Shown: in pieces, positions 1 to 64,000 of the stretch
How the letters are laid out: the number at the start of each line of letters is the position of its first letter
Position numbering within the stretch: the stretch's first letter is position 1
Origin: Adhaeribacter arboris
Lineage (GTDB): Bacteria; Bacteroidota; Bacteroidia; Cytophagales; Hymenobacteraceae
Assembly: GCF_003023845.1 (NCBI RefSeq)
Contig: NZ_PYFT01000001.1
Coordinates: 1,674,001 to 1,738,000 of the forward strand
Reading direction: 5' to 3'
Length of the DNA: 64,000 bases
The notes under the pieces: generated by a model
What the model was told of the DNA's origin: nothing
What the model saw: the letters and a program-made list of their open reading frames with translations, nothing else
The model's database searches: none
Made by a program: the position numbers and the translations under genes

Positions 1-1613
1 TACTCATTGAATCGGTAGACGCCGGCGGTGGCGTTACCCGTAATGAGGTAACATACGTTATTTCCGGTGACTGGGACAACGACGGGGTAGCCGATGATAT
101 TGATTTAGATGATAATAACGATGGCGTTATTACCGAACCTGGTGCCACCAACCCAACCGGAGACGCCGATAACGATGGCATTTACAATTATTTAGACCGG
201 GACTTTGTGCATCCGATTTACGGCGCTTTTATCGACAGAAACGGCGATGGCATTCATGATGGCTTTGATCTAGACTTGGATGGATTAATTAGAGGCTTTG
301 ACATAGACATTGACGGCGATGGAATTACCAATGTAATAGAAGCTTATGGCGGTATCGTACCAGCGGGTATAAACTATGATCCAGCTACCGGAACCATTAC
401 CGGCAATGTAAATGAATTTGGAATTCCGCTAGCCATTTTAAAACCGGGCACGAATAACCAATCCATCTTACCCGCTTTAGACACAGATGGTGATGGTCGC
501 CGCGATTACGAAGATATAGATTCGGACAACGATGGTATTATAGATGGAATAGAAGCTCAGCTAACCAATAATTATATTAACCGCTCTTCAACGGATGCGG
601 ATCGAGATGGATTAGATGACCGTTATGACCCAACTTGTGGTTGCGGTACCAACGGAGTTACTATTACACCGGTAAATACCGATAATCAGGATAAACCGGA
701 TTACCTGGATCTGGATAGCGATAATGACATATCGGCCGATTACATAGAAGCTTATGACGATAACCAGGATAACTCTGTTATTGCCGATTTAAAACTCCGG
801 GCAGAGAACTTTGAAGCCACTCGCCAGGCAGGTTATTACACTACCGTAGACTCGAACAATAACAACGTACCGGATTGGTTGGAAATGAACAATACCAGTC
901 ATTATCCTCAATTTTTAACACCCGGAACAACCTTTTACCACGATACTAACCAAAATGGCTTAGTAGATTTGTTTGACGCTACTTCAGGTGGCCGCCGTAA
1001 TAATTTCCAAACCAAAACCGGAACCAACGAGTACGATTTCCGTTCTGCGAGTTTAGTTGTGGTGTTACCGGTAACTTTAGTGGAGTTTACGGCCAGTAAC
1101 TTACCCGAGGGTATCCGGTTAAATTGGAGTACAGCCTCCGAGAAAAACAATGCTTATTTTGTAGTGGAAAGAAGTCAGGATGGTAAAGCGTTCGAAGCTA
1201 TTGGGGAAGTTAAAGGTAATGGTACGAGTAACCAGTTAATGCAATATAGTTTTCTGGATAAACAAGCCCCAGGCAAGGTGGTTTACTACCGCTTAAAACA
1301 AGTAGATGTAGACGGTAAATTTGTTTACAGCCACATCATTGCCATAAACCGTAATAACCAGAATCAAATAGTACCTAGGGCCAAAGTTTATCCTAATCCG
1401 GCAACGGAAATTACCCACTTGGATTTAACCGCTATACCCGAACAAGAATTTAGTATTACTATTATCAACATCACCGGTAAATTGGTAAAACAAACTTCTG
1501 GTAAAGGCGGTAATTTATTACCGTTAGAAATTAGTAACCTGGCCTCCGGCAAGTACATTATTCAAATAAAAGGCGCAAATTTCTTTCAAAACCTAAATCT
1601 ATTGAAGCAGTAA
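1..1613 (+). CDS. T9SS-secreted protein with calcium-binding (thrombospondin-3-like) repeats, 5' partial
   Basis: The reading frame is open from base 3, so the gene starts outside the window; the GTG at 207 is only an internal codon. The first two thirds are rich in DxDxDG-type acidic loops (for example DNDGVADDID, DTDGDGRRDYED, DSDNDGIIDG), the pattern of calcium-binding thrombospondin type 3-like repeats. A fibronectin-like segment follows, beginning near LPVTLVEFTASNLPEG, of a kind common just before type IX sorting domains. The end carries a type A T9SS C-terminal domain, from KVYPNPATEITHLDL to GKYIIQIKGANFFQNLNLLKQ. The mature protein should therefore cross the outer membrane through the T9SS and be anchored or released at the surface. 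Its exact function (adhesin or structural) is not visible. A good terminator follows. Confidence 0.88.
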   Translation, partial: LIESVDAGGGVTRNEVTYVISGDWDNDGVADDIDLDDNNDGVITEPGATNPTGDADNDGIYNYLDRDFVHPIYGAFIDRNGDGIHDGFDLDLDGLIRGFDIDIDGDGITNVIEAYGGIVPAGINYDPATGTITGNVNEFGIPLAILKPGTNNQSILPALDTDGDGRRDYEDIDSDNDGIIDGIEAQLTNNYINRSSTDADRDGLDDRYDPTCGCGTNGVTITPVNTDNQDKPDYLDLDSDNDISADYIEAYDDNQDNSVIADLKLRAENFEATRQAGYYTTVDSNNNNVPDWLEMNNTSHYPQFLTPGTTFYHDTNQNGLVDLFDATSGGRRNNFQTKTGTNEYDFRSASLVVVLPVTLVEFTASNLPEGIRLNWSTASEKNNAYFVVERSQDGKAFEAIGEVKGNGTSNQLMQYSFLDKQAPGKVVYYRLKQVDVDGKFVYSHIIAINRNNQNQIVPRAKVYPNPATEITHLDLTAIPEQEFSITIINITGKLVKQTSGKGGNLLPLEISNLASGKYIIQIKGANFFQNLNLLKQ

Positions 1614-1704
1614 AAAAATTGGGAAAGGAATGAATACCTAAAACGTGCTGCCTAACTGAAGTTGCTGGTTTGATAAATTAAAGAACCAAGGCCGATTAAG
1701 TAAT

Positions 1705-1754
1705 AAACCTACCCCTACTACTGTTTATCAGTAATACGGGTAGGTTTTTCTTTT
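1705..1754 (+). terminator. Rho-independent terminator after the T9SS cargo gene
   Basis: The arms AAACCTACCC (1705-1714) and GGGTAGGTTT (1738-1747) are perfect inverted repeats of 10 bp and are followed by a T-rich run (TTTTTCTTTT). It sits about 90 bases after the stop codon at 1613. The rest of the 1614-1969 gap is AT-rich; I see no other gene there. Confidence 0.8.
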
Positions 1755-1969
1755 AACAGATTTGAACGTTCTAGTTACGTAAAAACAAACCAAATCAGTT
1801 AAAGCAGTAAAGTCATAATATCTAATATCTAAAAAATATTTTATTCTCGGAGCTAACTAACAACTTTATAGTATAACTTGTTAAACATTTGATTATTAGT
1901 ACTTACCTATTTTGATAATACCAGTACTAGCTCCTTAGATTAATTCTGAATAAAATTTTAATAATCTCC

Positions 1970-2668
1970 ATGAAACAGATCATAGAAAAGCACCCACTGG
2001 CTATCCGCTGGTTTCATTGGGTAAACTTCCCGGTTTTAATGATCATGATTTGGAGCGGCTTGTTAATTTATTGGGCGAACGACGTTTACCGGTTAGGTTG
2101 GGGAAATACTACCCTACTGGCATTTTTCCCCGATTCCTTTTACAAAGCATTAAAAATTCCGTTCCGGCTGGCCGAAGGCATGTCCTTGCATTTTGTTTTT
2201 ATGTGGCTCTTTCTGCTAAATGGTTTATTTTACGTACTTTATACTTTCTTTTCCGGCGAATGGCGTTATTTATTACCGAACCGGTATTCTTTTCGGGAAG
2301 CCTGGCGAGTATTGATGTTTGATTTAGGAATTTCAAAAGTTCACCCGCCGGGGCGTAAATTTAACGGCGCGCAGCAAATTGCCTATACCAGCGTAGTAGT
2401 AATGGGACTTGGTTCCGTGCTCACGGGGTTGGCTATTTATAAACCGATTCAGTTTTCCTGGCTTTGTTCCCTGTTGGGTGGCTACGCCTTCGCGCGGATG
2501 CTGCATTTTGCCTTAACCATTGGTTACGTTTTATTTTTCCTAATACATATCTTACAGGTTATCCGGGCCGGCTGGAATAATTTTCAGGCGATGATTACGG
2601 GCTTCGAAATTAAACCGACGGGTACATCAGAACAAGTGAATAATCTGCAAAGAGATGAAAGAAAATAA
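1970..2668 (+). CDS. cytochrome b561-type membrane subunit (partner of a molybdopterin oxidoreductase)
   Basis: The 232-residue protein has about four to five hydrophobic helices and histidines placed as heme b ligands in the cytochrome b561 / Ni-Fe hydrogenase B-type family: an N-terminal HPLAIRWFHWVNF segment, LHFVFMWLF, and ARMLHFALTIGYVLFFLIHIL. Such subunits carry electrons between quinones and a periplasmic oxidoreductase. The next gene begins 14 bases before this one ends and encodes a Tat-exported sulfite-oxidase-fold molybdopterin protein, so the two are very probably co-translated as an electron-transfer pair. A MsrQ-like role is an alternative, but the protein looks more like the thiosulfate-reductase/hydrogenase cytochrome b type than YedZ/MsrQ. 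I cannot tell the electron direction or the substrate. Confidence 0.85.
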   Translation: MKQIIEKHPLAIRWFHWVNFPVLMIMIWSGLLIYWANDVYRLGWGNTTLLAFFPDSFYKALKIPFRLAEGMSLHFVFMWLFLLNGLFYVLYTFFSGEWRYLLPNRYSFREAWRVLMFDLGISKVHPPGRKFNGAQQIAYTSVVVMGLGSVLTGLAIYKPIQFSWLCSLLGGYAFARMLHFALTIGYVLFFLIHILQVIRAGWNNFQAMITGFEIKPTGTSEQVNNLQRDERK

Positions 2669-3458
2669 TTCTTTACCTACCCAACAAGTTACCGAGCAGA
2701 AAATAAAACGCCGCACTTTCCTGGCTTTTACGGTATTTACCATAGCCGGAATCAGTAGCTTAGGTCTCTGGAAAGCTTTTCGGGCTTTACCGAAAACAGC
2801 GAAAGGCCTAGCTGCCCCAACCCGACGAATATTAGCCTTTAACGAGAAAGTAAACGCGCAGCTTTTCAGTAACCAGCATTTAGCACCCACCTACCCGCCG
2901 GAAGCGGCTGCCCGCGCACCCCGCGTAAATGGCCGCGCAGGATTACCTAAAACCTTTGAACCGTTAACCTGGCAATTGCAGGTTAACGTACCGGGGAACC
3001 CGCAAATGCTTTCTGTTTCCCTTCGTGACATTCAACGTTTACCTAAAACAGATTTAATTTTTGACTTTAAATGCATCGAAGGTTGGAACCAAATTGTGCA
3101 TTACGGCGGGGTTAAATTTTCAGATTTTCTGCAAGCTTACCAATTAGGTACCCAATCCGGTAAGGCCATTGACCCTGACCGGCCAGGTGACTGGTACCCG
3201 TACGTGGGACTGGAAACTCCCGATGGGGGTTATTACGTTGGCTTAGATATGGCTAGCGTACTGCACCCGCAAACACTACTTTGCTACGAAATGAACGGTA
3301 CCACCTTAGCTTTAAAACACGGCGCTCCCCTCCGGCTCATTATTCCTACCAAATACGGCGTAAAAAGCTTAAAGCGCATTGGCAGCCTTACTTTTTCTCT
3401 TGTCCAACCCCGCGATTACTGGTACGAACGAGGTTACGTTTACGATGCTTCTTTATAA
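2655..3458 (+). CDS. Tat-exported molybdopterin-dependent oxidoreductase (sulfite oxidase fold)
   Basis: The 267-residue protein starts with a twin-arginine signal (KIKRRTFLAF, then a hydrophobic stretch), so it should be folded with its cofactor before export. The core resembles the MsrP/YedY and sulfite-oxidase molybdopterin-binding family. Cys140, in FDFKCIEGWNQ, fits the conserved molybdenum-coordinating cysteine, and the basic KYGVKSLKRIGSL segment near the end fits the pterin-phosphate contact. It overlaps the upstream cytochrome b gene by 14 bases, which indicates one operon and gives a likely electron partner. The family reduces or oxidises small sulfur compounds or methionine sulfoxide; which substrate applies cannot be read here. 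Confidence 0.85.
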   Translation: MKENNSLPTQQVTEQKIKRRTFLAFTVFTIAGISSLGLWKAFRALPKTAKGLAAPTRRILAFNEKVNAQLFSNQHLAPTYPPEAAARAPRVNGRAGLPKTFEPLTWQLQVNVPGNPQMLSVSLRDIQRLPKTDLIFDFKCIEGWNQIVHYGGVKFSDFLQAYQLGTQSGKAIDPDRPGDWYPYVGLETPDGGYYVGLDMASVLHPQTLLCYEMNGTTLALKHGAPLRLIIPTKYGVKSLKRIGSLTFSLVQPRDYWYERGYVYDASL

Positions 3459-3925
3459 ATGTAAATAGTTTTTAAAGGTTTTAGGGTGCTAGCGGGAACA
3501 AGGAAAGCCTGAAACTAATAATTGCCTCAGTTCCTTGGATTCGAACTTGTCCTTTAGCCTGGAGTGTTTAACCGAAACCAGCCAATTGGAACGCAAACTC
3601 ACCCTTATCTACCAACACAGCACTACCCGGAGAAGAGAACGAATCCCAAGAACATATAAGCCTATAAGGAACACTTTGTAAGGTCAATCCATATCCATTC
3701 CGTTGAGCCGGGTAATCTTTATTTTTTTAATCCCTTAACCCTCTCCTTACCAAACATAATCTCATTCCATTAGTTACTTAGAAAAGTATAATAAATGCCC
3801 ATTGAAAATTAATTTGATGTTGTTTCAAAGAAATAACTTTTAAGCTAGTTTCGCGGATAATATCTAATTTTCCACCTTTCATAAATTAAACTGCTTTATT
3901 ATAAACTTCTAAAATCTAACCGGAT
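3459..3925. other. intergenic region, 467 bases, no supported gene
   Basis: I find no convincing gene, RNA or terminator. On the minus strand a stretch at about 3481-3730 is open except for one TAA at 3568-3570 and reads like a possible decayed gene tail, but a run of that length is not improbable by chance. The last 130 bases are AT-rich and should hold the mscL promoter; no clear -33/-7 pair is visible. Confidence 0.5.
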
Positions 3926-4354
3926 ATGTTGAAAGAATTCAAGGAATTTGCCATGCGAGGTAACGTAATTGACCTAGCTGTAGGCGTAATTATTGGCGCT
4001 GCTTTCGGACGCATTGTCGACTCTGTTGTGAATGATTTGGTAATGCCGCTGGTAGGTAAAGTAATTGGCAACGTAGATTTCAGTAATTTGTATGTACCTC
4101 TATCCGACAAAATTACTCCTGGCCTGGCCTTAGTAGATGCCAAAAAGCTGGGACCCGTATTTGCCTGGGGTAATTTTCTCACCATTTTAATCAATTTTAT
4201 TATTCTGGCCTTCATCATTTTTCTGGTTGTCAAAGGCATGAACAGCTTAATCCGGAAGAAAATAGCGGCTCCTTTTGTACCTCCTGCTCCTACCAAAGAA
4301 GAAGTACTACTCACCGAAATGCGGGATATTCTTCGGCAAATAGCCGTTAAATAA
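3926..4354 (+). CDS. mscL: large-conductance mechanosensitive channel MscL
   Basis: The 142-residue protein begins [20 protein letters not shown] and continues [20 protein letters not shown], the conserved N-terminal amphipathic helix and first transmembrane helix of MscL. The second helix is [20 protein letters not shown] charged C-terminal helix follows ([17 protein letters not shown]), and the length matches the family. MscL is a homopentameric inner-membrane pore that opens under membrane tension and releases solutes during hypo-osmotic shock. It appears monocistronic, with intergenic DNA on both sides. Confidence 0.97.
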
Positions 4355-4520
4355 CAATAATGAAAGATACATTCCGAATAAAACTTTTATCGTAAATCTT
4401 TTTCCTTCAGGCAACATTACTCCGTTAAAGGCCTAATGCGTGCTTAGGGTTAAGTACGTCTTTTGAATTTCAGGAAAGTTGAAATCTATATTATCTATTC
4501 TTCTATCAACCTTGTAACCT

Positions 4521-5615
4521 ATGCGCAAATTATACTTGGTATTTATATTTTTTCTCTTATACCTCCTCTCGCAAGTAAGTTATAGTCAGGTTTTAAAGCC
4601 AGGCTTTGATAAAGAAGAATACATGGAACTACTTAAAATTTACTCCCGGTGGGGCGATTCCACTTTTTACGCTGGTATTGCCCAATCCGAAAATTATACC
4701 CGAGCCTACGGTTCTCCTACCGTAGGTCTGCAAAACCGCTGGGAACTGCACACAAATAAGGCGCATACCGTCGCCGTCATCAGCATTCGGGGAACCACGG
4801 CCGATCCGGTAAGTTGGCTGGCCAATTTTTACGCGGCCATGGTACCAGCCACAGGTTCCATTAAATTATCGGATAATTTAACGTTTAACTACCAGTTAGC
4901 CACTAATCCGCGAGCGGCCGTGCATGCCGGCTGGTTAATTAGCCTTGGTTTTTTGGCCAATGATATTTTACCTCGTCTGGATTCTTGTTACCGGGCCGGC
5001 ATTAAAGAATATATTATTTTAGGTCACAGCCAAGGCGGAGCCATCGCGTATTTGCTTACTTCTCATTTGCATCATTTACAGGATACCGGAAAATTGCCGA
5101 CTGATATCCGATTTAAAACGTATTGCAGCGCGGGCCCTAAACCAGGTAATTTATATTACGCTTACGAGTACGAAAACCGCACCCAAGGCGGCTGGGCCTT
5201 TAACGTCGTCAACTCCGCCGATTGGGTACCGGAAGTACCTATTTCCATTCAAACGGTAAATGATTTTAACCCGACAAACCCGTTTATAAATGCCAAACAA
5301 GGCATTAAAAAGCAAAAATTCCCCAAAAGAGCTGCCCTGCATTATGTTTACAAGCAGTTAACCAAACATACCTTAAAAGCCCAAAAACGCTACCAACAGT
5401 ACTTGGGCAATAAAGCTTCCAAATACGTACAGTCGCAGTTAAAAGAAATCCAGGTTCCGGCGTATTATAATTCAAATAACTATGTACGCACGGGTACTTT
5501 TATTGTGTTGCTAGCCGATCAGGCATATTACCAAAAATTTCCGGAGAGCAAAACGAAGGTATTTACCCACCACATGCTGCAGCCTTATTATTACCTGGCG
5601 CAAAAACTGAAATAA
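4521..5615 (+). CDS. secreted class 3 lipase-family alpha/beta hydrolase
   Basis: The 364-residue protein opens with a signal peptide (a hydrophobic stretch after MRKLYLV, ending near YSQ). The nucleophile elbow GHSQGG has Ser170 as the likely catalytic serine, and the sequence around it (AYLLTSHL, then FKTYCSAGPKPGN) fits class 3 (Fungal_lipase) triglyceride lipases. An Asp in VVNSADWVPE and a His in ALHYVYK are plausible triad partners. It is probably periplasmic or secreted. Ninety bases downstream lies an outer-membrane phospholipase A gene on the same strand, so the two may form a lipid-degrading pair. The acyl substrate is not defined by sequence. Confidence 0.85.
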   Translation: MRKLYLVFIFFLLYLLSQVSYSQVLKPGFDKEEYMELLKIYSRWGDSTFYAGIAQSENYTRAYGSPTVGLQNRWELHTNKAHTVAVISIRGTTADPVSWLANFYAAMVPATGSIKLSDNLTFNYQLATNPRAAVHAGWLISLGFLANDILPRLDSCYRAGIKEYIILGHSQGGAIAYLLTSHLHHLQDTGKLPTDIRFKTYCSAGPKPGNLYYAYEYENRTQGGWAFNVVNSADWVPEVPISIQTVNDFNPTNPFINAKQGIKKQKFPKRAALHYVYKQLTKHTLKAQKRYQQYLGNKASKYVQSQLKEIQVPAYYNSNNYVRTGTFIVLLADQAYYQKFPESKTKVFTHHMLQPYYYLAQKLK

Positions 5616-5704
5616 AGATGTAACGAGAAACATTGTTGGCTAAATTTCAACCGGCAGGATTATTTCTACCATTAAGCTGTATGCTAATAATAAACAAGCT
5701 AGCT

Positions 5705-6622
5705 ATGTATGAATTTAAATTATCCAGTTGCTTATTTATTTGCGTGTGTTTACAAGGTTTTTTCCTCTCCAAGGTTAACGCTCAGGATGCGCCGCTTTTT
5801 ACAAAAAAACTCGATGTCCATAGCTTGTCGGAGCGATGGGAATTGGATTCAGCTACTAAAAAAGGAACCTTTCTGATTACTCCATATAAGCCTGTTTACA
5901 TCACCGCCGGCAGATGGTCGAGTAACCCCAACGAGCAACCAGTTAGCGAAAATCCAAAATATTCCTTACCCTTTAAAGTCGATTACGGCAAATACGAAGC
6001 AAAATTTCAGCTTAGTTTTAAAACCAAAGTTGTGCAAGGCTTAATTGGTAAGCAAGGCGATATATGGATTGCTTATACTCAAAAATCGCATTGGCAAATT
6101 TACAATACCGGATTTTCCCGGCCATTTCGGGAAACAAATTACGAACCGGAACTGCTGCTTAATTTTGCCACTCATTTCAAATTTCTTGGTTTTAATACTC
6201 GTATGCTCGGCTTAGCCTTTAACCACCAATCTAACGGCCGTGCCTTGCCTCTTTCTCGCAGTTGGAACCGGGTTATTGCTCAAATTGGCTTAGAGCGCGG
6301 GAAATGGATAGTATATCTCCGCCCTTGGTACCGGTTAAAAGATACAGACGACGAAAATCCCGCCATTACCGATTACGTGGGAAGAGCCGATGCCACTCTG
6401 ATGTACAACGGCGGCCGGAGTTTATATGCGCTAACCGGCAGTCATTCGTTGCGTACCGGTAATAAAAACCGGGGACAGTTGTTATTTGACTGGACTTACC
6501 GGATTTCAGGTAATTTAAGAGGGCATCTGCAACTTTCGCATGGATACGGCGAAACACTCGTGGACTACAACCATCGGCAAAGTACCATTGGCCTGAGTGT
6601 TTCGCTAGTAGAGTGGTTATAA
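5705..6622 (+). CDS. pldA: outer-membrane phospholipase A (OMPLA/PldA family)
   Basis: The motif NHQSNGR followed by SRSWNR gives His174, Ser176 and Asn188 (numbered from the chosen start). Their spacing of 2 and 12 residues is the same as the His142-Ser144-Asn156 triad of E. coli OMPLA. The rest is made of alternating beta strands ending in a hydrophobic strand (STIGLSVSLVEWL), as expected for a 12-strand barrel. OMPLA hydrolyses outer-leaflet phospholipids, is calcium dependent and is active as a dimer. I chose the ATG at 5705 because it begins a clean signal peptide ending VNAQ; the frame is open to an upstream ATG at 5633, which would put an unlikely extra 24 residues before it. It follows the lipase gene in the same direction. 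Confidence 0.93.
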   Translation: MYEFKLSSCLFICVCLQGFFLSKVNAQDAPLFTKKLDVHSLSERWELDSATKKGTFLITPYKPVYITAGRWSSNPNEQPVSENPKYSLPFKVDYGKYEAKFQLSFKTKVVQGLIGKQGDIWIAYTQKSHWQIYNTGFSRPFRETNYEPELLLNFATHFKFLGFNTRMLGLAFNHQSNGRALPLSRSWNRVIAQIGLERGKWIVYLRPWYRLKDTDDENPAITDYVGRADATLMYNGGRSLYALTGSHSLRTGNKNRGQLLFDWTYRISGNLRGHLQLSHGYGETLVDYNHRQSTIGLSVSLVEWL

Positions 6623-6760
6623 TTGCCGGAAAGATGCTCCAGCAAAAGTCGATGCGAATAAATTATACTCTCGTCCTTTGTTTAACTAAGCTTAAGGCAG
6701 CTATTTATTTAAATTCTGACCTTGTCATAAATCGTATTTACAAGTTTCTATACCAGCCTT

Positions 6761-6802
6761 AAAAAATTAAACCCGGCAGTTTTCAAAACCTACCGGGTTT
6801 AA
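6761..6802 (-). terminator. terminator for the sugar isomerase-like gene
   Basis: TTAAACCCGG (6767-6776) pairs with CCGGGTTTAA (6793-6802). On the minus strand the hairpin is followed by a run of T (the A-run at 6761-6766). It lies about 70 bases beyond the stop codon at 6873. It may also stop plus-strand readthrough from pldA. Confidence 0.75.
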
Positions 6803-6872
6803 TCTCTAAATTTTTAGGGCAAATAGTTTAGATGTTGGAGTAAATCTAATGATTAACCATAAAGCTTTCTGG

Positions 6873-7799
6873 TTAGCTTAAAAGTTTTTTTAAATTTTGC
6901 ATACTGGTGGTAATGCTGGCAAACGGGTCGGCGGGCATATCGTGTTCCACAAAAAAGTGCTGCATACCAGCTTGTTTTGCCTGGGCAAAAATGGTTTTAA
7001 AGTCGATGGTTCCGCTCCCAACGGGTTGAATGGTTTGCCGGTCTTGGGTTAAGTCTTTTACGTGCCACAAAGGAAAACGCCCCGGATACTTTTTGAATAA
7101 GGCCACCGGATCGTAACCGCCTTTTACCGCCCAGGCTAAATCTAATTCCATTTTTAAATTGTTCGGATCTGTTTGGGCTAATAGCATTTCGTACGGTACC
7201 TGCCCCTCTACTTTTTTAAATTCAGCATCATGGTTATGGTAACAGAAAATTAAACCGGCCTTTTTAGCAGCTTCAGCCGATTTATTTAAAACATCTATGG
7301 AAGCTTTTACTTCGTCTAGGGTACCAATAGGGGTATTAGCGCAAACTAAATATTTCACGCCACCGGCTGCTGCTTCATCCACTAGTTCCTGGTAGTTATC
7401 CCGTAAGTTACGCATGGGTGGGATAGTGATTGGTTTACCATCGGCACCGGTAGGCATTTTGGCACCTGGAGGCAACTTAAAAGGAGCGCCCAAAACGTGG
7501 TGCGATTGCCAGGCTAGGCCAATATCTTTGGTAAACTTCGCAAACTCCTGAGCCTTCATGCCGTAGTAACCGCCTTTTTTACTAAAAGCCGACTCTATTT
7601 CCTGATAGCCCAAAGCCGCCACTTTTTTTAAATTTCCGGTAACATCCTCATCGATTATGTTAAATAAGGTGAATAATCCTAAGCCTACGGGCCGCATGGC
7701 AGCTGGATTAAACAATTTACTGGCCGATAATTGATTAGCCGATAACAAACCACCCAAAGCCATTGCCCCGGATTGTAATAAAAAATTTCTGCGCTTCAT
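6873..7799 (-). CDS. Tat-exported sugar phosphate isomerase/epimerase-like TIM-barrel protein
   Basis: The 308-residue protein starts MKRRNFLLQSGAMALGGLLS, a twin-arginine signal, followed by a xylose isomerase-like TIM barrel (AP endonuclease 2 family). Metal-site residues can be picked out: Glu in YQEIESAF, His in FCYHNHDAEF, Asp/Glu in KMELDLAW, and the late HVKDLT and FVEHD segments. It lies 66 bases downstream of the large ThuA/PQQ-dehydrogenase gene on the same strand and is probably co-transcribed. Exported proteins of this family with ThuA partners are linked to periplasmic 3-keto-sugar metabolism in Bacteroidota, so a role in oxidised-sugar conversion is a reasonable inference, not a demonstrated one. 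Confidence 0.85.
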   Translation of the reverse strand: MKRRNFLLQSGAMALGGLLSANQLSASKLFNPAAMRPVGLGLFTLFNIIDEDVTGNLKKVAALGYQEIESAFSKKGGYYGMKAQEFAKFTKDIGLAWQSHHVLGAPFKLPPGAKMPTGADGKPITIPPMRNLRDNYQELVDEAAAGGVKYLVCANTPIGTLDEVKASIDVLNKSAEAAKKAGLIFCYHNHDAEFKKVEGQVPYEMLLAQTDPNNLKMELDLAWAVKGGYDPVALFKKYPGRFPLWHVKDLTQDRQTIQPVGSGTIDFKTIFAQAKQAGMQHFFVEHDMPADPFASITTSMQNLKKLLS

Positions 7800-7865
7800 G
7801 CTAAAATCTTAATTTTTTAAATTTTTATTTTTCCTGTAAATCTGCTAGCCTAAAATGAGTAGCCC

Positions 7866-10800
7866 TTATTTGGAGCCACCGCTTTTAGCTTGCCCAACAG
7901 CATTTCCGGTTGCCTTGTTTTCGTTTTCCTTGGCTTTAAAGATCACATTCGTTACTACAAACAATGATTGGGTAGCCGGGGCTTTGGGGTTTTTAAAGAC
8001 AAAGTACAGATCATGCAAATTAGTGACAGGCGTTAGCGGAACATTTACAAACTGCGGTGGAGTAGACATTACCGGGGTAGTGGTCGGCACAATCTCTTTT
8101 GACGTTCCGAGTAACTTACCCGTAGGCGAATCCTGGTGCACTTCAATAATACCGCCGGCCGCATTCACTTGTTCTTTCGGCGCCATTACCACAAAAGTGA
8201 GCTCCTGTATTCCCGTTAAATCAACTTGTTCAAAGCCGATATGCGCCCCCGAACCCGATACAATTACCAGATCCAGCGGTGGATCGGCCAATTTAAACTT
8301 TTGAATTTGATGGGTAAATTTAGCAGAACTGGCTATCACATTTGGGTTACGCAGTACCCGGGTTTGCTCTGCGGAAATGCCAGGTATGCCATTGGCTCCC
8401 CGGTCGCGGTAAGCGGCCCGTAGTACGTAAACGCCTTTTCCCTGATCCGTGGCGGGTAAAACCGGCGTATAATTTCCTTTCAAGGGCAAAGATTTGGTGG
8501 CGGTTTTCTCAGTGGCTAAACTCAAAACATACTTTACCATTTCGGTAGCATCGTTCAGCGCTAACTGCGGATGGGCACTCATCGGTACTTCGCCCCAAAC
8601 TCCTTTCCCTCCGGATATTACTTTTTTCGCCAAACGCTCCGCAGCACCGTTATCTTTTTGGTATTTCAGAGCTACTTGTTTATAAGCCGGGCCAATTGAT
8701 TTTTTATCGATACTATGGCAAGCTTTGCAATCGCTGCTTTCCATTAACCGTAAGCCGGTGGCAAATTGGGCAGTGCCCTCCACATCGCGGTGGCCGGGAG
8801 CAATGGCCGCCTGGTCAAAACCTTCGGGCAAGTAGTCGATGGTAACCGCCACCTGGGACGGGTAAATTTGACCTGCCGCCAAGCTGCCATCTTCTTTATC
8901 CGAAATTTTTACCTGGTAGGTGAGCGGTTTGCCGGGGATAAAGAAACTTTTATTGCCCTGCGTAATATCAAAAGCTAAAACCGGCGGATTATTGCCCGCT
9001 TTTATTTCTAAAGATTTGCTACTCTTCTCTCCTTTGGCGTCGGTTACGGTAAGCGTTGCTTTATAAACGCCCGGCTTGGTAAAGGTTACGGTAGGATTTG
9101 CCTGGGTAAACGTTTTAAAAGTACCGGCCGCCGAAGTAATTTTCCAATTGTATTCTAAAGCATCGTGGTCAAAATCCTGGGTGCCTTTAGACGACAAGTT
9201 CACGGCTAAAGGCAATGCACCCGCCAATTTATTAGCGGCTATTTCCACGGCTGGTTTGCGGTTGCCACCGTTGTATTCAATGCGCACCAAACGGGCATCG
9301 TCGTTGGCCTGGAACCAGCCGGAACCGTATTCCAGCATATACATATCGCCTTCCGGACCAAATTCTAAATCCACGGGGTTACTAAACTTATAACTCGGCA
9401 TAAAACGCTCCATCGACACGTAATTACCGGCTTTATCCAGAGTTACGGCCATAATCCAACCGCGCATCCATTCGTAAATAAATAGTTTGCCGTTATAATA
9501 TGCCGGGAAAGACCGTTTGGCTTGCGCGAACTGATCCTGGTCATAAACAGGTCCGGCCATAGCACTGCGGCCACCGGAACCTACTAACGGGAATTCCTTG
9601 GAAGCACCGTACGGGTACCAGATAAAAGCACTTTTCGCAGGTGGTAATTGATTTAATCCGGTGTTATTAGGCGAATTATTTTGGGGTTTGGCAGCATCAA
9701 ATTTAGCTCCCGCCTGGTTATTGGTAAAATCAACCTTGCTGTACGCTTTGTTATTGCCCACAAAATATGGCCAGCCATAATTACCCGCTTGCCGGGCCTG
9801 GCCTACCTCATCATTACCTTCCGGGCCTTGCTCCGAAGGGTCGTTGGCATCGGGGCCGATTTCGCCCCAGTACACGTAGCCGGTTTTGCGGTCCACGGAA
9901 ATGCGGTATGGGTTACGGTGGCCCATGGTGTAAATTTCGGGGCGGGTTTTAGGCGTACCTTTAGGGAATAAATTGCCGGCCGGAATGGTGTAGCTACCAT
10001 CTGGCTCCGGGTGAATACGCAAAATTTTACCGCGTAAATCGTTGGTATTTCCGGATGACTTCTGTGCATCCCAGGGGCTACGCTCCGGACGTTCGTCGAT
10101 GGGTGCATAACTGGTTGCCCGCGGACTGGTATTGTCGCCGGTAGATAAGAATAAGTTACCTTGGGCATCAAATGCCAGGGAGCCGCCAGTATGGCAGCAT
10201 TGTTCCCGTTGGGTAGGAACTTCCAGGAGTACTTTCTTGGATTCCGTTATTAGTTCATCGCCGCGAAGTTCGTAGCGAGTTAAAATATTCTTTGCTTCGG
10301 AACCAACCGCGGAGTAATACAAATAAAGCCAATGATTTTGCTCAAACTGCGGGTCCTGGGTTAAGCCCAGCAAACCGTCTTCGCCTTCGGTTACTTTGCC
10401 TTCTTTATCCGTGTATTTGGTGCTTACCGGAATAGTAGCAATTACTTTGGTTTGGTTAGTACCGGGCGAATACATTTTTAATTTTCCACTGCGTTCAATA
10501 AACAAAACGCGGCCATCTTTTAAAACGGTAAGCTCCATGGGTTCGGCCAGCTTTTCGTCGAGCACTACTTTGGTGAAGCGGTTTTCTTCGGGCATTTTCG
10601 GAGTGCGAACCTGCGCGTAGTTCAAGGCTTTCGGGTTATCACCGCCTATAGTAAATTTTACACCCGCTACTAAATGCTTTAAAAATAAAGGTTCCGCAAA
10701 GGAAGCATCGGTGTGGCCGCCCGCGGTATAAAAAGCCCGTCCGCCGTCAAATTCCTGGTACCAGGCCATTGGGTGATTATCGCCGTTGGTTCCGCCGCGG

Positions 10801-11393
10801 TAGGTTTTCTCGTCTATCTTAAGCAGAACTTTTATATCCGGACTAATATTTTTGTACGCATAAAACTCGTCTTCCCGCTCCCAGCGTTCAGGTAAAAAAC
10901 GGGTAGCCGGATTATTTTTATCGACTACCACAAAAGTGCCTTTCTGCACGTTATCCGGCATGGGGTGATTATCGAACCAGGCCCCCGCTAATTTCCCGTA
11001 CCAGGGCCAATCGTACTCGGTATCGGCGGCGGCATGTACGCCTAAATAACCGCCCCCCGCCTGAATGTACCGCTCGAAGCTGTTTTGTTGTTCAGGGTTT
11101 AAAACGTCGCCGGTAGTGCTCAGGAAAATTACTGCGCGATAACGTTTCAGGTTATCTTCATTAAACTTAGTGGCATCCTCGGTAGTATCAACGGCAAAAC
11201 CGTGTTCTTTCCCCAATTTCATGAAGGCCGTTTTACCGGCCCCAATAGACGTATGCCGAAAGGCGGTAGTTTTACTAAAAACCAGCACCCGCGGTGGCTC
11301 CTGGTAAAAAACAAAAGAAGCCAATCCGATAAAGGTTACCAGGAACAATAAAAAAACAGGCAAGAATTTGGAGCGGTAAAAGTAACTTTTCAT
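7866..11393 (-). CDS. multidomain ThuA / PQQ-dependent sugar dehydrogenase / PKD / cytochrome c protein
   Basis: The 1175-residue protein has an N-terminal signal or anchor (residues about 8-30). A ThuA-like domain follows (about 33-255, from RVLVFSKTTAFRH to GGHTDASF). A glucose/sorbosone dehydrogenase beta-propeller covers about 270-700, with EDGLLGLTQDPQF, GHRNPYRISVD and DLEFGPEGDMYMLEYG. A PKD domain is at about 725-805, and a cytochrome c domain has CKACH starting at residue 889. The C-terminal 230 residues resemble a CBM6-like carbohydrate-binding module. Known family roles suggest periplasmic oxidation of a sugar by the PQQ propeller, with the attached heme taking the electrons. Similar fusions are common in Cytophagales and Planctomycetes. 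It is divergent from the Nudix regulator; two palindromes lie in the shared promoter. Confidence 0.9.
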   Translation of the reverse strand: MKSYFYRSKFLPVFLLFLVTFIGLASFVFYQEPPRVLVFSKTTAFRHTSIGAGKTAFMKLGKEHGFAVDTTEDATKFNEDNLKRYRAVIFLSTTGDVLNPEQQNSFERYIQAGGGYLGVHAAADTEYDWPWYGKLAGAWFDNHPMPDNVQKGTFVVVDKNNPATRFLPERWEREDEFYAYKNISPDIKVLLKIDEKTYRGGTNGDNHPMAWYQEFDGGRAFYTAGGHTDASFAEPLFLKHLVAGVKFTIGGDNPKALNYAQVRTPKMPEENRFTKVVLDEKLAEPMELTVLKDGRVLFIERSGKLKMYSPGTNQTKVIATIPVSTKYTDKEGKVTEGEDGLLGLTQDPQFEQNHWLYLYYSAVGSEAKNILTRYELRGDELITESKKVLLEVPTQREQCCHTGGSLAFDAQGNLFLSTGDNTSPRATSYAPIDERPERSPWDAQKSSGNTNDLRGKILRIHPEPDGSYTIPAGNLFPKGTPKTRPEIYTMGHRNPYRISVDRKTGYVYWGEIGPDANDPSEQGPEGNDEVGQARQAGNYGWPYFVGNNKAYSKVDFTNNQAGAKFDAAKPQNNSPNNTGLNQLPPAKSAFIWYPYGASKEFPLVGSGGRSAMAGPVYDQDQFAQAKRSFPAYYNGKLFIYEWMRGWIMAVTLDKAGNYVSMERFMPSYKFSNPVDLEFGPEGDMYMLEYGSGWFQANDDARLVRIEYNGGNRKPAVEIAANKLAGALPLAVNLSSKGTQDFDHDALEYNWKITSAAGTFKTFTQANPTVTFTKPGVYKATLTVTDAKGEKSSKSLEIKAGNNPPVLAFDITQGNKSFFIPGKPLTYQVKISDKEDGSLAAGQIYPSQVAVTIDYLPEGFDQAAIAPGHRDVEGTAQFATGLRLMESSDCKACHSIDKKSIGPAYKQVALKYQKDNGAAERLAKKVISGGKGVWGEVPMSAHPQLALNDATEMVKYVLSLATEKTATKSLPLKGNYTPVLPATDQGKGVYVLRAAYRDRGANGIPGISAEQTRVLRNPNVIASSAKFTHQIQKFKLADPPLDLVIVSGSGAHIGFEQVDLTGIQELTFVVMAPKEQVNAAGGIIEVHQDSPTGKLLGTSKEIVPTTTPVMSTPPQFVNVPLTPVTNLHDLYFVFKNPKAPATQSLFVVTNVIFKAKENENKATGNAVGQAKSGGSK

Positions 11394-11470
11394 GGGAGTG
11401 CGGGTAAGAGTTACAAAAGTAAATGAGTAATAAAAGCTTTAAACAACCGTAAATAACTAGTAATTAGAAT

Positions 11471-11485
11471 GTGTAAAGTTTACGC
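11471..11485. promoter_or_regulatory. palindromic operator-like site 1 (Nudix regulator candidate)
   Basis: GTGTAAAGTTTACGC is a near-perfect inverted repeat (GTGTAAA / TTTACGC, one mismatched pair). A second copy lies 38 bp away, centre to centre. Both sit between a divergent sugar-oxidation gene and a gene for a Nudix plus winged-helix regulator, where an autoregulated operator would be expected. Confidence 0.6.
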
Positions 11486-11508
11486 AATATAAACATAATT
11501 TTTACGGT

Positions 11509-11523
11509 GTGTAATATTTACGC
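11509..11523. promoter_or_regulatory. palindromic operator-like site 2 (Nudix regulator candidate)
   Basis: GTGTAATATTTACGC matches site 1 at 13 of 15 positions with the same dyad structure. It ends 22 bases before the ATG of the Nudix-domain regulator at 11546, so binding here should repress that gene. The separation from site 1 (38 bp) is close to four helical turns, which would place two dimers on nearly the same face. Confidence 0.6.
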
Positions 11524-11545
11524 ATTATTTTTTTAAATTTATCTC

Positions 11546-12319
11546 ATGATTTCAGATGCTGAGTTTTTAGAGTTTATTCATAAAGGTCACGAACACTATC
11601 TTACCCATTTATCCGTGGATTGCGTCGTCTTTGGCTTCCACGACAATCAATTAAAGCTCTTACTAACCAAAGTAATCAATATAGGCCAGTGGAGTTTACC
11701 GGGAGGGTTTATTCGAAAAGAAGAGTCGGTGGATATGGCCGCCAAACGCATTTTGCGGGAGCGTACCGGTTTAGAAAACATTTTTCTGGAACAATTTAAA
11801 GTTTTCGGATCGGTGGAACGCAACAATACGCCCGACACGAAAAGAATTGTGCAGGCCATTGATAAAAATATAAACGAAAAAAACTGGTTGTTGCAGCGCA
11901 TGGTATCGATGGGATATTACGCTTTGGTAGATATCGAAAAAGTAACGCCTACGTCGGATACGCTTTCGGAAGAATGCCGCTGGTGGGATTTAACGGCCTT
12001 GCCTCCCCTCCTTTTCGACCATACCGATATTGTGAAAGATGCTTTAAAGGCTCTGCGGCGGCATTTGGCGAACAAGCCCATCGGCTTTAACTTGCTACCC
12101 GAAAAATTTACCATGACGGAATTGCGGCGACTCTACGAAACCATACTGGGCCGCCCGATTGACCGGGGAAATTTTGAAAAAAAGATGCTGAAGCTGGGAA
12201 TTCTGGAAAGGCTGGACGAAGTAAAAAGCAACGTTACGTATAAGGCGCCTTTCTTATACCGGTTTAATACCGCTAAATACCAGGAGCTTCTGGAAGCCGA
12301 TACCGGTTTTGGTTTTTAG
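11546..12319 (+). CDS. Nudix-domain transcriptional regulator (NrtR/AraR-like)
   Basis: The 257-residue protein has a Nudix fold (residues about 20-155) followed by a winged-helix domain (about 165-245, including FTMTELRRLYETILG and RGNFEKKMLKLGIL), the arrangement of NrtR/AraR-type regulators. The Nudix box is degenerate: in GGFIRKEESVDMAAK-RILRERTGL the catalytic REUxEE residues are replaced (Ile for the first Glu, Arg for another). It should therefore sense a ligand rather than hydrolyse nucleotides. In this family the ligand may be ADP-ribose or a sugar such as arabinose. The divergent neighbour is a PQQ sugar dehydrogenase, so a sugar-derived effector is the more likely inference. Confidence 0.87.
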   Translation: MISDAEFLEFIHKGHEHYLTHLSVDCVVFGFHDNQLKLLLTKVINIGQWSLPGGFIRKEESVDMAAKRILRERTGLENIFLEQFKVFGSVERNNTPDTKRIVQAIDKNINEKNWLLQRMVSMGYYALVDIEKVTPTSDTLSEECRWWDLTALPPLLFDHTDIVKDALKALRRHLANKPIGFNLLPEKFTMTELRRLYETILGRPIDRGNFEKKMLKLGILERLDEVKSNVTYKAPFLYRFNTAKYQELLEADTGFGF

Positions 12320-12486
12320 CGCTGACCGTAGCCATACAGTCTTCTAGCCAAAAGGTAAAATTTAAAAAAAACACAGGTTTAGCTAGGTATTCCGGAAAGG
12401 AAACAGGTAAAGTTATATTAAACATACAGCAAACTTCCGGGTATTAAAAACTTTGAGGCACATAGCTAAAACACTTAACTAATAAA

Positions 12487-12933
12487 TTAACTAAGTTCCA
12501 GAACAGGCTCAGGTTTAATGATTTCGAACTCAATTGCTGGACTTTTGGTGCGTAAATAGGCGAAAAGTTCTTCGGCTTGGGCCAGCCGGGCGGGTGGAGG
12601 TAAATGGATGGTATTGCCTGGCGTAAGCAGTGTTAATTTTAAAAATTGCGTAGCATTCGAGTAGGTAAACTTTTCGATTTCGATGTAAGGTATTTTTATG
12701 GCTTTACTAAAATAGTTTTTCTTCAGAATCAAATTAGAATCCTGAAATTCTGCCACAGTAGTAAACCACTTAATGGCTACTAGTTCCAGAAAAATTCCTA
12801 AACCGAGGGCAAACAACATCGCCAATCCGGTGCCTACGTTATCCTGCATCTCCCGAAATATTAGAACCGGAATGATTGTAATTAGGTGCGTTTTCCAATC
12901 AATTTGGGTAAACTTATAGTGGCCCATAAACAA
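12487..12933 (-). CDS. hypothetical membrane protein with PH-like C-terminal region
   Basis: The 148-residue protein has two hydrophobic segments near the N-terminus (HLITIIPVLIFRE and TGLAMLFALGLGIFLELVAIKWF). A soluble beta-rich tail follows (VAEFQDSNLILKKNYFSKAIKIPYIEIEKFTY), resembling the bacterial PH-like domains found after two helices in many small membrane proteins. I do not recognise a specific function. It stands alone between convergent and co-directional genes. The start at 12933 gives MFMGHYKF; the internal ATG two codons later would serve equally well. Confidence 0.65.
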   Translation of the reverse strand: MFMGHYKFTQIDWKTHLITIIPVLIFREMQDNVGTGLAMLFALGLGIFLELVAIKWFTTVAEFQDSNLILKKNYFSKAIKIPYIEIEKFTYSNATQFLKLTLLTPGNTIHLPPPARLAQAEELFAYLRTKSPAIEFEIIKPEPVLELS

Positions 12934-13099
12934 GCTATTTAGACCACAATATATTAGTTTGCTTTTGCCCGGAATAGGTTTTCAATAGAAAGATTTTAAA
13001 ATACTTCATTCTAAACGCTTATCTAAAAATGAAAAGCAATAAAAAAATATAACAAGTATTTAATAGAGGGATCACGTATGAAATTTAAAAAAATCTTTT

Positions 13100-13921
13100 C
13101 TAGGCCATAACCGAAACCATTCCCAGGGCTATTTCACCCACTGCTTTATTTCCCGTAATTTCTACCTGGTCCAGTATCTGTTCGGGCCGGATACTTTTGG
13201 AAAACAACTTCCAGGCTATATCCGGGTGAATAATAACTTGGGTAGCGGGAGTATCTGTCGGATTACTTTGCAAAGTCCATTTATCCGCTTCTTTTACTAA
13301 AAACCAATCGCCGCCGGCTTCGGTAGTGATGGATATTTGAATAATCGTTCCGGAATCTGCTTGTACAGACTGGTAAGTAACCGGTAACCCGTGCATAAAA
13401 GTGGCAATAAACGGGTAGAAAAAGTGCCGGGTGAGGATGCCGGGCTGGTTTACTGCGTCGCGGATTTGTTGTTGGTGCAGCCATTTCTCGGTGTATTCCC
13501 GGGCCAAGTGCAACTCATTTAAGCTTTCCTGTTCGCCAGCCCAGGCCACCGAAAATACGGCTTTTTCCTGCAAATCCAAGCTTTGGTAATACGCAGTAAC
13601 CAAAGGTCCGGTAAGTTCGTGCAGTAGAATGAGTACGTGAGGGCTTATTCTTTTGCTGGCTTTTACCCAATCGGCATTTAATTGATTGAGCCAATTTACT
13701 AAATCTTGATTCGAAGAGATTGCCGGCGGTTGCTCGCCAAAATACCGGTCGCGCTGAGTAGAAAGTACCCGGATATTGCCGTCGAGTAAGTGCGCTGCTA
13801 CATCTTTCACCCGCCAGAGTTTGGCCACGGTTGGTTTATCCCAATCTTCCGGACGTAAAGATTTTAACAACTGGATCAGCTTGTAATCTAAATCAGCAAA
13901 CAAATGCTTTATTGCAACCAT
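13100..13921 (-). CDS. maleylpyruvate isomerase-type (DinB-like) mycothiol-dependent-family protein
   Basis: The 273-residue protein begins with a DinB-like four-helix bundle in which LWRVKDVAAHLLDGNIRVL carries the family's conserved WxVxDxxAHL pattern and a putative metal-ligand His; a further His lies in HLAREYTEKWLHQQQIRDA. The C-terminal part (about 190-270) resembles the SCP2-like/MDMPI C-terminal domain. Family members use a thiol cofactor (mycothiol in actinobacteria; bacillithiol is a candidate in Bacteroidota) in isomerase or transferase reactions. The substrate is unknown. It is one of several small, same-strand genes of oxidative or secondary metabolism, but gaps of 80 bases or more do not prove an operon. 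Confidence 0.75.
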   Translation of the reverse strand: MVAIKHLFADLDYKLIQLLKSLRPEDWDKPTVAKLWRVKDVAAHLLDGNIRVLSTQRDRYFGEQPPAISSNQDLVNWLNQLNADWVKASKRISPHVLILLHELTGPLVTAYYQSLDLQEKAVFSVAWAGEQESLNELHLAREYTEKWLHQQQIRDAVNQPGILTRHFFYPFIATFMHGLPVTYQSVQADSGTIIQISITTEAGGDWFLVKEADKWTLQSNPTDTPATQVIIHPDIAWKLFSKSIRPEQILDQVEITGNKAVGEIALGMVSVMA

Positions 13922-14003
13922 ACTTTTTAACTTTCAGATAATGTCCGGTGCAACGAAAGTCAGGCGGGCAACTTACCCCAAAATAGCAGGAGATTTATTT
14001 AAT

Positions 14004-15074
14004 TTAAACCGTTGCCAGAACCGGTTCGCCAAAATAAGGCATTACTTCTTCCGAAAACAGCTCCAGGTTGCGCACCACCTGGTTAGGAGCAATAGCGCCC
14101 ACTAAGTTAAACCAACAAATAATTCGTTCTACGCCCAATTCTTCTAACTCCTGCAACTTTTCCCGGCAATAGCTTGGGGTACCAAATACGGCCATGTTCT
14201 GGTTCATAGAGTCGTAAGTAGTTTTACCTATTCTTTCTAAAAGTACCTGCATTTGCTGCTTCTCGGTCGGGTTGGTCCATTTGTTTGCCTGAGAAGATAA
14301 TAACAAAGAAGTTACATAGGTAAAGTGTTTTACGGCCGGTTCGGCCGCTCGTCTCACTTTCTCTTCCGTTTCATCGACGAACAAAGGCACCAACAAACTT
14401 ATCTTATTTTTTGTGGATTGCCCGGCTTCCTGCAACGCATTTTTATAAATAGTTATTAGTTCTTTGGCTTTGGGGAGCGGGTTAATGTGCAAGGCCATTA
14501 CAATAGGTAATCCTAACTTACCCGCCAGTCTAGCGGTATCCATGCTGTTAGCCGCAAGGGTTATTGGTGGAGAGGGACGTTGCACGGATTTAGGTACCAA
14601 ACAAATATCTTCGCCCGAGAAAAATTTCCCCTGAAAAGTAAATTTTTCTTCGGAAAATGCCTTTTGGACATAAGCCAACGATTCCTCCAGGCGCTCCCGG
14701 CTCTCGGTTAAAGAAATATTAAAGCCGGCAAAATGCGAAGGATTAGAACCCCGACCCACGCCAAATTCTACCCGCCCCTTACTGAGCACATCTAAAGTTG
14801 CTATTTCTTCGGCAACGCGCAACGGATGGTTTAAGCCCAATTGTATAATGGCCGTACCCAAGCGCAGCGATTTGGTGCGGGCGGCAATAGCGGCCAACAG
14901 CAAAGTAGGACATGGCATAGCCGACATAGTTTGGTTAAAATGCTGTTCCACCGGCCACACCGATTCAAACCCCAGCGACTCGGCCAGAACGGCCTGCTCT
15001 ATGCTATCTTGATAACGCTGAACGGGAGATTGTTCGGGAGAGCAGGATAGTAAATAATGAATTCCGAATTTCAT
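14004..15074 (-). CDS. LLM-class flavin-dependent oxidoreductase (luciferase-like monooxygenase)
   Basis: The protein has the bacterial luciferase-like TIM-barrel pattern: MKFGIHYLLSC at strand 1, then ESLGFESVWPVEQHF, a hydrophobic strand RLGTAIIQLGLNHPLRVAEE, LDVLSKGRVEFGVGRG, and a C-terminal GTPSYCREKLQELEELGV typical of this family. Such enzymes use reduced FMN or F420 to oxygenate aldehydes, alkanes or xenobiotics. I chose the ATG at 15074 because the family's strand 1 begins there; the frame is open to 15131 with a non-homologous 19-residue extension. The substrate cannot be inferred. Confidence 0.85.
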   Translation of the reverse strand: MKFGIHYLLSCSPEQSPVQRYQDSIEQAVLAESLGFESVWPVEQHFNQTMSAMPCPTLLLAAIAARTKSLRLGTAIIQLGLNHPLRVAEEIATLDVLSKGRVEFGVGRGSNPSHFAGFNISLTESRERLEESLAYVQKAFSEEKFTFQGKFFSGEDICLVPKSVQRPSPPITLAANSMDTARLAGKLGLPIVMALHINPLPKAKELITIYKNALQEAGQSTKNKISLLVPLFVDETEEKVRRAAEPAVKHFTYVTSLLLSSQANKWTNPTEKQQMQVLLERIGKTTYDSMNQNMAVFGTPSYCREKLQELEELGVERIICWFNLVGAIAPNQVVRNLELFSEEVMPYFGEPVLATV

Positions 15075-15293
15075 GGAGATAGAATTTAATAAAGGTTTAC
15101 TAATTACTTTTATTGAGTTATCGGGGCGCACTATCCAACTATTCCATGAAAATTCGTTTTAGGTACACAAACGGCCGATTGGGGGAGCTTTTTACGCGGT
15201 ACTTTAAAAATGACTATCAGGAGTAATCTTGTTTTTGGTTTTAGTAAATGCATAGTTGCCTTACCCGACTGGCAAAACCGAAGCGATTACTTC

Positions 15294-15464
15294 TTATCTT
15301 ACTTTTTCGTCGTAAAGTCTTTCAATGGCCCATTCCATCAGATTAATAGCCGCTAAACAACCGGCGGCTGTTCCAATATTGCCAGGCATTACGAGATGCT
15401 TATCTTCCAGAATATCAACGTCGTAATTTCTTGGCTGGTCCAAAACGGTGGGATAAGTATACAT
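15294..15464 (-). pseudogene. C-terminal stump of a DJ-1/PfpI-family gene
   Basis: A 56-codon reading frame carries VMPGNIGTAAGCLAAINLME followed by WAIERLYDEKVR, which looks like the last third of a DJ-1/PfpI (glutamine amidotransferase-like) protein: the strand after the nucleophile region, the small-residue helix cap, and the final helix. Full-length members are about 190-230 residues, so the catalytic cysteine part is missing. The in-frame TGA just upstream (15477-15479) is the stop of the neighbouring SnoaL-like gene, so nothing of the N-terminal half remains in frame. I read it as the remnant of a deleted gene; a genuine micro-protein is less likely. Confidence 0.55.
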
Positions 15465-15476
15465 TGAATTATCTAA

Positions 15477-15836
15477 TCAGGAGTAATGCACAAAGGATTT
15501 GCAAACCTGTAGCTCCTCGTTGAAAAAAAGCATTTCCGCCGCCTTATTTTTGGTTGCTTTATTTAAATAGTAAATAGTTAAAGTGTTCATGCCAATTAAT
15601 ACGTCTAACAGTTTAAATTCTAAATCCGGAATGCGCTGCAACCCAATGGTCCAGTAAGCTTTTACCGCTTCTTTGTTGGCTAACTTTCCCTGGCTATTAG
15701 GTTTCATAAGCAAGGTCATAGGCGTTTCTATTACAAAATCGGCAGAATAGTAGGCTAAAACCGCATTTAAATCATGCGCGTTCCAGGAAGCAATCCATTC
15801 CCGGGCGAATTTTTGGGCAAAGTCGAACGTGAGCAT
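15477..15836 (-). CDS. SnoaL/NTF2-like small protein
   Basis: The product (119 residues from the chosen ATG at 15836) has the NTF2/SnoaL fold signature: an N-terminal helix FAREWIASWNAHDLNAVLAYY, a pocket strand DFVIETPMTL, then ANKEAVKAYWTIGLQRIPDL and two long strands. Proteins of this fold act as small-molecule isomerases, cyclases or binding proteins. The upstream ATG at 15869 would add 11 residues with no family counterpart. It precedes the DJ-1/PfpI stump and lies downstream of a membrane acyltransferase-like gene. No specific reaction can be assigned. Confidence 0.75.
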   Translation of the reverse strand: MLTFDFAQKFAREWIASWNAHDLNAVLAYYSADFVIETPMTLLMKPNSQGKLANKEAVKAYWTIGLQRIPDLEFKLLDVLIGMNTLTIYYLNKATKNKAAEMLFFNEELQVCKSFVHYS

Positions 15837-16017
15837 CGAATTTAATTTTATATTTTTTACTATTAACACGAGGTACTTTAACTATTTAGTAAGGCCAACT
15901 GCTTTCTGGTCGATTTCTTCTGTTCTTTCCGATGAAGCATGATTAGCTACTGTATTTTCGGACAACAACCCGGCGCTTTGAACAGGTTTATTCAAAAAAA
16001 TTAAATGGTTGAATGCT

Positions 16018-17211
16018 TTACAGATAACTCCAGATTTTACTTTTTTTAGTACTCTTAAATGAATAGTACCAATGACACATCGGATAAAAACTCAGCACAA
16101 CTATTAACCAAATCAGGTAGGTAGCAAATAAAGGCAAGCCTTGATTAGGCATGATTCCGCCGGTGCCGTTTTGAAAATTTATTTGTGCCCAGGAGTTACC
16201 TGCCAGCAACAAACTAGCTACCGAAATCAGGTGAATAAGGAAAAAATGCAAAACATAATAAAAAAGCGGAACCTGGCCGTAGGTAGTCAAATAATTCGTC
16301 CATTTACTTCGCTTTCCATCTATGGCATACAATATTAAAAGGCCCACTCCGAGAGTCATAAGTGCATACAGCAACGAGGGGGGATATTTTGTTACATTTA
16401 AAAAAGATATTATCGTAAACAAAGCAGTAGCCTGAACGCTCCACAAAGCAGAATCGCCGTAAATATTGACTAACCTTAACAAAAAGAACACACCTAGGGC
16501 CAATAAACCCGTTTTTAACAATATCCGCCGACGCTGTTCCGGATCAAATGAATTGCGGTACAATTCCCCGACACAATAACCCAGGGCCATAATCCCGATC
16601 CAGGGCAATACCGGATACATGATAATTAATTTAGTAGAATTGGTAAGGGCAATTAATTTAGGCTGATGCAAAATAGACCAAATAAAATCGAGCAGGGTGC
16701 CGGCCGGAAAAGTTATCCCGTCGAGAGCGTTATGACCGAACACTAAGATTAAGCCAATTCCCAAAATTACTTTTTTGGGCAGATAAATCAGACTACTAAG
16801 CACCAGCATACTTATTCCAATGGCCCACATTACTTGTAGTTGAATAATCGAAAAAGTTACATCGAACCAAAAAGCAAAGTTTAAAACCGATAACTCCAGA
16901 AATAGGAGCCAAAAGCCGCGGGTTAATAAAAAGATACTTAACTCTTGCCGGGTTTTCTTTTGCCCGGACAGGTAAGCCGAAATTCCGGATAGAAATACAA
17001 AACTAGGCGCGCAGAAGTGGGTAATAAACCTCGTAAAAAACAAAAATGGCGTTGTCGTCTCTAAATCAACCGGATTATAAAACATGGCATTTATATGCAG
17101 ATAATCCCGGGTATGGTCCAGCGCCATAATAATCATAACCAGACCGCGCAGCACATCAATGCTGGAAACGCGGGTGTTTACGGCCTTCCGGACCAGGGTA
17201 GTAGTAGACAT
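16018..17211 (-). CDS. DUF1624 / heparan-alpha-glucosaminide N-acetyltransferase-like membrane protein
   Basis: The 397-residue polytopic protein has about ten hydrophobic helices. The opening SSIDVLRGLVMIIMALDHTRD is the hallmark of the DUF1624/HGSNAT family, with the conserved His of the ALDHTRDY motif thought to take part in acyl transfer, and FCAPSFVFLSGISAYL is the expected second helix. These proteins are inner-membrane acyltransferase-like enzymes that may modify exported glycans. The next gene upstream (ester cyclase-like) ends 30 bases before its start, so co-transcription is likely. The substrate is unknown. Confidence 0.82.
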   Translation of the reverse strand: MSTTTLVRKAVNTRVSSIDVLRGLVMIIMALDHTRDYLHINAMFYNPVDLETTTPFLFFTRFITHFCAPSFVFLSGISAYLSGQKKTRQELSIFLLTRGFWLLFLELSVLNFAFWFDVTFSIIQLQVMWAIGISMLVLSSLIYLPKKVILGIGLILVFGHNALDGITFPAGTLLDFIWSILHQPKLIALTNSTKLIIMYPVLPWIGIMALGYCVGELYRNSFDPEQRRRILLKTGLLALGVFFLLRLVNIYGDSALWSVQATALFTIISFLNVTKYPPSLLYALMTLGVGLLILYAIDGKRSKWTNYLTTYGQVPLFYYVLHFFLIHLISVASLLLAGNSWAQINFQNGTGGIMPNQGLPLFATYLIWLIVVLSFYPMCHWYYSFKSTKKSKIWSYL

Positions 17212-17241
17212 AATTAATTGTTTTTAAATTTTTAGAATGAG

Positions 17242-17700
17242 TTAATGGGCGGATAGCTGCTGAAATAAGGAATGTAAGTCCGGCAAAGGGCGGGCTTCTA
17301 CTACCCAGTTATTTACAACTTTTACTATAAAAACTTCCTGAATACTAATAAATTTGTTAGTCGGAGCAATACCCCAAAACTCCCCTTGCTGGGTACCCGT
17401 TACCCTTACCCGAGCCACTACCGTCTCGTTTTCGGCTATCAATTCTTCTACTGTCATGTGCAGGTCCGGGAAAGCCGAGAAAAAATAACCTAGGTAATTC
17501 GATAAGTTTTCACGACCTGTTACTATTTTTCCGTTGGGAGCTACCGAGTAAAAGTCTTCCGCAAATAGCTGCGCAATAACGTCCAGGTTCTTGCCGTTAA
17601 TCACCTCGTTAAAATGCCTTTGAACCAACTGCTTATTCGCTTCTAAATCGGCTACCACAATGGAAAAAGATGCTTTCATGGGTTTTAATTCTGCGTTCAT
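17242..17700 (-). CDS. ester cyclase / SnoaL-like protein
   Basis: The 152-residue protein fits the SnoaL-like polyketide cyclase/ester cyclase family: LVQRHFNEVINGKNLDVIAQLFAEDF, then GRENLSNYLGYFFSAFPDLHMTVEELIAENETVVARVRVTG-type segments, and QEVFIVKVVNNWVVEARPLPD at the end. Members catalyse aldol-type ring closure or act as small-ligand binding proteins. It lies 30 bases upstream of the membrane acyltransferase-like gene on the same strand. Its precise role is unknown, and it may simply be a stress-associated NTF2-fold protein. Confidence 0.78.
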   Translation of the reverse strand: MNAELKPMKASFSIVVADLEANKQLVQRHFNEVINGKNLDVIAQLFAEDFYSVAPNGKIVTGRENLSNYLGYFFSAFPDLHMTVEELIAENETVVARVRVTGTQQGEFWGIAPTNKFISIQEVFIVKVVNNWVVEARPLPDLHSLFQQLSAH

Positions 17701-17835
17701 AAATTTTTATTATTCATTTAAAGTGACTAAATAAGTGGGAAGAGTAATGCTTGATTTCACTTCTAAAACCTATAATTCTGGTCGCCCGAATAAGGCATTC
17801 GCTTCTTTACAAAGGGAAGGATTTGAAGGACCGAT

Positions 17836-17862
17836 TACAATCCCCGAAAAAGGTAGATTTTA
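17836..17862. repeat. 27-bp dispersed intergenic repeat, copy A
   Basis: These 27 bases, centred on AATCCCCGAAAAAGG, are identical to 26592-26618. In both copies a perfect AATCCCC/GGGGAT hairpin follows within about 45-65 bases (17901-17922 here). The block lies upstream of the ester cyclase-like gene and outside any gene. Confidence 0.7.
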
Positions 17863-17896
17863 GCGGGCAAAGAAGGAACCTGTTAAATCCGGAAAG

Positions 17897-17924
17897 AAAA
17901 AAATCCCCGAAAGTGGGGATTTTC
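17897..17924 (-). terminator. hairpin with T-run, probable minus-strand terminator
   Basis: AAATCCCC (17901-17908) pairs with GGGGATTT (17915-17922). Read on the minus strand it is followed by seven T, a classical terminator; on the plus strand it is followed by only a short T-run. It also forms the second element of the dispersed repeat (see copy B near 26659-26676). Confidence 0.6.
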
Positions 17925-18120
17925 AATAGTTAATAAATAACTCAGAATAAGTCATTTAATGATTATACTTTTTCCATTCGTGCTCTCCCCGAGAAAAGTA
18001 ATGTCTGGAAAACTTTAATTTAAGTTTTGGTCAAGAATGTATCATTAGTTATAACGAAGGTATTTTTAAGTAATACTTGGTTGAGTTGTAGTTACCGCCT
18101 TTACTTTTACCCGAGATTAG

Positions 18121-18159
18121 AAAAACCAGAGAGCCTGAGTCTATACCAGGCTCAGGCTC
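18121..18159 (-). terminator. terminator of the phenylalanyl-tRNA synthetase gene
   Basis: GAGCCTGAG (18131-18139) pairs with CTCAGGCTC (18151-18159), a perfect 9-bp stem. On the minus strand it is followed by TCTGGTTTTT, ending in five T. It lies 70 bases past the synthetase stop codon. Confidence 0.78.
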
Positions 18160-18228
18160 GGCTTAATAAAACGGTTATTTTTTAAGCTTTAGGAAATTAA
18201 ATAATTAACCAAAATGTTTGTTTTTTCC

Positions 18229-19263
18229 TTATCGTAATAGCAAACCGAATTGTTGACTGGCTTTGGCTCTAACCTTTTCCTGGTATTCGTTCACTTCTTC
18301 GTTGAGCAATGTTCGGTCGTTCGATTGGTAAACCATCCGGTAAGCCAGCGAAACCAAGCCATTTTTGGTATATTTATCCAGAACAGTAATACTTTCGATT
18401 AAATCCCGCCCGATTTCCCGGCACAACTCACTAAAATCATTGTGTTGGTTCCAAAGACCCTCCGCATTTTCAGCGTAGTCTTGTATCCAGAATGAAATGT
18501 CCCGGATAACCGCCGGAAACTTAGAATAAGGCTGAAAAATTGGTAACCCGTGCTTGAACTGATTTAGAAAACGTTCATCCTTGGACCATAAATACCGGAT
18601 ATCCGGAATACTACAATAAGTAAGTAATAAGCGGTCGATGCCTAAACCAAAAGCCCAGCCGGTACCCGAAATACCACCATTCCGGAGAATTTGAGAATGA
18701 ATGACTCCTGCTCCTAACACTTCTACCCAATTGCCGTTATCCAGCACTTCAATCTGAACCGAAGGGTCTGTAAAAGGAAAAAAATCATCTAACCACCGGT
18801 ATTCTTTACCCGGAAAAAGATGATGAATCAGTCCCGCTAGGGTTTGCTTTAAATCTTGTAGGGCATCAGTACCAGCCGGTAAAACTTTCACTCCTTCCAT
18901 CTGGTGGAACACGGGGTAATGCGTTTTGTCGATGGTGTCTTTGCGGTAAACATCGCCGGTAACCAAGAATTTAGTTTCTCCTTGTTTTAGCAAAGTAGTT
19001 TGGTGGGCCGAGGTGTGCGTACGTAAAACGTGGTTGCCATCCATGTAATAAGTATCCGTGGCAGCCCGCGCCGGGTGATTGGCCGGAATCAGCAAACTAT
19101 CGAAATTTTCGTCTAGGGTAACTACTTCCGGTAAAGTATCAAAACAGGTGAAATCCGGGAAATAGTTTTGAATTTTTGTTTTTAACTGACTAACCGGATG
19201 GGTTGAATTATTGTGCAGCTTTAACTTTCTTTTTTCTTCTATAGATGGTGAAATATTGTTCAT
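18229..19263 (-). CDS. single-chain phenylalanyl-tRNA synthetase, mitochondrial (FARS2) type
   Basis: The 344-residue protein contains a class II PheRS catalytic core: motif 2 region HVLRTHTSAHQTTLL with FLVTGDVYRKDTIDKTHYPV and FHQMEGVKV; the Phe-binding region HLFPGKEYRWLDDFFPFTDP; and motif 3 GTGWAFGLGIDRLLL. The catalytic core is followed in the same chain by an FDX-ACB anticodon-binding domain (about 255-344, YSKFPAVIRDISFWIQD to the end), normally the C-terminus of PheT. This is the architecture of monomeric mitochondrial PheRS, and NFDSLLIPANHPAR and SKFPAVIRDISFW closely resemble human FARS2 as I remember it. Ordinary bacterial PheRS is an alpha2beta2 PheS/PheT tetramer. It would charge tRNA-Phe in the cytoplasm. 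A Phe-rich leader ORF lies upstream and a terminator downstream; the gene stands alone. Confidence 0.92.
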   Translation of the reverse strand: MNNISPSIEEKRKLKLHNNSTHPVSQLKTKIQNYFPDFTCFDTLPEVVTLDENFDSLLIPANHPARAATDTYYMDGNHVLRTHTSAHQTTLLKQGETKFLVTGDVYRKDTIDKTHYPVFHQMEGVKVLPAGTDALQDLKQTLAGLIHHLFPGKEYRWLDDFFPFTDPSVQIEVLDNGNWVEVLGAGVIHSQILRNGGISGTGWAFGLGIDRLLLTYCSIPDIRYLWSKDERFLNQFKHGLPIFQPYSKFPAVIRDISFWIQDYAENAEGLWNQHNDFSELCREIGRDLIESITVLDKYTKNGLVSLAYRMVYQSNDRTLLNEEVNEYQEKVRAKASQQFGLLLR

Positions 19264-19274
19264 GAGAAAATGAT

Positions 19275-19294
19275 TTATAGTTAAGGAACTATAA
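19275..19294 (-). promoter_or_regulatory. hairpin just upstream of the synthetase start
   Basis: TTATAGTT and AACTATAA form a perfect 8-bp stem with a 4-base loop, ending 12 bases before the start codon at 19263. No strong U-run follows, so it is more likely to control ribosome access than to end transcription. It may be the output of the leader at 19364-19435, but this is inference. Confidence 0.45.
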
Positions 19295-19363
19295 GATTTT
19301 GGTAAGCAAAGTGATTTTTTGTGGAACTCCTTACAAGAGAACTACTCCCGCCAGGAGCATAGA

Positions 19364-19435
19364 TTAGATACTAGCCCCGAGCGGGCCAAAAAAGAAGAAG
19401 GGAGTTAAAGCAATATGTTTCTTTAATATGGACAT
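19364..19435 (-). CDS. phenylalanine leader peptide, candidate attenuator of the PheRS gene
   Basis: A 23-codon ORF (ATG at 19435, TAA at 19364-19366) lies 100 bases upstream of the single-chain PheRS gene and encodes four consecutive Phe codons (TTC TTC TTT TTT, codons 13-16, at 19388-19399). This is the layout of pheL and pheM leaders in enterobacteria. The codons just before the Phe run contain ACTCCC (transcript bases of 19400-19405), which can pair with GGGAGT (19344-19349). That GGGAGT can instead pair with CTCC nearby (19354-19357). A ribosome stalled on Phe codons would cover ACTCCC and change the choice. No U-run terminator is visible, so control may be translational or Rho-dependent. 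A TATTTTTG element (19454-19461) fits a -7 box, but no -33 is clear. Confidence 0.65.
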   Translation of the reverse strand: MSILKKHIALTPFFFFGPLGASI

Positions 19436-19602
19436 AGCTTGCGTATGCAATGGCAAAAATAAGAAAAAATAAGTAGAAATTTTAATTATTTTCCTAAAAT
19501 CAGATTAATCCTGAAAATTCAAATACCGGCACAAATACTACTTCATAGAAATACTATCCGCGCCGGTGTTTATAAACTTGTTAATATAAACTTGCTAAAC
19601 TG

Positions 19603-20234
19603 TTACCGGTTTCCGGTCTGCCTGGGAGGAACGCTTTTTAAGTAAAGCCAGAGCGCGTGAATTTCTTCACCGGTCATTTTACCTATTAATTTCCAGGGCA
19701 TAAAGTCACTGCTACTGGTTCCATCCGGGCGCTTACCTTCGCGTAAGACCCGTTTTAAATCTGATTCCTGCCAAGTGCCCTGGCCCACCGGGATTAAATT
19801 AGTGGTAAGCGGCGCACCTGGCGGCCCGGCTACTTTTCCTCCGGGTAAATTTAATCCGCGGCATCCCCGGCGCCCACTCATATCGGCGAGGTAGCGCCCA
19901 TACGTAATACCAACACTGGGTTGAGCAGAATCCGGGAGGGCGAATTGTTCCGTTTTTCGGCTACTAAAATGTTTAATTTCCCCATGGCTAATAGCGTTCG
20001 GCCCATGTAGTAAAACTTCGTGGTCGGAAGCTGAAGGTTAACAGGTGGCAATTGTTTTAGGTAAGAAATAAGGGCGGTTAAATCTAATTTACTCATGTGC
20101 ACAAAAACTTCGCTGGGCATAACTACCGTGGAGGTACCATTTTTCAGCGTTGGTTTCGAGGTTCCATAATAATGGGTAGTAACGGGCAGGATATGGGTTT
20201 CTAAAATGAAATACCATGGATTAAAATCGGCCAC
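19603..20234 (-). pseudogene. decayed c-type cytochrome gene (frameshifted, heme motif lost)
   Basis: Two minus-strand frames together read as the C-terminal part of a multi-heme cytochrome c of about 300 residues. The first (20234 to about 19960) has MPSEVFVHMSKLDLTALISY and LKQLPPVNLQLP, typical inter-heme sequence. After a frameshift between about 19955 and 19975 the second continues GITYGRYLADMSGRRGCRG and then the usual WQESDLKRVLREGKRPDGT. The heme motif expected as SGCRGCHG has become SGRRGCRG: both the first Cys (TGC to CGC) and the His (CAC to CGC) have changed by single transitions. The N-terminal heme domain is absent, with a TAA four codons before the GTG at 20234. This is a dead gene, not two small ones. 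Confidence 0.75.
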
Positions 20235-20547
20235 CCTTGTTTCTTATAAGTAATAAGCCGCTAGTATTGTAAAGAAACTGGCTTTAACCGTATCGTTAAT
20301 GACTCACTGAGGATTATGCTTTTTTATTCCCGTTCTCGCGGTATCTTTTACGTGAAGAATAGTTAATTTTTAGTACTCAGTAGGAATAGCACGAAGTATT
20401 TGCCAATTGGCGTTACCGGATTCTAAATTCTCAATACCATTCAAATCATTGTTCCTGATTTGAGTAGTATTGTGGGTTTCGGCCCGGTTTTACTCAAACC
20501 TGCTTATAGTTGGACCTTTATCTCTATTCTTTAAACCTACGACTTGC
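20235..20547. other. intergenic region, 313 bases
   Basis: No gene is supported. On the minus strand a stop-bounded stretch of about 39 codons containing NGIENLESGNANWQILRAIP could be the tail of another lost gene, next to the cytochrome pseudogene, but I cannot name a family. Confidence 0.4.
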
Positions 20548-22992
20548 TTATTGCTTTATAATCCGGGTAACTTCCCATTGATTGCCCGCTACCACTTTCA
20601 ACAAGTATATCCCGACTGGCTGCTCCCGTATGGGCAATTCTATTTGTTCTGGTTCGCCGGTAGCTTTTATTTCCTGCTGCCAAACGGGGTGCCCCTCCAA
20701 AGTAAAGAGCTGCACATCCAAAATCTGATTTGCCGGCCGGGTGTAAGTTAAGATTAGTTTATCGGTAACCGGATTCGGAAAGGCTTTTACCGACCAGGCC
20801 GTAGGTTCTGCCAAAGTTTCTAACACCAGGATGGATGGAGGTACCCCCTGATCTGAAAGAGTTGGGGCGAAAACAGTACCGGTAAGCGCGATTAATTTAC
20901 TTAGTCCTGCTACGGAGTTAGTTAGATTCCCTTTCAGGGTTCCAGCTGTAGCAGTAGCTTTTAGCCGAACGAATACATCCGTAGCAATGCCATTGGTTAC
21001 ATATTGCGGCAAGGTTAAAGTACTGGTAAATACGCCATCGGTTTTTAAACTAATTTCGAAGCCGCTGGGTGCGGTAATGCTGGCCGTATTGCCACTAGCC
21101 AAGTTAGCCGCCACTACTTTATACGATTTAGGTACCGAAGCTTTGTTTTTAACCGCGGTAAAGATTAAGCTAGACGCCGGGATACTCAAAGCCGGAGCGG
21201 CTACCGAGCCCTTAACACCGATATTTTTAATAAAACCCGCGATATTATTCTGAATCGTTCCAGTAACAATACCCGTGGTAGTCGTGGCTTTTAGGCGGAC
21301 TTCCAGTGTGCGGCTAATCGTGCCGGTACTGCTTTGGGTTAGCGTGAGGGTGGAAACAAAAGAACCGGTGTTTGGCAGGCGCACTTCGAAATTCGTCGGA
21401 GCCGTTACGGTTCCGGTAACTCCCGCCGCTAAATTAGTAGCTGTAACGGTATAGGTTTTAGCCGCCGATGCCTGGTTCTTCACCGTATTAAAACCCGCTA
21501 AACTCGTAGGGTTCACCGTAATAGTTGGTTGCGGCGAAACGGTGCCGCTTACACTCACGTTTTTGGTAATACCCGCCACGGTGTTTACCACGTTCCCCGT
21601 TTTACTGCCCGTAGTTGATTGCGATTTTAGCCGTACAAATATCGTTACATTAATGGCTCCCGCCGAAGACGCGAGGGTTTTAATAGTTGAAAATACACTG
21701 TTGGTAGTATTCGTTAAACTTACTTCGTAACCGGTTGGGGCGGTAACGGTGGCGCTCCCGTTAGCCGCTAAATTCGAAGCTTGTAACTGGTACGATTGCG
21801 CCGCCGATGCTTTGTTAGTAACCGTAGAAAAGCCGGTAATACTGGTTTTACTTACCGTGAGGGCAGGTTGCGGTTTAGCGGTAATCGTGCCGCTTAAAGG
21901 AACAGCTTTGGTATTAAGCTGGTTGCCGGTAATTTTTACATCTCCGTTAATGGCACCCACCGGGCTGTTATTCTTAATGGCCACAAATACCTTGGCATTT
22001 ACTTTACCGTTGCTGGGCGTTAAAACAAACGAGTTAACAAAGGTGGCCGGATTAGAAGAAAGGCTCACCAAAAACCCCGTTGGTGCGGTTACGAACACAT
22101 TTTGCGCTTCCTGGAAAAGTAAACCCGTTACGAATAAATCAAAGGATTGCGCCGCAGAAGTAGCGCCGGCCTGAACGGCTGTAAAACCGGATAAACTGCT
22201 GGGATTTACTACCGGAGTGGGTTTTGCCAGCACGGTAGCTTTTACCGGAATAAATTTTGTTTCGATACCATTACCAACCAGGAATAGTTCGTCGGTAAAT
22301 GTCTTAATCTCTGAACTACCCTCAAAAGAAATAAATACTTTAAAAGTACCATTACCCGTAAAAGTGAATATTTTTCCGGCTATACCCGTGGGCGTGGCCA
22401 GAATTTGAAAAAAATCAGGCGCGTGCAAAAAAGTTTGTTCCGTGGCCCTTAGGCCCGCTAAAATAATGGTTAGTTCTTGCGCAATTGGCAATTGTCCTGG
22501 TTGGGCCGTCAAATTAATGGACGAGGGAAAAATTCCTGGATTAGAGGATACCCCACAAGTTAAAGTTATGGTCTTCGTATTAATCTCGCTTCCGGTAATA
22601 ACCAGAGACTGCGTAAAAATCCCTATATCAAAAGTCCGAGAGAAGGCGACGAAAAACTTAAAGGTTCCATTACCGGTGAATATTAATTCCTTTCCATTAG
22701 AGCCATTGGCGGTACTGGTTACCATAAAATTTGCCGGAGCATTTACCTTAGTTTGTGCCGCGGCAGAAACACCGGATATGGTTATAGACATTTCCTTCGG
22801 TTCTGCTGTTTGCCCCTGTACTACAGCAAAAGATAAACTAGACGGACTATTAGAAATTGTACCCAGAACAACAGTAGGTTCAACTCTTTTTAGGGCAACT
22901 TTGGGATTGGCCCGTACTCCTATATTGGATAGGAGAAGAAAAATGAATAACGTTGCCGATGAAACAACATTCCGCTTATAATAATGGTACAT
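20548..22992 (-). CDS. repeat-built T9SS surface protein (six ~105-residue beta-sandwich-like repeats)
   Basis: The 814-residue protein has a signal peptide (ends near VRANPK) and then about six repeats of 105-115 residues. A typical unit starts with a Ser-rich GF.TV-type strand, continues with AAQSYQLQASNLAANGSATV, TAPTGYEVSLTN and IFVRLKSQSTTGS, and ends in a G.V boundary. The two N-terminal repeats are more divergent than the four following ones. A linker leads to a type A T9SS sorting domain (AFPNPVTDKLILTYTRP ... QPVGIYLLKVVAGNQWEVTRIIKQ). The paralogue at 23074-24975 has the same repeat and lies next to it on the same strand. The repeats resemble Ig-like adhesin modules, but I do not recognise a named family. 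Surface adhesion or matrix assembly is an inference. Confidence 0.85.
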   Translation of the reverse strand: MYHYYKRNVVSSATLFIFLLLSNIGVRANPKVALKRVEPTVVLGTISNSPSSLSFAVVQGQTAEPKEMSITISGVSAAAQTKVNAPANFMVTSTANGSNGKELIFTGNGTFKFFVAFSRTFDIGIFTQSLVITGSEINTKTITLTCGVSSNPGIFPSSINLTAQPGQLPIAQELTIILAGLRATEQTFLHAPDFFQILATPTGIAGKIFTFTGNGTFKVFISFEGSSEIKTFTDELFLVGNGIETKFIPVKATVLAKPTPVVNPSSLSGFTAVQAGATSAAQSFDLFVTGLLFQEAQNVFVTAPTGFLVSLSSNPATFVNSFVLTPSNGKVNAKVFVAIKNNSPVGAINGDVKITGNQLNTKAVPLSGTITAKPQPALTVSKTSITGFSTVTNKASAAQSYQLQASNLAANGSATVTAPTGYEVSLTNTTNSVFSTIKTLASSAGAINVTIFVRLKSQSTTGSKTGNVVNTVAGITKNVSVSGTVSPQPTITVNPTSLAGFNTVKNQASAAKTYTVTATNLAAGVTGTVTAPTNFEVRLPNTGSFVSTLTLTQSSTGTISRTLEVRLKATTTTGIVTGTIQNNIAGFIKNIGVKGSVAAPALSIPASSLIFTAVKNKASVPKSYKVVAANLASGNTASITAPSGFEISLKTDGVFTSTLTLPQYVTNGIATDVFVRLKATATAGTLKGNLTNSVAGLSKLIALTGTVFAPTLSDQGVPPSILVLETLAEPTAWSVKAFPNPVTDKLILTYTRPANQILDVQLFTLEGHPVWQQEIKATGEPEQIELPIREQPVGIYLLKVVAGNQWEVTRIIKQ

Positions 22993-23073
22993 GATAATTT
23001 TGTATAAAAGGATTAGACTTGATTAATTATTTTGAAAAGAATGGGGGCGGAACAAAATGGCCGTACCGGAGAA

Positions 23074-24975
23074 TTATTTTTTTATTATTTCCACCGTCTG
23101 GCGTTCTGTGCCGGTAATTACTTCCAGGATATAGAGGCCAGCTTTCTGTCCGGTTAAGGAAAGTTTTATTTGTTGATTACCGCCGGGTGCTACCAAGTGG
23201 TGTTTTAACTGCGTGTTTCCCTGCAAATCCAGCAAACGGATTTGAACTTCCTGCCGGGCGGGTGCCTCGAAAGCTACAGTGAGTTGGTCCTGCACCGGCA
23301 CGGGATAAGCGTTTAAACCCGCCAGTACCTGGTTTTTATTCGTTGGCGCGGCGGTAGCTATACTGGTGGCAATGGTGCCTTTTACATTTAAGAAAGCGTT
23401 TAGGGTAGTACCGACCACTTCGTGTTGCACAAAACCGGTAACGGTTTTAGCGGTGGAACTGGCTTTCAGGCGCACAAATAGCGCTCCTTCGGCGTTGCCT
23501 AAGTTATCGGTGGTAAGGGTTATGGAGGCGGTACTGCCAAAAGTGCCTTTTTGCAAATTGCTTACTTCAAAACCCGCGGGTGCCGTAGAAGTAATGGTAA
23601 AAGCGGTGTTGGGGGTTACTTCTTTCAGGAAGGTGCGGTAACCCCGGGGGAACGAAGGCTGGTTTTTAACGGCCGTTAAATTGGTAGCGCTGGTGATACT
23701 CAATACAAGTTTAGGTTCTATATCGGCTTTTACGCTGCCACTTACGCTTAACTTACGTACACCGGTTAGCGGGTGAACGTGCAGCACATCGCCGGCGTAA
23801 TCTCCCACGGCCAAGTCACCTTTTAATCGCACGAATAAGCTAGTCTGTAAATTATTCAGGTTTACTTGCCCGCTAACATCATCGGCATCCGTTCCAATGG
23901 TAAAAACTTCTTGGTAAGGACCTTCTTTTTTCGCGCTTACTTCAAAATTCTTCGGGGCAATTATCGTAAACGAATTTATAATCTGACAGTCGTTCGTTGG
24001 GAAATCCGAAGCGGTAAAGAGATAATTTTTTGGCTCAGAAGGCTTTCCGGTAGCTTTAATGGCCGTAAGTCCCGTTATATTGTCCGGCGAAACGCCCATG
24101 GTTGCTTTTATCTTACCTACTCCACCTTGCAAAAGCACGGTAGCCGTACCGACCTGGTCGTTAAAGAAAGTAGCATCTTCAATATAGTTCCCCGTTTTTA
24201 AGTTAGGTTTTAACCGGAAGTAAATCTTTTTAGAATAACTTACTACTTGACCCGGTGTCGGCGGCGCAATAACTAAGGAATGGCTAAAACCAAATGTCCG
24301 GTTTAAACTTACTTCAAAGCTCTCCGGGAAATTGATAAAAACTTTCTGGGAACCCGTACTCAGTAGGTTATCGGCTCTCACGGCAGCTGAATCGGCCCGC
24401 GGGCTTTCGCCTTCAAAATAGCTGGGAGGCCCGTCGGTTTGGGTGGGTGAAGTAGTACCTAATTGAGTCATGGCTACTTTGGCGGGCAGCGAGAAAACCG
24501 TTCCGCTCACCGGAAAGTTAGCCATACTAGTGCTCGGAGAAGTAATAAAAGTATGCTGCACGACTCCTTTATGGCTTCCCGGAAGAATATTATCTTTTAA
24601 TCGAACAAAAACTTCCTGACTGGAATTTCTTGCAATAAAGGCAGCCGAGATAATAGCAAATGTTTTGAATTCACCCGTTGGCCCCGAAGTATTTCCTTCA
24701 AAACCAGCCGGAAAAAACAATTCTATATCTTTCCCACCGGGCATGTCTTTCCAGAACATTGTGTACTTTTGGGCGATAGAGTTTTTTCCTAAAGTGGCCG
24801 TAAATCCGCTTAGTTCCGGTTTAGAAAAAGTAATAGTAGGGGCTACAACAACATTGGCCGCATTAAGTCTGGATGTTTTCGGCGGCACTCCCGCTAAAGC
24901 ATTGTAACCAACTAAAAGCGAAAGAAACAGGGCAATTAATCCCCGGTAATATTTAATTAAGATAGAGCGTAGCAT
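23074..24975 (-). CDS. paralogous repeat-built T9SS surface protein (four repeats)
   Basis: From the ATG at 24975 the protein is 633 residues, with a clean signal peptide (MLRSILIKYYRGLIALFLSL ... NALAG); the upstream frame to 25083 adds a non-signal extension and is rejected. It contains four units of the same repeat as its neighbour, recognisable by the APAGFEVS, EVFVRLK/LFVRLK and VSGTV/VSGSV landmarks. A T9SS C-terminal domain follows (AYPVPVQDQLTVAFEAPAR ... KAGLYILEVITGTERQTVEI). It is 82 bases upstream of the six-repeat protein gene and 74 bases downstream of a small lipoprotein gene, so the four minus-strand genes 20548-26505 could be one transcription unit. The function is unknown; a secreted adhesin-like pair is the best guess. 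Confidence 0.85.
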   Translation of the reverse strand: MLRSILIKYYRGLIALFLSLLVGYNALAGVPPKTSRLNAANVVVAPTITFSKPELSGFTATLGKNSIAQKYTMFWKDMPGGKDIELFFPAGFEGNTSGPTGEFKTFAIISAAFIARNSSQEVFVRLKDNILPGSHKGVVQHTFITSPSTSMANFPVSGTVFSLPAKVAMTQLGTTSPTQTDGPPSYFEGESPRADSAAVRADNLLSTGSQKVFINFPESFEVSLNRTFGFSHSLVIAPPTPGQVVSYSKKIYFRLKPNLKTGNYIEDATFFNDQVGTATVLLQGGVGKIKATMGVSPDNITGLTAIKATGKPSEPKNYLFTASDFPTNDCQIINSFTIIAPKNFEVSAKKEGPYQEVFTIGTDADDVSGQVNLNNLQTSLFVRLKGDLAVGDYAGDVLHVHPLTGVRKLSVSGSVKADIEPKLVLSITSATNLTAVKNQPSFPRGYRTFLKEVTPNTAFTITSTAPAGFEVSNLQKGTFGSTASITLTTDNLGNAEGALFVRLKASSTAKTVTGFVQHEVVGTTLNAFLNVKGTIATSIATAAPTNKNQVLAGLNAYPVPVQDQLTVAFEAPARQEVQIRLLDLQGNTQLKHHLVAPGGNQQIKLSLTGQKAGLYILEVITGTERQTVEIIKK

Positions 24976-25048
24976 TTTTTCGGAATTTTTAAAATGTTTT
25001 AAAAGGAGGAAATTTGATTGAATAAAGAAGAGGTGTCGGAAAAAAGCA

Positions 25049-25603
25049 TTAATATTTAGTAATACCCCGCGACAGCGTAGCATTAATAATTTGGCCCTCG
25101 GTAATGAAAAGCGTTTCGCCGGCGGTGTTTTTTACCTGACATTTAAAAGTGCCGTTTACTACTTGGTTGATAGTATCTACCTGGGTTAAGTGAAAGGTGC
25201 CGGCCACCAAAGAATAAGAATTAAGCAAATCGCCCAGGTAATCTGGTTTATAACTGCCGTGCGATTTTTGGCGAAAGGACCCACCTTCCTGAAAAGTGTA
25301 ATCGGCGGGTGCTGAGCCGTTCAGGTTTACATTAAGCGTGCGTTTTTCTTCGTGCATGTTGGTGGTAATATTTAGCCAGGTTACGGCATCACCGGCCTGC
25401 CACTTAAAACGGCTTACTGTCCAACCCGAAGTTTTCACGGGAATTCCATTTACTTTAAAAGTTATCCGGTTTTTTACTGCGGCGGTAGGATTTTTTAGTT
25501 TAGCTGGAGCGGAGTTTAAACCCTGAGCCTTGTTGCAGCTTATCAGTAACCAAGCCGAAGCAATAATTAACAGAGCGGTTTTGAGGGTGGATGAGAGTAA
25601 CAT
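25049..25603 (-). CDS. small lipoprotein (DUF6252-like), unknown function
   Basis: From the ATG at 25603 the 184-residue product starts MLLSSTLKTALLIIASAWLL followed by ISC, a lipobox (LLIS-C) for lipidation. The frame is open to 25720, but the extra 39 residues cross the long palindrome in the DNA and carry no homology, so I chose the internal start. The mature part has ITFKVNGIPVKTSGWTVSRF and a late GEPLF-like strand pattern (GETLFITEGQIINATL), resembling small Bacteroidota lipoproteins of the DUF6252 kind. It overlaps no gene. It could be an outer-membrane partner of the repeat proteins, by location only. Confidence 0.72.
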   Translation of the reverse strand: MLLSSTLKTALLIIASAWLLISCNKAQGLNSAPAKLKNPTAAVKNRITFKVNGIPVKTSGWTVSRFKWQAGDAVTWLNITTNMHEEKRTLNVNLNGSAPADYTFQEGGSFRQKSHGSYKPDYLGDLLNSYSLVAGTFHLTQVDTINQVVNGTFKCQVKNTAGETLFITEGQIINATLSRGITKY

Positions 25604-25639
25604 TACTTTTAAAAAATTTAATTTTTTATTGTGAAAGGC

Positions 25640-25690
25640 GGGCAGAGGCATTTTGCCGTAGTTGTTTGCACCGGCAAAATGCCTCTGCCC
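25640..25690. repeat. 19-bp perfect inverted repeat between two lipoprotein genes
   Basis: GGGCAGAGGCATTTTGCCG (25640-25658) is perfectly complementary to CGGCAAAATGCCTCTGCCC (25672-25690), with a 13-base loop. It lies in the gap between 25603 and 25726, so a transcript of the four-gene cluster would contain a very stable hairpin. No T-run follows on either strand. Its length and perfection exceed what a terminator needs. Confidence 0.85.
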
Positions 25691-25725
25691 TGGATTTAAA
25701 GGAGAAATTTGTGCAACCAAAGGCC

Positions 25726-26505
25726 TTACTGGTTGGTATTGGCTATAGGCTCGTTGTACAAGAAATCATCCATAACTACCACATCGTAAGTAGCGGTATC
25801 CGTACTACCGGCGGCTATTTTGGCATTACCCGCGTGAATCTTTACTGAGGTTACTTTATCATCCGGGAAATAAACTCCCAAAAATGAAAAACTACTGGCT
25901 CCCGACCGGGGTTTAACCGGGTAAATACCCAAGCTTTTATCGCCGTTAAAAAACTCCATAGTGGTGGAACTAGGCAGGTCTACATCCGAGAAAATAGCTC
26001 CGAAACCTTTTACAAAAGCATCTTGGTTAGTGCCAGGCACCTTAAAAGTAACTTCTGTAACCGTGGAGCTAATGGTGGCAAAAGTTTTTGCCGGGCTAAA
26101 AGTGGCGAACTGCGTACTGTAACTCGGGTCTACATCGTTAAAATTAGTATCGCTGATGCGGAAAGTGGCACCGGGATGGTTGAACAAAATGCCTCTTTTG
26201 CGTCCGGCCGGTAAAGTGGGGTCCGGGGAGTTAAAGAAATCAAAAGGGAAAGTGTTCGTGTTGGTAAAAGTGGCGGGTACGGCATCCCAGTTTACTTCCC
26301 GGCGGCCGCTGGTTTTACCCGGTTTCGTGTTTAAGGAATCTCCCAAAGTAGATCTGAACCCGGCTAACTTGGCATCCACGTCCTCGGCGGTCGTGAAAAC
26401 CATAACGGTTGGGGATTTAGGCGTTTCGTTATCCTTTTCATCACAACTTACTAAGCCAACTAAGGCTAAGGCGAGGAAACTGAATTTTCTAACTAATTTT
26501 TTCAT
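25726..26505 (-). CDS. secreted lipoprotein of unknown function
   Basis: The 259-residue protein begins MKKLVRKFSFLALALVGLVS followed by Cys, an N-terminal lipobox. The mature part is beta-rich, with NWDAVPATFTNTNTFPFDFF near the start, GFGAIFSDVDLPSSTTMEFF in the middle and a TYDVVVMDDFLYNEP-type end. That end resembles a family of secreted proteins predicted to have a jellyroll (concanavalin-like) fold, but no name is secure. It is the first gene of the minus-strand cluster with the two repeat proteins and is divergent from the histidine kinase gene at 26757. Confidence 0.72.
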   Translation of the reverse strand: MKKLVRKFSFLALALVGLVSCDEKDNETPKSPTVMVFTTAEDVDAKLAGFRSTLGDSLNTKPGKTSGRREVNWDAVPATFTNTNTFPFDFFNSPDPTLPAGRKRGILFNHPGATFRISDTNFNDVDPSYSTQFATFSPAKTFATISSTVTEVTFKVPGTNQDAFVKGFGAIFSDVDLPSSTTMEFFNGDKSLGIYPVKPRSGASSFSFLGVYFPDDKVTSVKIHAGNAKIAAGSTDTATYDVVVMDDFLYNEPIANTNQ

Positions 26506-26591
26506 GATTGTTTAAAGGTTTTCGATTTTAGTTTTAAGTACCGGATTAGCCCGGCGTTTATACCACAAAGAGAGGCATTAAGGGCGGCGGC

Positions 26592-26618
26592 TACAATCCC
26601 CGAAAAAGGTAGATTTTA
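26592..26618. repeat. 27-bp dispersed intergenic repeat, copy B
   Basis: Identical to 17836-17862 over 27 bases. A second hairpin, ATCCCC (26659-26664) with GGGGAT (26671-26676), lies 41 bases beyond it, matching the arrangement near copy A. It is in the divergent promoter region between the lipoprotein gene and the histidine kinase gene. Confidence 0.7.
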
Positions 26619-26756
26619 AAGGATGATTTCCAGAACTGTAAAAATATTCGGGCATATAATCCCCGATTAAGGGGATATTTATTAATAACTAACCCGCTGA
26701 ATCTCAAAATTTTGTTAATTGCAGAAGAGTAATTGGTTAAATATTCGGTTTGTAAA

Positions 26757-29700
26757 ATGAGTAAATTTTTAACATTCGGGTTCTGCCTGTTTTTACTCAA
26801 TGGCTCTTATGCGGTCTCCGCCCAAACCTTTATTTTTGATAAGCTAACTACCCAAAACGGACTATCCAACAATAAAGTAAATTGCATCGTCCAAGATCGG
26901 CGAGGCTTTATCTGGTTTGGCACCGAGGATGGCCTGAACCGGTACGATGGCAAAGAAATGGTTATATTCCGGAACCGGCCGGAGGATAATTACGGACTTT
27001 CGGGCAACATTATCACTGGTTTGCACCTGGACCAAAGCGATATTATGTGGATTGCTACCGCCGACGGCGGATTAACTCGTTACAATTACCGTTTGCCCTA
27101 CCAGCAGCAATTTAAAAGATACCGGCACCTGCCCCACGACTCCACCTCTATTCCGGTAAATATTATAAACGCCCTGATTGAGGATAAGCAAGGGTATTTG
27201 TGGCTGGCCACCAGCGGCGGCGGCATATTACGGTTTAACAAACACTCCGAAAAATTTGATAAAATTACATACCAGGGCGTAAAAACCGCACTTGCCCTGA
27301 CGGTAAGGCAAGATACTATTTGGGCCGGCATGCAGGGCAGCGGGTTATTAAAAATAGATACCCGTACCTCCCATTCAATTTCGGATGCGAATTACAAAAG
27401 TGCTTATCTTAAACTGCCGCACGTTGTGGTTACCTCCTTGTATACCGACCAGAAAAATCACGTGTGGTACGGCTCCTGGGATAATATTTTGTACCGTTAT
27501 CATGCGGAGGTAAAAAAAGAAGAAAAGTTTCCCATAATAGGGGCACCTACCGCCTCTTTTACCGACGAAGCCACTACTTTTGCCAACGACTACCAGGGTA
27601 ATCTTTGGATTGGCGGCCGTTACGAAGGCTTACATATTTATAATTACCGGCAAAATTCTTTCCGGCACCTGGGGTCAGACCCGCAAAAAGCTGGCTCGCT
27701 TATCCATAATAAAGTTAATTGCCTTTACCGCGACCGCGACGGCATCATGTGGGTAGGAACGGATAAAGGAGTAAGTAAATACAATCCGTACCAACAACAG
27801 TTTACTTCACAATTTTTACCGGTAAAAAGCAACGCTACTCAACCCGGCCGCATCTTTGATTTTTACGTGGATGCCCAAGAAACTTTATGGATTGGTACCA
27901 GCGACGGCATGTTTAAGAAACCAAAAAATGCGCCTGGTTTTGAGCATATTGTTTTAAAATATCAAGGTACAGAACTGGCGGTCAGCAAATTTCACCAAAG
28001 TACCAACGGTGATTTTTACTTAGGTACTAATTATTCTTTGTTTAGATTTAATCCGGCTACGCACGCTATCAACCTCTTACCCGACCAGGCTCATGATTTG
28101 GTAATGAGCCAGATTATTGCTTCCCGCATTATTTCGCTGGTAGATTTTAAAATTCACCAGCAGCCAATTCTATTCGCGGTGCCTTACGGACACTATCTTT
28201 CTTATTACGACTATGCCCGACAAAGCTGGGTTTCTCGAGCCGATAGTGCCCGGAAGATAGTCACGCGCCTGGATTTGAAGGATAACTTAATTCGTAAACT
28301 ATATAAAAGTCGGGATGGTAAATTATGGATGGCTACCGCCAAAAACGGTTTAGCCGAACTTATCTCTCTGCCTTACCCCCATTTTATTTATTATCAGAAC
28401 GATCCTGCCAACTTTAAATCCCTCAGCAGCGATAATGTGTACGATATTGCCGAAGATTCCCGGCATAACTTATGGGTGAGTACTTACGGCGGCGGCCTAA
28501 ATTACTTCGAACGCGCCACCCAAACGTTCCGTCATATTTCGGAATCGCCTAATCTGTTGCAGGGAATTGCGGTGGATAAAAAAGGAAAAGTATGGATGGT
28601 AGCTAATGGCAATTTATACGGGTATGATCCGGCTAAAAAGCGTTTTTCGTCGTACCATTTACTGGATGTAGAAGATACAGGGGGGCTTAATGGAACCATT
28701 TACCAGGATGCGGCCGGTACTATTTACGTCGGCAGTGGCCATTATTTCGTTCAATTTAAATCGGAAAAAATTAAAGACCCAATGCCCCCGAGCAAGCCGG
28801 TATTTACTGATTTCCGGATATTTAATGTTAATCGTAATGAGTTACTGCGGCAAAAAGCCATTAAACTTAACTACAATCAAAACTTTTTTTCACTTAAATT
28901 CTCTTCGCCTAATTACTTAAGCCCCGACAATATAAATTATAGTTATCAACTGGAAGGTATCGATAAAAACTGGCACAACGTGGGTAGTACCAACATTGCC
29001 GGCTACACCAATTTGCCCCCCGGTGATTATTTGTTTAAAGTAAAAGCCAATACCGGCACGGCCAGTTCTTCGGACCAGGTAAGCACCATAGTTATTACCA
29101 TTGTACCTCCTTTCTGGCAAGTTTGGTGGTTTTATGGTTTGGTGATAGGTTTTATCTCTTTAATAATTTATTCTATTTACCGTTATCGCATCGAGCAACT
29201 TTTAAAAAGACAAGCCATCCGCAACAAAATTGCCCAGGACTTACACGACTCGGTTGGCTCTACGTTGAGTAGTATTTCGGTTTACAGCCAGGTAGCCCAA
29301 ATTAAAAATGCCGCCGCCGAAGGACCGGAATTAAATAGTTTACTCACTAAAATCAGCACCATTTCCAACGAGATGATTTCGGAAATGAATGATATTGTGT
29401 GGGCCATTAACCCGGTTAACGACGGGATGGATAAAATAATCGGCCGGATAGAGTCATTCGGCCGGCCGTTGCTGCGCGCCAATAACATTAACTTTAGCAT
29501 TAACCGCGAAGATTTACCACCCACCATTGATGTGGGAATGGAAAAAAGCAAAGATGTTTATTTAATCCTAAAAGAAGCTTTAACCAATTGCGCCAAACAT
29601 GCTGCCGCCAAAAATGTAGAGCTTACTTTAAAGCTGCAACACAAGCATATTGTCATGCAAGTAAAAGATGATGGCCGCGGATTGCCCACCAGCCCTAATT

Positions 29701-29828
29701 TAACTCCTTCGCTGTCGGGTAACGGGTTGCGCAACATCAGAAACCGGGTAAATAATTTAAAGGGCCAATTAAAAGTAACTTCTGGGCCTACCGGTACCAC
29801 GCTCGTTATCGATTTTAGAATCACCTAA
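26757..29828 (+). CDS. sensor histidine kinase with periplasmic Reg_prop beta-propeller and Y_Y_Y domain
   Basis: The 1023-residue protein (from the ATG at 26757; the frame is open to a TTG at 26733) has a signal sequence ending VSAQ. About a dozen Reg_prop repeats follow, with the typical LVDKQGYLWLATSGGG and RDGIMWVGTDKGV-like units, then a Y_Y_Y domain (FSLKFSSPNYLSPDNINYSY) and one transmembrane helix (WWFYGLVIGFISLIIYSIYRY). The kinase core is of the HisKA_3 type, with DLHDSVGSTLSS and His830 as the phospho-acceptor. The HATPase domain has an N box (EALTNCAKHA) and DDGRG. It lacks the fused receiver and AraC parts of Bacteroides hybrid systems. The response regulator follows directly and should be its partner. 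The ligand is probably a periplasmic oligosaccharide or other polymer fragment. Confidence 0.92.
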   Translation: MSKFLTFGFCLFLLNGSYAVSAQTFIFDKLTTQNGLSNNKVNCIVQDRRGFIWFGTEDGLNRYDGKEMVIFRNRPEDNYGLSGNIITGLHLDQSDIMWIATADGGLTRYNYRLPYQQQFKRYRHLPHDSTSIPVNIINALIEDKQGYLWLATSGGGILRFNKHSEKFDKITYQGVKTALALTVRQDTIWAGMQGSGLLKIDTRTSHSISDANYKSAYLKLPHVVVTSLYTDQKNHVWYGSWDNILYRYHAEVKKEEKFPIIGAPTASFTDEATTFANDYQGNLWIGGRYEGLHIYNYRQNSFRHLGSDPQKAGSLIHNKVNCLYRDRDGIMWVGTDKGVSKYNPYQQQFTSQFLPVKSNATQPGRIFDFYVDAQETLWIGTSDGMFKKPKNAPGFEHIVLKYQGTELAVSKFHQSTNGDFYLGTNYSLFRFNPATHAINLLPDQAHDLVMSQIIASRIISLVDFKIHQQPILFAVPYGHYLSYYDYARQSWVSRADSARKIVTRLDLKDNLIRKLYKSRDGKLWMATAKNGLAELISLPYPHFIYYQNDPANFKSLSSDNVYDIAEDSRHNLWVSTYGGGLNYFERATQTFRHISESPNLLQGIAVDKKGKVWMVANGNLYGYDPAKKRFSSYHLLDVEDTGGLNGTIYQDAAGTIYVGSGHYFVQFKSEKIKDPMPPSKPVFTDFRIFNVNRNELLRQKAIKLNYNQNFFSLKFSSPNYLSPDNINYSYQLEGIDKNWHNVGSTNIAGYTNLPPGDYLFKVKANTGTASSSDQVSTIVITIVPPFWQVWWFYGLVIGFISLIIYSIYRYRIEQLLKRQAIRNKIAQDLHDSVGSTLSSISVYSQVAQIKNAAAEGPELNSLLTKISTISNEMISEMNDIVWAINPVNDGMDKIIGRIESFGRPLLRANNINFSINREDLPPTIDVGMEKSKDVYLILKEALTNCAKHAAAKNVELTLKLQHKHIVMQVKDDGRGLPTSPNLTPSLSGNGLRNIRNRVNNLKGQLKVTSGPTGTTLVIDFRIT

Positions 29829-29983
29829 TTCGGGGATTGTTTGCCACCGGAAATAATAACAGCTTTGTAAATAATCTAAAGAAACCGACAAAGTTTGGTT
29901 GGTTGCTATTATATTCTATACTATTGATTTACAATCAACTAAAAACCTTTATCTTATACTTAATTTCCCAAACACCCGAAGCT

Positions 29984-30631
29984 ATGCCTTTAAAAATTAT
30001 TATTTTCGATGATAACATCAATATTCGGGAAAGCATTACCATGCTTTTAAGCACCGTAAGCGATTTTAAAGTTGTGGGCGCTTTCAGTAATGTACTAAAT
30101 TGCCTCGCGGACATCCGCAAAACCCAGCCCGATATTATTCTCATGGATATTGCCATGCCCGAAATGACCGGGATTGAAGCCGTGAAACTGATAAAACAAG
30201 AATTTCCGCACATTCACGTGCTCATGCAAACCGTTTTTGAAGACGACGAACGGGTATTTGATTCTATATGCAACGGGGCTTCGGGGTACATTTTAAAGAG
30301 TTTCCTTAACACCAATTTAATTCACGCTATCCAAGAGCTACAATACGGCGGCGCTCCCATGTCGCCGACCATTGCCCGCAAAGTACTCAACAAACTAAAA
30401 TCCGGAAGCCCGGTAGAAGCACCGGAACGGAACGACTCGTATCATTTAACCAGCCGGGAAAAAGAAATTCTGACTTGTTTGGTTGATGGTTTAAGTTATA
30501 AAATGATTGCGGCCAAACTGTTTATCAGTTACGAAACCGTGCGCTCGCACGTAAAAAATATCTACGAAAAGCTGCACGTGGCCTCCTTAACCGAGGTGGT
30601 GGCCAAAGCCATTAAGCAGCGATTGGTGTAA
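29984..30631 (+). CDS. NarL/FixJ-family response regulator
   Basis: From the ATG at 29984 the 215-residue protein starts MPLKIIIFDDNINIRES, the first strand and acidic pocket of a receiver domain; the phospho-acceptor Asp is in DIILMDIAMPEMTG. The LuxR-type helix-turn-helix is LTSREKEILTCLVDGLSYKM ... SYETVRSHVKNIYEKLHV. The frame is open to 29837, but that extension has no domain, so I reject it. The gene follows the Reg_prop histidine kinase by 155 bases on the same strand, making a cognate two-component pair. Targets are not visible; the divergent cluster at 20548-26505 is a candidate by position. Confidence 0.9.
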   Translation: MPLKIIIFDDNINIRESITMLLSTVSDFKVVGAFSNVLNCLADIRKTQPDIILMDIAMPEMTGIEAVKLIKQEFPHIHVLMQTVFEDDERVFDSICNGASGYILKSFLNTNLIHAIQELQYGGAPMSPTIARKVLNKLKSGSPVEAPERNDSYHLTSREKEILTCLVDGLSYKMIAAKLFISYETVRSHVKNIYEKLHVASLTEVVAKAIKQRLV

Positions 30632-30763
30632 TTTTGCTTTTCTAAGCAGTAAATACAAGATTTCCTCTAACAAGCAGAAGTGGATTATGGTAGCCTTGCA
30701 AATAATCTTCAACCGTAAGAGAAATAAATTTTCCAACTGGCTCAAACTGCAAGTTGCTTTTTT

Positions 30764-31375
30764 TTACAAATTGACCGATTCGGGTAATAACCGGAAGGAC
30801 AACCGGTGATAAGGCGTTGTTCCCACTTCCTGAATCGCCTGCCGGTGTAATCGCGTCGGATAGCCGGCATTCTGTTCCCAACCATACCCGGGAAACTGTT
30901 CGGCTAATTTTGTCATGATGTCGTCCCGGTACGTTTTGGCCAGTACCGAAGCCGCCGCAATAGAAAAATATTTGCGGTCGCCTTTTACAATACAGGCGTG
31001 CGGAATACCTGGGTACGGAATAAATTGGTTTCCGTCTACAATTAAAAATTCCGGGGGAGTTGGTAGCTGATTTAGCGCTTGATGCATCGCCAGAAATGAA
31101 GCTTTCGAAATATTTATTTGATCAATATCGCCCGGTGATACCTCGCTAACCGCCCAACTAACGGCCTCCCGGCAAATTTCTTCGCGTAAAGTTTCCCGTT
31201 GTTTTTTAGTGAGCAGCTTAGAATCCGTTAAAATAGGGTGGAAATAATCTAAAGGTAAAATTACGGCGGCCGCTACTACCGGACCAGCCAAACATCCCCG
31301 ACCGGCTTCATCCAAACCAGCTTCCAATTTTAAACCGCTGTAATTAGCCAACAAAGTAGCTTTTTCTTTCGCCAA
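30764..31375 (-). CDS. rnhB: ribonuclease HII
   Basis: The 203-residue protein has [20 protein letters not shown] (residues about 19-40), the catalytic Asp-Glu of RNase HII, and later [20 protein letters not shown] and the [12 protein letters not shown] motif, which are all family hallmarks. The length matches the family (about 200 residues). The enzyme cuts RNA embedded in DNA and removes misincorporated ribonucleotides. The start codon is TTG at 31375; no in-frame ATG exists before the upstream TAA. It converges with the response regulator gene. Confidence 0.95.
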
Positions 31376-31918
31376 GGTAACCGTTGTAATAAAAGTTTAA
31401 TTAACTAAATAATGATTAACAAATTAAAAGAGTAAAACTTAATCTGCTAAAAAATTGCCTGAATTTTATTCATCGATTATTTAAAAGGAAAGAACTTCGT
31501 TCCATCTTCCTCCGCATGGCTGCTCTACATTCTTAATATAAAATTAATATAAGGTTTTTGGCACTTATAAAGGTTTTACCTTATAGTTAGTACTTTATAT
31601 TAATAAATAAAAATATAACTTTTTTATATTTTAAAAATTTTACCTCAAATGCCTCTTTAATTTTAAATTAAGCAAAATAAAGACAAAACACTAAGCGATA
31701 TTCCAGTATTTTGTTATTTAACAGCCATTTACCTAATAAAATCATTTTAGAATCTCACAAAAGAGCAGATTTAATATTACTAAATTGTTACGCCTTCCAT
31801 AATAAAAAATAAGAAATTTCCGATACGAAAGTAAACATTACCGCATTACTCCCGTATTAGCTTTACACTAGTAACCAATACTATAACTTACCATACATTT
31901 TAATATAAAATCCGAATA
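31376..31918. other. AT-rich intergenic region, 543 bases
   Basis: Long runs of A and T and several near-repeats of TTAATATAAA, but no ORF with a family signature, no stable hairpin with T-run, and no tRNA-like cloverleaf that I can see. It presumably holds the promoters of the divergent rnhB and YsnF-like genes. Confidence 0.5.
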
Positions 31919-32350
31919 ATGGAGGAAAACCTGAACGAGAATTGGCATAACGAATCCGAAAAAGCTACCCACGTTATTCCGGTTATAGAAGAACACGTAC
32001 AGGTTGGCAAAAAGATAGTAGAGACCGGACGCGTACGGATTATTAAAACCGTTCACGCTGAAGAAGCACACGTAGAAGCTCCGTTGTTACAGGAAGAAGT
32101 ACAAATAGAACGGGTTCCGGTAAATCAATACATTGAGACCGCCCCTTCGGTACGCTATGAAGGCGAGGTAATGATTATTCCGGTAATCCAGGAAGTAGTG
32201 GTAATTGAAAAGCGGTTAATGCTGGTAGAAGAAATTCGCGTGCATAAACAACAAGTACATACAAATGTGTCGGAAACTATTACGCTTCGGAAAGAAGAAG
32301 TAAAAATAGAACGAATAGACACGAATAATTTAACTAACGAAACTTTTTAA
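31919..32350 (+). CDS. YsnF/AvaK (DUF2382) domain protein, short form
   Basis: The 143-residue protein is made almost entirely of the YsnF/AvaK pattern: HVIPVIEEHVQVGKKIVETG followed by VRIIKTVH, then IEVER-type strands (EEVQIERVPVNQYIE) and a second half beginning VMIIPVIQEVVVIEKRLML, so two DUF2382-like units. Such proteins are general stress proteins of unknown biochemistry. It is followed after 48 bases by a longer protein with the same domain plus a general-stress domain, so both should respond to the same stress. Confidence 0.8.
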   Translation: MEENLNENWHNESEKATHVIPVIEEHVQVGKKIVETGRVRIIKTVHAEEAHVEAPLLQEEVQIERVPVNQYIETAPSVRYEGEVMIIPVIQEVVVIEKRLMLVEEIRVHKQQVHTNVSETITLRKEEVKIERIDTNNLTNETF

Positions 32351-32398
32351 TTTTTATAATTCTAATTCTATTAACCTAAACTAAAAACACATAAAACT

Positions 32399-33289
32399 AT
32401 GGCACAAACAGTAGTAGGAATATTCGACAATTCAACAGAAGCGCAACAAGCATTGCAGCAATTAATTAGCTCGGGCATTTCGCAAGATAGAATAGATATC
32501 TCCACTCCCGGCGCATCTGGTTCCAGCACTAGCGGAACTACTTCTTCCGATTTTAGCAGTGGTAGTACTACCGCCAATTATAGTGGCAGTACCACTTCTG
32601 GTTACAATACCGATAGAGATGATGATGATAGCGTAAGTCGGTTCTTCCGCAATTTATTCGGTTCCGACGATGATGACAACGTAAGGTCTTACAGCGAAGT
32701 AGGCCGTCGTGGTTCTATTATTACCGTTCACGCGCAATCTGCCCAAGAGGCCGAAAGTGCCGCTCAAATTCTGGATCAATACGGAGCTGTGGATATTGAT
32801 GAACGCGCTCAGCAATACCGGAACCAATCTTATACGAATACGGCAGATGCTACTTCCGGCGCTATTCCGATTATTGAAGAGGAATTGCAAGTGGGTAAGC
32901 GGGTTGTAGAAACTGGTGGCGCCCGTATCCGGAGCCGCATTATTGAACGTCCGGTTGAAGAAAGTATACGTTTACGCGTAGAACATGTCCGGGTAGAACG
33001 TAACGCCGTAAATCGTCCGGCTACCGAAGCAGATTTAGCTAACTTCCGCGAAGGCGAAATTGAACTTAGAGAACAAGCCGAAGTACCGGTAGTAGGCAAA
33101 GAAGCCCGCGTAGTGGAAGAAGTAAGATTAGGTAAAGAAGTAGAAGAACGGGAAGAAACCATTCACGATACCGTTCGCCGCACTGATGTAGAAGTAGAAA
33201 ATTTGGGTACGGATGTAAATCGCACCGGTACTACAAATACTACGCGCACCACGGATTTAGATGATTTAGATCGGAACCCTAATTTGTAA
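32399..33289 (+). CDS. general stress protein with GSP17M-like and YsnF/AvaK (DUF2382) domains
   Basis: The 296-residue protein begins MAQTVVGIFDNSTEAQQALQ, the general-stress-protein-17M-like N-terminal domain. A low-complexity Ser/Gly/Thr and Asp-rich linker follows (about 40-80). A second part of the GSP domain appears as SIITVHAQSAQEAESAAQIL. The C-terminal half (about 160-280) carries PIIEEELQVGKRVVETGGAR and EAEVPVVGKEARVVEEVRLG-type DUF2382 repeats. It shares these with the upstream short gene. A strong terminator follows. These proteins are usually induced by heat, salt or desiccation. Confidence 0.85.
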   Translation: MAQTVVGIFDNSTEAQQALQQLISSGISQDRIDISTPGASGSSTSGTTSSDFSSGSTTANYSGSTTSGYNTDRDDDDSVSRFFRNLFGSDDDDNVRSYSEVGRRGSIITVHAQSAQEAESAAQILDQYGAVDIDERAQQYRNQSYTNTADATSGAIPIIEEELQVGKRVVETGGARIRSRIIERPVEESIRLRVEHVRVERNAVNRPATEADLANFREGEIELREQAEVPVVGKEARVVEEVRLGKEVEEREETIHDTVRRTDVEVENLGTDVNRTGTTNTTRTTDLDDLDRNPNL

Positions 33290-33318
33290 GCGTCTGATCT
33301 AAATAAAAGCTTAGATAT

Positions 33319-33354
33319 AAAAAAAGCGGCCATATTTAAATGGCCGCTTTTTTT
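33319..33354. terminator. bidirectional terminator between the stress gene and porU2
   Basis: AAAAAGCGGCCA (from 33321) pairs with TGGCCGCTTTTT (from 33341) around an 8-base loop, with T-runs on both strands. It ends the plus-strand YsnF pair and the minus-strand porU2 gene. Confidence 0.85.
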
Positions 33355-33412
33355 ATTTAATAATTTATACGGATTGCTTTTTAGCGAGAATAAATCGGTG
33401 GTATAATTTTCC

Positions 33413-36400
33413 CTACCGCAAAATATACAATTTACCGTAGCCCTTCGTAAAAGCTTTATCGCCGGCCGTAGAACGGTGGGTAAACGAATCGGTATCCATG
33501 ACTACCCGGTACAAGTAAACCCCGTTGGCTAACTTATCGCCAAATTCATCGGTGCCATCCCAGGCATAGTCGCTGGTGTTGTTGCCAACCTTAATGGGGC
33601 CCAGTTCTTCTTTGGTTATTTCGCGAACAACTTTACCCGTTACCGTTAAAATTTGCACTTTCAGATTTTGCGGAATTTGCGCTCCCGTAACCGTAAATAC
33701 AAATCGGGTTTTACTCGAAAGCGGATTCGGGTACGGATAAAAATTTGTAATGGTAGACTCGTTAATTACGTTAAAACTAATTTCGTAAGGTTCAAAACCG
33801 GCGGCATTATTAGCTACATCCCGGGCTTGTACCCGCAGTTTATAAAGTCCGTTGGGTAAATTTTGCGGATTATACTCCACCCGGAAATCATTCTTTTCAT
33901 TAGCCGGAAATACTTTTATCTCGCCGCCGCTTAAATTTATTTGTTCATAATTCTGACTATTGGGTTTTAACAAGAGCATTTCCATTCCCTCGGTATCCTT
34001 TAAAAAAGAGAATTTATCTTCGTCTTTCACCGAAACCGTAATTTGTGGATTGGGCGAAATAATGTCCCCATCCAAAATATGCTGACCATCAAAAGCAACA
34101 TCTAAAATGGGGGGAATATTAGCTCCTACGGTAAAGGGTACTTCAAACACGTTATTCGTGTAAATTAGCTCGGGCTGCAGATACGGATTAACGAAAAAAC
34201 GCAAGGTATATTTACCGCTCAATCCCCGAGTAGGAAAAGTAACCGGAATATCCACGAGTTCTCCTTTGGCTATTGGCTTTACTTTTATATCCTGGGTAAA
34301 ACCGCTATTTCCAATTAAACTAAGGCGGGCTACTAAAGAATCCGGGAAATTATGCTGCGAAATATTCTGGAAAGTAAAACTGGTCGAAATACTGCCGGCT
34401 GTTGCTTGCGTTCCTAAATTTTTGTATTTATCGGTTACCAGAGTGTCGGCTAAAACCAAACCTTCCGGGGTACCTTTATAAAGTACCAGCCAATCGGTAA
34501 GTTGGGGAGCGGTTCGGTCGAGCGTATCCGAAACCGCCAACTGCAATCGTAAATAAGGATACCGGCGGGCGTTCAGTTTTGTTAAATCTAAATTCCGACT
34601 GTTCGTATTTTCATAAACCAGGGTGTCTTTATTTCTTTGCGCATCGTAGCCTCGTACCGTTAAGGAATAATTATCTTTTCCGGCCCCGTTACTTTTAATT
34701 ACCGTTTGCATCTTGTTCCACTCGGTTGCTGGGCCAACGAAGGTAGACGTTATTTCGCCGGAAACACCCCGCGTAGTAATTTCGGTACTTAGCTCAACCA
34801 TTTGCAGGGCAGCTTCGGTGGGTTCACCTCGCACATAAGTTTTCTCCTGAGCCGTTCCAATGGCGCCTCCCTTGCGGCCAACTAGTGCCAAAGGATAACC
34901 CGTTTGCACACTATCAATCAGGCGAGAACCTAAGTTCCGGAATTCTGCTTTAAGCTGAGGAGTGAAGGTACTGAACGGCACGTTATTCACGCTAATTAAA
35001 GCTACGTAATAACCGGAGGGCACTGCTTCCAGAAACTGGCGCAGAATTTCCTGATTCTGAACAACCGCAATATTGCCGAATTGGTACATAACTCTAGGAA
35101 AATTGCCACAAAGACTGGCCCCTAATGTAGCCGGCATACTATGTTGTTCCAAGGTTTTATCATTGAAAACTACGGCCAGGATATTGGGTTGGCCAAAGCC
35201 GCAGGAAGCATCGAACCGGGTCCGGCCATCGATAAAAATACCACTGGGCGGATACGCCGCGGCTACTTTTCCCCCGCCGGTTTTTAAGATTAACTTCCGG
35301 GAGATGGGCGTAAATTCCCATTTTTGACCTGGTGATTCCAAAGTAATACCTCTGGTACTGGCGCTGCGTAATTGAGCGGGCTGGCTTTGCGACCAACCAT
35401 CCGAACTGCTCGGAATATACCGGAAAGAGCTTGTTCCCCACACTACTGAGTCCTGCCCGGGGGCTAATTCACTCGTCCGGAATCGCCAGTAATACACCAC
35501 ACTATCTTCGGGAGCTGTATTGGCGGGTAAAGTTATTTGCCAACTTGGCAAAAGTCCCGCGCCAGACACCAGAGTAGATTGTTTTTGAGGAGAATTAAAT
35601 TGAGGCGAAGTATCTAACTCGAAGTAATAATCCTGGGTTTTGGTTGGCCGCTCCAGGGCTTGCCCGATTAATTTTACGTTAGCCCCCCCAACAATGGCAT
35701 ATTCGGGAGGGTAAAGAGCTTGCACCGTATTAGCCGGGAAATAATATTCAAAAGTATAGCTGTTATTGGTTTCCTCCGATTCATTAATTTTATTCAGATG
35801 ATCTAAAACAATGGTAAATTGATTTACTCCGGCGGTGTGGCCGTTCTTATCTACAAATTTAAAGTAGAGCGTATCCTGGTTATAGACTGGTGGAAACAAT
35901 ACCGAATCCATCACCAAACCAGTATTGCGCCTCACCGAAACAGAAATAGAATCCGTAATTGCTTTCCCTAAATTTTTAACCGGAATAGCAATGGTAAACG
36001 AATCAGAGGCTGCGGTTAAGCGCTCGTTATTAAAAGTTTGAATAAAAGGCCCATTTTCCTGCACGGTGTAATCCGGTTTTGCCGGCGAAAACAACCGAAT
36101 GGCCGGATCGCCTTGTAAAAATACTTGCATGGCTTGGGCAACGGCATTCGGGCTTTGCGTTAAGGCTAAAAAGCGTTTGATGGTTTCTTGCTGAATAACG
36201 CCAACTGGTTTCCCGTAGAAAGTAGAATCGGTAAAAGCTACTTCGTAAAATTTCTCGCTGTATAACTGTAAAACATTAGCGTAGCCGATACTGCTATGAG
36301 CTAAGTATAAAATTACTCCCTTTTTAGGCGCCAACAACCAATTTACCCCGAAACTATTGTCCAGAAAAGGATTGCCGGTGGCACAGCCATTCATGATCAT

Positions 36401-38431
36401 CATGGGGTATTTGCCGGTATTATTGTAGCCATTTACCGGATCGGTAACCAAACCAATGTCAATGTCATTAATGGAAGGCGAAGAATGGCCAAAAAAGGTA
36501 ATTAAAGAAACGCCGGCATTTAGGTCGCCGGAAACATTTATTTTTTCGGTGCCGGCGGTGGTTAAGCGGTAGATGGTTTTTACCTTAGCTCCCAGGAAAG
36601 TTTTCTTCACCATATTTTCCCAGCGGGTTAAAGCATTACGGATGTACGTTTTTAGTTGCTCGGTGTCGCCGCCGCCTAAATGCAGAATATTTTTTCGCCA
36701 TTCCAGATTGTCGGGCAAGGCTTCGTGTTCTTTTACTTTATCGAAATAAGCTACCAGTTCCTCCGGACTCTGGGCCGCTACGCGCCCGGTAGCTACTTTC
36801 GGGAAGTATTCGTCTTTATCCCAATCGGAAGTAAAAAATATATCGGAAGCCGGGGCCACCGTGGGAATCATGTCTCGTTGCCTGGATGCCGGCGTAGGGA
36901 AAGTACGCGAACGGCCAAAATTATCATAATCGGGCAGCAAACTATAGCCTAACAACAGCAGGTATTGCGGTTTGCCTTGCACCAGTAAGTACTGCATTAA
37001 ATGCCGAATCGCCAATGCTGATTTTTCGCCGTAATGAAACTGATCATACACCTGCTCGATTTCTAAAGATAACGTATCGTGTTTGCCTCCCGCCTCGGAC
37101 GCCCGGTATTCGGCGTACGCTTTTACCGGATTGGAGTAAGCACCAGTTGGTTTAGCTAATCTTTTATGAAATAGTAAAATAAAACCAGAGGAATTACCAA
37201 CAAGATGGCGAAAGTTAATTCGACTAGGAGGAGCCGGGGTGTAAATAGCAGCGGAATTTATTACTAAAATTTTTTGACTTTTTCCGTTGGGCGCCGGACT
37301 AACCAAAGCCGCCTCGGTAGCATTATTTATAACGTTAATTTTAGTGATAGCATAAGGATTACTAATATCATAACCCAGGAGAGTTTGGGTATTACTTTTT
37401 GACAGCACAAAATACGAAGGTGTAGTTTTAACGGTATCACGAGGCGAGATAGTTAAACTAAGGGCTGGGAAACTGTTTTTCCGGGAATAGTGTACTCGAA
37501 GATACCGGACCCGGACAATATCGGCCACTCCGCGGACATTCACCGTTATGCGTAATTTCACCTTGCCTTCCCCGGAAATATCCGTCATTTGCAAGGAATA
37601 AAACTTTTGGATTTTATCCCAGGGACTAAAAATAATGTTGCTTTCCAATGCTCTGATGGCTCCAGTTGGGGTAACTACCGCAATGGTTACGTTGTGCGCA
37701 TCGCGTAAAACGCCTTCGAGTAAAATTTCTATTTGGGGTAGTGGACCGCCGGGCTCTACTTGGAGTACTGAATCTACTTCAAAATCTTTTACCGGACTTC
37801 GTACGCCGCCGCCAATCGTTCCGAACCAAACATCGCCGTATCCTTCGCTGGCATCACCCCACGACATAGCGTTATCCCCGTAAAAAGTGCCCGCTTGGTA
37901 TTCCGCGGTATAGAGTTTCAATCGTTCGGCTTGGTGCCAAGGTTCCGGTTGTAGGCCAGTAGCAGGTAGATCCAGATTTTCTACTCGTTTGCCGGGTACA
38001 GGCGCCACAGTTAAAAAGTAAGCGGCCGTATCGGTATACAAGCTAAAATAAGGATTTACATGGTCTTGCGGATTTTTATATAGTTCCCGGTCGAGCTCGC
38101 CGTTGTTACGTTCCCCGTAAAATTCCAGGTAATCACCCGGGTTTATAGCTCCATCTTCCTGACCGGCGACGTATACGGCTACTTCTCTGCCCCGACGCCA
38201 TAACTGCAAATTTTGCGGATTTACATTGCTTAAACCCGCATTAGCCAAATAAGCTTGGTCTAACCGGTAAATACCGGTTTTCGTAATTTTAATTTTATAA
38301 TAAGTTTGCGCGTAATTGATCCATTCATTGCCATACCGCACCTGCCCTAATCCAGACACAGTTACTAGCAGACTCATGAAGCCGCTTAAAACAATTTTTT
38401 GTAAACCAGAAGAAAAATTAAAAGTAAACAT
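33413..38431 (-). CDS. porU2: putative type IX secretion sortase PorU2 (C25 peptidase family)
   Basis: The 1672-residue protein has a signal peptide and an N-terminal domain typical of PorU (GIYRLDQAYLANAGLSNVNP ... DYLEFYGERNNGELD). A gingipain-like C25 catalytic domain follows, with His649 in FFGHSS and Cys683 in NGCATG as the likely catalytic pair. Several Ig-like segments come next, and a C-terminal type A sorting-like region (YPYPNPLSSKTRFVFTV ... GVYLYRVVMDTD). PorU removes the T9SS sorting domain and attaches cargo to lipopolysaccharide. This form is clearly longer than the usual ~1150-1300-residue PorU, as in the PorU2 variants of Cytophagales. The adjacent PorV-like gene supports this, and several T9SS cargo genes lie in the same window. 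Confidence 0.88.
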   Translation of the reverse strand: MFTFNFSSGLQKIVLSGFMSLLVTVSGLGQVRYGNEWINYAQTYYKIKITKTGIYRLDQAYLANAGLSNVNPQNLQLWRRGREVAVYVAGQEDGAINPGDYLEFYGERNNGELDRELYKNPQDHVNPYFSLYTDTAAYFLTVAPVPGKRVENLDLPATGLQPEPWHQAERLKLYTAEYQAGTFYGDNAMSWGDASEGYGDVWFGTIGGGVRSPVKDFEVDSVLQVEPGGPLPQIEILLEGVLRDAHNVTIAVVTPTGAIRALESNIIFSPWDKIQKFYSLQMTDISGEGKVKLRITVNVRGVADIVRVRYLRVHYSRKNSFPALSLTISPRDTVKTTPSYFVLSKSNTQTLLGYDISNPYAITKINVINNATEAALVSPAPNGKSQKILVINSAAIYTPAPPSRINFRHLVGNSSGFILLFHKRLAKPTGAYSNPVKAYAEYRASEAGGKHDTLSLEIEQVYDQFHYGEKSALAIRHLMQYLLVQGKPQYLLLLGYSLLPDYDNFGRSRTFPTPASRQRDMIPTVAPASDIFFTSDWDKDEYFPKVATGRVAAQSPEELVAYFDKVKEHEALPDNLEWRKNILHLGGGDTEQLKTYIRNALTRWENMVKKTFLGAKVKTIYRLTTAGTEKINVSGDLNAGVSLITFFGHSSPSINDIDIGLVTDPVNGYNNTGKYPMMIMNGCATGNPFLDNSFGVNWLLAPKKGVILYLAHSSIGYANVLQLYSEKFYEVAFTDSTFYGKPVGVIQQETIKRFLALTQSPNAVAQAMQVFLQGDPAIRLFSPAKPDYTVQENGPFIQTFNNERLTAASDSFTIAIPVKNLGKAITDSISVSVRRNTGLVMDSVLFPPVYNQDTLYFKFVDKNGHTAGVNQFTIVLDHLNKINESEETNNSYTFEYYFPANTVQALYPPEYAIVGGANVKLIGQALERPTKTQDYYFELDTSPQFNSPQKQSTLVSGAGLLPSWQITLPANTAPEDSVVYYWRFRTSELAPGQDSVVWGTSSFRYIPSSSDGWSQSQPAQLRSASTRGITLESPGQKWEFTPISRKLILKTGGGKVAAAYPPSGIFIDGRTRFDASCGFGQPNILAVVFNDKTLEQHSMPATLGASLCGNFPRVMYQFGNIAVVQNQEILRQFLEAVPSGYYVALISVNNVPFSTFTPQLKAEFRNLGSRLIDSVQTGYPLALVGRKGGAIGTAQEKTYVRGEPTEAALQMVELSTEITTRGVSGEITSTFVGPATEWNKMQTVIKSNGAGKDNYSLTVRGYDAQRNKDTLVYENTNSRNLDLTKLNARRYPYLRLQLAVSDTLDRTAPQLTDWLVLYKGTPEGLVLADTLVTDKYKNLGTQATAGSISTSFTFQNISQHNFPDSLVARLSLIGNSGFTQDIKVKPIAKGELVDIPVTFPTRGLSGKYTLRFFVNPYLQPELIYTNNVFEVPFTVGANIPPILDVAFDGQHILDGDIISPNPQITVSVKDEDKFSFLKDTEGMEMLLLKPNSQNYEQINLSGGEIKVFPANEKNDFRVEYNPQNLPNGLYKLRVQARDVANNAAGFEPYEISFNVINESTITNFYPYPNPLSSKTRFVFTVTGAQIPQNLKVQILTVTGKVVREITKEELGPIKVGNNTSDYAWDGTDEFGDKLANGVYLYRVVMDTDSFTHRSTAGDKAFTKGYGKLYILR

Positions 38432-38446
38432 TATAAATGCCAGCCA

Positions 38447-39508
38447 TTAATCAAAAGCGTAACCCAGTGAAACCATAATCGACGAAACATTGGCATTATC
38501 GGCTATTTTCGATAAAGCTAAGTCTAATCGTAAACCATTGGTAGCCACCCCTACTCCAAAATTAGGTTGAAATTGCCAGGAATTCTGGCCATCAAATTCT
38601 TTTATTTGCTGCAGGTTATTCATACCGGCGCGCACAAATACCAACTGGTTATAACTTAACTCCAAGGCCAATTTAGGATCTACCGAGAATAACTTTGTTT
38701 TAAAAAGCACATTGCGTTGGCCATCAAAAGTAAAATCTAAATCAGTGGCGAGCAGCAAAAGAAATTTTTTTGGTAAGGAAATGGTTCGTGCTACTCCCAA
38801 TATTAAGCGGGGTAAAGTAATTTCAATGGTATTTTTGGGCAAAGCCGCCGTAGAATCCACGAGTAATTGCGTGTATTTTATTTCGTCAGGGTTATGACTC
38901 CAGGCGTTAAAAGTAGTAGTTATATCGCGGGCCATTAACCCAAACTGCCATTTCTGCCGCTGTAGCTGCGCCCCGGCATCCAGGCCGAAACCCCAGGCGG
39001 TGGCAAAAGCTCCCACATTACGGTAAATAATTTTAGCGTTTGCCCCCAAACTCAAGCCTTTCATAACATTGCTTTTGCGGGCGTAAGATATGAGAAAAGC
39101 GTAATCCGCTACGGAAAAAAAACGGATACTATCGTACTGGTAATAGCCATATTCGTGATTTTTTAACCGGCGCGTATCGGCAATATCATCTACCCCGGAC
39201 CGGACAACGGAAAAACCTAAAGTACTGTTGGTATCTAAGGGTAAAGCAAAAGCGGCAAAATCGTTTTTAACAATCCCCGCAAATAATTCCGCGTGCATTA
39301 AAGCTAGGTTGTATTTATTTTTAACCCGTAGTAACCCCGCCGGATTCCAATAGCTGGCGGTAGCATCGTCGGTTATCCCCACCTGCACATTCCCCATGCC
39401 TAAAGCCCGACCGCCAATTCCGATATTCAGAAACTCGTTGCTATACTTAGGTGCCGAAATCTGGGCAAATAAGACAAAAGGAAATAAAATAAAAATAACC
39501 GACAACAC
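38447..39508 (-). CDS. porV2: putative type IX sorting protein PorV2 (PorV/UPF0164 family)
   Basis: The 353-residue protein has a signal peptide (ends FAQ), then the conserved NIGIGGRALGMGNVQVGITD and DATASYWNPAGLLRVK segment of PorV/PorQ-type outer-membrane barrels, and alternating strands ending LVFVRAGMNN ... IMVSLGYAFD. PorV shuttles cargo from the translocon to the sortase, which fits its position 15 bases upstream of the PorU2 gene. The two are almost certainly co-transcribed. PorQ is an alternative family call, but gene context favours the PorV2 form. Confidence 0.85.
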   Translation of the reverse strand: MLSVIFILFPFVLFAQISAPKYSNEFLNIGIGGRALGMGNVQVGITDDATASYWNPAGLLRVKNKYNLALMHAELFAGIVKNDFAAFALPLDTNSTLGFSVVRSGVDDIADTRRLKNHEYGYYQYDSIRFFSVADYAFLISYARKSNVMKGLSLGANAKIIYRNVGAFATAWGFGLDAGAQLQRQKWQFGLMARDITTTFNAWSHNPDEIKYTQLLVDSTAALPKNTIEITLPRLILGVARTISLPKKFLLLLATDLDFTFDGQRNVLFKTKLFSVDPKLALELSYNQLVFVRAGMNNLQQIKEFDGQNSWQFQPNFGVGVATNGLRLDLALSKIADNANVSSIMVSLGYAFD

Positions 39509-39949
39509 TGGCTTAAAAGATTTAAACCAACCTCGCAGTAACTGCTGGATTAGAATAAAATTTACCCTGATCCTTAACAGAACTTTTACGATAAAGTGTG
39601 TTACGTTTTTTTACCTGGAGACAATTTGAGACTTCTCCTACTATTTACCCGTCAGAAAATTTAATTTTAAGCGCTCATCTACCAGCAGCTAATTTATTGG
39701 CTGCCTGCCTAATTTACATTAAGCCATAATTAAACCAGTTTAAATCCTACTTAATCCTTAGTTAAAAGCAATATACTAATTTAATTCTTCTAGAAATTAT
39801 AATCTGTAAAATAAAATTTTAAGGTGCTTTCTTCTAAAATCATAAAATAAAATTTAAAAAAAGATGAAACAAAAAATAAATTTGTCAAGTACCTTGTTTT
39901 ACATAGTACCTTACATTATATTTGTATCGAACATTAAACCCAAACCATC
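39509..39949. other. intergenic region, 441 bases, with the PadR-operon promoter at its end
   Basis: AT-rich divergent region between porV2 and the padR-pspC operon. Apart from the promoter and AGTACCTT repeats described separately at 39888-39924, I see no gene or RNA. Confidence 0.6.
39888..39924 (+). promoter_or_regulatory. Bacteroidota promoter with duplicated AGTACCTT operator half-sites
   Basis: TATATTTG (39917-39924) fits the Bacteroidota -7 consensus TAnnTTTG, and TTG (39894-39896) lies 20 bases upstream at the -33 position. AGTACCTT occurs twice, at 39888-39895 and 39905-39912, 17 bases apart, overlapping the -33 and the spacer. This is where a PadR repressor would sterically block RNA polymerase. 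The first codon of the PadR gene is 26 bases after the -7 element. Confidence 0.65.
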
Positions 39950-40291
39950 ATGAAAGTAGAAAACACACAAGTGCAGATGCGGAAGGGAATTCTGGAGTTC
40001 TGCATTTTGGAAATTATCTCTCGTGGTGAAGTCTACGCGTCGGATATGCTGGATGAGCTAACCGCCGCGAAAATGATTGTGGTAGAAGGCACGCTATATC
40101 CGTTGCTTACCCGCCTCAAAAATGCCGGACTTCTCGACTATTCCTGGGTGGAGTCCACGGCTGGACCACCTCGTAAATATTATACCCTTACCGAAACGGG
40201 CAAAGATTTTCTGGAACAGTTACGCCAAACTTGGCTGGAAGTAGTTGCCTCCATCGAATTCATAACCAAGCGTAAAAAACAAGCATCATGA
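39950..40291 (+). CDS. PadR-family transcriptional repressor
   Basis: The 113-residue protein is of the short PadR type: a winged-helix core (GILEFCILEIISRGEVYASD ... VVEGTLYPLLTRLKNAGLLD), the wing strand with PPRKYYTLTETGK, and a C-terminal dimerisation helix. It probably binds the duplicated AGTACCTT sites in its own promoter and represses the operon until envelope stress. Its TGA overlaps the ATG of the next gene (ATGA), so the two are translationally coupled. Confidence 0.9.
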   Translation: MKVENTQVQMRKGILEFCILEIISRGEVYASDMLDELTAAKMIVVEGTLYPLLTRLKNAGLLDYSWVESTAGPPRKYYTLTETGKDFLEQLRQTWLEVVASIEFITKRKKQAS

Positions 40292-42834
40292 AAAAGAATA
40301 TAAGTATCAACCTGCAAGGCCTTATCTTCCACATCGAGGAAGATGGTTACGAGCAACTACGGCAATATTTAGCCGCGATAAAAACGTACTTTTCTAATTA
40401 TGCTGGGCACGAAGAGATTGTAGCAGATATTGAAGGCAGAATAGCAGAAGTTTTTTCGGGTAAATTAAACCCGGGCAAACAGGTAATTACCCAAGAAGAT
40501 GTGCAAGGGCTCATAACCCAGATGGGGAGCGTACAAGATTTTGCCCAACTCGAAGAAGAAGAAGACTTGAACCAAAAAACTGGTCCTGCCCAGAGTACTT
40601 CCGGCGCTTCCAGCGAAACAACTTCGGATAATACCCAAAGCGGTCCTATCCCGAATGCCGGACCTAAACGCTTGTTTCGCGACGAAACCCGAAAAGTAAT
40701 CGGAGGAGTATCGGCCGGTATGGCCAACTATTTAGGCATTGATCCGCTCTGGGTTCGCCTGGTATTTGTCTTCTTCTTTTTGCTAGGGGTATTTACTGCG
40801 GGCGTTTCAGCCGGATTGGTAGCGTTTATTTACGTAATCTGCTGGATAGCTTTACCCAAGAGTTACACCTTGGCCGAAGTAAATGCCAAAAAGCTTTTCC
40901 GCGACCCCGAAGATAAAAAATTAGGCGGGGTTTGCAGTGGTTTGGCGCTTTACTTTGGTATGGACGTCGGAATTGTGCGCTTGCTCTTTTTACTCTCCGT
41001 ACTTTTCGGTGGTTTGGGTATTCCCATTTACATCGTGTTGTGGCTAGTGGTTCCGCTAGCCACCACCATAACCGACCGGGTGCAAATGCAGGGCAATCCA
41101 GTAACCTTATCCGGCATTGAAGAATCTTTAAAAAATAATTTGCGCATGCGCGACGAAAACGGTCAGGAAAGTGGCTTAGCCCGCGTGCTTTTATTTCCCG
41201 TACGATTGGTAGCCCAAGTATTAGAAGTATTATCCAAGGCGCTTCGTCCCCTTATTAATTTCTTAGGTTCTGCCATCCGCATTATTGCCGGTATTATTTT
41301 ATTGATTACTTCCCTAAGCTGCATTTTTGCTTTATTTATCGGTTTAGGAGCAGGTACTGGCCTCCTCAGTGAGCAGATCTCCCAGACAGACTTGGACGGA
41401 CCTATGCAGTTATTTACCCGCGATTTTCCGGGCTACGGAATGTTTGCCGGTTTTCTGGCGGGCTTTATTCCCAGTTTATTTTTGCTGATAATTGCGGTGG
41501 GTTTACTAACCAAACGCTTTTTCCTGAAGCCACTGGCTGGCTGGTCGATGTTTGCCGTGTGGGTAGTAAGTTTATTTGTAATGGGAAGCGCTATTTTTGT
41601 ATTTAAACAAAACTTTAACGAACAAGGCGAATTTATAACTGAAAAATCATACCCTGTTACAGGTTATCAAACCGTACAATTACAAGCCCGCAACGTTAAT
41701 TCGTCAATGGAGCGTTGGGTAAACCATGTTGAACTGGAAGGAACATCGGGCTCTAATATCCGGGTAGTACAGGAATTTCGGGCCAAAGGCCGAACCGAAT
41801 CGGACGCTATCCGGAATGCCCAAATGCTAACCTACCGAATGCAACAACGCGATTCCACCTTTATTTTCGATCGTCAGGCTCGTTTAAACCAGAATGCTTC
41901 TTTCCGCGAGCAGGAATTAGCGCTGAGAATTTACCTGCCCGAAAACAAAAAATTCCGGTTAAATGATGAATTCGCTAACATGGCCACTAATTATTTCGAC
42001 AAAGATTATGATTTTAACAATCAAGTTACTAAAAGAGCCATTTGGGAGTTCCGGAACGATAAATTCGTTTGCGCTACTTGCCCCGTGAAAGAACAAAATA
42101 AGGAAGGCGATAATCAAAATGAAGGCGATTTTACGGATTTGGCCGATATTGATATTAACGTGGTAGATGATAATATAATGGCCGATTGGAATAATTACGG
42201 CCCGGAAGAAAAAACCTTTGATTTCAAGGATTTTGATGCCATAACCGTAGGCGGCGCTTATCATGCCCGGATTAAAAAAGGCGATGAGTTTTCGGTACGT
42301 GCCCGCGGCGACCAGGAAGGAATTTCAAATTTAAGAGCCGATCAAAGTGGTAATACCATTGAGTTTAAGTCTAACGAAAGCTTCTGGGATTTTACTAAAA
42401 ACGATCGGGGAAATGTTTTAATTGAAATTACCTTACCCACTTTAGACAAGGTAGAGCTGTCCGGCGCCGTTAAATCCGAAATTTCCGGCTTCGACGAAGA
42501 TAACGTTCGTATTAGTCAGTCCGGCGCGGTACAAACCAGCGTGGCCCTGAAAACCGATCGGTTGGAACTGGATTTATCCGGGGCAGCCAAAGCTACTCTT
42601 ACCGGCCAAACCAACGATTTAAAAATAAGTGCTTCGGGAGCCTGTTCCGTACAAGCCAATAACTTCCGGACCAAAACCGCCGATTTAGATTTATCCGGCG
42701 CTTCGAAAGCCAACGTGTACGTAACCGAAAAATTAAAAGCGGGCGCTTCCGGTGTTAGTAATATTAGTTACAGCGGTAATCCGGCCAATGTATCTACCGA
42801 TGCTTCGGGCGCTTCTAAAATTCAGCGAAAATAA
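40288..42834 (+). CDS. PspC-domain membrane protein with C-terminal DUF2807 (GIN) domain
   Basis: The 848-residue protein begins with a short cytoplasmic region. Two PspC domains follow (KRLFRDETRKVIGGVSAGMA at about 130-190 and KKLFRDPEDKKLGGVCSGLA at about 205-265), then several transmembrane helices including the GIILLITSLSCIFALFIGLG segment. The C-terminal 200 residues carry a DUF2807 beta-helix (VELSGAVKSEISGFDED, then repeated LDLSGA units). PspC proteins are envelope-stress sensors; DUF2807 is a putative adhesin-like head. The gene is coupled to the PadR regulator by an ATGA overlap and is followed by a strong terminator, a two-gene operon widespread in Bacteroidota. Confidence 0.9.
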   Translation: MKKNISINLQGLIFHIEEDGYEQLRQYLAAIKTYFSNYAGHEEIVADIEGRIAEVFSGKLNPGKQVITQEDVQGLITQMGSVQDFAQLEEEEDLNQKTGPAQSTSGASSETTSDNTQSGPIPNAGPKRLFRDETRKVIGGVSAGMANYLGIDPLWVRLVFVFFFLLGVFTAGVSAGLVAFIYVICWIALPKSYTLAEVNAKKLFRDPEDKKLGGVCSGLALYFGMDVGIVRLLFLLSVLFGGLGIPIYIVLWLVVPLATTITDRVQMQGNPVTLSGIEESLKNNLRMRDENGQESGLARVLLFPVRLVAQVLEVLSKALRPLINFLGSAIRIIAGIILLITSLSCIFALFIGLGAGTGLLSEQISQTDLDGPMQLFTRDFPGYGMFAGFLAGFIPSLFLLIIAVGLLTKRFFLKPLAGWSMFAVWVVSLFVMGSAIFVFKQNFNEQGEFITEKSYPVTGYQTVQLQARNVNSSMERWVNHVELEGTSGSNIRVVQEFRAKGRTESDAIRNAQMLTYRMQQRDSTFIFDRQARLNQNASFREQELALRIYLPENKKFRLNDEFANMATNYFDKDYDFNNQVTKRAIWEFRNDKFVCATCPVKEQNKEGDNQNEGDFTDLADIDINVVDDNIMADWNNYGPEEKTFDFKDFDAITVGGAYHARIKKGDEFSVRARGDQEGISNLRADQSGNTIEFKSNESFWDFTKNDRGNVLIEITLPTLDKVELSGAVKSEISGFDEDNVRISQSGAVQTSVALKTDRLELDLSGAAKATLTGQTNDLKISASGACSVQANNFRTKTADLDLSGASKANVYVTEKLKAGASGVSNISYSGNPANVSTDASGASKIQRK

Positions 42835-42856
42835 GTAAGCTTCTGGATGTTTGTTT

Positions 42857-42889
42857 AAAGACTAAGGTTTAAGGGCCTTAGTCTTTTTT
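42857..42889 (+). terminator. terminator of the padR-pspC operon
   Basis: AAAGACTAAGG (42857-42867) pairs with CCTTAGTCTTT (42876-42886) and runs into six T. The rest of the 42835-43144 gap shows no other gene. Confidence 0.85.
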
Positions 42890-43144
42890 GTTTTTAGATG
42901 AATTAGTCAAAAATTTGACTGCTTAACCAATACTAAAACTTCTTAAAACGACCATTGAACAATAGTTAATCGTAAAATGCTAAAGCCGGAAATTACTTTC
43001 TCCAATTCAAAATTTATGAGTTCTATTAATTTCTTTTTTCTAATATTATGAGGCAGATTTTTCCGGAGTTATTCCAGCCTTAATAACTTTGGTGGTCAGA
43101 GTTTACGTAGGCGATTTTTTTCTTTTAGGAATCCCTATTTTGTA

Positions 43145-44722
43145 TTGGGTCTTTTGTGGCTGATTGCTACTTCTTTAAATATAAACAAGGCTTTCCATAT
43201 TGATGATATTTTTCATTTAGAAGCCGCCCAGTGGATGGAACAGCATCCATTTACTCCCATGTCCGGGAAAATTCTTTGGCAAAACAATTATGTCAATATC
43301 TCGGAAGGCAACTTACCCCCTTTGTATTTGTCTCTAATTGCTCTTGTTGGTCACTTATTCGGCTATCAGGAAATTCCATTACACTTATTTCAATCTGGTT
43401 TCACCTTTTTAGCTATTTATTCCTTTTATCGAATAGCTAAAATTACTACTCCTGATTCTGCTTTACTTGTTACTTCCTTTTTTGTTCTAAATCCTGCTTT
43501 TCTTATTAATCAGAATTTGATGGTGGATTTACCATTGGTAAGTTTAATTCTTTGCTTTGTCTATTTGCTATTAAAACCAAATATTCAATCAGAATGGACC
43601 CGCTATTTGGGAGCTGCCTTTGTGTTTAGCCTGGCAATTTTTATTAAATATTCTGCTCTTCCTTTCCTTATTATCTTAATTGTTCATCCACTTTTATTAA
43701 GGAAAAGTAAATATGTCGTAACTGCTGCTATTCCAATTCTTTCACTTACCGCCTGGTCGGCATGGAACGTGCACGAATTTGGCGCTCTTCACCTAAACCG
43801 ACCGATCTATTCCTTCACTTTCTTACGTAGTTTTCTACAAACTACGGCTTTACTACTTGCTTTAGGCGCTATTATGCCTTTTACGATTATTTATGGGGAA
43901 GCTTTCCTCAATAAATACCGACGTGCCTTTTTGTTTCTGATTTATAGTGGAGTTGGCTTATTCATAACAACTATCCTGTTTACTTATCTGGATTTATTAG
44001 GGGAGAATAATGCTAGAAGAATTTTATGGGTCTTATTTTTTACGAATGGTTTTTCGTTCTTGTATTTTATTTGGGATTCGTGCTCCTTTACCAATTTTCT
44101 TCTCAAAAACCCGTACAAGGCAAATCCTGCTCAGGTTATTTTGTATCTATGGGTTATTAGTGGTAGCACTTTTATTATTTTATTTGCTCCTGCTATTGCT
44201 ACCCGGCATATTCTTCTGGTACTAGCACCCCTTATTTTACTCGCAACGCCTTTATTAACTTATTCTACCACCAAATTTAAAATAGCAGCACTAGTTTTTT
44301 CAGGTTCGCTAAGTTTATTTTTAGGAATTTCGGATTGGCTAATGGCGGATATATACCGAACTCAGGCCAATGAACTAAAAAGCAAAATTTCACCCAAAGC
44401 TATTACCTGGACGGTAGGATATTGGGGCTGGCAATGGTACAGCAAAAAAGCAGGGATGCAACCTTATATCAAAGGCAAATCAATAGTAAAAGCAAAGGAA
44501 TATTTTGTTATTCCAGTTAAATTAACCGCCAAAGCAGATGTTAATTTAACTAATTTAATTCAAGTAGATGAGGTAACTATACCAAGCAACTTTATTACTT
44601 TTTTCTCGGGTTCGAACATTCCAGGTATGTACTCTTCTGATTACGCCAATCCGCCCTGGAAATTAGCTAAAAAACCCATTGAAACTTTCAGAATTTACCA
44701 GGTTAAAAAAGCTTTCCGGTAA
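43145..44722 (+). CDS. GT39-like / ArnT-type polytopic glycosyltransferase, start uncertain
   Basis: The 525-residue polytopic protein has about ten transmembrane helices. An N-terminal NKAFHIDDIFHLEAAQWM segment includes the paired acidic residues (DD) that follow helix 1 in the GT39/ArnT family, which transfer sugars from polyprenyl-phosphate donors to proteins or lipid A. No ATG opens this frame: the call uses TTG at 43145, yet the frame is open further upstream, with an Arg-rich stretch (SLRRRFFSFRNPYFV) that fits the usual cytoplasmic lead. Either a non-ATG start lies upstream or a single-base change separates it from the ATG at about 43048. Base use is noticeably more AT-rich than in neighbouring genes. 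Acceptor and donor are unknown. Confidence 0.7.
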   Translation: MGLLWLIATSLNINKAFHIDDIFHLEAAQWMEQHPFTPMSGKILWQNNYVNISEGNLPPLYLSLIALVGHLFGYQEIPLHLFQSGFTFLAIYSFYRIAKITTPDSALLVTSFFVLNPAFLINQNLMVDLPLVSLILCFVYLLLKPNIQSEWTRYLGAAFVFSLAIFIKYSALPFLIILIVHPLLLRKSKYVVTAAIPILSLTAWSAWNVHEFGALHLNRPIYSFTFLRSFLQTTALLLALGAIMPFTIIYGEAFLNKYRRAFLFLIYSGVGLFITTILFTYLDLLGENNARRILWVLFFTNGFSFLYFIWDSCSFTNFLLKNPYKANPAQVILYLWVISGSTFIILFAPAIATRHILLVLAPLILLATPLLTYSTTKFKIAALVFSGSLSLFLGISDWLMADIYRTQANELKSKISPKAITWTVGYWGWQWYSKKAGMQPYIKGKSIVKAKEYFVIPVKLTAKADVNLTNLIQVDEVTIPSNFITFFSGSNIPGMYSSDYANPPWKLAKKPIETFRIYQVKKAFR

Positions 44723-44752
44723 TCAGAATAGTAGTTTTATAGAATACTAAAA

Positions 44753-46177
44753 TCAATTACTCGCCTGTACGGGTTGCAACCCCATTTCTTGTCCTTTCTG
44801 TAACATATAAGCAAAAGCTTGCTCATATTCATTCCGGATGTGGCCTTCCAGAATAGCTTCGGTTAAACTTTCTTTGATAATCCCAACTTCCCGCGACGGC
44901 TTTATCCCAAAAGTTTCCATGATAATCTCGCCGGTAATAACCGGTTGAAAGTTGCGCAGTTTATCGGTTTCTTCTACCTGTTTAATTTTCTGACTTACTT
45001 TTTTAAAGTTTTGCAGGTACCGTTTTACTTTATTCGGGTCTTTGGTCGTGATATCGGCGTTACAAAGCACCATTAAGTCGTCGATATCGTTGCCAGCTTC
45101 AAAAAGCAGGCGCCGCACCGCCGAATCGGTTACGGTTTCTTTCACCAAAGCAATGGGTCGTAAGTGTAATTTTACTAGTTTTTGCACAAACCGCATGTGC
45201 TCGTTTAAGGGTAATTTTAAATCGGCAAAAAGTTTCGGTACCATCCGGGCGCCCCGGTCTTCGTGGCCGTGAAAAGTCCAGCCTACTTTATCGGAATAGC
45301 GCTTAGTATCGGGTTTGGCAATGTCGTGCAGTATAGCCGCCCAACGCAGCCATAAGTCATTCGATTGTTTTGCCACGTTATCGAGTACTTGTAGGGTATG
45401 GTAAAAATTATCTTTATGCGAGTTGTTATTTATGGTTTCTACCCCGTGCAAAGCGGTCATTTTCGGAAAAATAAGCTCTAACAAACCTGAATGAAACAAT
45501 AATTTAAAACCGTAGGAAGGCGTAGTTGCTAAAATAATTTTATTTAATTCGTCGGTAATCCGCTCCTTGGAGATAATGTTTATCCGCTCTTTATTGCGGC
45601 TAATAGCGTCGTAAGTATCCGCATCAATATCAAAATTTAATTGGGTGGCAAAACGGACTGCCCGCATCATGCGCAAAGGGTCGTCGGAAAAAGTAATATC
45701 CGGGTTGAGCGGAGTTTTTATTAATTTTTGCCGAATATCTTTTAAACCGTCAAATTGGTCGATAAGCGCTCCGTAATCCGACTTATTTAAGGAAATTCCT
45801 AAAGCATTAATCGTAAAATCGCGCCGATTTAAATCATCCGTTAAAGTACCTGCTTCTACTTCGGGTTTGCGGGAATGGCTGCGGTAAGATTCTTTCCGGG
45901 CACCCACAAATTCTACTTCCCAATCGTCGGCGCACAGCATAGCGGTGCCAAAATTTTTAAAAACGGTAACAGTAGGTTTTTCGGGTAATAGCTCGGCTAC
46001 TTTCTGGGCGAGTGCCGGACCATCGCCCACGCATACCACATCAATATCTTTAGAAGGCCGTTGCAAAATTAAATCGCGCACAAACCCCCCAATTACGTAC
46101 GTTTCTGCCTGCAATTGCTCGGCAGCAGCAGCAATAATCGGGAAAATACGATGCTCGGGTAATGAAATGGCTTGCAT
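44753..46177 (-). CDS. cca: CCA tRNA nucleotidyltransferase (HD-domain type)
   Basis: The 474-residue protein has the class II nucleotidyltransferase core: VIGGFVRDLIL (GG.VRD), KDIDVVCVG (DxD), and RRDFTINALGISL (RRD plus NA). It continues with the neck and body helices (DPLRMMRAVRFATQLNFDID) and an HD-domain motif, WAAILHDIAKP. It adds or repairs the 3' CCA of tRNA without a template. The enzyme could also be a poly(A) polymerase-type relative; the RRDF motif and HD domain support CCA addition. It ends 30 bases from the convergent GT39-like gene. Confidence 0.9.
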   Translation of the reverse strand: MQAISLPEHRIFPIIAAAAEQLQAETYVIGGFVRDLILQRPSKDIDVVCVGDGPALAQKVAELLPEKPTVTVFKNFGTAMLCADDWEVEFVGARKESYRSHSRKPEVEAGTLTDDLNRRDFTINALGISLNKSDYGALIDQFDGLKDIRQKLIKTPLNPDITFSDDPLRMMRAVRFATQLNFDIDADTYDAISRNKERINIISKERITDELNKIILATTPSYGFKLLFHSGLLELIFPKMTALHGVETINNNSHKDNFYHTLQVLDNVAKQSNDLWLRWAAILHDIAKPDTKRYSDKVGWTFHGHEDRGARMVPKLFADLKLPLNEHMRFVQKLVKLHLRPIALVKETVTDSAVRRLLFEAGNDIDDLMVLCNADITTKDPNKVKRYLQNFKKVSQKIKQVEETDKLRNFQPVITGEIIMETFGIKPSREVGIIKESLTEAILEGHIRNEYEQAFAYMLQKGQEMGLQPVQASN

Positions 46178-46212
46178 ACAATTCTACACTTGTGCCGCAA
46201 AAGTAATTATTT

Positions 46213-46393
46213 ATCATTTACCATTTGCCATTTACCAGGTACATTTACCATTTATCAATTAGCGGTTTTAATCAATAATATTTATCCGTTTTAAAGATTG
46301 TAATAATTTATTCCTTTAAGACCTACGACCTTTCATTTCATACTACCTGCAATTGGTGAAAACAACTGATTTTCCAATGGTAAATGGTAATTG
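46213..46393. repeat. imperfect inverted repeat of ATTTACCATT-type units
   Basis: The gap between cca and mce holds clustered copies of CATTTACCATTT-like units (46213-46258) and an inverted copy AATGGTAAATGGTAA (46376-46390), about 120 bases apart. Such units are frequent in Bacteroidota intergenic DNA; here they flank a 120-base core without genes. Confidence 0.5.
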
Positions 46394-46394
46394 T

Positions 46395-46796
46395 TTACCT
46401 TCTTTCCTGGCAGAGTTCTATTAAAACGCCATTCGTGCTTTTAGGATGAACAAAGCAAACTAGCTTATTATCAGCGCCGGGCTTGGGAGTTTCGTTGAGT
46501 AAAGTAAATCCGGCTTGTCTTAAGCGGTTCATTTCCGCCTCAATATCTTCTACGGCAAAGGCAATGTGGTGCATTCCCTCTCCTCGCTTCTGAATAAAAC
46601 CAGCAATCACGCTGGTTTCGTCGGTAGCTGCCAGTAACTCAATTTTGGATTCACCGCACCGGAAAAAAGAAGTCATTACTTTTTCGGAGGCAACTTGTTC
46701 TGTTTTATAGGGCTCAGATCCTAGAATTTGAGTATAAATAAGATTTGCTTTTTCTAAATTCTGGACGGCAATTCCAATGTGTTCTATTTTGTTCAT
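46395..46796 (-). CDS. mce: methylmalonyl-CoA epimerase
   Basis: The 133-residue protein has a glyoxalase/VOC fold: KIEHIGIAVQNLEKANLIYTQI at the first module and GEGMHHIAFAVEDIEAEMNR at the second, with metal-ligand His in HIGIAV and HHIAF and Glu in the final VLIELCQ. The sequence matches methylmalonyl-CoA epimerase, which interconverts the R and S forms on the propionyl-CoA route. No mutase gene is nearby in this window. Confidence 0.92.
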   Translation of the reverse strand: MNKIEHIGIAVQNLEKANLIYTQILGSEPYKTEQVASEKVMTSFFRCGESKIELLAATDETSVIAGFIQKRGEGMHHIAFAVEDIEAEMNRLRQAGFTLLNETPKPGADNKLVCFVHPKSTNGVLIELCQERR

Positions 46797-46912
46797 CTAC
46801 CAGCAAGGATTAACTGTTTTAAGCATTTTAACTATTTTTATGGTAAATTAAAACGTATAATGATTCGCCCCTGTTTTTTAAGGGCAATTAGTTCCTTTAT
46901 ATTTCTTACCTC

Positions 46913-48073
46913 ATGCTGAAATTACCCATTTATTTAGATAACAACGCTACTACTCCCCTGGACCCTCGGGTTCTGGAAGCCATGATGCCTTACCTGACGG
47001 AACATTTTGGTAATGCAGCTTCCCGGGATCATGCTTTTGGCTGGGCGGCCAAAGAAGCAGTAGATTTTGCCCGGGAGCAAGTAGCAGCATTAATTAATAG
47101 CAACCCAAAAGAAATAATTTTTACTTCCGGCGCTACCGAATCAATTAACCTGGCAATCAAGGGAGTTTTTGAAATGTATGCTTCTAAGGGTAATCACCTA
47201 ATTACGGTAAATACCGAACACAAAGCTGTTTTAGACACTTGCCAACACCTCGAGAAAATGGGTGTCCGGGTTACTTACCTTGAGGTAAACCAGGCAGGGT
47301 TAATCGACTTAAATTCCCTGGAAGCCGCAATTACACCAGAAACTATTTTGCTGTCGGTGATGTACGCCAATAACGAAACAGGGGTGATTCAGCCCATCCG
47401 GGAAATTTCGGCTATTGCCCGGAAATACGGAATTCTTTTTATGACCGATGCTACCCAGGCCGTAGGTAAAATTCCGGTAGATGTAGAAACCGATTTAATG
47501 GATTTAATGGCTTTTTCCGGGCACAAAATGTATGGTCCGAAGGGTGTAGGCGCTTTGTACGTGCGCCGTAAAGACCCCCGTGTAAAAATTTCTGCTCAAA
47601 TGGATGGCGGCGGTCACGAACGCGGTATGCGATCGGGTACGCTTAACGTGCCCGGAATTGTGGGTTTGGGTAAAGCCTGCGAATTGTGCCGTCTAGAAAT
47701 GGCGTCTGATACTAAGCGAATGAAGAAGCTACGCGATTATTTAGAAGCTGAATTGCTTCAGATAGAAGAATCGCAGCGGAATGGCTCAAAAGAACACTGT
47801 TTACCCCACGTTACCAATATTGCATTTAAATACGTGGAAGGAGAGGCATTAATGCTGGGATTAAAAGATCTGGCTGTTTCTTCGGGTTCGGCGTGTACTT
47901 CTGCTTCAATAGAGCCTTCCTACGTTTTAAAAGCCCTCGGTTTAAGCGACGATTTAGCTTATGCTTCTCTCCGGTTTGGTTTAAGCCGATTTACTACTGC
48001 CGAACAAATAGAGTACGCTATATCGCATGTACGGGAAGTAGTGGGAAAACAGCGGCAAATGTCACCGCAATAA
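46913..48073 (+). CDS. iscS: cysteine desulfurase (IscS-type)
   Basis: The 386-residue PLP enzyme starts [20 protein letters not shown], with the internal aldimine Lys205 in [10 protein letters not shown] and the reactive Cys328 in [14 protein letters not shown], which sits in the long flexible loop of group I (IscS/NifS) enzymes. It supplies sulfane sulfur for Fe-S cluster assembly and tRNA thiolation. The gene stands alone, with a terminator shared with the convergent gene; scaffold and chaperone genes are not in the window. Confidence 0.93.
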
Positions 48074-48283
48074 AAGGTAAAAAATGTAGAGCCGAACTTT
48101 ATGGGAGGAGCAGAACGCAGTTTGAATTTAAAATTATGAATTATAAATTAGAAATGCAGGGGAGTTACAAAAAGAACTGCCCGAACACTTGAAGTCCCTC
48201 CCACTTATTTTCCCTATTGGTTTTATCTTGATTAAATTTATAATATGGAAGAGTATTCTTTTTACTTTTTTCTCCCAGAAAAT

Positions 48284-48314
48284 AAAAAAGAGCTGCCTTA
48301 GGCAGCTCTTTTTT
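48284..48314. terminator. bidirectional terminator between iscS and the malectin cargo gene
   Basis: AAAAAGAGCTGCC (48285-48297) pairs perfectly with GGCAGCTCTTTTT (48301-48313) around a 3-base loop, with T-runs in both directions. Confidence 0.88.
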
Positions 48315-48335
48315 ATTTTTATAATATTTTCTTAC

Positions 48336-50561
48336 TTATTCAATAACCAACCGGGACTGCGTTTCGCCGGAAACAGCTCCCCGACCCCTCAGAATATACA
48401 AACCGCTGGTTAAGCGTTTATTCGTGGCTATTTGAGTAGTAACGCTACCGTTTTCATCTGCCACTAAAGTTTTTACTTCTAAAGTATGTCCTACCAAGTC
48501 GTGTAAAGAAAGAGTAACTTCTTCTTGTTGGGTAAAGTTAGAAGCTTCCACAAATACTTTCTCTCCATTGCTTGGATTAGGATACACGTGTAACAATAAG
48601 GTTTTCTTCTCTTCGCCACCATCGTCGGTTAAGTTCACGTCGGAAACAACGGTATTGGCAACGGCACCAGCAGAAGACTTGAAAATTTCCACTCCGCACA
48701 ATGCTAACCGGTTTACGGTTGGATTGAACTTCAAGTTTAAAACACCTCCGCTTACCGTTACAACATAATCTTTCACTAAAGCAGAACGGTAACCTACTTC
48801 TTTGTGAATATCGAAACCGGTCAGGACCGTTTTTCCTTCGATATTAATGTTAAATACCCGGGAATTATTCGATGGGAAAAAGTTTTCGGCAAAGTGTAGC
48901 CGCACGTAGTAAGCACCATTCGCCAGCGGAACTTCCACCCGGGTTTCGGCCAGGTTGGATTGGGCTGAAAGATAAGTTTGATACAGTACATCCTGATCAG
49001 TAGCCGATATTGGGCCGGGAGTTACTTGTTTATCTAAACGAACGGAACCTTTGCGGTAATTTTTATCCGATTCCCAAACTTTACCCGCAATAGTCAAGTT
49101 TGCATCTGATCCACCTTTTATCCGCTTAACTACCGTAATAGTAGAACCAGATTCGTTGGCAATACCATAAAGCGGAATTCGGGTAGGAGAGCCAGGGGCA
49201 TTATGGTACACTAACAAAGCCGCATTTTTAATGCCTTTAGAACTAGGTTTAAAGGATACATTGGCCTTAACACTTGCCTGCGGCGATAACGTTGTGGAAA
49301 TTGCATTAACCGTAAATTCAGCTTTGTTGGGACCAGTAAGAGTTACACTGCTGATTTTAATGCTGGACTGACCAGATCTGCCATTGTTTTTTATAGTAGC
49401 GGAAAGAGTTTTGCTGCTGCCTTTTAATACTGAGCCAAAATCAAGGTCAGATGGTGTTACGGCTAATTCCGTATTACCCTGGCTAGATTCCGGTTTGATA
49501 TTGGTAACATAATATACGTTATCCTGATAATCGTAATTGGTAAATTCCGTACCCAGGTAATCAGCGCCAATAATGTAGGCATTTGGAATAATGCTGCCGC
49601 TAGCATTCACCGCCTTCCAGACCCGCATACCAATTTTATTTTCGAAGTTTTTAGCCCGATCGGAATAAGCCGTACCTACTTTAAAGCCAAAGGCCCCACT
49701 CGGGCTGAAAGATCCCTGGGCGATTTCCGCAGAAGATCCGGTTTCTCTGGGTAATAAAGACTGGCTATCTAAGAAATAATGAGCGGTTGCAATCTTTACG
49801 GAATTCGTATTTTTGGGGTACCAGGCAATTTTTTCGCCATAATAGCAGCAGCCATGGTAAGCGCCCAGTTGGGTAACCGTAACCGGTTTACTACCATCGG
49901 CCCGCACGAAGTTGGCCGATAAAATTTCATCGGAATTTGGAACGGTATAATTTCCATCGCTATCTCCATCGTGTTGCGCGTAGCCGGTTTCCGTAGTAAA
50001 ACCAAAAGCATCAATAATTTCCTGCGCCCAAGGTTCCCGGTTGCCTTCCCCGGTTCTTTGCCATAAGCCATGCAGCTTTACAATTTTAGACGGAGCAGAT
50101 TTATCGTTAGAAGAAATCGTTAACTGATCGTGCAGCACCTTCACCCGGGTAGCCTGGTCTTTAGCAATAAATTCTACTGTGGTCTCAATGGAACCTCCGG
50201 CACTAATAGAAATGGGCAAAGCTTTAGGTAACGTAATTTTCCAGCGGGAAGTACTCGACAAAGTAAATTTACTAAGAGTAAGAGTACCGGAGCCCCGGTT
50301 ATAAATTTTAAGTTTTACCTTATCGTGGTTGGCATTGTAAGGCGTGTAGGTACCGTCTTCGTTCTTGCGGCGCCACGGATTTTGAACCCGGGAAAGCACC
50401 ATTTCGTCAGCAGCAGGAAATTTATCGGTATTTTCTACGGCAATTGTTTGTGCGGCCACATCCTGATAACTGAAACTTTCGAGTATAAGGAATAAGCTAA
50501 AGAAAAAGTAAACTAAAGGTTTTGATTGGAATAATAAAGGAAAAGTAGAACGCTTTTTCAT
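48336..50561 (-). CDS. T9SS-secreted protein with choice-of-anchor and malectin domains
   Basis: The 741-residue protein has a signal peptide (ends VAAQ). An N-terminal region follows without clear family, then an Ig-like choice-of-anchor-D repeat (ELAVTPSDLDFGSVLKGSSK ... SFKPSSKGIKNAALLVYHN), a malectin domain (about 480-640, with GAYYVRLHFAENFF and GVLNLKFNPTVNRLALCGVE), and a T9SS C-terminal domain (HVYPNPSNGEKVFVEASN). Malectin domains bind carbohydrate, so cell-surface glycan binding is likely. The gene is isolated by a terminator on one side and a long gap on the other. Confidence 0.88.
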   Translation of the reverse strand: MKKRSTFPLLFQSKPLVYFFFSLFLILESFSYQDVAAQTIAVENTDKFPAADEMVLSRVQNPWRRKNEDGTYTPYNANHDKVKLKIYNRGSGTLTLSKFTLSSTSRWKITLPKALPISISAGGSIETTVEFIAKDQATRVKVLHDQLTISSNDKSAPSKIVKLHGLWQRTGEGNREPWAQEIIDAFGFTTETGYAQHDGDSDGNYTVPNSDEILSANFVRADGSKPVTVTQLGAYHGCCYYGEKIAWYPKNTNSVKIATAHYFLDSQSLLPRETGSSAEIAQGSFSPSGAFGFKVGTAYSDRAKNFENKIGMRVWKAVNASGSIIPNAYIIGADYLGTEFTNYDYQDNVYYVTNIKPESSQGNTELAVTPSDLDFGSVLKGSSKTLSATIKNNGRSGQSSIKISSVTLTGPNKAEFTVNAISTTLSPQASVKANVSFKPSSKGIKNAALLVYHNAPGSPTRIPLYGIANESGSTITVVKRIKGGSDANLTIAGKVWESDKNYRKGSVRLDKQVTPGPISATDQDVLYQTYLSAQSNLAETRVEVPLANGAYYVRLHFAENFFPSNNSRVFNINIEGKTVLTGFDIHKEVGYRSALVKDYVVTVSGGVLNLKFNPTVNRLALCGVEIFKSSAGAVANTVVSDVNLTDDGGEEKKTLLLHVYPNPSNGEKVFVEASNFTQQEEVTLSLHDLVGHTLEVKTLVADENGSVTTQIATNKRLTSGLYILRGRGAVSGETQSRLVIE

Positions 50562-51228
50562 GTGTAAAGTAAGCTGGTGTAATCTAATTAGTTATAAGTA
50601 TTAAAACATACAAATCAATAGTATTTCTAAATTTACATTAGAAAGGTGGAGAAGTAGAATTGATTACCAGTCATTATTGATAAGTAAAAAACAGTGTTTC
50701 GAAAATTTTTAAGGCAGAACAGCTTTTTTGACTTAAAATTAACCGGAGAGATTAGGCGCGTTAAATAAGTTTTCGGGTTTAGTATAAATTATTCGTTATA
50801 AGAGTTTCTAATCAGTTTATATAAGTTAACAGTTTTGTGGAATATTTAGGAAGTTTACGCATACTATTAGACTTATGCAAGTATTATTGTAATTAATTAT
50901 AGTTTCTTTATAATATATTAAATAATAGAAGTAAATAAGTTGAATTTTGATGGTTGAAGCTCAGTTATTTATGACTACTTGCGGTACGGTTTTTAGAACC
51001 AAAAGGAAGCTTTGCGGAAATAAAATTTTTCAATTATCTACTTTTCTATTTATCGTATGATAGGGGGAAAACCTTCTGACTGATTATATTAATTGTATTC
51101 TATATTTATTGCAGAATTGCTATTAAGCTAAAATTTTATATTAATCCTATTTTATTTTCTTCGCTTGCCTTACTATTTACGCGTAGTTTTAGCCCAGCTT
51201 TTCCTTTTAAGCTAAGGCAAATACCAAT
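50562..51228. other. AT-rich intergenic region, 667 bases
   Basis: Both neighbouring genes are on the minus strand. I see no ORF, stable terminator or RNA-like structure. The sequence is strongly AT-rich, which may reflect a promoter of the upstream cargo gene or lost genes. Confidence 0.5.
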
Positions 51229-52344
51229 TTAATGGGCCGATTTAGTTGTAAAAGTTTTGGTGTAGTTTTTCGCCGGAATGCTTACCGTATATTTCTTTCC
51301 GTTTGGTTCTACCGTCATTTTTATAAAATTGGCCTGGCAGTTTTCTTTTAGGTTGGCAATAAAATCAGGGCTGGTATTATAGAGCGAATCGGCGCGCACA
51401 TTTTTGTGAAGCTGAAAGCTTGCTTGCAAGGAGGGAATACTTTTTAAAGTAGCCACGGTTTCGGGTCCACAACCTTTGCGCGGACCGTTGTTCATAATGG
51501 CTACTACTGGGGCTAAAGTTTTCACGAGCGCGGGGTTATTACTCTGATCCAAGCCATGGTGATTTACCTGGTAAACATCCACGGTGCCCACTAAATTTTC
51601 CGGACATACCAAAGTTTTCTCCACGTTCCAGGTTAGATCGCCCCCGTCAAAAAAGCGGAACGGACCATAATCCAGTACTAGCACGGTACTATTGGCATTG
51701 TCGGAGGTATCAGTTGGCTTATCCGTTACTTCGCAATTAACGTTTAAGGATTTAGACTTACTTATGGGAGTAAAATTTTTGTTAAAACCTAATAAACGGA
51801 GGCTCAATTTAGAAAAGCCCGCGGGCAAATTTTTCAGATTTAGGAATTGGTTTGGCTGCAATGGCGATCGTTTTTTCACTATCATGTCGCGGTACGGCTG
51901 AATGCGGCTGGCAAACTCTTTATCTTCCCGCAACCTATCCGGAATGCCTTTATCGTGCGCTTCTATAAGAGGTAGTTTTTTTGCTAATGCCGCTGCCCCA
52001 CCGTAATGATCGATGTGCCAGTGGGTAGTTATTAAATGGTCAATTTGATTTAATCCGGCTACTTCTTTTGCAACGTGGTAAATTCTATCGGCATCGCGGT
52101 TCCCGGGGTTGCCCGAATCTATCAGCACCGACTCGCCGGCGGGGGTTACAATTAAAGTAGCAGCGCCTCCTTCTACGTCTATCCAATAAAAAGTTAAATT
52201 TTGTTCTTGTTTTTTATTCTTACCAGGGTCTAAACCGCCCGCCAGATTAGTAGCCGCAAGCGCCATTGGTTTAGGCGAAGAACAAATTTGGAGCGGCAAA
52301 GCAATTAAAGCCAAGCCTAAAAATCGGGAAACAGCTTTCTTCAT
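51229..52344 (-). CDS. secreted MBL-fold metallohydrolase (ComEC/Rec2-like)
   Basis: From the ATG at 52344 the 371-residue product has an N-terminal hydrophobic signal (MKKAVSRFLGLALIALPLQI); the frame is open to 52380, but that adds a charged extension. The metallo-beta-lactamase core is clear: VLIDSGNPGNRD, then TTHWHIDHYGG (HxHxDH, first metal site), and HHGLDQSN as a later His. The pattern resembles the ComEC/Rec2-related MBL hydrolases rather than class B beta-lactamases. The substrate (perhaps a phosphodiester) is unknown. The following gene (DUF4202) starts upstream on the same strand. Confidence 0.82.
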   Translation of the reverse strand: MKKAVSRFLGLALIALPLQICSSPKPMALAATNLAGGLDPGKNKKQEQNLTFYWIDVEGGAATLIVTPAGESVLIDSGNPGNRDADRIYHVAKEVAGLNQIDHLITTHWHIDHYGGAAALAKKLPLIEAHDKGIPDRLREDKEFASRIQPYRDMIVKKRSPLQPNQFLNLKNLPAGFSKLSLRLLGFNKNFTPISKSKSLNVNCEVTDKPTDTSDNANSTVLVLDYGPFRFFDGGDLTWNVEKTLVCPENLVGTVDVYQVNHHGLDQSNNPALVKTLAPVVAIMNNGPRKGCGPETVATLKSIPSLQASFQLHKNVRADSLYNTSPDFIANLKENCQANFIKMTVEPNGKKYTVSIPAKNYTKTFTTKSAH

Positions 52345-52421
52345 AACTAAGCGGCGCACTTTATGTAACACATGTATCAAGGTATTAGATATTAGCAGAA
52401 AATCCTATATAGTTAACCCGA

Positions 52422-53018
52422 TTAAGAACCTGCTAATGCTTTTCCTACTAATCGTTGAGCTTCTCCGGACATAGGTAAAGTAAGAGCTATTTGCTGACCG
52501 CGCGGAGTCATCTTACGCCAGGTTTTTTGCACAATATCCACTACTTTTTCTTCTTCGTGCTGACGGGCAAAGTCGAGGAAATAATTTTCCAGAAATACCA
52601 AACAAACAATATCTTCCAGCAATTGAACTTCGGGGTCAATCTTTAACTGCCGCTTTAAAACCAGAAACTGAACCCTTTCGATAATTTCCGGGTCGTAACC
52701 CACTTCCTGCAATACCTGACTGGCCAAATCGGCGTGGTACTTCCGCAAGGTATTACGCCATTTATTATAACCCGCTAAATCCATAGCATAGTCGCGGCGC
52801 GGAATAGTCCAGCGGCGTAGGTGCTGGCACCGTGCGGCTAGCTGCAAGGCCTCTGAAGGATTAGGCTCTACTTGAAACAACCAGTCCGTCATGCGCTGAG
52901 CATACAATAATTCTTTGGGGTAAATTTTATCCTTGTAAACTTCCGTATTTGGATCTTCGCTGTTTAAGGCATCAAAACGGGCAATGGCCGCGTTAAACCG
53001 CTGTTGGTCCGTGCGCAT
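52422..53018 (-). CDS. DUF4202 family protein
   Basis: The 198-residue helical protein matches the DUF4202 family as I know it: YPKELLYAQRMTDWLFQVEP, LAARCQHLRRWTIPRRDYAM and a HADLASQVLQEVGYD segment, with an LEDIVCLVFLENYF helix. The conserved His in CQHLRRW and Glu/Asp in LEDIVCLVFLE hint at an HD-like metal site, but the activity is uncharacterised. It is divergent from ruvC and lies 77 bases upstream of the MBL gene. Confidence 0.85.
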   Translation of the reverse strand: MRTDQQRFNAAIARFDALNSEDPNTEVYKDKIYPKELLYAQRMTDWLFQVEPNPSEALQLAARCQHLRRWTIPRRDYAMDLAGYNKWRNTLRKYHADLASQVLQEVGYDPEIIERVQFLVLKRQLKIDPEVQLLEDIVCLVFLENYFLDFARQHEEEKVVDIVQKTWRKMTPRGQQIALTLPMSGEAQRLVGKALAGS

Positions 53019-53130
53019 AAATAATATTTAAAGTTTATTCGTTAAAGTTAATTATTTTCCGGTAATCGCTGTTAGCGTGGTAGTACAAACCTGCCTTTGG
53101 TTTAGGAATAAGTTTGTATTTTTGTGAGGC

Positions 53131-53703
53131 ATGTTACGAAATACCCCTACCCTTCTTACCAGTAAATTAATCCTCGGCGTTGACCCGGGCACCAATGTAA
53201 TGGGTTACAGCATTATTGAGGTAAATGGTTCTAAAGTGAAAGTACTGGAGTACGATGCTCTTTCGTTTAAAAATGCCCCCAATCATGCCGTTAAATTAAA
53301 GCGTATTTTTGATAACACTATCTTACTAATCCAAAAATACCTGCCCGATGAAATGGCTATTGAAGCTCAGTTTTATTCGAATAACGTGCAAAGCATGTTG
53401 AAACTGGGCCGGGCCCAGGGGGTAGCCATTGCCGCCGCTTTATCCCGCGACATTCCGTACGTGGAATATGCCCCCAAACGGATAAAACAATCTATCACCG
53501 GGAACGGGAATGCTTCAAAAGAACAAGTAGCGCTCATGTTAGGCCAAATTTTAAAATTGCCCACCGACTCTCCTAAATTGTTTGATGCTACCGATGCTTT
53601 GGCCGTAGCTATGTGCCATCATTATCAGAAAGGCATTAACACCCAGGCCGGTACCAAATCCTGGAAAAGCTTTATTACCGACAATCCCGGGCGAGTAAAG
53701 TAG
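53131..53703 (+). CDS. ruvC: Holliday junction endonuclease RuvC
   Basis: The 190-residue protein carries the four acidic residues of RuvC: Asp18 in LGVDPGTN, Glu in AIEAQFYSNN, and the paired Asp in LFDATDALAVAM. The VEYAPKRIKQSITGNGNASK segment fits the DNA-contact region. RuvC cuts Holliday junctions after RuvAB branch migration. A possible first start is at 53131; the protein then has a 13-residue lead before the core strand. It stands alone, without ruvA or ruvB beside it, as is common in Bacteroidota. Confidence 0.95.
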   Translation: MLRNTPTLLTSKLILGVDPGTNVMGYSIIEVNGSKVKVLEYDALSFKNAPNHAVKLKRIFDNTILLIQKYLPDEMAIEAQFYSNNVQSMLKLGRAQGVAIAAALSRDIPYVEYAPKRIKQSITGNGNASKEQVALMLGQILKLPTDSPKLFDATDALAVAMCHHYQKGINTQAGTKSWKSFITDNPGRVK

Positions 53704-53750
53704 ATTTAAATTTTTGTTCAAATTCCGAATTTTACTTCACGCCTGAAATG

Positions 53751-53785
53751 AAAAAGCCTGGCTGAAAATTCATTTCCAACCAGGC
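53751..53785 (-). terminator. terminator of the frameshifted repeat-protein gene
   Basis: GCCTGG (53756-53761) pairs with CCAGGC (53780-53785), and the minus-strand hairpin is followed by five T. It is 64 bases past the stop at 53849. The stem is short, so confidence is moderate. Confidence 0.55.
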
Positions 53786-53848
53786 ACTAATCTTAAAGAA
53801 ACAAATCAGCAATCCTTAGCTAATTAATTTTAGCCTTTTACATTGCTT

Positions 53849-56800
53849 TTATTTTGTAAAAATAATTTTGGTGGTTTGGGTTTTGGCAGGAGTATGTAGG
53901 CGCAGCAAGTACAAGCCAGCCGCTTGCTGGACTGAAGGCTGCCATTGGAATTGGTAGTTTTTCCCCGCTTCCGCTTGCCCCTGAAACAAAGTTGTTACTC
54001 TCTGCCCCTGGCTATTGTACACTTGCAGGCTGACTGGCCCGGATTCGGTTAGAGCCAGGCTCACCTGCAGGTGCTCCGTGAACGGATTCGGTCGTACTTG
54101 TAAGCGGGTTTCTGTGCTTTCCCTCACATTTATGCGAGCAACTGTACTCTCCCGGTTGGCCGTAACGGCAGTGGTTTCTTCGACTGCCGGAGCTTCCTGG
54201 CCAGAAAGGGCTACTTGCACCAACCAGTAATCCTGCTTTCCCTGACTCGGCTGGCTTTTATCCCCGCTGATGCCCGATTCAGTGCGTCCTCCGAGTAAAT
54301 ACCCGCCTTCCGGCGTGGCTACCAGGTTGCGCAGCTCTTCGATGCCTACTCCACCGTACCGCTGGTCCCATTGCTTATTGCCATTGCTACTGATTTTAAC
54401 AATCCAGTAATCCGTACTGCCTCTGCTGTTCTGACTTTTATGCCCGCTGCGGGGTGAATCAGATTTACCGCCCAGCAAATACCCTCCATCCCTGGTCCGG
54501 ATCACCGAACGCAACTCATCGTCGAGGCTGCCACCAAAGCGCCGGTCCCAGAGTTTTTCTCCCTCACCGTTGATGACGACTAGCCAGTAATCTTTTCCGC
54601 CCTGGCTCGCTTGGCTCTTATCGCCGCTTAGGCCCGAATGACTATACCCGCCTAAATAAAAGGAGCCGTTCGACAATCGTCCCATCGAAAACAGATGGTC
54701 TTTATCGCTACCGCCAAAACGGCGGTCCCAGATTTTGTTTCCCGCTTCGTCCAGGCGCACCACCCAGTAGTCTTCTCCGCCCCGGCTTAACTGACTGCGA
54801 TCGCCGCTTAAACCCGATGCCGAAGCTCCTCCCAAGAGGTAGCCTCCGTCGGGGGTCAGGGTAAAGTTTTCCAGGTTGTCGTTGAGATTGCCGCCAAAGC
54901 GCCGGTCCCAGAGCTTAGTACCGGCCGCATTAATTTTGATTACCCAGTAGTCCCGCCCACCTTGGGAGCCTTGCGTTTTATCGCCGCTGGCCGGGGAAGA
55001 GCTGTAGCCCGCTACGAAGTACTCGCCCGTGGGTAGTTGACTGATTTTACTTAGCTCATCGTAGCTGCTGCCCCCATAGCGTTTGTCCCATTGCTTGGTT
55101 CCGGTGCTGTTGATTTTCACCAACCAGTAATCCCGATCGCCCCGGCTGTTTTGGGTTTTATCCCCGCCGCTGGGCGAATCGGAACTTCCCCCTAAAAGAT
55201 AGCCGCCGTCGAGAGTGGGAATTAAGCGATTGAGGTAGTCGTTACCGGTTCCGCCATAGCGTTTGTCCCATTGTTTGTTGCCTTGCGCATCGATTTTGAC
55301 GATCCAATAATCAATGCTGCCGCGGCTGGGCTGGCTCTTGTCGCCGGTATCTTCGGAATCGGTGTACCCCCAATGAGGTACCCGCCATCGGTGGTTCGGA
55401 TAAGGTCGGTATAACTATCCCGACCCGAACCTCCATAGCGCTTGTCCCAGGCGGCATAGATGGAGGGATTCGTAATGGTAATGATATAATCTTCCGTTTC
55501 CCCGTAGTCAAATTCAGTACAGGATTGATCGCTGGTAACTTCGGTAGCAAAATGCGAGCGAACCCGCAACCGGTGCTGGCCAGCCGTAGCGCTGGCCGGA
55601 ATAACAACTCTACCGGTATAATCATCGGAGACAATCGGCGAACTAAACACAAATTCTCCGGGATCATCAAAATCATTATCGCTATTATAATCAATCCACG
55701 CCCCAAAGCCTTGCTCAAAATCACCGGTGAGGGAAGCCTGTACGGTAATAGGATAGGCCTGGTCGCGGGTTACAGTAGTCGTATATTTTCCGGTGGGAGC
55801 ATAACTACTATAGCCATTGCCTTGGGCATCGCACCCCGAAGCATTATTAGATAAAGTATTAAAATTAAAACTCTGAATAATATTTAAATCATCGCAGCCA
55901 TACGTAATTACCGGAATGCAATTTACTTCTTGGAGTTTTACCAGCCAATAATCAACCAGGCCTTTTTTCGCCCCACTTTTATCATTCCCCATTCCGGAAT
56001 CAGACCACCCGCCCAATAAAACTTCGCCGGATTTAGTAGCCAGAATACTAGTTAAATAATCTCTACCCGCACCCGAAATATACTTTTCCCAAATGGTATT
56101 ACCAGAACTGTTTACTTTTGCTACCCAATAATCATCTACGTCATTGGTTTCATCGGTAGGATTACCGCCGCCCGCTAAAAATCCACCATCGGAAGTAGGA
56201 ATTAAAGAAGTAACGACGTGACTGGTACCGTTCAGAACTTTATCTAAAATTTTATTACCATTACTATCTATTTTAACTAACCAATATTCGCCAATACCCA
56301 CTTCAAACCAACCTTGGGTATCGGTTTTATCGCCTTCCGGAAAAGAATAAGAGAGGCCGCCTAATAAATAACTGCCATCAGCGGTAGCGACTAAAGCTTC
56401 GAGGTCGTCCGAAGATTTACCCCCAAACCGTTTATCCCAGATTTTATTTCCGGTACTGTTAATTTTTACGACCCAATAATCTGCCTGAGCCCCTCCCCAA
56501 ACTGGTTCACTTTTATCACCTCCTACGCCGGAGCTCGATGATCCGGCTAATAAATAATGGCCATCCGGAGTAATTACCAAGGATTTAAATACATCGTTCC
56601 CCGAGCCGCCAAAGCGTTTATCCCAGATTTTATTGCCATCTTCATCAATTTTTAAAATCCAATAATCATTACCTCCCCGGCTCGCCTGAGTTTTATCGCC
56701 GTTTAATCCCGAATTAGAATAGCCGCCCAGAATAAATCCACCTCCGGGAGTTGCCACCAGCGCTTTCAGCACATCGTTGCCGCTACCGCCATACCGTTGA

Positions 56801-57324
56801 TCCCACAATTTGGTGCCGTCGGCATTAATTTTTATTATCCAGAAATCCTGGCCTCCTCGGCCCGCCTGCGTTACATCACCACTAAAACCCGAGGATGATG
56901 TACCACCTAGTACATAACCGCCGTCGGAGGTATTAACTACTACCTGCAAGTTTTCTTCACCGGAACCACCGTAGCGTTTATCCCAAAGTTTATTACCTCT
57001 GGTATTCGTACTTACTAGCCAAAAATCATAACTTCCCCGGCGTCCCTGGGTTTTATCATTCCCCATGCTAGAGTTTGATCGTCCACCCAGTAAATAGCCA
57101 TTATTGGTAGTAATCACGCTTTGCAGGTAAGAGGAGCCGTACGTTTGCGTACTGGTGTTTGTAATTACTCCTCCATACGTCTGGTCCCATTCTTTACTTT
57201 GCGCGTATGCTCCCCTCGCTAAATAAATGGTAAGCAGAAGCGTAATAGCGAGCCCGCGACGCCAGTAACTTAAAGTAGCTAAAAAAGAGAAAAGCATTTG
57301 GATACGGTGAAAAGTTACTTTCAT
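53849..57324 (-). pseudogene. T9SS repeat protein (FG/WD-like delta repeats with GEVED domain), broken by a one-base frameshift
   Basis: The two frames 55222-57324 (700 residues) and 53849-55123 (424 residues) are one gene of about 1158 codons. The first ends in a non-homologous tail (TPIPKIPATRASPAAAAL). The homologous repeat continues one base out of frame as YTDSEDTGDKSQPSRGS and joins the second at INSTGTKQWDKRYGG. The break lies at five C on the plus strand (55367-55371); six would restore frame. The protein has a signal peptide (ends AYAQ) and about 14 repeats of ~53 residues (DGGYLLGGSSSSG ... GDKSQSRGGDYWVVKIN ... WDKRFGG) with a GEVED domain inserted at about 455-620. It ends with a T9SS sorting domain (VRPNPFTEHLQVSLALT). 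The function is unknown. The lesion may be a sequencing error, true decay, or slippage-type phase variation. Confidence 0.8.
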
Positions 57325-57813
57325 ACAGTTTGAGTTAAAAGTTAAGTTTACTAACAGATAAACATCAAAAAGAAAACCGCTCCGGTTAAAGCTTTATTTA
57401 ACTTGTTAACAACTAGTAACCGCGGGTAAGTAGCCAGTTAAATACTTGGTGTAAAATAACTTAGTAAAAATTTTTAATCTATTGGCCTTTTAGCAAACGT
57501 AACCGGCAGTATAATTAACTGTTACTAAAAACTAAAACAAGATAAACGTTACCGGGCAGCCGGAAGAAGAGAACGACACTACTATTCTCTTAGCGAAGAT
57601 TCTGAAAATGTTGTAGCCGGATTACTTAAAGTGATAAAGTAATTTAGTTTCAATAGCAACTTTAACTTATCGGGCAGTTAATTTTGGTAATATAAAGCTA
57701 AGCAAGCAATAATACAATACGGAAAATCAATTTTGTATTATCAATTTAAGAATAAATTGGGAATTTTATAGTAAATAGAGATAGATTGCAGAATAAGCCA
57801 CCAAGTTTTTCCT
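57325..57813. other. intergenic region, 489 bases
   Basis: AT-rich DNA between two minus-strand genes. No ORF with family resemblance, no terminator and no RNA-like structure was found. Confidence 0.5.
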
Positions 57814-58632
57814 TTATCCCTGGGCATACCTTTTCTGCAGCAAATCTTTCATGTACAAGTTAATTTCCCACAAATTAGCTAATGGCTGGCGGCTATAAGG
57901 TTCTTCAGGCATGTACGGGTAGGGGCCAAATTCCGGGCAAATAGTAAAAACTTCGGTACCTTTTTGACGATGGGTGTTGACAATGGCATCCCACCAATTT
58001 AAGTGATGCTGCAATGCTTCCTGCCATTCCGGCGCCCGCGGATCGCTTACCTGGGCCGATTGAGTATGTCCCACTCGGGCGTGCAGGTGATCTACCCGCG
58101 AAATCGCCAAAGCCATAATTTCCGGCTGATCTTCCAGGTAAGATTCGCATACGTTGCACCAGTGCGAAAAATCAGCGGCTAATCTTAAATCCGGAAATTT
58201 TTGTAAAAAATATTCCGTGTTGCGGGTATGAAAAGTAAATTTACCGCGATGTGTTTCGTGCAAGACGGGCACCCCGGTTTCCTGCGCGATCTCGGCGGCT
58301 CGTTGAATCAGTTGGGTGGTTTGATCAAGGGTATAATAATCTTTGCCCGTTTGCGAGTTACTGAAAAGAGGTTTTAATAAGGCATTGGTGTACAAATGTT
58401 CTTCGAACGAACGCAGGTAGTCTGAAAAAGTACTACCGCTAGCGGCCCATTGCGAGGCGATTAAGTCTAAATTGAATTCCTCTAACAAATCTCGTAGTTC
58501 TTCCCGGGCAGTCTGTTCTAAAGGCACCATCATCTCCACGCCTTCGTAACCGGCTTGCTTTATTTTAAGTAAATTGGCGCTCAAGGTTGGTTCTTCCATT
58601 CCCCAAATAGCCCGGAAAAATTTAATCTGCAT
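57814..58632 (-). CDS. sugar phosphate isomerase/epimerase-like TIM-barrel protein (cytosolic)
   Basis: The 272-residue protein lacks a signal peptide. It has the AP-endonuclease-2/xylose isomerase-like barrel: IKQAGYEGVEMMVPL, VPVLHETHRGKFTFH, LRLAADFSHWCNVCE, ISRVDHLHARVGH, and VFTICPEFGPYPYM. The Glu and His at strand ends (HETHRG, DFSHW, HARVGH, PEFG) are expected divalent-metal ligands. It is of the same superfamily as the Tat-exported protein at 6873 but has a different subfamily sequence. Substrate unknown. Confidence 0.83.
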   Translation of the reverse strand: MQIKFFRAIWGMEEPTLSANLLKIKQAGYEGVEMMVPLEQTAREELRDLLEEFNLDLIASQWAASGSTFSDYLRSFEEHLYTNALLKPLFSNSQTGKDYYTLDQTTQLIQRAAEIAQETGVPVLHETHRGKFTFHTRNTEYFLQKFPDLRLAADFSHWCNVCESYLEDQPEIMALAISRVDHLHARVGHTQSAQVSDPRAPEWQEALQHHLNWWDAIVNTHRQKGTEVFTICPEFGPYPYMPEEPYSRQPLANLWEINLYMKDLLQKRYAQG

Positions 58633-58929
58633 ATATTAAAACAGTTTTACTACTTGATAACTTAGGACAAATTAATAAACCTTACAGTAAACATTATTTG
58701 AGAAAGCTTTTTATAAAATTTTAATTCATAGACCAGAATCAGTACTTAATAAATTAATTTTCATTCTAAATTTAGCTTTTTACATAAAGTAAAATCCTTG
58801 TTGACATTAAGGAGCTTTTTGAATCGTTTTAGCCAATTGGCCCTTCTTCTAATTTACTCCCCAATTTTCATTCATAGTAAATCTTACACTCGCCTAGCGG
58901 CAAAGCAACAATTAGGTTTATCAAATTAT

Positions 58930-60444
58930 TCAGCGGCTGTTCGCTAATTCTAGTAGCACCTCGTAATAATCCCGGTTTACCATTTTAGATTTAAGCCAGG
59001 CGTAATAACTCATGGCGTGTAAGTCTTCTTGTTCGGCCGGTAAAAAATCTAAATTTTCTTCTACTTGTTTATTAAAATTTTTGCCGATAACCGTATGGGG
59101 CTGCACAATTATTTGCTCTACTAACCAAAGAAAATTTGCTACATTTTTGTAAACGGGCATACTAAGTAAAGAGCTAAAGTTTCGGGTAATGGCTTTTCTT
59201 ATATCTAAAGCTATATCCAAATTCCCGAGTTCGTACTGAATAATCAATTCGCCCAGGTTCTTTTTTAACACCCATTCTTTGCCCATTACTTTCTCGCACC
59301 ATTTATCCGAGTGGTTTTGACGCAGTAAAATGCGATTCGCTTTGGAATAAGCTTTTTGCGCGAAATACAAAAAACTCAACCCTAATTGAGCCGTTAAGGT
59401 ATCGCGTTGGTTTAGTAAATGGGCTTTATGCTCTATTAAATCCTCCATTAAAACTATCGACTCTGGTAAATTTTGCAGAAAAATAGCATTGGCGGTTTTC
59501 AGGAAAATATACTTCGGATAGAAAGTCGAATAATAACTCTTCCCTTCATTTTGCAGAGCTTCGTACAGTTCGTGCAGGTATTGGTTAGAAGTCTTAAATT
59601 TACGATTACGGTACAGCACGTGGGCAATCATGTACAATAGATTAATCCGGTAAATTTGTTGCGCCGCTGAAAACCCAGGTTCGGCCGTAATTTTTTGATA
59701 TTCGGAAATGATGAACGGCTCGAAGGTAAAAAAATCTTTCCGGGCCAGCACCGCACTGCGGGCAATAGACATTAACTTGTAAAACAAGGCCGGCCGTTGA
59801 CTTACGGCCTCGGTTAATCCGTAGGTTTGCAACACGTTTTGGATTATTTCATCAAATTTTAAGTTGCGACCCTGGGTGCGGGCTACGTTTAACTGTTGCG
59901 CAATCAGGCTATTGGCAATATTAGCTCTTTCGTCTTGGTCGGCGTTTACTTTATTGGCGTTGCGCTTTGCAATGATGCTATCCAGGTTATCGGCGAATTC
60001 ATTATCCGCTTTTTCAATTTGCAGATTGTATATTGCATTCAGCAAATCAAATTGCTCGTTATCGCGGCCTAGTTTTTCTGCTTTGCGCAACGTATTCCAA
60101 GCCACCCGGTCGGCCCGTACTTCAAATAAATACCGCGCCAGCGAAAGTAATCCCATAATAGAAGAACTGGCCGTGGGGTCCTCGGTCATGCGTTTTAGTA
60201 CCACATAATCCGTGAGGTGCTGCATCAAGCGCTTCCGGAGGGCATAATAAGCTACTGCATTAGGCTCTTCCGGATATAAGCGGGCAATCAGTTCCTGGGG
60301 TTTGTATTTTTTCTTTTGCTGCAAAAGCAGAAATAATTCGTAATCCTTCCGGTTAGTTTTCTTTTTCTGCCGCTGAATAAAACTACTAAATTCCTTTTTG
60401 TCTTCGGCCGATAAAGAGTCAATCGTAATTTTTAAATCATCCAT
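58930..60444 (-). CDS. conserved helical protein of unknown function (Cytophagales-type)
   Basis: The 504-residue protein is almost entirely alpha-helical. It opens with MDDLKITIDSLSAEDKKEFS and a Lys-rich region (RQKKKTNRKDYELF). Later parts show TPR-like helical hairpins (YIFLKTANAIFLQNLPESIV and LGELIIQYELGNLDIALDI). No catalytic motif, signal or transmembrane segment is visible, so a cytoplasmic scaffold or RNA-binding role is possible but unproven. It stands alone with long non-coding DNA on both sides. I do not recognise the family by name. Confidence 0.8.
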   Translation of the reverse strand: MDDLKITIDSLSAEDKKEFSSFIQRQKKKTNRKDYELFLLLQQKKKYKPQELIARLYPEEPNAVAYYALRKRLMQHLTDYVVLKRMTEDPTASSSIMGLLSLARYLFEVRADRVAWNTLRKAEKLGRDNEQFDLLNAIYNLQIEKADNEFADNLDSIIAKRNANKVNADQDERANIANSLIAQQLNVARTQGRNLKFDEIIQNVLQTYGLTEAVSQRPALFYKLMSIARSAVLARKDFFTFEPFIISEYQKITAEPGFSAAQQIYRINLLYMIAHVLYRNRKFKTSNQYLHELYEALQNEGKSYYSTFYPKYIFLKTANAIFLQNLPESIVLMEDLIEHKAHLLNQRDTLTAQLGLSFLYFAQKAYSKANRILLRQNHSDKWCEKVMGKEWVLKKNLGELIIQYELGNLDIALDIRKAITRNFSSLLSMPVYKNVANFLWLVEQIIVQPHTVIGKNFNKQVEENLDFLPAEQEDLHAMSYYAWLKSKMVNRDYYEVLLELANSR

Positions 60445-61238
60445 GCTTTTTCATTTAACCCGAACTTCAACGAAACAAGAGTAAATACCAATTACTTTTC
60501 AGGTATAATTACTTAAACTTTACTGCTATTCGATTTCCTCACTTTAAAAATTCCTGCAAACGGATATCAATTCTGATTGCCAGAACTATCTCCGGAAACT
60601 TACTAAATAATCAGCCACAATTTTAGCGCTTCGTTAGATTATGAATTAGAAATTTAGGCTAAAAAGTGGTTCAAGCTAGAATAGATGCTAATCTCATATC
60701 AACCAATTAGTTTGGAGAAGCACTAATGGCAGCCATATTTTTAACTTTTATTAGAATGGAAGCAACCAATAAATGCAAAAAATTCAGCTGCGTTGCGTGT
60801 TAAGTCCAGCATTACAGTATTTTCGAAGTATTCGATTTAAAATTCTACAAAAATTTTCGTTGGTTACTTATGCAAAAAGCACCAGTCGTGCATCTTGGTA
60901 ATAGTACCAAGTCTTCACTATTTTTAGGTACAGCTTGTGGCTAGTTTAATCTGGTAAGACTTTCTCTTGTAATTTCAAATTTTTGTTATGGCAGATACAA
61001 TTCGCAGTGCCTAGAAATAGTTATTACTTTACAGACCCTGTATACCACTCAAAAACAAGCCATTAAGCATGCTTTTCACCTTTACTATCCGGGAAAAGCA
61101 ATCTTATCTGTATTAAAATTTATTATTTCTTGTTGCATTACCTATTTGTAATAACCAAAGAGTATACCTGCGTCCTGGTGAGTTGGTGGAGTAGATTGGA
61201 TTTAAACGCAAGGCTTAACCCCTTAACTGTTTTAATTT
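60445..61238. other. intergenic region, 794 bases
   Basis: The longest gene-free stretch in the window. I looked for tRNA, tmRNA, 6S-like and riboswitch-like layouts and found none. It separates divergent genes and must contain the promoter of the beta-barrel receptor gene. Confidence 0.5.
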
Positions 61239-63668
61239 ATGAAAAATCTAATTACTCTTTTATTAATTCTTATTGGTCCTGGTGCTGTGGTAGCTCAATC
61301 CGTAAATCCGGGCAAAATTTCGGGTTCCCTCACTGATTCCGTTACGGCAAAACCCGTGGCCTACGCTACGGCGGCTCTCAAAAAAGAAAATAAGCTTTTT
61401 ACCGGCACTACTACGGAGGCATCCGGAGCTTTCCTGATTACCAACCTGCCAACCGGTAATTATAAACTGGAACTTTCCTTTGTGGGTTATCGTACTAAAA
61501 CTTTTCCGGTAACTCTTACCGCCGAGCAAACCACCCTGGATTTAGGAAAAATTCAACTTAGTCCGGATACAAAAATACTGAGCGGCGTAACTGTTACGGG
61601 TCAGAAGGCTTTAGTAGAAGATAAAGGCGACCGGTTGGTCTACAACGCTGAAAAAGATATTTCCAACGCGGGCGGAACAGCGGCCGATGTACTCCGGAAA
61701 GTTCCCACGCTAACCGTTGACTTAAACGGCAACGTGCAGATGCGCGGCAACAGCAACCTGAAAGTCTTGGTAAACGGCAAACCTTCGGCCATGATGGCCC
61801 GCAACCTGGCCGATGCCTTGCGGCAAATGCCCGCCAACATTATTAAATCCGTTGAAGTTATTACCAGTCCCGGCGCTAAATACGATGCCGAAGGCTCCGC
61901 CGGCGTCATTAATATTATCACTAAAAAAGGTTTGCAAGGTTTTAATGGCTCAACCAACATTACGGCGGGTAATTTTAACCGCTCTATCGGCACTAATATA
62001 AATTATAAAAAAAAGAAAATAGGTTTAACTCTCTCGGCCAACACCTATCAGTACCGTAACCAATGGGAAAGTGAGAACACCCGCACTACTTTATTTAACA
62101 ATCAACCACAAAACATTCTTATTCAAAGAAGCATTGCCGATAATACGGGTACGGGTGGCTACGGCGAAATGAGCTTAGATTTTGACCCGGATTCCCTGAG
62201 CCGGATTAACTTCTCGGCCAACGTGTGGGGCGGAAATTTCCCCAACAACAGTACGCTTTATAATCGCCTCACTAATCCAGCCGGACAGGAAATTCAAGCC
62301 TTCCGCAACGACCGGCGTTTCCGGAATCCATACGGCAACGGACAATTAGATTTAGGTTATACCAAAACTTTTAAGAAACCCGAACAGGAATTTTCCTTAC
62401 TGACCCAATTTAGCCGAATGCCCGATAATTATTTCTACGATACGGATAGCTACTCGCTGGCGGAACAATTAACCTACCGGCAACACAGCACCAATTACAG
62501 TCGCAATAAAGAATACACAGTACAAACCGATTACACGCATCCTTTCACGGTAAAAGGCGCCCACGATACTACCAGTATTAAACTAGAAGTGGGCGTAAAA
62601 GGAATTCTGCGCGATATTGGCAGTGAGTACCGGGTCGCCGAATCTTTGGACGGAGCCGGTGAGTTAATTCCGAATCCTTCCCAGTCCAATGATTTTAATT
62701 ACAAGCAGCAGGTTACGTCCGGGTACACCTCAGTGCGTTTAGATACCAAAAGAAAATGGGGCTTAAACATAGGAGCCCGGCTGGAGCACACCGATATTAA
62801 AGGTGATTTTGTTACAACCCAAACCAAATTAACTAATCAATACAATAATTTAATTCCGAGCATTACCCTATCCAAAGGCATAAAAACGCAAACGTTTAAA
62901 ATAAGCTATACGCAACGAATTCAGCGGCCACTTATCTGGTACTTAAACCCTTGGCTCAATGCTAGCGATACCTTAAATGTAAATACCGGCAATCCTTACC
63001 TGAAACCAGAGTTAAACCACGCCACCGAGTTAGGTTATAATGTAACCACTAAAAAAGGATTATCGGTTAATACGGCTTTTTATTGGCGCTACACCGATAA
63101 TGCCATTGAATACTTAACCGTTGCCGACCCAAATGGAGTTACCATCAGTAAACCCCAAAACATTGCCACCCGTCAGGCGTATGGCTTAAATTTAAATGTA
63201 TCCGGTCAGCCTAATAAAGAATGGAACCTGAACGGAGGTTTAGACCTGCGCTACGTAGCCCTGCGCAGCCCGGCTTTAAATCAGAGTAACAATGGAATGG
63301 TCTGGAGTATAAACTTTAACAGCACATACAAATTACCGAAAGATTTTTCATTACAAGCCAACGGCAATTTTGGTTCTGGCTGGATTAGTTTGCAAGGTAC
63401 TAACTCGGGCTATTATTGGTACGGCTTTGCCGGCAAGCGTGAATTCTGGGACAAAAAAGCCAGCCTTACTTTAGGCGTTAACAACCCGTTCAAACGAAGT
63501 ATTCAACAAAACGGCAAACAAACGGCGCCCACCTTTATCAGCGATAATCGTTGGTCGTTCGTTAATCGTTCGGTACGGCTAACGTTTGAATGGCGTTTCG
63601 GTCAGATGACCGCAGGTGGCGGCAAACAAAGTAAAAAAATCACTAATGACGATAAAGGTGGCCGGTAA
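61239..63668 (+). CDS. outer-membrane beta-barrel protein of the CarboxypepD_reg / OMP_b-brl_3 type (TonB-receptor-like)
   Basis: The 809-residue protein has a signal peptide (ends VVAQ) and a carboxypeptidase-regulatory-like domain (about 25-110, GKISGSLTDSVTAKPVAYAT ... TGNYKLELSFVGYRT). A plug-like region follows (about 115-230, with DVLRKVPTLTVDLNGNVQMR and SPGAKYDAEGSAGVINIITK), then a large beta-barrel rich in aromatic strands, with a final strand SVRLTFEWRFGQM. This matches the OMP_b-brl_3 family of Bacteroidota outer-membrane proteins. There is no SusD-like partner next to it. The ligand is unknown. Confidence 0.9.
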   Translation: MKNLITLLLILIGPGAVVAQSVNPGKISGSLTDSVTAKPVAYATAALKKENKLFTGTTTEASGAFLITNLPTGNYKLELSFVGYRTKTFPVTLTAEQTTLDLGKIQLSPDTKILSGVTVTGQKALVEDKGDRLVYNAEKDISNAGGTAADVLRKVPTLTVDLNGNVQMRGNSNLKVLVNGKPSAMMARNLADALRQMPANIIKSVEVITSPGAKYDAEGSAGVINIITKKGLQGFNGSTNITAGNFNRSIGTNINYKKKKIGLTLSANTYQYRNQWESENTRTTLFNNQPQNILIQRSIADNTGTGGYGEMSLDFDPDSLSRINFSANVWGGNFPNNSTLYNRLTNPAGQEIQAFRNDRRFRNPYGNGQLDLGYTKTFKKPEQEFSLLTQFSRMPDNYFYDTDSYSLAEQLTYRQHSTNYSRNKEYTVQTDYTHPFTVKGAHDTTSIKLEVGVKGILRDIGSEYRVAESLDGAGELIPNPSQSNDFNYKQQVTSGYTSVRLDTKRKWGLNIGARLEHTDIKGDFVTTQTKLTNQYNNLIPSITLSKGIKTQTFKISYTQRIQRPLIWYLNPWLNASDTLNVNTGNPYLKPELNHATELGYNVTTKKGLSVNTAFYWRYTDNAIEYLTVADPNGVTISKPQNIATRQAYGLNLNVSGQPNKEWNLNGGLDLRYVALRSPALNQSNNGMVWSINFNSTYKLPKDFSLQANGNFGSGWISLQGTNSGYYWYGFAGKREFWDKKASLTLGVNNPFKRSIQQNGKQTAPTFISDNRWSFVNRSVRLTFEWRFGQMTAGGGKQSKKITNDDKGGR

Positions 63669-63913
63669 GATTAACTATTTTATTAAATAATTCCTCCATC
63701 TAAAGCTAGAGGCAATTTAATAGTATGTATCCAAAAAACTGTTAATTATCATATTCTTTTCAACGTTCTCACTTTACATGGTGTCACTGGTTACTGCTAG
63801 CTTCTGGTAAATTGCCACTAGCTTCCGCTAGTATATTTTGTAAATCGGAATAGAAATAAGATATAACTCATAATTTCCTCGTATCTTTGTATCCCATAAG
63901 CCTTAAAATACTT

Positions 63914-64000
63914 ATGGATTCTAAATATATTTTTGTGACGGGCGGGGTAACTTCCTCCCTCGGGAAAGGCATTATTTCCGCATCGCTCGCCAAACTTTTA
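63914..64000 (+). CDS. pyrG: CTP synthase, 3' partial
   Basis: The ATG at 63914 begins [20 protein letters not shown] followed by ISASLAKLL, the highly conserved N-terminal P-loop region of CTP synthase (the family reads [17 protein letters not shown]). The window ends after 29 codons. The enzyme makes CTP from UTP using glutamine. A TATCTTTG (63882-63889) 25 bases upstream matches the Bacteroidota -7 element, with no convincing -33. Confidence 0.96.

Follow-up and report, generated by a model that had tools for sequence, protein, structure and literature searches.

The window, a 64,000-nucleotide stretch of an Adhaeribacter arboris contig, encodes on its reverse strand a monomeric phenylalanyl-tRNA synthetase (PheRS) of the mitochondrial type (18229-19263), in which a class II core and an FDX-ACB domain form a single chain of 344 amino acids. 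On the same strand, 100 nt separate the ATG of this gene (at 19263) from the stop codon of a 23-codon leader-peptide ORF, MSILKKHIALTPFFFFGPLGASI (19364-19435). Codons 13-16 of the leader, TTC TTC TTT TTT (19388-19399, reverse strand), are four consecutive Phe codons and constitute the putative control codons. The original prediction had described an ORF of this length and codon content at this distance from the synthetase gene, and the description was confirmed at 19435-19364 of the reverse strand. In both strands of the window this is the sole ATG-started ORF of 8 to 40 codons that contains FFFF; the number of such ORFs rises to three if ATG, GTG or TTG starts are allowed.

A Bacteroidetes-type -7 promoter-like box, TATTTTTG (19454-19461, reverse strand), ends 18 nt before the leader ATG. 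It has the form TAnnTTTG, which is the promoter consensus reported for Bacteroidetes in excerpts of two papers (PMC9723704, PMC7366714). As raw counts in AT-rich DNA, a perfect box is found no more than 45 nt before the leader start in nine of 17 leaders, a box with 5/6 matches in seven, and one with 4/6 in the leader of locus L006. Judging from this box, the transcript would start a few bases before the leader and have a short 5' UTR. At the other end of the gene, a terminator-like hairpin (18131-18153, reverse strand) would fit a one-gene transcript, the total of the terminator scan being not clearly above that of shuffled sequences. Just upstream of the leader promoter region there are two ORFs in different frames that overlap by 4 bases (19603-20234, reverse strand). 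They match no Pfam family at E 0.001, and may be two genes or the pieces of one frameshifted gene.

The 344-residue protein contains the Pfam domains PF01409 and PF03147. It scores 317.9 bits with TIGR00469, the NCBIfam model of mitochondrial-type PheRS (cut-off 258.35), and 313.6 bits with NF051887, named 'PheS-related mystery ligase SrmL' (cut-off 300). All eight other bacterial members scanned are above the NF051887 cut-off, and their scores with this model exceed their TIGR00469 scores by 0.5 to 42 bits; the two viral-contig members scanned both fall short of that cut-off. The best solved relatives of the window protein are chains of mitochondrial PheRS, with which it shares the segments FPFT, EVLG, WAFGLG and GDVYR. 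Conservation of the FPFT, LGAG, AFGLG and GDVYRKD segments suggests that the enzyme probably charges tRNA-Phe with Phe, although it may not do so, given that the 'mystery ligase' model outscores the PheRS model in the eight other members. The genome of A. arboris also encodes an ordinary PheS α chain, which is 35% identical to the protein over residues 21-238 and has no Phe-run leader when its upstream region is inspected by eye. Furthermore, an ordinary PheS was found above the family cut-off in all seven host genomes searched. The gene thus encodes an additional PheRS or, at the least, an additional ligase that resembles PheRS.

The single-chain PheRS is rare. With a presence threshold of E<=1e-60, it was found in two of 150 genomes of the family and in one of 395 genomes in each of the class and phylum samples, the window genome being counted in all three. 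Similar searches, in which the host was likewise included, gave 4/173 genomes of the genus Chryseobacterium (host G878 of L008), 2/6 of Elizabethkingia (host G876 of L003) and 1/251 genomes sampled from the family of the Sphingobacterium host of L007 (G877). The NF051887 model, run on the phylum sample, identified one genome of 247, which is the window genome. A scan of genome contigs returned 16 loci. After removal of copies that repeat others by their coordinates (L021, L022, L023, L041, L042, L043 and L044-L054), 19 distinct bacterial loci remain overall, including that of the window.

No gene is consistently a common neighbour of the synthetase at these loci, the largest cluster of neighbours (13 ORFs) being variable in strand and distance. 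Sphingobacterium tabacisoli has two diverged copies of the gene (L009 and L013), each with its own leader. The protein tree was calculated from 32 rows, comprising the 19 bacterial sequences (that of L007 as a stretch of 283 residues) and 13 of the 17 viral ones; the protein alignment A4 has 24 rows, of which six are viral, and leaves out L007. L016, a record named Chryseobacterium, nests within the Sphingobacterium/Pedobacter group of this tree (support 100/99). The patchy distribution together with the placement of L016 indicates that the PheRS has probably spread horizontally; the L016 record may be mislabelled, though the search of the genus also returned it. The two Myroides loci stand beside the 17 others, with a support of 82/90 for the 17 that falls below the star mark in a tree rooted at its midpoint.

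Several other observations concern the setting of the gene. In Sphingobacterium yanglingense (L007, also L041) a premature TAA ends the translation from the start codon after 283 residues, consistent with the gene being accessory and dispensable. About 1 kb downstream of the PheRS of the sister species, a frame recognised by eye as transposase-like (L019:3497-3913) would fit a mobile setting. Seventeen viral contigs of up to 481 kb (L024-L040) carry single-chain PheRS relatives that are 38-54% identical to the window's protein; such synthetases carried by phages may represent an old lineage within the PheRS family.

The leader is conserved along with the gene. In 16 of the 19 distinct bacterial loci, the PheRS is preceded by a short ORF in which three or more Phe codons follow one another. 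Among 143 control upstream regions of 250 nt each, taken from the window, 16 related loci and five viral-contig loci, a short ORF with FFF occurs in two and one with FFFF in none; some controls neighbour related loci, hence they are not independent. The conserved Phe-rich ORF at orthologous loci, for which the original prediction had asked as a check, is therefore present. In the 15 leaders other than the window's the Phe run varies from three to eight codons, with changes between TTT and TTC. Three of the 16 leaders start with GTG, and three have a run of only three Phe. According to our reading of the protein tree, the Phe-run leaders are spread over seven groups of PheRS.

Nine of the leaders have 20 codons. 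Summed over pairs, they give a pS of 0.38 and a pN of 0.13 (0.52 and 0.14 for codons 2-14 alone), whereas the three 21-codon leaders show only a weak synonymous bias (pS 0.17, pN 0.12). As the pairs are interdependent and a hairpin constrains part of the ORF as well, the bias supports translation of the leader but does not prove it. Three of the 19 loci keep the PheRS gene without an intact leader. One of them is L010 of Pedobacter caeni (L010:2800-2900), in which the Phe run is kept, a one-base deletion removes the ATG frame, and the promoter-like box and one pair of the first leader hairpin are also altered; this leader looks decayed. The PheRS of L010 is almost identical to that of L014, making the pair a natural comparison of a broken leader with its counterpart. 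The other two are the Myroides loci, where no Phe-run leader lies upstream of the gene. Upstream DNA could be read for 16 of the viral-contig homologs (L033 has none and was excluded), and a Phe-run leader is absent from all 16. A search of the viral collection with one degenerate leader pattern gave no exact match; some of the known leaders also escape this pattern.

A covariance model of the leader (R1) was built from 15 sequences, without L006, L010 and Myroides. In 13 genomes it produced 12 strong matches (E<1e-7), each positioned by its coordinates just upstream of a PheRS copy, and one weak match away from a PheRS (E 0.1). With at most 150 candidates scored per genome, no match was found in the genomes of L011 (Myroides, G880) and L006 (Saprospiraceae, G882). 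In 251 Sphingobacteriaceae genomes the model recovered the known copy in G877 only, in a search of 16 candidates per genome with strict filters by which weak copies could be missed. Most of the matched leaders are part of the model by construction; the informative point is the absence of matches elsewhere. A known Rfam family was rejected as an identity for the leader, there being no gathering hits to the T-box or other families in the window and nine loci. The sole weak match around the leader is to an unrelated sRNA on the opposite strand (E 4.9).

The leader RNA contains three hairpins. The first, hp1, which the original prediction did not name, is the conserved element beside the Phe codons. 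In the window it has 7 bp (19371-19389, reverse strand), its 5' arm running from the last Phe codon and its 3' arm ending 4 nt before the leader stop. Over 15 loci, 92.6% of the hp1 cells are paired, and each of two pairs shows one change on both sides. The second hairpin of the window, hpX (19326-19358, reverse strand), has 13 bp formed by GCTCCT/AGGAGT and GCGGGAG/CTCTTGT, and overlaps a short hp2 at 19359-19343. Its position is approximately that of hp2 (ATGTCCGT..ACGGATAT) in 13 other loci. In six loci (L007, L009, L010, L013, L014 and L016; -102 to 0) the PheRS frame extends upstream without a stop as far as an ATG within hp2, and the annotated protein may be about 34 residues too long there. 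The third hairpin, hp3 (19275-19294, reverse strand), has 8 bp and is positioned 11 nt before the PheRS start codon.

Three alignments of the leader region were used. A1 (16 rows) lacks L006 and the two Myroides loci, A2 (13 rows) additionally lacks the window, L019 and L005, and A3 (15 rows) lacks L006, L010 and Myroides. RNAalifold folds the 13-sequence alignment into three separate hairpins (-28.9 kcal/mol), in which 97.6% of the cells pair, compared with 31-46% for slid partners. Five pairs are changed on both sides, against 2.3 +/- 0.9 in shuffled alignments (4/500 as high), with the reservation that the structure was taken from the same alignment, which favours pairing. When 15 sequences including the window are considered, hp1 and hp2 pair in 89.2% of the cells and four pairs have changed on both sides, a number that is likewise reached in 4/500 shuffles.

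The region of hp3 (-70 to -8) has a mean folding z of -2.76 over the 19 loci, 14 of which are at p<0.05, and the control stretch has a mean z of -0.25 with three of 19 at p<0.05. The original prediction suggested that this 8-bp hairpin could be the switch. The hairpin is present and its position is conserved, but it is probably not the switch, since the window's own copy is not significant by itself (z -0.83, p 0.20) and hairpins with p of about 0.07 occupy the same position in the two leaderless Myroides loci.

The other switch proposed for the leader is a pairing of ACTCCC with GGGAGT. Both segments are present in the window (19405-19400 and 19349-19344), but the first is ACTTCC in the sister species (L019) and does not appear in the other lineages, and the pairing was rejected for its lack of conservation. 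Masking the arms of hp1, hp2 or hp3 in the 13-sequence alignment revealed no conserved alternative pairing. In single-sequence folds with a ribosome placed on the Phe run, the ATGTCCGT-type hp2 is retained in 13 loci, and the freed arm of hp1 finds only short partners that differ between these loci. Three further candidates were discarded. Pairing of leader codons with the PheRS start, hinted at by some single-sequence folds, is no better than in shuffles (16 loci, mean z 0.11); base pairs between the hp2 loop and the 3' arm of hp3 fail in several loci on inspection by eye; and a second upstream ORF starting in hp2 is not conserved.

Only the window and L019 show a possible switch. The 3' arm of hp1 contains a segment, GGGGCTAG (19371-19378, reverse strand), that can pair with CTATGCTCC at 19362-19354, and in these two loci GGGGCUAG of hp1 can pair with CUAUGCUCC, breaking the second hairpin. 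When the stretch from hp1 to hpX is folded in isolation, that of the window prefers hp1 plus hpX. The GGGGCUAG/CUAUGCUCC pairing wins if 3 nt of hp1 are covered (both loci) or 6 nt (L019 only), and does not win with 0, 9 or 12 nt covered. The free full-length minimum-energy fold of the window is already the alternative GGGGCUAG/CUAUGCUCC form, as is the fold with 0 nt covered and all of the downstream sequence. The expected default state is thus missing from the free fold of the window, and our confidence in the mechanism proposed below, as well as the odds given to a classical attenuator, was lowered for this reason.

The prediction that no U-run terminator precedes the synthetase holds broadly. 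A stricter scan found no U-tract intrinsic terminator before the synthetase in any of 17 leaders. The window's leader has one weak terminator-like site (19359-19343), the tail of which, GTTCTCTTGT, has at least five T in eight positions. This site comes from another scan, which gave three hits, a total not clearly above the shuffles (mean 1.8, sd 1.6).

A leader ORF with three to eight Phe codons, hp1, a second hairpin, hp3 and a PheRS with conserved catalytic segments are conserved together. Tandem codons for the amino acid of the downstream gene, a hallmark of leader-peptide regulation, are present in 16/19 loci, and a second hallmark, a hairpin that overlaps or abuts the control codons, is represented by hp1. 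Two further parts of a pheST-type attenuator, a U-tract terminator (0/17 leaders) and a mutually exclusive antiterminator conserved in the 13-sequence alignment, were not found. The logic of a Phe attenuator that was originally predicted is therefore upheld in its first half, the Phe codons of the leader being conserved and the leader model matching strongly only beside PheRS, but the base-paired switch proposed with it fails.

We consider it likely that the leader acts as a ribosome-stalling sensor of charged tRNA-Phe and controls an accessory, probably horizontally spread, monomeric PheRS. The sensor half of this proposal, a leader peptide with Phe codons, is well supported by the comparison of sequences. 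With charged tRNA-Phe at hand, the ribosome would pass the Phe codons and come off at the stop codon, the two hairpins hp1 and hpX or hp2 would form, and PheRS would remain low. When Phe-tRNA-Phe is short, either through Phe starvation or through a failing housekeeping PheST, the ribosome would wait on the Phe codons and block hp1. A ribosome covers about 12 nt ahead of the codon in its A site. With this value assumed, a ribosome that waits would hide the Phe run and, once it has reached the later codons, the 5' arm of hp1 as well. In the lineage of the window, this may release GGGGCUAG to pair with CUAUGCUCC at the expense of the second hairpin. PheRS would then be made and tRNA-Phe recharged. 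We commit to the view that stalling at the Phe codons would raise PheRS expression by keeping hp1 open, be it through transcription, translation or mRNA decay.

Three forms of the output can be envisaged, which are variants of this step and do not compete with the sensor. In translational attenuation, the position of the leader ribosome would alter access to the start region of PheRS. In its favour, most loci have a structured hp3 region, only a short distance ahead of the start codon, and the stricter scan found no terminator in the 17 leaders. However, pairing between the leader and the start region does not exceed that of shuffles, hp3 keeps its partner when the upstream columns are masked, and the leaderless Myroides loci have hairpins at its site as well; we regard this form as rather doubtful. 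Somewhat more doubtful still is a candidate in which stalled ribosomes alter the decay of the leader mRNA or its Rho-dependent termination with no base-paired switch, a form that fits the three independent hairpins without a common alternative fold, as well as a 5' UTR as short as the promoter-like box suggests. A classical transcription attenuator of the pheST kind would have hp1 as its 1:2 hairpin, GGGGCUAG/CUAUGCUCC as the 2:3 antiterminator and the short hp2 at 19359-19343 as a weak 3:4 terminator. It agrees with the position of the control codons at the 5' arm of hp1, with the 2:3 pairing that is possible in the window and L019, and with the one terminator-like site with T residues in its tail. 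Nevertheless, the stricter scan recognised no terminator in the 17 leaders and the weak site comes from a scan not clearly above shuffles, the 2:3 pairing is not conserved, the isolated stretch prefers hpX, which is not followed by a U-run, and the free full-length fold of the window is already in the 2:3 form. This form is unlikely.

The sensor itself would be undone if the short ORF were a chance hydrophobic frame, untranslated, in a structured 5' UTR. Myroides keeps its PheRS without a leader, L010 has lost the ATG frame and the 21-codon leaders have little synonymous bias, as such an explanation would have it. It is hard to reconcile, however, with a Phe-run ORF in 16 of 19 loci compared with two of 143 controls, with the bias of the nine 20-codon leaders and with a Phe run kept in seven groups, and we consider it very improbable.

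A broader conjecture can also be made, which we hold tentatively and with the balance somewhat against it. The single-chain PheRS and its own Phe-codon sensor may be a mobile, self-contained rescue cassette that moves between Bacteroidota, is kept off while growth is normal and is switched on only if PheST fails, whether from Phe starvation or from an environmental PheRS inhibitor, through an output without a terminator. Searches of the open-licence PMC literature brought up no description of such a terminator-less output for a Bacteroidota synthetase. If true, this reading would give a function to the 'mystery ligase' SrmL branch. The codons of the leader would tie this NCBI family to phenylalanine charging: NF051887 is named for a ligase of mysterious role, and the Phe-codon leader suggests that the present branch of it acts on tRNA-Phe. 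The leaders also offer a clean case in which to study gene control by leader peptides in Bacteroidota, a phylum that makes little use of Shine-Dalgarno pairing; no U-tract terminator is seen in them.

Amino-acid leader-peptide attenuators are a known kind of regulator, and the PheRS leader is filed as a variant of these. In searches of the open-licence PMC literature no paper was recognised as describing it. As far as these searches go, what is new is that the PheRS is accessory and single-chain, that a synthetase of Bacteroidota has such a leader, and that the terminator is missing. The leader of the E. coli pheST operon is named pheM and encodes a Phe-rich peptide. There, as predicted here, a PheRS gene with a Phe-rich leader is attenuated by the supply of Phe-tRNA; the present synthetase is, in contrast, monomeric and accessory and belongs to Bacteroidota, and neither a U-tract terminator nor a conserved antiterminator was found. 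The attenuation of pheST was reported by Springer et al. (1985), as cited in PMC11802643. Attenuators have also been predicted before trpS and leuS in some Streptomyces, according to an excerpt of PMC1262725. A published leader system of a different amino acid and of genes other than synthetases resembles the present one in that the leader peptide is likewise conserved and other attenuator parts are missing. The leaders of biosynthesis operons in Bacteroidota share with it the phylum, the idea and the TAnnTTTG promoters, and the available portion of their description names no synthetase. Kitabatake et al. (2002) reportedly deals with TrpRS1 of Streptomyces. The closest functional parallel, as judged from a title cited in PMC4787780, is an auxiliary, antibiotic-resistant TrpRS gene under ribosome-mediated attenuation, which is likewise a second, accessory synthetase. 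That system differs in its amino acid (Trp rather than Phe) and in its phylum, and drug resistance of the present PheRS is only a guess. Like the auxiliary resistance synthetases, the accessory PheRS is a supplementary enzyme, and it appears to travel with its own sensor across families of Bacteroidota.
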